In this document: piece after piece, positions 1 to 20,832 of the stretch
Position numbering within the stretch: position 1 is the first letter of the stretch
Layout of the letters: each line of letters opens with the position of its first letter
IMG/VR virus record: IMGVR_UViG_3300025449_000720
Coordinates: 1-20,832 of that record
Reading direction: 5' to 3' (one strand)
Source: a virus
DNA length: 20,832 bases
Translations under genes and position numbers: made by a program
Notes under the pieces: model-generated
The model's input: the letters and a program-made list of their open reading frames with translations, nothing else
The model's database searches: none
What the model was told of the DNA's origin: nothing

Positions 1-535
1 TAATAAATGTGGCATGTACTGCTTCTGCGTATGTACTAATACCTGTGGCTTTTTGTCCCTCGGGACTACGTGCTACCCATGCCGGGACATCTAAACACAT
101 ACCATAGTCCATAATACCGTCCATCCAAGATAATACTTGGCTACGTTTTTTCATTGCCTTGGGACAATTGGGATCTTTCCAATCACCTTCCCACTTACCT
201 TTACCAATTTGGAATCCACCTGAATCACCTAATACGAACGTATTGGCTCGATCTCTGTTTCGAACCATGTCTTCATTCCAGTCTTGCTTATTAAGATCCA
301 AGTTAGCATGTCCGGCGGAATACAGTGACCATTTATAAGGAAACAATGCTTTCTGATGATTTAACCAATTTAACATTTCCATATCAGGAATTCCTGTTGG
401 CATTCGAGCAGGATCTACATAATTACTACCGCGTTGTTTTCCAATAAAAGTAGCATAAAATCCGCTGAGTGCCGGCAGAAACAATGCATAATCGGATTGT
501 TTATTTGTTAAATTATCTTGAAGTATTTCAGTCAT
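1..535 (-). CDS. TGT/DpdA-like transglycosylase, N-terminal part (runs off the window)
   Basis: An open frame of 178 codons runs leftward from an ATG at 535 and leaves the window with no stop, so only the N-terminus is present. The ATG overlaps the stop of the 87-aa gene upstream as ATGA, which fixes the start. Around residues 103-109 it reads LGDSGGFQ, the hallmark active-site segment of the tRNA-guanine transglycosylase (TGT) fold; further on are a DYGMCLDVP segment and a WVARSPEG segment. In TGT the Asp of DSGGFQ takes part in base exchange. The phage relatives of TGT are the DpdA proteins, which insert 7-deazaguanine bases such as preQ0 into DNA to evade restriction. Assignment to the TGT superfamily rests on this motif and general resemblance. 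The DpdA role is inferred from the phage context; a true tRNA enzyme or an inactive relative remains possible. Confidence 0.6.
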   Translation of the reverse strand, partial: MTEILQDNLTNKQSDYALFLPALSGFYATFIGKQRGSNYVDPARMPTGIPDMEMLNWLNHQKALFPYKWSLYSAGHANLDLNKQDWNEDMVRNRDRANTFVLGDSGGFQIGKGKWEGDWKDPNCPKAMKKRSQVLSWMDGIMDYGMCLDVPAWVARSPEGQKATGISTYAEAVHATFI

Positions 536-795
536 TTATTCTTCTTTTTTACAGTTATCCACATAAAATAATATGGATCAAACGCCCATCCGTCCGGGGG
601 ATTTAATGGATCAAATCTCTCTGGATTAACCAATGGAGTAGCCGGGTTGTGATAATACTCAATATACCTGCGTGTAATTTCTTCCCTTGCTTCCAGATCA
701 ACATATTCGTGAGCCAGTCGTCCTTCGATAACAGGATCAAACCCGTTAAACCACATCCAAGGCCAGGCCCAATGAGTAAAGAACTTTTTAATCAT
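532..795 (-). CDS. Hypothetical protein, 87 aa, aromatic-rich
   Basis: A small protein starting MIKKFFTHWAWPWMWF, with a strikingly tryptophan-rich N-terminus (four Trp in the first 17 residues), an acidic/basic middle (EAREEITRRYIEYY) and a Lys-rich end (VKKKNK). I do not recognise a family. The ATG overlaps the end of the antiporter gene by 8 bases, and its TGA overlaps the ATG of the TGT-like gene as ATGA, so all three are probably translated as one coupled unit. The N-terminus could associate with the membrane, but it is too short and too polar afterwards to call a transmembrane segment. The overlaps on both sides and the absence of a competing frame make it a likely real gene. Confidence 0.7.
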   Translation of the reverse strand: MIKKFFTHWAWPWMWFNGFDPVIEGRLAHEYVDLEAREEITRRYIEYYHNPATPLVNPERFDPLNPPDGWAFDPYYFMWITVKKKNK

Positions 796-1957
796 TGTCT
801 ATCTCTGGCTTATAAAATAATCGAGCAAGCGGTACCGCACTTACTGTACTAATTAAACTCATAATCACTACGGCAGCAAACATATTAACACTAATAACGT
901 TGGCTGTCAACAGCATAGTAACCAAGAAGATTTCCATCAGTCCTTTGTTTTGTAGCAAAGCAGTTTTAAAACAAACAACTCTGAGTCCTTGGTCCTTATA
1001 AGCTAACCAAACACCGACAAACTTAGTTCCAACAGCAATAATATACATAGCAATGGCACCTAGTAGAATAGTTTCAAAATCTAAAGTCCAACTAGTCTTT
1101 AAACCAGACCAGATAAAGAACACAGGCATTAACCAAACCATTTGCTGTTCAGCCATTCCTTCATTCCATTTAATAGTATGTCGTGGAGTAATCATACCTG
1201 CTAAGAACGCACCTAATACATAGTGTAATCCAGCCCATTGACTAAATGCCGCCATAGTCAATACCATAGCAACTGTTAAATTAGCATACGATTTTTCGCC
1301 AGCAAGTTCTAAAATCTTTGGCCAGATAAAATATAGTATTATTAATACAGCAAAAAAAATACTTGAATAGATAGCATACTTGCCCATACTAACAATAACA
1401 GCTACAGTTACCCATAGGACTAAATCGTCAAAGGTAACTAGTGCCAGTAGCTTACGACCCATGTTACTAGGCCACATGCCAATTTCTTTACAAGCAATTA
1501 CCAGCATCGGCATAGCTGTAATACAAGTTGCTACGCCCATGCCCCAAACATATTGCCAGAATGGTCGTTCTGTAGTATGCCAAACAGGATTATCAAAAAA
1601 CAATAAGAAACTACAGCCTGCTAATAAGATAGGAACAATAATAACTTGGAATGATTGTGTCCAGATACTATTACCTTCTTGTGCTATAACTTCTTTAGGT
1701 TTAAGTTCGATACCGGCAATAAAGGCAAAGATTGTAATTGCTAAAATTTGAATAGCATCTAAACCTGTCTTGATCGGCGCAGTAAAAACTGTGCTAAATA
1801 GTTCCGGATAAAACTGCCCTAGCGCACTAGGCCCAAGGCAAAGGCCAAAGGCAATTTGCGCCATTGGCAATGGAATCCACTTTTCCATTCGTGTAATTTT
1901 TAATACTAGCCACGGTACAAAGACCATGGCCGCAATAATAAACAATAAATTACCCAT
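788..1957 (-). CDS. CPA2-type cation/proton antiporter (Na+/H+ exchanger family)
   Basis: A 389-aa polytopic membrane protein with about 11-12 hydrophobic segments, close to the usual size of the transport domain of the CPA2 monovalent cation:proton antiporters (KefB/NapA-like). Family landmarks visible are GLCLGPSALG (residues 38-47), FIAGIELKP (79-87), an acidic pair D177-D178 in the segment TFDDLVLW, SQWAGLHYVLGAFLAGM (239-255) and QNKGLMEI (336-343). In this family the acidic residues in the membrane carry the cation/proton exchange. There is no C-terminal RCK/TrkA-N domain, so it is the bare transport unit. It follows the clamp gene by 45 bases and is preceded by AAGGG eight bases before its ATG. 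A transporter of this kind is unusual in a T4-like phage; it lies inside a phage-type operon and is not flanked by host genes. The direction and ion used cannot be told from sequence. Confidence 0.85.
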   Translation of the reverse strand: MGNLLFIIAAMVFVPWLVLKITRMEKWIPLPMAQIAFGLCLGPSALGQFYPELFSTVFTAPIKTGLDAIQILAITIFAFIAGIELKPKEVIAQEGNSIWTQSFQVIIVPILLAGCSFLLFFDNPVWHTTERPFWQYVWGMGVATCITAMPMLVIACKEIGMWPSNMGRKLLALVTFDDLVLWVTVAVIVSMGKYAIYSSIFFAVLIILYFIWPKILELAGEKSYANLTVAMVLTMAAFSQWAGLHYVLGAFLAGMITPRHTIKWNEGMAEQQMVWLMPVFFIWSGLKTSWTLDFETILLGAIAMYIIAVGTKFVGVWLAYKDQGLRVVCFKTALLQNKGLMEIFLVTMLLTANVISVNMFAAVVIMSLISTVSAVPLARLFYKPEIDND

Positions 1958-2002
1958 CGATTCTACCCTTAATTTTTAGTAAATTTCTAACTGCCGTTTC
2001 CA

Positions 2003-2725
2003 TTACTTGCTCTGTGCTGGAATAATAAATTCGTAAGTAGCAAGACCAGAATTAACTGTAATTTTGGCAGCACCATCATCACTAATTTTCATAGTTTTAT
2101 CACCATATAAATCTAAAATACTGATAATAGTTTTTACTGGCCAACTCCATACACGTTTTAGTTGCCCATTTACATCCGGCTGAAATACAAAATTGCCTGA
2201 GTGAGTCGAATGATCACCAAAGAAAAACTTTAAATCACCATCTTCAGTTTTAGCTTGAAAATTATTTTCTTCAGCATTAGCCGTTGCCTGCATTTTCAAT
2301 CTTTGAATAGCAGCCGCAGTCGGCGAAAATTCAATATTCCAATTCGCTCCTTTAAACTTAACAGTTTTAAGTTTCTCAGTAATAACTTCACTAGCCATAA
2401 ATCTATAACTGTTTTTAAAATCGCCTGTCTTGTTTTCGAAGTTAAGTTGATCAGGTTCACCAGTTGATCTATTTGTAATTGTTAATTTGGCATTTTCTTT
2501 GTACTCTCCTAAATTCAACAGAATTTTAAGTTTAGCCAAATTAGGCATACCAAACGTACCAATGAAGTCTGCTACTGGGGTAGTATATTTTCCTTCAAGT
2601 ACAACTGATTTATCTTCAGCTACTCCATTGATAGTTGTTTCTTTATCATTGCCACTAATTTTAACTAGGTCAATACAGCCTAGGTCAAAAGTATGACTAA
2701 CTAAGTCTAAAAGATGATCACGCAT
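2003..2725 (-). CDS. 45: Sliding clamp, DNA polymerase processivity factor (T4 gp45-like)
   Basis: A 240-aa protein, close to the 228 aa of T4 gp45. The N-terminus (residues 1-60) and the segment containing TPVADFIGTFGMPNLAKLKILL match the gp45 clamp family. The middle contains a YRFMASEVITEKLK stretch and the end shows a GNFVFQPDVNG...WSWPVKTIISILDLYGDKTMKISDDGAAKITV pattern typical of the C-terminal clamp fold (described here in pieces). In T4 the clamp is a homotrimeric ring that tethers the polymerase to DNA and also acts as a mobile activator of late transcription. The gene sits one gene downstream of the polymerase, whose C-terminal peptide is predicted to bind this clamp. A good ribosome site (AAAGGA, then eight bases) precedes the ATG. 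The clamp loader genes 44 and 62 that follow gene 45 in T4 are absent here. Confidence 0.9.
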   Translation of the reverse strand: MRDHLLDLVSHTFDLGCIDLVKISGNDKETTINGVAEDKSVVLEGKYTTPVADFIGTFGMPNLAKLKILLNLGEYKENAKLTITNRSTGEPDQLNFENKTGDFKNSYRFMASEVITEKLKTVKFKGANWNIEFSPTAAAIQRLKMQATANAEENNFQAKTEDGDLKFFFGDHSTHSGNFVFQPDVNGQLKRVWSWPVKTIISILDLYGDKTMKISDDGAAKITVNSGLATYEFIIPAQSK

Positions 2726-2751
2726 TTAAATTTCCTTTAAGTAATATTATT

Positions 2752-2780
2752 AGTATAACAGATATATTTAGAGTCTACAA
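2752..2780 (-). promoter_or_regulatory. Possible promoter for the sliding clamp gene
   Basis: On the minus strand TTGTAG (2780-2775) is followed 17 bases later by TATACT (2757-2752), about 26 bases before the clamp ATG. The -10 hexamer matches sigma70 at five of six positions and the -35 at only three. The overlapping octamer TCTAAATA (2772-2765) differs by one base from the T4 late box TATAAATA. One of the two may be real; the 55-base gap is one of the few between genes in this window. Confidence 0.35.
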
Positions 2781-3710
2781 TTATTTTGGCACTATTTTTG
2801 CTAAAATTTGTCCTGCTTTTATTGAAGCTAACTCTCCCGGTTTTTTTAATTCCAACCATGTTCCTGGTTCGGGATCAAAATGTTTTGTGTAGATAATTTC
2901 ATAGCCAATGTCCTTGGCTTTTTGTGTTATTACGCTATCCAGTGTGTAACAACTTTTACCTAACTCTACAAGTTCTACTCCTGAAGCAATTTCACAATTA
3001 TTAAAAGTTAATCCAATAACTCCACCAGGTCGTAATTTTGTATAAATTTCTTCTAAGTATTTTACAATTAACTCGGTTGGTCTTTTATTAAAAAAATTAT
3101 AAACAAAGCAAAATCCAAATTGATTATCAGGCAGTTCCTTTAATATGTTTGATGTTTGATCACGATCACCTATAATATATTCTCTTAATCTTCTTTGATA
3201 CAATTCGTTGAAACGCTGTTTGCCTGTTATCAAAAATTCTTTTTTAACATCTATCAAATATAAGGGATCAAACCCAATCATATCTTGTATATAATCTTCG
3301 TGCCCTGGTCTAATAATCATAGCTGGATATTTCCAACTTACATACTTCATTATTAAATTATTAAATTCAGAACGATTGGATATAAGAGCAGTAGTTGAAT
3401 ATGCTACTAACTCGTTCATAGTTTTCATATCGTATTCTTTTAAGTACACATTGGTATCTTTAATTTTATCTTCTATCAATAGTGACAATAAATTTTTGAT
3501 TTGCTTTATTTTATTTTCAAAGTTGTCAAAGGAGTTACTAATATTTTTGTATTGTTCTGTGATTTCATTATTAAAATCATCTATGAATAATTCTGTACTA
3601 TCTAAATCTTCTATTATCTTATTGAATTCATACTCAACTAAACCTTTTGTAGGTGAGATATCGATAGCAGACAATAAATTTTTATAGGCAACTAATTTAC
3701 TAATTTTCAT
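2781..3710 (-). CDS. SAM-dependent methyltransferase-like protein
   Basis: About 309 aa from the ATG at 3710 (MKISKLV). A TTG at 3722 would add four residues but overlaps the polymerase stop, so the ATG one base after that stop is preferred. The N-terminal ~110 residues are helical and charged, with coiled-coil-like heptads. The C-terminal half looks like a class I methyltransferase fold: a degenerate motif I region (PAMIIRPGHED), an acidic strand (DPLYLIDV), a LPDNQFGFCFVYNFF strand, and the YTKLRPGGVIGLTFNN post-motif typical of these enzymes. The glycine-rich SAM loop is not canonical. The substrate is unknown. Its place between the polymerase and the clamp suggests a nucleic-acid-related role, but that is inference. 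It could instead be a methyltransferase fold without catalysis. Confidence 0.6.
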   Translation of the reverse strand: MKISKLVAYKNLLSAIDISPTKGLVEYEFNKIIEDLDSTELFIDDFNNEITEQYKNISNSFDNFENKIKQIKNLLSLLIEDKIKDTNVYLKEYDMKTMNELVAYSTTALISNRSEFNNLIMKYVSWKYPAMIIRPGHEDYIQDMIGFDPLYLIDVKKEFLITGKQRFNELYQRRLREYIIGDRDQTSNILKELPDNQFGFCFVYNFFNKRPTELIVKYLEEIYTKLRPGGVIGLTFNNCEIASGVELVELGKSCYTLDSVITQKAKDIGYEIIYTKHFDPEPGTWLELKKPGELASIKAGQILAKIVPK

Positions 3711-3711
3711 T

Positions 3712-6372
3712 TTAAAACTCAAATAATGATTGGAACGTATTTTCAGTATTGGTAGCTGATGCTATATCCCACTCTAGTACACTTAATAAATTATCAATTT
3801 TTTGATCTACGATAGTAGCTTCCATTAAACTATTATCAAATGGTAAATCTTTAAACCACTGTGGTAAGTGTTGCTCGTCAGTCGGATAACCAATACTAGT
3901 CCAACCCAGCGGGTTAGATTTTAATTTACACACAATGGTTTTCATACCGTCTACGATCTGCATTGAATAGTTATCATGATTCATACGTCGAAGATTATTC
4001 CAATTGAGGGCCGCACGAACATGTCCGGGCATGTTTGTTTTTCCTTCTTGTTCTTCTTTAGCACCGTACTTGGTTAAATTATTAACACGCTTAGGAGTGC
4101 CTTTTTCCCAAGCTGGCCTTTCGGCAAACGCATATTTAAATTCTCGGATACGCTCTATAATTTCTTCTTTTGTTGTGCCAGTCAATACTTTTTCAAGTAT
4201 TTCATACAGGAAGTCTTGAATTACTTTAGGCGTATCGCTACGCTTTAAATCAAGGCCCATAGCTTTAATTTTTCCATTTGATCCATTGACATCTAAACGT
4301 TTATTTTCTAAATCATAGATTAATACAGCATATCGTTTTTTAGTAATAAACAAACTATTGGATGCAACAAGTTCACGTCCAGCTTTAATTAACTCTCCAG
4401 CTTCTCTTGGACAATGAAATGCCTGTTCCATAAATGCCGGAAAACTATCATTAACTTGATCGGCAATTGAATCATATAGTTGAATACAAATTTCTTTGCT
4501 CCACTCCATGTTGCCTTTGGCTACTTCATCTTTAATAGCAGGCCAGGCTGTAAAATAACAGGAGTCAGTATCACCGTAGATAATAGCATCACCTAAGTGA
4601 TCTTTTACACCAAATACACATTCATTTATATAGCCTGCCATATGTTTAGCAATACTACGACCTGTTAGTGTTGTAGACTGACCAATACGCTTGTCCGCAA
4701 ATCTACAATGCGGATTAAGAATTGCCCCGTATAGGCTATTCAAGTTAATTTTTTTAACCAATTGTCGTTTGTCCCAAAATGCTATTTCTTTAGGATCTGT
4801 GGCTTCTTTCTTTTTAGCTTGTAGTTCTTTTCTTTCAGAGTACCAACGTTCAAGCAATCCTGGCACAACTCCTTTACGCTCATATGTAACAATAGTGCCG
4901 TTGGCAGTTAACATCCATGGCTGATTACTATTAAAAATCATATCCCATATTTCGGCCGCAGAATGTATAGATTTATCGCCATCTTGCCAATCAATAGTAA
5001 TTTCAGTTCCTCGTTGTTGTTCCATTACTGCGGTATATTCTAAACTGGCAAATACACCTTCCCAAGCCGCCGCGAATGTTTTTTTGTGTTCAGTCACTTG
5101 CTCATCAATATAATGATTAGTCATAATTGGCCGAAGTTGCCCTACTACTGTTTCCATTCCCATATTAAGCGCACGAATGGCACTAGGGTACAAACTATTA
5201 ATATCTACGGCACCAATCCATTCATGCATACCTTTTTTAGGATATGCAACATAAGCACCGGCCGCGGCAGTTTCATCATCAGTTAAACGTTGTTGCCTAT
5301 TAGGGACAACTAGTCCACGCTCGTGCGCCTCATTAATAATGGCTTGCTCTGTCACTGCTACCGCTCCCATAGTAGTCGGCAACAACACAGTATTGGCGTG
5401 AGCTAGTTCATTTGCTAGATCTAGGAAACGTAGTTTTTTGTCTAATTTGTCGATGATTAATGTATCTTGTCGATTATATTCTATAAACTTTTTAAAGTTT
5501 TGATTATATAATTGATCTAATGTACCTTCATATTGAGTTTTATGTTCATTCAACTCATATTCGGCAATAGCATCTAGACTATAGCTATGTCTTTCTTCAT
5601 ATGTATATTTTCGATAAAGTTGCATATAATCCATATGAACACGTCCAACAATATCATAGGTAAAACTAGTAGCACCAAATCTTTCAAACTCTCTACTTTT
5701 AGGATATTGTCCCCACAGACAAAAACGCCTAGTATCATCTTTACTTAATATTTTTGTAATACGATTAATAGTATACGGTATATCATATCCTTCTGAATTC
5801 CACCCAGATAATATGTCGGCATCATCTATTAAATCTAAGAAAGTTTTGAGCATATCTTCTTCGCGCTCAAAAACAATACAATTTTCAAAATCAGCGGCAA
5901 CTTCTTGCGCTGTTTCCATACTCATGTGCTTTGGCGGTATTGCTAATGTAACCAGTTGATTGAGCCATTGCAGATATACTGAGATAGCAGTGATGCCATT
6001 GAATGGATCTGTTGTGGGAGAAAATCCTTTTTCTTTATGAAAGTCTACTTCAATATCAAAAAATGCTGTGTGTAGTTCGGGGGCATCTTTATTTTTATAG
6101 TTTTCCTCGAGACAACGAACAATGGGATTTATATCTGATTCGTATAATTGTTTTCCAGAGTGAACACGTACTTCCTTACGAAATTCTTTGTTATTGCGTG
6201 TAGAAAACCTAGAAACAGGTGTATTATATATTGATCTAAATTTTCCTCTGATATCGTCGTAATAAAAAATATATTCAGCCGGATATTCTTTATAAACTCT
6301 TTGTCCATTGATACGTTCTACAACGTGTATTCTATCATGTTCTCTATCATAGAGAGCGTCTATATAACTCAT
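3712..6372 (-). CDS. 43: Family B DNA polymerase (T4 gp43-like)
   Basis: An 886-aa replicative polymerase, near the T4 gp43 length (898 aa). The 3'-5' exonuclease is intact: Exo I FFDIEVDF (D106, E108), Exo II SGWNSEGYDIPY, Exo III EYNRQDTLIID. The polymerase motifs are intact: motif A VDINSLYPS (D390), motif B KINLNSLYGA near residue 545, and motif C YGDTDS (D601, D603). The last residues, TFQSLFEF, resemble the C-terminal clamp-binding peptide of T4/RB69 polymerase, so it should bind the gp45-like clamp encoded one gene downstream. A clear ribosome site (AAAGGA, five bases before ATG) follows a structured leader. No intein or intron interrupts it, although motif C is a frequent intein site in this family. 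Confidence 0.97.
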   Translation of the reverse strand: MSYIDALYDREHDRIHVVERINGQRVYKEYPAEYIFYYDDIRGKFRSIYNTPVSRFSTRNNKEFRKEVRVHSGKQLYESDINPIVRCLEENYKNKDAPELHTAFFDIEVDFHKEKGFSPTTDPFNGITAISVYLQWLNQLVTLAIPPKHMSMETAQEVAADFENCIVFEREEDMLKTFLDLIDDADILSGWNSEGYDIPYTINRITKILSKDDTRRFCLWGQYPKSREFERFGATSFTYDIVGRVHMDYMQLYRKYTYEERHSYSLDAIAEYELNEHKTQYEGTLDQLYNQNFKKFIEYNRQDTLIIDKLDKKLRFLDLANELAHANTVLLPTTMGAVAVTEQAIINEAHERGLVVPNRQQRLTDDETAAAGAYVAYPKKGMHEWIGAVDINSLYPSAIRALNMGMETVVGQLRPIMTNHYIDEQVTEHKKTFAAAWEGVFASLEYTAVMEQQRGTEITIDWQDGDKSIHSAAEIWDMIFNSNQPWMLTANGTIVTYERKGVVPGLLERWYSERKELQAKKKEATDPKEIAFWDKRQLVKKINLNSLYGAILNPHCRFADKRIGQSTTLTGRSIAKHMAGYINECVFGVKDHLGDAIIYGDTDSCYFTAWPAIKDEVAKGNMEWSKEICIQLYDSIADQVNDSFPAFMEQAFHCPREAGELIKAGRELVASNSLFITKKRYAVLIYDLENKRLDVNGSNGKIKAMGLDLKRSDTPKVIQDFLYEILEKVLTGTTKEEIIERIREFKYAFAERPAWEKGTPKRVNNLTKYGAKEEQEGKTNMPGHVRAALNWNNLRRMNHDNYSMQIVDGMKTIVCKLKSNPLGWTSIGYPTDEQHLPQWFKDLPFDNSLMEATIVDQKIDNLLSVLEWDIASATNTENTFQSLFEF

Positions 6373-6436
6373 TTGATCCTTTTATGTGAATTATGGGTCA
6401 CTTCCCTTACTTCATGTTCGTTTAGTGAACGACTCT
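6373..6436 (-). promoter_or_regulatory. Structured leader of the DNA polymerase gene
   Basis: On the minus strand TCGTT (6432-6428) can pair with AACGA (6422-6418) around the loop CACTA. Four loop bases, CACT, can pair with AGTG at 6402-6399, giving a possible H-type pseudoknot. The ribosome site lies just 3' of it. An octamer TATAAAGA (6441-6434), one base from the T4 late box, sits immediately upstream, so a transcript starting there would carry the hairpin at its very 5' end. In T4, gp43 and gp32 both repress their own translation through leader RNA structures. A similar role here is inference. Confidence 0.4.
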
Positions 6437-7057
6437 TTATAATGATAACTTACCTAAATTTTTTCCAATAGTACCTTTAACAAATGTATTAAAAGAAAGG
6501 CTTATCCTAAGATTATCACCAATTTTGTTGTTAACTTTATGAATTAAAGTTGACGGAAATAAAAATAGCATGCCAGTGTCAACCCTAAAACTAACAGACT
6601 CGGTATTAAAATCATTGTCTTGATTGGACTCTATTTTTATAATAGGAAAATCAGTATATTTAAAAAAAGTAATAGTATCAACATTTATATCGGCATTAAT
6701 ATAAAATACCCCAGAAATTATACTATTAGAATGATGATGCATGTGATGATACTCATCTTTATTTGTATAATTTAACCAAGACTGCGTCACATATAGCTCT
6801 GTGCCTTGTTGATAACCTGCTATTTTTACTGAATAGTTTTTAATAGCGATTTCTATTTCTTTTTTTATGTTAGACATTTCAATGTTGTCTAATACATATT
6901 CATCTTCGCTTCTCCAATTTCCTTCATTTTTTAAAATTTTAGTTCTATTTTTTTCTATAAATGCTGTTTCAACTTCAGATAATGGTCTATCTATAACCGA
7001 CCTATATAACGGAGTCGGAAATAAAGAAAACGTGTATGGATCTTTTATATATGACAT
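6437..7057 (-). CDS. 2OG-Fe(II) oxygenase-like protein, tandem copy B
   Basis: A 206-aa protein of the putative 2-oxoglutarate/Fe(II) oxygenase group (Pfam 2OG-FeII_Oxy_5 type). Features are TQSWLNYT (residues 91-98), a His cluster at 104, 105 and 107-109 followed by SNSIISGVFYIN, and LFLFPSTLIHKV with H173, then R184 in LRISLSFNTF. In this fold two His of the first strand region plus the distal His hold iron and the Arg binds 2-oxoglutarate. It is a clear paralogue of the gene just upstream: both share the ELY(V/I)TQSWLN block, the His block, the FPST..H block and the IGK.L.KL.L C-terminus. Two bases separate them. The substrate is unknown; hydroxylation of a protein or small molecule is possible. 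Confidence 0.75.
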   Translation of the reverse strand: MSYIKDPYTFSLFPTPLYRSVIDRPLSEVETAFIEKNRTKILKNEGNWRSEDEYVLDNIEMSNIKKEIEIAIKNYSVKIAGYQQGTELYVTQSWLNYTNKDEYHHMHHHSNSIISGVFYINADINVDTITFFKYTDFPIIKIESNQDNDFNTESVSFRVDTGMLFLFPSTLIHKVNNKIGDNLRISLSFNTFVKGTIGKNLGKLSL

Positions 7058-7059
7058 AA

Positions 7060-7677
7060 TTATAGTTCTAATTTACTTAGCCCTTTACCAATATTACCTT
7101 TTATAAAAGTATTAAAGGAAATACTTTCTCTATATATGCTACTCACAGTCGTCGAAACTTCGTGGTATAATGTTGAAGGAAATAATAATAAAAGTTTATT
7201 TTTTACATTAATTGTCCAAGATGTCGAATTAAATCGATTAAATGATATTGGTTCGGGAAGTATTTCATTAATGCCTGCCGGGTTATGAAAAATTATTTCA
7301 TCTGTCTTTTCATCAACATTAACATAAAATACTCCGGAGATTATACTATTTGGATGTTTGTGATGATGATGATGCCCCCCAGGAGCGGTAATATTTAACC
7401 AAGATTGTGTGATGTACAATTCGTTGTTTTTGGGCCATTGGTAAATATCATGTACATAGTTATTAACTAACTCTGTAAATTCAGATTTAAGATTTCTCAT
7501 TGCTAAATTATCTAACAAATGATCATCGACAGATAGATAATTTCCAATATTTTTTTTTAATTTATTTTCATTTCGCAATGAACTTAAAAAACTTTCTTCT
7601 TCGGTGATGAATTCTCGGTCAAGAATTCCTTGAAATATCGGAGTCGAAAATATTGGCTCTATAATTAAATCTTTCAT
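7060..7677 (-). CDS. 2OG-Fe(II) oxygenase-like protein, tandem copy A
   Basis: A 205-aa paralogue of the downstream gene. The core is ITQSWLNITAPGG (residues 89-101), then five consecutive His (102-106) and H108 before PNSIISGVFYVN, a LLLLFPSTLYHEV segment with H172, and R183 in the RESISFNTFIKG end block. These are the expected iron and 2-oxoglutarate ligands of the 2OG-FeII_Oxy_5 type fold. The N-terminus (PIFSTPIFQG) also matches the usual start of this family. No Shine-Dalgarno sequence is visible; the ATG lies eight bases after the DsbA-like gene, so translation may be coupled. The two copies have diverged strongly outside the core, which suggests an old duplication and different substrates. 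Confidence 0.75.
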   Translation of the reverse strand: MKDLIIEPIFSTPIFQGILDREFITEEESFLSSLRNENKLKKNIGNYLSVDDHLLDNLAMRNLKSEFTELVNNYVHDIYQWPKNNELYITQSWLNITAPGGHHHHHKHPNSIISGVFYVNVDEKTDEIIFHNPAGINEILPEPISFNRFNSTSWTINVKNKLLLLFPSTLYHEVSTTVSSIYRESISFNTFIKGNIGKGLSKLEL

Positions 7678-7685
7678 ATAACTAT

Positions 7686-7943
7686 TTAAAGTGTTTTGCC
7701 CACAGTTGTTAAAATTTGTTCTAACAGCTCGTTATCTTGCTGATAACGACCAAACTCTGCTTTGTGCGCCAACTTAATAGCTTTTTTTAATACACTTGGT
7801 TTTAAATTAAGTTCTTCGGCTATTGCTTTAACCGCTTCATTTAAGCCTTCAGTCAAAGTTTCAATTTCCATCGTAACCTGCATACCTTCGTTGATAATTT
7901 GATGAAGTTTGCTTGTTTGTGCTGTATCAAAAGTATTTGTCAT
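7686..7943 (-). CDS. Small helical protein, probable DsbA-like dsDNA-binding protein
   Basis: An 85-aa, wholly helical, charged protein. The part LNEAVKAIAEELNLKPSVLKKAIKLAHKAEFG followed by an acidic NELLEQIL tail (given here only as landmarks) resembles in size and layout the T4 DsbA double-stranded DNA-binding protein (89 aa), which stimulates late promoters: a central helix-turn-helix-like stretch around residues 40-65, then an acidic helix. The assignment is by pattern, with no strict motif. It is the first gene after a strong predicted promoter at 7967-7995 and has an AGGA ribosome site nine bases before its ATG, so it may be expressed early and highly. It could instead be another small transcription accessory factor. 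Confidence 0.5.
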   Translation of the reverse strand: MTNTFDTAQTSKLHQIINEGMQVTMEIETLTEGLNEAVKAIAEELNLKPSVLKKAIKLAHKAEFGRYQQDNELLEQILTTVGKTL

Positions 7944-7966
7944 TTTTATATTCCTATTAAAATCTT

Positions 7967-7995
7967 ATTGTACATGAAATAATCAATAATGTCAA
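7967..7995 (-). promoter_or_regulatory. Strong sigma70-type promoter
   Basis: On the minus strand TTGACA (7995-7990) and TACAAT (7972-7967) are separated by exactly 17 bases: a perfect -35 and a -10 matching five of six positions. It points to the DsbA-like gene starting at 7943 and could drive the oxygenase pair and the polymerase genes downstream. It is the best host-type promoter in the window. Confidence 0.8.
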
Positions 7996-7999
7996 TCAT

Positions 8000-8096
8000 G
8001 AATGGTAAAGCTCACTTTAAGAATTCCGGTAGCGAATCGTTCATCTAAGGCAGCAGCCGCCTACACCTCGGTAACTAGTACCGGTCCTAAGGGTGT
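8000..8096 (-). other. GC-rich structured non-coding segment
   Basis: This gap between the glycosyltransferase stop and the promoter is clearly richer in GC than its AT-rich surroundings, especially 8048-8096. Two nested inverted repeats are present: 8063-8067 with 8092-8096 (ACACC/GGTGT), and inside it 8069-8073 with 8079-8083 (CGGTA/TACCG, five-base loop). A GGCAGCAGCCGCC tract lies beside them. There is no run of T after the stem on the minus strand, so it is not a classic intrinsic terminator. It may be a structured RNA, a processing site, or a factor-assisted terminator. Only very short ORFs (10-16 codons) fit in it. Confidence 0.45.
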
Positions 8097-9467
8097 CTAT
8101 TCAAAGCTAAACAAAGTGTTGATTGGATCTGATGATTCCGTAGGTAACAAATTGCTTCCTTTATTTCTATAATAAGTTTCGTTATAACTATGTAATATTT
8201 CTACAGAGTCAATGACAGGTATTTTCAGCATCTTATAAATTTCATCTGTACAGAAAGATGCTTGACTTTTAGTAAAATCTTCGTGTTTAACTAATCCGGT
8301 AATTTCTAATTCTTTATAAAAATTATTTTTTGGTATAGTATTGATTTTAGTATGCTCAGTTAATTTCACTAATTGTTTACGAATATTTTGATCACGTTCA
8401 GTTAGTGACTTCTGAGTAGCTTCGCTAACTCCCAACCCATACACTTGTTTGAGTACTTCGGCCACTTCTGATTCTTCTACAATCAACGCATAGTCTTTGT
8501 GAGCTACACTCCACTCATTTTTACTGAGCAAAACTGTTGGGCAAGTATGAGCAGTTTCTAAGACACCTAACCCAAATGTTTCGCTGATTGCGGGGTGATA
8601 AGCAGCCGCTAGACTTTGTATTATATTTGTTTTTTCCTGGGCTGTAACTCCAACGTATATTTTATAATCTATTTTTTCTTCTTTAAATCTTTGCTCAAAC
8701 TTTTTGGCACTTGTATCAGATGGAACTAGTACAACCCCTGGTAAATTAGTAGCTTTTAATGCCGCAATATAAGCTTCTGGATTTTTCCTTGGTTCCCAAG
8801 GGCCAATAAATCCTACTCCCCACCGCTTTTCGGGTAGTGTTGCGAAGTCAAGTAATTCTGGTTCCGGCACTAATGGATTAACAACTAAACATTCATCAAC
8901 TTTATTCAAGTATTGTGCTTGAGCATTCTTTTGTACCCAATTACTTTGACAAGCAAGTAATACATCTGGTAAACTACACAGTGCTCGATATTGATCCGTT
9001 ACGCCTGGGGAAAATATATCATGTTTGACAGGCAAGCCTGCTTCAGACTCATGATGAGTTGGATGAAGTACTGTACAATATTTGTGCACGCCAATGCTGG
9101 TAACCGCATCTAAGGCTTCACCGACATTGGTAATGATTAAATCATACGTGTGTTTACGCAATGCTTCTATTAACGCATTTCTAAAGTTGAGACTCAGTGT
9201 AGTATCAAATGGTTTAGAAAAACTACTAAGTTCTTTATAAATTCTATCGTCAATATAAGTTGCAGGTTGAATCCATTGTACACGATTTCGATATTGATCA
9301 AATAATCCGTTATCTCTTACGGCAGCATCTGATATAATATCAATATGATAACCTTCCCTTAATGCCCAATCAATGATGCTTTTAGCGTAGGCACCGACCC
9401 CACGATATACAAAATTGTTTTTGGCAACTAGCATGCCAATTCTTTTAGTTACTTTTAATGTTGTCAT
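8097..9467 (-). CDS. GT-B glycosyltransferase (family 4-like)
   Basis: A 456-aa retaining-type glycosyltransferase. The N-terminal Rossmann domain starts KRIGMLVAKNNFVYRGVGAY (residues 8-27), with the glycine turn that binds the acceptor side. The C-terminal domain opens at VGFIGPWEPRKNPEAYI (residues 218-234) and carries the E-x7-E signature SETFGLGVLE (E296, E304), which contacts the sugar nucleotide in GT4 enzymes. The last ~100 residues are an extra helical tail of unknown role. The substrate is unknown: phage DNA, a virion protein or the host surface are all possible. A TTGCTG/TACAAT pair with 17-base spacing ends only five bases before the ATG, so the transcript would be leaderless unless Met12 (9434) is the real start. 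Confidence 0.85.
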   Translation of the reverse strand: MTTLKVTKRIGMLVAKNNFVYRGVGAYAKSIIDWALREGYHIDIISDAAVRDNGLFDQYRNRVQWIQPATYIDDRIYKELSSFSKPFDTTLSLNFRNALIEALRKHTYDLIITNVGEALDAVTSIGVHKYCTVLHPTHHESEAGLPVKHDIFSPGVTDQYRALCSLPDVLLACQSNWVQKNAQAQYLNKVDECLVVNPLVPEPELLDFATLPEKRWGVGFIGPWEPRKNPEAYIAALKATNLPGVVLVPSDTSAKKFEQRFKEEKIDYKIYVGVTAQEKTNIIQSLAAAYHPAISETFGLGVLETAHTCPTVLLSKNEWSVAHKDYALIVEESEVAEVLKQVYGLGVSEATQKSLTERDQNIRKQLVKLTEHTKINTIPKNNFYKELEITGLVKHEDFTKSQASFCTDEIYKMLKIPVIDSVEILHSYNETYYRNKGSNLLPTESSDPINTLFSFE

Positions 9468-9472
9468 GCGCT

Positions 9473-9507
9473 ATTGTAACTTATTTCACGAAACACAGCA
9501 AGTTCGT
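9473..9507 (-). promoter_or_regulatory. Hairpin and possible promoter before the glycosyltransferase
   Basis: ACGAA (9488-9492) and TTCGT (9503-9507) form a five-base-pair inverted repeat with a ten-base loop in the short gap after the oxygenase gene. On the minus strand TTGCTG (9501-9496) and TACAAT (9478-9473) are 17 bases apart. The -10 is good and the -35 weak (three of six). Confidence 0.35.
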
Positions 9508-9520
9508 TTGGTAATTAATT

Positions 9521-10081
9521 TTAATATGCCCAACTTACAAAACTATGTCTTGTGCCTTTGATAACGGTTTCTACTTTATGCGGGTATAAAAAGTTTGATG
9601 GAAAAATCATTAAGTCTCCAGTTTTTAAAGTAATTACTTCATCTGTAAACATTATAAAATTGCCGCCTTCATAGTCTTCATTCAGTATACCGACTATACT
9701 TAAAATTGGAACACCACACGGATCACCTGGAAACAACGAGCTAATATGATCGCAATGTTCTCTCATCAATGTATTTTCATCATATCGATTATATCTGATC
9801 GGGAAATAACCTTTCCAAGTATAATACCAAGGAAAGTTTAACTCACTTATGTATTTTTGTAATCCGTCCCAAATATCTTTCATAATTTTATCAGAATTTG
9901 GTATACGATCACGGCTGACACTTAATTCATTTTCTAGACTTGTGGCCGTTTTAAAGTAAGATTGATAATATTGGTGGGCTACGAATTCAGCATTTTTTAA
10001 TTGTTCTATAGTTTCTTTACAAAATTCTTGATCAAAGAAATTGTTATACACTTTAACATAGTCAGAAAGATTTTTATTCAT
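9521..10081 (-). CDS. 2OG-Fe(II) oxygenase (prolyl-hydroxylase-like)
   Basis: A 186-aa dioxygenase of the 2-oxoglutarate/Fe(II) superfamily. The HxD motif is H109-C110-D111 (REHCDH), preceded by YFPIRYNRY and followed by LNEDYEGGNFIMF, the usual double-stranded beta-helix strands. The distal ligand is H168 in FLYPHKVE, and R178 in GTRHSFVSW would bind 2-oxoglutarate. The protein is full length for a phage prolyl-4-hydroxylase-like enzyme. It belongs to a different branch from the tandem pair at 6437-7677. An exact T4-type late box lies 38 bases upstream, so it is probably made late, when virion proteins or packaged DNA would be available substrates. The glycosyltransferase follows by 53 bases; a hydroxylate-then-glycosylate pair is possible but unproven. 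Confidence 0.85.
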   Translation of the reverse strand: MNKNLSDYVKVYNNFFDQEFCKETIEQLKNAEFVAHQYYQSYFKTATSLENELSVSRDRIPNSDKIMKDIWDGLQKYISELNFPWYYTWKGYFPIRYNRYDENTLMREHCDHISSLFPGDPCGVPILSIVGILNEDYEGGNFIMFTDEVITLKTGDLMIFPSNFLYPHKVETVIKGTRHSFVSWAY

Positions 10082-10118
10082 AGAATAATATATATGCTTG
10101 TTAATGAAAACAATTTTT

Positions 10119-10126
10119 TATTTATA
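10119..10126 (-). promoter_or_regulatory. T4-type late promoter box
   Basis: The minus strand reads TATAAATA, an exact match to the T4 late promoter recognised by gp55 with the gp45 clamp. It lies 38 bases upstream of the oxygenase ATG at 10081, a normal distance, and overlaps the stop codon of the small ORF at 10122-10196. Confidence 0.7.
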
Positions 10127-10196
10127 CAGGACTATATGGATTCCTTGGACGATCATATCCGTCATCTTCCGGAATCACTGGATATTCGTTATTCAT
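10122..10196 (-). CDS. Possible micro-ORF, 24 aa, acidic and Pro-rich
   Basis: An ATG at 10196 opens a 24-codon frame, MNNEYPVIPEDDGY followed by DRPRNPYSPV and TAA. It begins 12 bases after the stop of the 1114-aa gene and fills most of the only sizeable gap there. The composition (Pro, Tyr, Asp) looks protein-like, but no ribosome site is visible and the frame is too short for firm support. It could be a remnant of a longer gene or a chance frame. Confidence 0.3.
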   Translation of the reverse strand: MNNEYPVIPEDDGYDRPRNPYSPV

Positions 10197-10208
10197 ATAA
10201 TTTTATAC

Positions 10209-13200
10209 TTAATTTTTATGTTTAGACCAGTTATAGTCTACATTCACTACAACTTTGTTTTGTTTTGCATAATACTTATACGGGTCAAAGTTATCGAACG
10301 TAACTTTTACTCGTTTAGAACTATCGTCATCAAAATAAACGGTCCAAACATAATATTCACCTGGTTGTAAATCTTCGTTTTGATTTTCTTCATCAAGTCC
10401 ACCGTAGTATGTTTGGTGCCATGCTACTGGGCTATGATCGTTTCTGAATTCAAGAACTTTTTTTTTATACTCTTGACGAGCACTTTCATAAATTTCTGGA
10501 TCAGTGGCAAAGTTTTTAAATTTATCACCTTGATTAGTTGCCCATGTGACAAAATTTTCAGTAACTGGAATTAAATCTTTTTTATGTTTAACATCGCCTT
10601 GTTTTTCGGCACGTTTTTTATCTTTATGTTGCCCGGCTTTACCGGCCATAGCAGAATTTTTAGCTACAAAATTACGTGCTTTTGGTATTGATGAACTTAC
10701 TACACTCAGCGAACGGGATTCTTCAATACTTTCTTCACATCCGCCAACTCCTTGTCCAGGTTTTGGGGGACCAGAATCTGTACCTTTCCAATAGCCTTTA
10801 AATATAGGACCATTAGGATGATGGGCGGCTGCGGCCATACTGTCTTCATCTGTTTCGGTTTTAACAACAAATGAATACGAAGTCATTCCAGAATTAGGAT
10901 CTATATATCTTTGCCTAAAAACCTTACCCCCGTGTTGTCTAGCATAAACAAATGCTTCTTCTTTAGTATCAAATCTATTAGCAGGAGGTTTAATCATTGG
11001 ACTTGCTTCTTCGCCAGTCATGATATGTTGTTCTTTGATCTTCAACTTATCTGCAGGATCACTGCCACCAAACATACTGCCAAATGCTGTACGGGCTTGT
11101 TGTTGACTTTGAGCCCGTTGCTCGCGTTTATCTACTGTAGCTTGTTTTTTAGCACCTTTTGATATGTTTTTCATCATATTGTCAAAAGATTTATCGCCCG
11201 TCACCTCTGCCATGCTTTGTTTGGTACAAATATCGTAATACTCTTGTGCTAATTTTTTGGATGTAAATCTTCTTTTTTCACCAGTATCGCTGGTTACTAT
11301 CCATTCAACATGGTCATTTGTTCTTCCTGCTGGATTAGTGGTTCTTTCAATCTTCGGAGTAGTCTTCACTACTGGTCTAACATATTTTTTAAATTTGTCT
11401 AGTTCGCCTTCCACCACATCTTGCTGAAAGTCACCCATTGGGAAAGTTAAAAATTGTTTCCCCCTGCGTAAAATAATATTTGGATCATCTTCATCAATTG
11501 AAATTCCCATTGATGCTAATGTTTTTTCAGCTTTTGCATGTTGTTGCTCATTACCTAACCACCACATCTTAACCAATCTGTGTAATAACTCATATTCGTC
11601 ATCGTCTCCGCCATTGGATGGTTCGACTGCAAATTCGTTTAGTGAGCCTTCCGCCACACCTTGCTCTTTACGCTTTTTCTCGTAATCAGTTTGCTTAGGC
11701 GTGCGTTTAGCAGGAGCTTTAGTTCCTGCAATTCGTTCTTCTTCGTCCTTGCGGCGCTTGAAGTAATCATTAGAAGTACCTTCCGCCACACCTTGCTTTG
11801 CTACTAACTCTTTCCAATCAACTGGATTATCATTGATATATAACTGGAATGTATGACGTGGATTATTGCGTTGATATCCTTTGATATCACTTAACATATT
11901 TTCTAAATTATAGTGTGTATTATCTTTATGATAGATGCCTTGTAATTTGCCATCTCTGTCTATCATGTCAACGCGATATTGTTCGTATTCTTTATTTTCT
12001 TTAGTAATACCATGTTCTGTATTTGCTTTTTTACGCCAAGCAATATAACTACCCATGCCATTGACCCCGCCACCATGTTCAGAAAGTCCTTGCTTCAGTT
12101 GATTTTCAATAGAATTTATGTTTTGTGCTATACTATGATGTTTGGTATAAACACTATGGTCATCACTATATTGATAGTATGGATCAAATTGTGCTTTTAA
12201 TTTTTCTAATTCTGCTTCTAATTTAGCACGTTCTTCATTGCCAATTGATTTTATTTTAGGAGCGTTAGCATTATCGCGAGCACGTTGTGCCAACATAGCA
12301 TCACGTCGTGCTATTTCTTCTTCTCGACTACCGCGTAATCTAGCATTAGGATTTACTTTTTTAGCAATGGCCAACATGTCATCTGCTAAACTTTCTTCAA
12401 CATTTTGAATACTTTGATCTTTATGTTTTTTAATATCATTGGCAAACTGTTTGTTAGTTGCTTTTATAATACCACTAAAACGTTTATCACCGCGTCTGTA
12501 GTTTCCAGCTTTATCTGCAGTAGTAGCATCTGCCCCGGCTGCTTTTTTATATTGTGATAGCTTATCATTACTAAGTTCTTTTAATTCTTCAACATCTTGT
12601 GACGACAATGGTTTCAAACTTCTCATGGTAGCATGACCGTTTTTAACTGGCCCGCCATGCATTGAGTCTCTTTCTTCACCGTTACTGTTATACCATTTGC
12701 CATCAGTGCCTTGCTTTAATGGTTCTTTAGTTTGATAATCTGTGGGTGCTAACTGTCCACTACCTCTTGGTTCGGGAGTTGTTGATTGTTGTTTGCCGTT
12801 TGCTCGTGCTTGTAATTCTGCTTTAGCATCATCGATACTAACCAGTGGTCTGCCTGCCTTGCCATCTACAACTGATTGTAGATAAGGTGTACCGTAAAAA
12901 CTTAAATCATTGCCGGCTCGTTGTGATGAAGGTTGAGTTTGTACTAACTGATTAAGTCTGTCTTGTTTTGCCGCTATATCTGGATCACCTATACTCCACC
13001 CGCCTGCGTGTGCGCCCAACGCGGCTGCTCCTAATGCAGCACCAGCTATGCCTTTTTTAATATTATCTTTCCAACCTTCGTCTAAGACATACGTATTATA
13101 CAAATCCTTTAATTCTTCGTCACTACCAAATTCTAAATGAGAAACGTCCCATCCAGTAGCTTGATTTATAGCATGTATTAGATGAGTTCTATCTTCAGGT

Positions 13201-13553
13201 GCTTCTTCGTATACTGGTTCACCATAACGATTTAAATGTTTTGCTGTTCTTACTACTTCGGCTCTAGCTTGATGCCTTAACTGTGCATCTGTATATTCTT
13301 TAACTTGGTTTAAATCACGTGCCCTCCAACGATTTTCTTCTTCCTCGCTGTCAGCGTATTCGTTAAAACTTACATCGCTACTATGAAAACTATGTTTACC
13401 GTGATTATACAAGTGAACAATAACAAATTTATTATCCGTGCCAAAGCCTACAATTTCGCCAGTGGTTCCGTTGTATTCTACATTGCCTGTAATAATGACA
13501 GGATCGCCAATATGTAATCCTTCGGCATTTTCAAATAAGTTAAATAGTTTCAT
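10209..13553 (-). CDS. Modular protein with GVAEG linkers, candidate capsid cargo polyprotein
   Basis: A 1114-aa mosaic protein. It begins MKLFNLFENAEG, like a T4 capsid-targeting sequence with a potential cut after E11. Residues ~15-70 form a beta-rich IGDPVIITGNVEYNG module. Residues ~155-178 are a Gly/Ala-rich hydrophobic stretch (GIAGAALGAAALGAHAGG). A long charged region full of Lys, Gln and Asp follows to ~590. Linker repeats end at E591 and E635 (exact QGVAEG), E715 (DVVEG) and E783 (SMAEV). The module at 636-715 (SLNEFAVEPSNGGDDDEYEL...) and the GDKSFDNMM block after 783 recur in the partial protein at 19309. The C-terminal part has basic AGQHKDKKRAEKQ and a beta-rich end. No enzyme motif is recognised. 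Cleavage by the prohead protease is inferred from the resemblance of AE|G to its T4 target. Confidence 0.75.
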   Translation of the reverse strand: MKLFNLFENAEGLHIGDPVIITGNVEYNGTTGEIVGFGTDNKFVIVHLYNHGKHSFHSSDVSFNEYADSEEEENRWRARDLNQVKEYTDAQLRHQARAEVVRTAKHLNRYGEPVYEEAPEDRTHLIHAINQATGWDVSHLEFGSDEELKDLYNTYVLDEGWKDNIKKGIAGAALGAAALGAHAGGWSIGDPDIAAKQDRLNQLVQTQPSSQRAGNDLSFYGTPYLQSVVDGKAGRPLVSIDDAKAELQARANGKQQSTTPEPRGSGQLAPTDYQTKEPLKQGTDGKWYNSNGEERDSMHGGPVKNGHATMRSLKPLSSQDVEELKELSNDKLSQYKKAAGADATTADKAGNYRRGDKRFSGIIKATNKQFANDIKKHKDQSIQNVEESLADDMLAIAKKVNPNARLRGSREEEIARRDAMLAQRARDNANAPKIKSIGNEERAKLEAELEKLKAQFDPYYQYSDDHSVYTKHHSIAQNINSIENQLKQGLSEHGGGVNGMGSYIAWRKKANTEHGITKENKEYEQYRVDMIDRDGKLQGIYHKDNTHYNLENMLSDIKGYQRNNPRHTFQLYINDNPVDWKELVAKQGVAEGTSNDYFKRRKDEEERIAGTKAPAKRTPKQTDYEKKRKEQGVAEGSLNEFAVEPSNGGDDDEYELLHRLVKMWWLGNEQQHAKAEKTLASMGISIDEDDPNIILRRGKQFLTFPMGDFQQDVVEGELDKFKKYVRPVVKTTPKIERTTNPAGRTNDHVEWIVTSDTGEKRRFTSKKLAQEYYDICTKQSMAEVTGDKSFDNMMKNISKGAKKQATVDKREQRAQSQQQARTAFGSMFGGSDPADKLKIKEQHIMTGEEASPMIKPPANRFDTKEEAFVYARQHGGKVFRQRYIDPNSGMTSYSFVVKTETDEDSMAAAAHHPNGPIFKGYWKGTDSGPPKPGQGVGGCEESIEESRSLSVVSSSIPKARNFVAKNSAMAGKAGQHKDKKRAEKQGDVKHKKDLIPVTENFVTWATNQGDKFKNFATDPEIYESARQEYKKKVLEFRNDHSPVAWHQTYYGGLDEENQNEDLQPGEYYVWTVYFDDDSSKRVKVTFDNFDPYKYYAKQNKVVVNVDYNWSKHKN
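11407..11426 (-). repeat. GVAEG linker repeat, diverged copy
   Basis: Minus strand CAGCAAGATGTGGTGGAAGG, encoding QQDVVEG (E715 of the 1114-aa protein). Two core bases differ from the common form. Confidence 0.7.
11647..11666 (-). repeat. GVAEG linker repeat
   Basis: Minus strand GAGCAAGGTGTGGCGGAAGG, encoding EQGVAEG (E635 of the 1114-aa protein). The next module starts SLNEFAV. Confidence 0.9.
11779..11798 (-). repeat. GVAEG linker repeat
   Basis: Minus strand AAGCAAGGTGTGGCGGAAGG, encoding KQGVAEG (E591 of the 1114-aa protein). Identical to the copies at 16371 and 19967. Confidence 0.9.
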
Positions 13554-14248
13554 TTTTCTTCCAAATAATCAGCGCATTCTGCTTGTTCTTGTTTTGCTCT
13601 GCGGTGCGCTTTAAACATTTCTAAAGCCATTTCAGCTTCTTCTAATGAACCAAAACGTGTAGGTAGTTCTCTTCCATTTCTACGAATACAAAAACCATTA
13701 TGTTCATCCCCGTGTATCTCAGCTAGTAATGTTCCGCCGCCAGCTCCGCCAGCTCCGCCTAAGGCTGTGTCACCCATTTCATCTAAACTAACTGTTTTGA
13801 CCGGAGCAGATTCTGCATAAGTTGGGTCAGTTAGACCGGCAGGGGCTTCTCCAGTGGCGGGTGTTTGATTTGGATCTTCTTCTAAGTCTACTGAGTGTAT
13901 TTCTTTTTTCTTTTGAAGAGTCAGATCTTTTAATTCTTTTTTCTTAATATCTAAATCTTGTTTCTTCTTGGTAAGTAAATCTTTATCTTGTTTAATTTCG
14001 TCTTCTAGACTTTTTAAATAATCTGTAAAGGATGCCTTAACTTTGTTCAACACATCTTCTTCAACTTTATCTTCGGCAAATTCTACCCCGCCTACCATTG
14101 GGGTAAAATCTTCGTCGGCTTTTTCTAAATTTTTAAATAAAGCAGGTATTGGTTTTTTAGTCGGAGCAGATTCTTTACTATTTTTAGTAGCAATGCGCCC
14201 TTCTACAATAGCAAGTCGTTCTACAATTGAATATATTTCGTCTCTCAT
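13550..14248 (-). CDS. Coiled-coil protein, probable virion or prohead component
   Basis: A 232-aa protein that I cannot assign to a family. The N-terminus MRDEIYSIVERLAIVEGR contains IVE|G, which fits the T4 prohead protease rule (I/L-x-E). Residues ~70-120 are a strongly charged coiled coil (KSLEDEIKQDKDLLTKKKQ and on). A Gly/Ala run (GGAGGAGGG, about residues 168-176) precedes a compact C-terminal module with GFCIRRNGRELPTRFGSLEEAEMALEMF landmarks. It overlaps the 1114-aa gene by four bases and follows the Dps-like gene by one base. The coiled coil, linker and small domain suggest a structural or scaffold-associated protein; this is inference. Confidence 0.7.
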   Translation of the reverse strand: MRDEIYSIVERLAIVEGRIATKNSKESAPTKKPIPALFKNLEKADEDFTPMVGGVEFAEDKVEEDVLNKVKASFTDYLKSLEDEIKQDKDLLTKKKQDLDIKKKELKDLTLQKKKEIHSVDLEEDPNQTPATGEAPAGLTDPTYAESAPVKTVSLDEMGDTALGGAGGAGGGTLLAEIHGDEHNGFCIRRNGRELPTRFGSLEEAEMALEMFKAHRRAKQEQAECADYLEEK

Positions 14249-14249
14249 T

Positions 14250-14690
14250 TTACTCTCTAGCTTCCTTCAAAAAACTTTGTAACATCCACGCAAACTTATT
14301 AGTTGCCGTTAATCTTTCGGCAATAAAGTTAGCAATGTCTTGTTTATTTTCTGCTGTCGCGGCTGCAAAGCATTCATTAAGAAGGTTGACCATAATATCA
14401 CTGTCGCTTAATAATTCTTCAATCATTAGTCTTGCTCGAGGTATTTTTGTTTGATCTTGTATTCTTGTTAGTTCTTGATAACGTGATAAGCTGGCAGGAG
14501 CATATTCATCTAATGTACGAATATATTCTGCTATTGTATCTACTGCTTCATAAGCATCTTCGTATACTTTTTGTAGGAATTTATGATATTGATAAAAATC
14601 TTTTCCCTCTACATTCCAATGAAACCCGTGAGCTTTTAAATAATAAGCGAAATCGCTGGCAAGTAAAATTTTTAATAAATCTGTTAACAT
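14250..14690 (-). CDS. Dps-like ferritin (DNA protection / iron oxidation)
   Basis: A 146-aa four-helix protein with the Dps signature. LKAHGFHWNVEGKDFYQYH gives H24 and H36; EAVDTIAEYI gives D51 and E55. The spacings (12, 15 and 4 residues) are exactly those of the ferroxidase ligands H51, H63, D78 and E82 of E. coli Dps, so the inter-subunit iron site looks intact. Dps forms 12-subunit shells that oxidise and store Fe(II), using hydrogen peroxide, and often bind DNA. The protein is slightly shorter than E. coli Dps (167 aa) and lacks its Lys-rich N-terminal tail, so DNA binding is not assured. It is coupled to neighbours on both sides (TAATG overlap at 14690) among candidate cargo genes. 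Either host protection from oxidative stress during infection or packaging in the virion is possible. Confidence 0.8.
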   Translation of the reverse strand: MLTDLLKILLASDFAYYLKAHGFHWNVEGKDFYQYHKFLQKVYEDAYEAVDTIAEYIRTLDEYAPASLSRYQELTRIQDQTKIPRARLMIEELLSDSDIMVNLLNECFAAATAENKQDIANFIAERLTATNKFAWMLQSFLKEARE

Positions 14691-14887
14691 TATTTTTTCC
14701 GTTTATATTTTTTGTATTCCGCAGGCGTATTTGGCGTGGGATCATTAGTGTATTTAGCCGAAAACATTGAACCGGGGATTCTTCGTTGAATTGTCCCTAT
14801 TGCCATTGGTACTGTGGCTATACTACCACTAACTGTAGATACTGTTCCAGTGTCTTCTTTTAACCCAACAATTTCAAATAGTTTCAT
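14690..14887 (-). CDS. Small basic-tailed protein, candidate internal head protein
   Basis: 65 aa. It begins MKLFEIVGLKEDTG, close to the start of the 1114-aa protein (MKLFNLFE) and to T4 capsid-targeting sequences; LKE|D would be a possible cut. The middle is small-residue and hydrophobic (STVSGSIATVPMAIG), and the end is basic (EYKKYKRKK), suitable for contact with DNA. The ATG overlaps the upstream stop as ATGA and the stop shares one base with the Dps-like ATG. Similar short proteins are common in T4-like phages of aquatic origin, in my recollection; the function is unknown. Confidence 0.7.
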   Translation of the reverse strand: MKLFEIVGLKEDTGTVSTVSGSIATVPMAIGTIQRRIPGSMFSAKYTNDPTPNTPAEYKKYKRKK

Positions 14888-15210
14888 TCTAATATCCTAA
14901 AATGTGTGTTATCAATGATTTCAGCTGTACCTTCTATAACTGATAATTTTCCTGGTACAAATGGGATAGAATAGGACGTTTTTTTAATAATAACAGGTTC
15001 ATAGGTAATAGTATATTCACCTGCTTCAGCTTCTATTAACAAATTTTCTTCTAAATTACTATTTTCCCAAATCCAAGTTCTTTCAGAGAAAAGCTCATCG
15101 TTAACATATAATCGATAAACGTTACTAGGTAGCTGTCCAGAATTTATAGATGAATCTAAATTCTTATAATCACTGATAACAATACTGGTTAAATGCACAA
15201 AGTGTTTCAT
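14884..15210 (-). CDS. Hypothetical beta-rich protein, 108 aa
   Basis: I do not recognise this protein. It looks beta-rich, with alternating hydrophobic residues throughout, a turn LYVNDELFSERTWIWEN in the middle and AEAGEYTITYEPVII after it, suggesting a small beta-sandwich such as a virion decoration or tail accessory domain. The start follows a 35-base gap containing the inverted repeat CTGTA/TACAG and TATACT, which may hold a weak promoter; ACTAAATA ends only five bases before the ATG, too near for a late promoter with a normal leader. It overlaps the 65-aa gene by four bases. Confidence 0.65.
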   Translation of the reverse strand: MKHFVHLTSIVISDYKNLDSSINSGQLPSNVYRLYVNDELFSERTWIWENSNLEENLLIEAEAGEYTITYEPVIIKKTSYSIPFVPGKLSVIEGTAEIIDNTHFRILE

Positions 15211-15245
15211 GCTGTATTTAGTATATTACAGTATTGTAAATTACT

Positions 15246-15824
15246 TTACTTTATTGAATTTATTTTTTGCTTGATAATATCAACTACTTGATCGTTTAGA
15301 ACTACTTCATAGTGATTGTAATTGACTTCTATTAATTCCATACCATTTTGATGATGTTTTTGACTATTCACAGTTACAACACCATCGTTGTCTCCCATAA
15401 TCCAGGCAGCGCCACCTTTGGTAGTTACTATGTTCGCCCAGGGATGATATATTTCTATACTATCAGCTTGCATCATGGGCCAGCTATTTGGACCAATATC
15501 TTTTAATAATCTACTAAAAGGCAAAAAATATTTGGCAAAATCTGCTGTTTCTGCCCCGCCGTAAGGAGTGCTTAAAGTAATAGCGCCTAATACTTGATCA
15601 GATATTAAATTAGATAAATGTAGAGCGTAAATACCGCCCAAACTATGTGCTATAAAAAATATTTGATTAATATCTTTTAGTTCTTCTAACATAACTTTAA
15701 GATTATGATCAAAGCCATTGGCACTATTATAATTTAAAACTAAATCATCGCCAATAATGTGTTCTCGAATATAATTAAAACTTTCCCCAGTGGCACTGGC
15801 TCCATGAATATAAACTAATTTCAC
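15246..15824 (-). CDS. Alpha/beta hydrolase (lipase/esterase-like)
   Basis: A 192-aa serine hydrolase of the alpha/beta fold. HGAS near residue 7 supplies the oxyanion hole, AHSLGG (59-64) is the nucleophile elbow with S61, D145 or D147 in MGDNDGVV is the acid, and H171 in NYNHYEVV is the base, so the triad looks complete. It is small, with no lid domain and no signal peptide, so it would act in the cytoplasm or be delivered with the virion. The GTG start overlaps the stop of the 742-aa gene as GTGA, which fixes the start and implies coupling. Substrate unknown; a lipase, thioesterase or peptide hydrolase are all compatible. Confidence 0.8.
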   Translation of the reverse strand: MKLVYIHGASATGESFNYIREHIIGDDLVLNYNSANGFDHNLKVMLEELKDINQIFFIAHSLGGIYALHLSNLISDQVLGAITLSTPYGGAETADFAKYFLPFSRLLKDIGPNSWPMMQADSIEIYHPWANIVTTKGGAAWIMGDNDGVVTVNSQKHHQNGMELIEVNYNHYEVVLNDQVVDIIKQKINSIK

Positions 15825-18049
15825 TTATTACGACCCCTACGCATATTTGCTTGCCAATGAGCTAATTGTCCTTTGCGCCCACCTTCGTGACTTATTTTGT
15901 CTAATTGAGCTAGGGTAGCGTGTTTAGGAATACCGTGACGTTGACTGTCTCCTGGGCGACCGGGACCCTTGCCGTCAGCAAAGTTTTCCGCCACACCTTG
16001 CTTAACAAATTGAACATTTAATTTGGCATTAGCCCAGAGTGGATTCTTAGGATCCATTCTTTGTTGTAGTAACCATATAGCAGACACTCTATGTGCGCCA
16101 TCTTCAAACTTACCGTTCAATACTAATATCGGGGGTAATTGTGACAAAGACTCTGGATGTTTTTTGAAATACTCGGCATACTCTATTGCTTTTTCAGTTA
16201 CATTCCAACTGTGGTAATCTTTAGCGTCCCAATCATCAACTACATTGTTATAGTAAGGCACACCGGGTATAGATGATATAATCTGGCCTACAGTCATTTT
16301 GCGAGTTGTTATCTTTGCGTCAGGTCCAAATTGTTTAGGAGCGCCAGAACTTTCTCCTGGCTGTGGTACGCCTTCCGCCACACCTTGCTTTATCCTACTT
16401 AATTCGTATATAACTAAATCGCCATTGTCTGCTCTAAATGCTCTATAGCCCCATGCTTTAGCATAACGCTGAACTAGTTTGTCGTATAACTTAGCACGAC
16501 TTTCACTATTTTGTCCTTGTTCAACTTGCTTTGAAGCTGAGAAGGACAATCTTGCAGGTTTGTATTTTTTGATGTATTTTTGTATAGCATCTAGTACTGT
16601 AGCAAAAATCCTTTGAGCATCACCTTCACCTGTGACATCTTGGCTGTTGTTTCTATAAAACTCAACTTGTACGACTTCTTCACCTTCGTCACCTTGTTGA
16701 TTGTTGAACATGATGCTTAAATTTGTTCCGTCGGGTAATTTGGCCAACATGTCAACGTCGCCGTAATCGCTTTTTTCCCATTTGCCTTTATAGGGTTGGT
16801 CGAATGCTTCCGTCACACCTTTAGGCGACCATGACAAATTTTTAGCACCTTTGACTGTGGGTTGAAAGCCTTGCGCTTTATAAAATTTCATTAGTTTAGG
16901 TTGACTAACTTGTCCGTGCTGCCAAGGAAATAGTGTGAGTCCAATGCCATCTTCTCTGGCCATATCTTGTAAAACTCGCATGGCACGACTGCCAACTCCG
17001 TGTCGTAATGGATATGCTTGAAACCATTTAACTTCGACGGCATTTTTTTTACTCATGCTGGGCGTTAACTCAAACATAGCAAACTGTTGATTATCGCCTT
17101 CTCCGCCCATAGGCATCACGTGATTGTTTTGCCATGTTTGTGGAAATTTGTCGTATACCTTTTTAATCCATTCCTTTGCTTTAGCATAGTTATCTATTTT
17201 AATTGGAGCGTCTTCTTCTAAACCAGCTAGACCAACTCCTATGCCAATACCGGCACTTGCCAAAGTATATTTGGCAGTATCAATCCAACTTTTTCCATTA
17301 ATTCTTGATACTACAGTTGGTATAACTGTGTTTAATATAGCCTGTAACATTAAATTAGTTTGAGAAGGGTTTAGCCCCATTCGTTGTGCGGAACTTAGTA
17401 CTCCGCCCGCTAATACCGCTCCAACCGTAGTAACGATGCCTCCTTGTATATAAGGATTATCTTTACCTTTTTTAAAAATATCAATTAACTTTGGTTTTAA
17501 TTTAGGATCAGCTTGTTTTAATAGTTGGTTGGCTTTTTCTACATAGTTATCTATAGGTTGTTTTTTAATATCGCCAACATCTCTATGGTAAAAGTCTATA
17601 ACAGCACTGCCTATCTTTTTTGTAGTATCAACAGACTCTTTGATATCTTCATTTAAGGGAGCGAGTTCTTTTTCTCCCTGTGGGGTCAAAAACCAAAAAC
17701 CGTCTCCTGGTGTAACAATTAATCCGGCATTTTCTAAACTATCATATACATTTTGTTGAGCATCAGTTATGCCACGTATGTCTTGTTGAAAATCTAATCG
17801 ATGACTATTGGCAACATCTATTGCTTTTAATAATAATAATTTGCCATACCCTTGCCCAAGAAAACGACTTTCAACTTCAACTTCGTTGTTAACATCATCT
17901 GTTTCAGAGCTACGTACAAAATTAAAATGCCCAACATGTTTGCCGTGTACTGATAGTGTAATTTGAAAACTGGTTTTAAAGTTATCAGGAGTATGTACAT
18001 CAAACTTAATTGTATTTTCATTTTCAATTATAAATTCAGTTGCTCTCAT
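15821..18049 (-). CDS. Multi-enzyme mosaic with GNAT and ParB-like modules and GVAEG linkers
   Basis: A 742-aa mosaic. Residues 1-12 (MRATEFIIENEN) resemble a capsid-targeting sequence. Residues ~15-115 are a GNAT acetyltransferase with motif A SRFLGQGYGK (61-70). Hydrophobic Gly-rich segments lie near 200-222 and 255-275. A second GNAT-like module (~300-410) has YPLRHGVGSRAM and KLMKFYKAQGF. The linker KGVTEA ends at E414. A third module (~415-555) ends in a GNAT-like SRAKLYDKLVQRYAKAWGYRAF. The linker KQGVAEG ends at E559. A ParB/sulfiredoxin-like module follows with LNGKFEDGAHRVSAI (near 640-655). The linker KQGVAEN ends at E688, leaving a basic Gly-rich tail (GPGRPGDSQRHG ... NMRRGRNK). 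Each linker falls exactly at a module border. Cleavage into separate effectors is my inference; the alternative is a flexible linker. Confidence 0.75.
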   Translation of the reverse strand: MRATEFIIENENTIKFDVHTPDNFKTSFQITLSVHGKHVGHFNFVRSSETDDVNNEVEVESRFLGQGYGKLLLLKAIDVANSHRLDFQQDIRGITDAQQNVYDSLENAGLIVTPGDGFWFLTPQGEKELAPLNEDIKESVDTTKKIGSAVIDFYHRDVGDIKKQPIDNYVEKANQLLKQADPKLKPKLIDIFKKGKDNPYIQGGIVTTVGAVLAGGVLSSAQRMGLNPSQTNLMLQAILNTVIPTVVSRINGKSWIDTAKYTLASAGIGIGVGLAGLEEDAPIKIDNYAKAKEWIKKVYDKFPQTWQNNHVMPMGGEGDNQQFAMFELTPSMSKKNAVEVKWFQAYPLRHGVGSRAMRVLQDMAREDGIGLTLFPWQHGQVSQPKLMKFYKAQGFQPTVKGAKNLSWSPKGVTEAFDQPYKGKWEKSDYGDVDMLAKLPDGTNLSIMFNNQQGDEGEEVVQVEFYRNNSQDVTGEGDAQRIFATVLDAIQKYIKKYKPARLSFSASKQVEQGQNSESRAKLYDKLVQRYAKAWGYRAFRADNGDLVIYELSRIKQGVAEGVPQPGESSGAPKQFGPDAKITTRKMTVGQIISSIPGVPYYNNVVDDWDAKDYHSWNVTEKAIEYAEYFKKHPESLSQLPPILVLNGKFEDGAHRVSAIWLLQQRMDPKNPLWANAKLNVQFVKQGVAENFADGKGPGRPGDSQRHGIPKHATLAQLDKISHEGGRKGQLAHWQANMRRGRNK
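15984..16003 (-). repeat. GVAEG linker repeat, GVAEN form
   Basis: Minus strand AAGCAAGGTGTGGCGGAAAA, encoding KQGVAEN (E688 of the 742-aa protein). The basic C-terminal module follows. Confidence 0.9.
16371..16390 (-). repeat. GVAEG linker repeat
   Basis: Minus strand AAGCAAGGTGTGGCGGAAGG, encoding KQGVAEG (E559 of the 742-aa protein), between the third GNAT-like module and the ParB-like module. Confidence 0.9.
16806..16825 (-). repeat. GVAEG linker repeat, GVTEA form
   Basis: Minus strand CCTAAAGGTGTGACGGAAGC, encoding PKGVTEA (E414 of the 742-aa protein). One core base differs. Confidence 0.75.
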
Positions 18050-18903
18050 TTTCCAGCTTGCGCTAACGCCGCTCCATTATTAAAACTTTGACTCCAGGAA
18101 TTAGCAGGAGTATTACCTCTTTGTTTAGACCAATTATAGCCAGCTCGATGTCCACTGCAATCTTTAGTACAAGGTGATCCTAAAAATGATAATTCATCTA
18201 TCTTTTCAAGATATGGTTTAACCCATGAAAATTTAGTTTTAGCCGGTATCCATTTAATACCTAAACCTTTATTACCTTTTTCGGGATCAGTATCAATTAA
18301 CAACCAATCTTTTTCATTGCTGAAAGGTACTGAATGTTGTTTGCGAAGTATTCGAACAATTTTACCACTAGATTCTATCTTCCCCATCATAGCAGTATTA
18401 TCGTCATCTTCGTGTAAATGATTTGGTAAAAATGTATCGGCAAATTGTTTACAAAGATTTTTTATTTTTGAGTTTTTACTAAAAACTTCTCGATAATGAT
18501 TATGATTATTTTCTTGACTAGGATCACTGTATCCGCAATAAACTTCGTTGATGCCTGACTGATTAATAAGATCAGTACAACTATTCCCAGCACGTTTTTC
18601 AGCAGTTTCGTCATCTACTTCATTACAAGGACTTAGTGTAGTTACAATTATACTACCTTTAGGAATTTTCCCGTACTCATTTAGATAATTTTCTATAGCG
18701 ACTCTTTCAGCATGAACCCATTTACCATTTTTATTTGTACTAGAACCAAACGTTTGATTACCGTTAGGATCTAATACACAGGCACCTACCATACCATATT
18801 TTTTTGGATTAGTTTTTAACCCTTGTAATACGTAGTCACATAGTTCTACCAAATAACGATCAAGATCATTAAATTTTTGTGAATTAAATTCATTTGCTCT
18901 CAT
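18046..18903 (-). CDS. Deaminase-fold protein with C-terminal Cys-rich module
   Basis: A 285-aa protein. Residues ~10-150 match the cytidine-deaminase-like fold: H64-A-E66 (WVHAERVAIENY) and TLSPC with C93, then C109 in AGNSCTDL. These are the zinc ligands and the proton-shuttle Glu. The two Cys are 16 residues apart, not three as in PCxxC deaminases, so the zinc loop is extended. A middle module (~170-235) is unassigned. The C-terminus SPCTKDCSGHRAGYNWSK with ANSWSQSFNNGAALAQAGK is a distinct Cys/His-containing module. The N-terminus MRANEF matches those of the adjacent mosaic and GNAT genes. Substrate (nucleotide, DNA, RNA or tRNA base) is unknown. The gene overlaps both neighbours by four bases. 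Confidence 0.7.
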   Translation of the reverse strand: MRANEFNSQKFNDLDRYLVELCDYVLQGLKTNPKKYGMVGACVLDPNGNQTFGSSTNKNGKWVHAERVAIENYLNEYGKIPKGSIIVTTLSPCNEVDDETAEKRAGNSCTDLINQSGINEVYCGYSDPSQENNHNHYREVFSKNSKIKNLCKQFADTFLPNHLHEDDDNTAMMGKIESSGKIVRILRKQHSVPFSNEKDWLLIDTDPEKGNKGLGIKWIPAKTKFSWVKPYLEKIDELSFLGSPCTKDCSGHRAGYNWSKQRGNTPANSWSQSFNNGAALAQAGK

Positions 18904-19307
18904 AGTTCTAATACCATAATAGGATCAGATCCTGCCTTGCCTACTTTTTCAAACCCAAAGTTTTCATACCATTTAATTAAATCAATGGTGTTGTCTTCAC
19001 TCATATCCGCTACACAAATTATAGCATTTGCCCCGTGATCTGCTGCATTATCAATAGCATTAGATACTAGCTGATTTCCATAACCTTTGCCACGTTCTTC
19101 TTCATCTACATACATATTTCTAATTATTGCCACAGTTTTATATTGTTCGCTGAGAGTTTTTATTAAATCCATACTGGCACCTTGTCCTAGCAGATAATTC
19201 AATAGCTGTGGTTCTTGCGTAGACACTACATAGCCTTCTAAATTTCCACCGTCATTAGATTGATCAATATGAAATATGGGTTCATTTAAAATTTCGTTAA
19301 CTCTCAT
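18900..19307 (-). CDS. GNAT family N-acetyltransferase
   Basis: A 135-aa single-domain acetyltransferase. Motif A, which binds the pyrophosphate of acetyl-CoA, is VDEEERGKGYGNQLVSNAI (R72-G73-K74-G75-Y76-G77), and motif B is LIKWYENFGFEKVG near residues 110-123. The length is typical for the family. The N-terminus MRVNEILNEP resembles the starts of the neighbouring deaminase-like (MRANEF) and mosaic (MRATEF) proteins, which may be a shared targeting sequence. Substrate unknown; small molecules, tRNA, or host or phage proteins are all known GNAT targets. It begins one base after the stop of the upstream modular gene and overlaps the deaminase-like gene by four bases, so it is part of the same coupled unit. 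Confidence 0.85.
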   Translation of the reverse strand: MRVNEILNEPIFHIDQSNDGGNLEGYVVSTQEPQLLNYLLGQGASMDLIKTLSEQYKTVAIIRNMYVDEEERGKGYGNQLVSNAIDNAADHGANAIICVADMSEDNTIDLIKWYENFGFEKVGKAGSDPIMVLEL

Positions 19308-19308
19308 T

Positions 19309-20832
19309 TTAGCAGTTCCATTTTCTCAATGCTTTATTAATACGACTATTTGGATCTCTCGAGGTTTTAGAGCCTGTGCGATGTTTTTTCATACCTTTCA
19401 TACGAGCACAGAAACTCTTGCGACGTTTGGCGGCTTTACTGCCTGGTTTTAATTTACTAGGTTTGGTAGTCACTGCTGTTTGCAATTTACTGCCCGGATG
19501 GCTACGTCTATAACTAGCAACGCCTTTTTTGTTCAGCCCACCGTTTTTATTTTTACCTTTGCTAGTTTGCCATGCTTCGGCTTCACTTAACAAATCTTCA
19601 TCATCGACTTCTTCAAGATCTTCCCAAATAACATCACTGTCTACACCGTGATGCTCGGCCCAGTATTCAATCATAGATTCGATAATGTTGAACTGTTCTT
19701 CTAGTTCTATATCCTCCGCCACACCTTCACTTAAATCATCCACAGGAAAGTGTAGATAACTGTCGCCATTTATATCACCCTGTTGCACAACAAAAACGCC
19801 GCCTTCCTCATCTTCCACTTCACCAATTTCCCAACCCATACCGGCTAATACTTGTTCAACCTGTTGTTGTGTATCATAGTCACCATTATACCACATCTTA
19901 GCGTAATTGAATAATGCATAATCATCTCCGCCGTCATCACCGGATATTGCAAATTCATTTAAGAAGCCTTCCGCCACACCTTGCTTCTTCAATGTGTCAG
20001 GATGTGCTAGACCTTTTTTGACTTTTTCTGCCTGGCTCATCTTATCAACTTGTTTGCCAAGTTTGGGATCAACATCGTGCCAAGTCTGTGGATGTGGCTT
20101 TTTATCACCTTCCGCCACACCTTGAGTTTGACCATTGCGGACAATGTAATGTGGCTTTGGTGTTAGTTTAACTAATCCAAAACTTTTTCTCAATGTTTCA
20201 TTCGATCCTATCAATTTTACTGCTAAATCAAACGCCTCTTTCGGACTATTGGCATTAATTGTTCGCAACTCTTTTCCGTTAGAATTAGTTATTGAGTATT
20301 GAGTCTGTTCAGAGCCTTCCGCCACACCTTGCTGACCAATTTGACGATATTCAGTGGGCCAATCAGTCCATATATGATCATACGCATCAAACACAGTTTC
20401 AAGATAATCTCTCAACTCATCAGGAATACGCTCTTTGCTCCAGTGCTTGGGCATTTTAGAACCGTACCACATTTCCCACACATCTGGAGTCCAGTAATCT
20501 AAAGCGTCACTATCCAAATTGCCAGCTTTTTGTAATGCTGGAGCAACAGACTTAAACCCTTCTCTGTTGGCCCAAGTGGCAAAAGTTTTATGATACGGCT
20601 TGTTGTTTTTTACTGCCCATTGGTATAGATCTCGCACATCAGTTGGCGGCATTTGTGAATCAGGAATTTGTGGTTCCTTCTGCATCCTGCCCATCATAGT
20701 GTCAAATCGCTCGTCGCCTGTTGCTTCCGCCACACCTTTGTTTGGCACACAGTTGCGTACTTGTCCGCCGTTCTTACCTTTCTTGGTGCCTACCGCATGT
20801 TTGCCTGGCCAACAACGAGTATAACCATTAGC
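19309..20832 (-). CDS. Modular protein with five GVAE linkers, 5' end outside the window
   Basis: The frame is open from the stop at 19309 to the window edge (507 codons seen). A GTG at 20748 sits inside a linker repeat and is probably not the start, because coding-like sequence (CWPGKHAVGTKKGKNGGQ, VRNC) continues upstream. Linkers end at E36 (KGVAEA), E172, E241 and E288 (QGVAEG) and E373 (EGVAED). They divide the protein into short modules: 37-171 with Trp-rich helices, 173-240, a 46-residue basic piece, an acidic 289-372 module (FLNEFAISGDDGGDDYAL) and a basic C-terminal module with RRSHPGSKL, KRRKSFCARMKGMKK and DPNSRINKALRKWNC. That last module is a recurrent C-terminal domain of T4-like aquatic phage proteins (DUF6321-like by recollection). 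No enzyme is recognised. The basic ends suggest contact with packaged DNA. Confidence 0.75.
   Translation of the reverse strand, partial: ANGYTRCWPGKHAVGTKKGKNGGQVRNCVPNKGVAEATGDERFDTMMGRMQKEPQIPDSQMPPTDVRDLYQWAVKNNKPYHKTFATWANREGFKSVAPALQKAGNLDSDALDYWTPDVWEMWYGSKMPKHWSKERIPDELRDYLETVFDAYDHIWTDWPTEYRQIGQQGVAEGSEQTQYSITNSNGKELRTINANSPKEAFDLAVKLIGSNETLRKSFGLVKLTPKPHYIVRNGQTQGVAEGDKKPHPQTWHDVDPKLGKQVDKMSQAEKVKKGLAHPDTLKKQGVAEGFLNEFAISGDDGGDDYALFNYAKMWYNGDYDTQQQVEQVLAGMGWEIGEVEDEEGGVFVVQQGDINGDSYLHFPVDDLSEGVAEDIELEEQFNIIESMIEYWAEHHGVDSDVIWEDLEEVDDEDLLSEAEAWQTSKGKNKNGGLNKKGVASYRRSHPGSKLQTAVTTKPSKLKPGSKAAKRRKSFCARMKGMKKHRTGSKTSRDPNSRINKALRKWNC
19712..19731 (-). repeat. GVAEG linker repeat, GVAED form
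   Basis: The minus strand core GGTGTGGCGGAGGA encodes EGVAED (E373 of the partial protein). Upstream Gln is replaced by Glu. Confidence 0.75.
19967..19986 (-). repeat. GVAEG linker repeat
   Basis: Minus strand AAGCAAGGTGTGGCGGAAGG, encoding KQGVAEG (E288 of the partial protein). The next module starts FLNEFAI. Confidence 0.9.
20108..20127 (-). repeat. GVAEG linker repeat
   Basis: Minus strand ACTCAAGGTGTGGCGGAAGG, encoding TQGVAEG (E241 of the partial protein). Confidence 0.9.
20315..20334 (-). repeat. GVAEG linker repeat
   Basis: Minus strand CAGCAAGGTGTGGCGGAAGG, encoding QQGVAEG (E172 of the partial protein). Confidence 0.9.
20723..20742 (-). repeat. GVAEG linker repeat, GVAEA form
   Basis: Minus strand AACAAAGGTGTGGCGGAAGC, encoding NKGVAEA (E36 of the partial protein). 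It is followed by TGDERFDTMM, as the degenerate copy near 11207 is followed by TGDKSFDNMM. Confidence 0.85.

Follow-up and report, generated by a model that had tools for sequence, protein, structure and literature searches.

Gene-for-gene exchange of a predicted NapA-type cation/proton antiporter with other genes in phages

What is known of how phages influence the ion balance of their hosts comes mostly from holins, channels, and exclusion proteins. In the cation/proton antiporter family that includes NapA of Thermus thermophilus, the cation and protons are bound by a pair of aspartates and a lysine, the last of which is associated with electrogenic exchange. From metagenomes, estuarine viral contigs have been listed with genes for a K+(Na+)/H+ antiporter, an Na+/phosphate symporter, and MscL (PMC13288924), and in an overview of 224 jumbo phages, the words antiporter and transporter are absent (PMC7824862). 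A limited search of openly licensed papers found none on the exchange of such genes. Here, we describe a phage-borne antiporter gene whose exchange for either of two other genes is the main point of the analysis, one that the first-pass annotation of this DNA missed.

The window, that is, the whole stretch of DNA analyzed, is a virus record of 20,832 bases whose long genes all lie on one strand. The antiporter gene (family c0; 389 amino acids with an ATG start) occupies positions 788 to 1957 on the minus strand, the strand of all features given below. Its upstream flank is a sliding clamp gene (2003 to 2725; phrog_12062), whose product shares 30% identity (E = 3e-34) with the protein annotated as the clamp in Sinorhizobium phage Phosso. 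In the window, 45 nt separate the clamp stop from the antiporter start; in several relatives, the two overlap. Beyond the clamp lies a gene for a family B DNA polymerase (3712 to 6372; PF00136; phrog_262, E = 9e-191), a predicted product that marks the phage origin of the window. It is 46 to 49% identical to the polymerases of the nearest GenBank phages, Phosso (49%) and Agrobacterium phage Atu_ph07, both with genomes of ∼470 to 490 kb. The clamp and polymerase beside the antiporter thus point to a tailed phage with a large genome, of which the window is most probably a piece. On the other side, the start of a small gene, c4 (532 to 795; 87 amino acids), lies over the last 8 nt of the antiporter gene. 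The c4 protein has a short, hydrophobic/aromatic N terminus and no Pfam or PHROG match, and a search with it found 53 viral contigs. The downstream flank, c7 (2 to 535), is the start of a gene whose protein is cut by the window end. It keeps the same position in relatives, where this conserved phage protein reaches ∼510 to 570 amino acids. A Pfam search gave no match for c7, and a relationship to tRNA-guanine transglycosylases, proposed from a motif, was not confirmed on checking.

Elsewhere in the window, the DNA repeat CAAGGTGTGGCGGAAGG or close variants of it occur in nine copies on the minus strand inside three large ORFs (at about 20736, 20328, 20121, 19980, 19725, 16384, 15997, 11792, and 11660). 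The repeat mostly translates to QGVAEG, is conserved at the DNA level, and was not found in ten stretches of related contigs that were checked. There are also two adjacent, similar ORFs at 6437 to 7677, one of which matches a PHROG 2OG-Fe(II) oxygenase family, and a 456-amino-acid ORF at 8097 to 9467 that looks glycosyltransferase-like by eye and had no match in a PHROG search.

The first-pass annotation had recognized a full-length CPA2-type antiporter with an intact acidic pair, D177-D178, and our results agree. The protein matches PF00999 (Na_H_Exchanger) over residues 9 to 372 with an E value of 4e-23 and 82.3 bits, against a gathering cutoff of 26.2. Its match to TIGR00932, the CPA2 model of NCBIfam (E = 3.2e-20), reaches 72.8 bits, below the curated cutoff of 238.3, and the protein is thus related to this model without being assigned to that subfamily. 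The AlphaFold model (pLDDT 81, pTM 0.79) has NapA as its top match both in Foldseek (E = 2e-10) and in VIA-align (Z = 33.8; 3.8 Å over 360 residues), and its predicted helices are broken at residues 146 to 148 and 336 to 340, as expected for the discontinuous TM4 and TM11. When aligned by sequence to NapA chains, D177-D178 (codons at 1424 to 1429) match D156-D157 of NapA, and K312 (codon at 1022 to 1024) matches the TM10 lysine, K305. The aspartate pair and the lysine are invariant across the 16 phage relatives aligned. The protein stops after the membrane domain, PF00999 is the sole domain found, and because there is no C-terminal nucleotide/glutathione-binding (RCK) domain, its control is not of the KefC kind. 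As a predicted activity, antiport is well supported by this anatomy, and the gene product is very probably a working antiporter, although the preference for Na+ or K+ cannot be read from the sequence.

Relatives of the antiporter are found on 33 other viral contigs, the sizes of which include 345, 345, 262, 199, 158, and 133 kb, and the full-length relatives that were aligned are 58 to 96% identical to the window antiporter. The neighborhood of clamp and antiporter is repeated in 11 other contigs, which come from several metagenomes (L026, L027, L031, L033, L034, L038, L040, L042, L018, L011, and L045). PF00999 genes are common in bacteria, so bacterial contamination or a chimeric contig could in principle have placed one here. 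However, this explanation is refuted by the repetition of the junction in many contigs, and the polymerase and clamp beside the gene and the single clade of phage antiporters also speak against it, leaving it a negligible probability. Likewise, an assembly join at 1957 to 2003, which the first-pass annotation had raised as a concern, does not apply, as the junction of clamp and antiporter recurs in those 11 contigs.

In a tree built from 22 phage and 17 cellular proteins, the phage antiporters form one clade (support 100/100). The first-pass annotation had proposed phylogeny as a way to the donor and the host. These cannot be inferred, because the cellular relatives found by pairwise search (28 to 31% identity) all fall outside the phage clade, and no donor was found among those tested. 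Scanning 84,980 species genomes under strict criteria gave no relative, and a Variovorax homolog, followed as a donor lead, returned only its own relatives when used for scanning. In a profile search of 398 genomes, covering Pseudomonadota only, the best score was ∼200 bits, compared with 650 to 750 bits within the phage clade. Among described viruses, the 50,697 GenBank phage records gave only three matches, at ∼24% identity and from unannotated fecal records; there is no PHROG family for the antiporter; and a fold search of BFVD, which holds predicted viral protein structures, gave no CPA-type match.

Eight pairs of antiporters have pairwise dN/dS values of 0.055 to 0.126, and the antiporter is under purifying selection. 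It thus has the genomic properties of a putative auxiliary metabolic gene, being a host-type gene that is intact in phage genomes, under purifying selection, and in one clade. The gene can also be lost, since three near-identical loci (L020, L047, and L048) keep only the last ∼142 antiporter residues within an open frame of ∼160 codons, and in the two remnant records that were scanned, the profile match runs through two TGA codons in frame, upstream of the remnant. This remnant is a decaying copy of the antiporter.

The first-pass annotation had also tied the antiporter to replication genes, and this link does not survive comparison. Antiporters that are 87 to 96% identical adjoin clamp, QueE-like, ThyX, or helicase-like genes, and there are at least eight neighborhood changes on the antiporter tree. 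Clustering of neighbor genes places the antiporter in at least six gene neighborhoods. With X as the occupant, these are polymerase-clamp-X-(c4)-c7 (neighborhood A), QueE-like c14-(c21)-(c4 or c57)-X-c11 (B), ThyX-c82-(c4)-X-c17 (C), (c4)-X-c65-c48-TMBIM (D), a position near a peroxiredoxin and an AhpD-like gene (E), and c15-X-c95 (F). The peroxiredoxin and AhpD/CMD-like genes lie near the antiporter in viral contigs L035, L043, and L037, and the Bax-inhibitor-1 (TMBIM, PF01027) membrane gene lies near the slot of neighborhood D in L041, L046, L049, L187, and L213.

Tracing the slot occupants by searches with the c4, n1, clamp, and TSUP proteins revealed that X is the antiporter, n1, or TSUP in neighborhoods A, B, and C, and the antiporter or n1 in D and F. 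At one locus only (L166), an MFS transporter follows c4. The protein n1 has 117 amino acids and four membrane-length helices and is found at ∼169 loci in many gene neighborhoods (e.g., L171:2121-2471 and L255:2501-2851). The TSUP (TauE/SafE-type) transporter is the occupant in 22 viral contigs; characterized members of its family transport anions or organosulfur compounds.

Three pairs of loci capture the exchange itself. Between L006, with the antiporter, and L255, with n1, DNA identity is 89.8% across 1,688 bp on one flank, which stops 1 bp short of the start codon, and 93.4% across 1,118 bp on the other, which starts 9 nt ahead of the ORF end. In L008 (antiporter) and L253 (n1), the flanks are 84.2% and 94.9% identical in DNA, and in L028 (antiporter) and L203 (TSUP), they are 92.3% identical over 521 bp and 93.6% identical over 1,573 bp. 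In all three cases, each in a different neighborhood, one gene has recently been replaced by another from its start codon to its stop codon, and more distant pairs in the clamp slot show the same pattern. The edges of the swaps follow ORF boundaries, as seen in a search by eye for a conserved DNA signal. Looking for the gene in related phages, as had been suggested, thus gave a divided answer, with the antiporter present in other viral contigs but replaced by n1 or TSUP in near-identical relatives.

Among all loci gathered, many of which overlap or repeat a contig, no viral locus has two tenants. Where whole-record searches of large contigs found a tenant, it was of one kind alone, the antiporter in 10 contigs, n1 in 9, and TSUP in 7; for TSUP, these searches covered some but not all of the antiporter and n1 records. 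Another TSUP record, G422, has neither the antiporter nor n1. However, the loci were collected by way of one tenant, a sample that does not give base rates, and several of the contigs, which are linear and possibly incomplete, are fragments. The mutual exclusion of tenants is therefore weak as statistics alone and supports the reading without proving it. All three tenants are absent from eight large contigs of related phages, and so the function of the slot is accessory rather than essential.

It is also possible that these slots are insertion hot spots, with the antiporter, TSUP, and n1 as independent morons that share entry points and may do different jobs. This is the main rival explanation, and for the clamp slot, the hot spot is real. 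T4-like phages are known for variable regions with accessory genes, and in relatives of the window phage, the interval between clamp and c7 also holds sulfotransferase-like and methyltransferase-like genes (both named by eye), a kinase gene, or a DUF2061 gene, or nothing at all. Since soluble genes also enter this site, and 42 of 80 clamp loci have nothing there, it is at least a general insertion point, and an obligatory slot is ruled out. However, independent morons do not readily account for the recurrence of the same families in at least three slots (all three tenants) or five (the antiporter and n1), nor for exact replacement in place of insertion beside the old gene. In addition, c4 and DUF2061 genes share the site with a tenant, yet two tenants never do. 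We therefore regard hot spots as a serious but improbable explanation of the whole pattern. The gene c4 itself is a frequent neighbor of the slot, including when the occupant is n1 or TSUP. Since it occurs with these tenants and sometimes with no tenant, and is missing from many antiporter loci, a role as a dedicated subunit of the antiporter can be ruled out.

The widespread tenant n1 had no match in Pfam, PHROG, GenBank phages, plasmids, or the cellular genomes searched (Pseudomonadota). Its predicted model (pLDDT 87) resembles SemiSWEET over residues 38 to 117 with a Z score of 5.8, compared with 4.7 for unrelated rows, and its Foldseek E values are all above 4, so the likeness to SemiSWEET transporters is weak and may be taken as a hint only. 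Comparison with the antiporter did not reveal n1 to be a homolog of any part of it. Superinfection-exclusion genes, such as imm of T4, typically encode small membrane proteins that are interchangeable within a fixed slot, and n1 is small and carries no transport annotation. The tenants might then act at the membrane to block superinfection or to counter membrane-targeting host defenses, with transport secondary. However, n1 is 64 to 95% identical across neighborhoods, with a mean column identity of 79%, and is not diversifying as an exclusion factor would. The strict conservation of the antiporter aspartates and lysine and the low dN/dS also indicate that transport chemistry is kept. Altogether, exclusion or protection seems very unlikely.

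We favor, with a probability of about 0.58, the reading that an electrogenic cation/proton antiporter is one alternative tenant of a single phage membrane function that adjusts the infected cell. Once expressed during infection, the CPA2 NapA-type protein would insert into the host inner membrane and exchange protons for Na+ (or K+) by a two-aspartate/lysine elevator mechanism. With its putative substrate and direction, this exchange could shift the infected cell's ion content, pH, or membrane energy, and we see about an even chance that the antiporter helps the phage through such ion or pH control. It would be one of several alternative tenants of a membrane-protein slot in at least five neighborhoods of large phages, where the tenants (the antiporter, TSUP, n1, and once an MFS transporter) are swapped gene for gene and were not seen together. 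It is somewhat less likely than not that n1 and TSUP meet the same need as the antiporter. It is likewise rather doubtful that a single-copy membrane function is filled by these structurally unrelated proteins, displacing each other across several genome locations.

Even so, the exchange pattern suggests that these phages need one membrane function, which they fill in different ways. If this is true, managing the flux of ions or solutes in the host would be a regular and replaceable function for some phages, and n1, not yet described, would represent a phage-made transporter or ion pathway of minimal size. Tenant swapping also offers a route to the role of the widespread and unannotated n1, by complementing one tenant with another.

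How does this compare with known systems? The estuarine viral genes (PMC13288924) are likewise phage-borne cation/proton antiporter genes from metagenomes, but the list in which they appear is one of annotations tied to salinity and does not itself describe a phage-specific clade, a slot, or an exchange. The TSUP family (TauE/SafE, PF01925) shares the slots of the antiporter as an alternative tenant but is unrelated to it as a family. The K+/H+ exchanger KefC (PDB 8bxg) shares the fold of the transport domain (Z = 26.8), but it has a ligand-binding C-terminal domain that the phage protein lacks, and NapA is the closer match. The CPA2 Na+/H+ antiporter NapA of T. thermophilus (PDB 4bwz and 5bz2) is only ∼19% identical to the protein described here, which is phage encoded and has a predicted substrate. 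In contrast to this low identity, the two proteins share the full-length fold, the aspartate pair, the TM10 lysine, the length, and the absence of a C-terminal regulatory domain.
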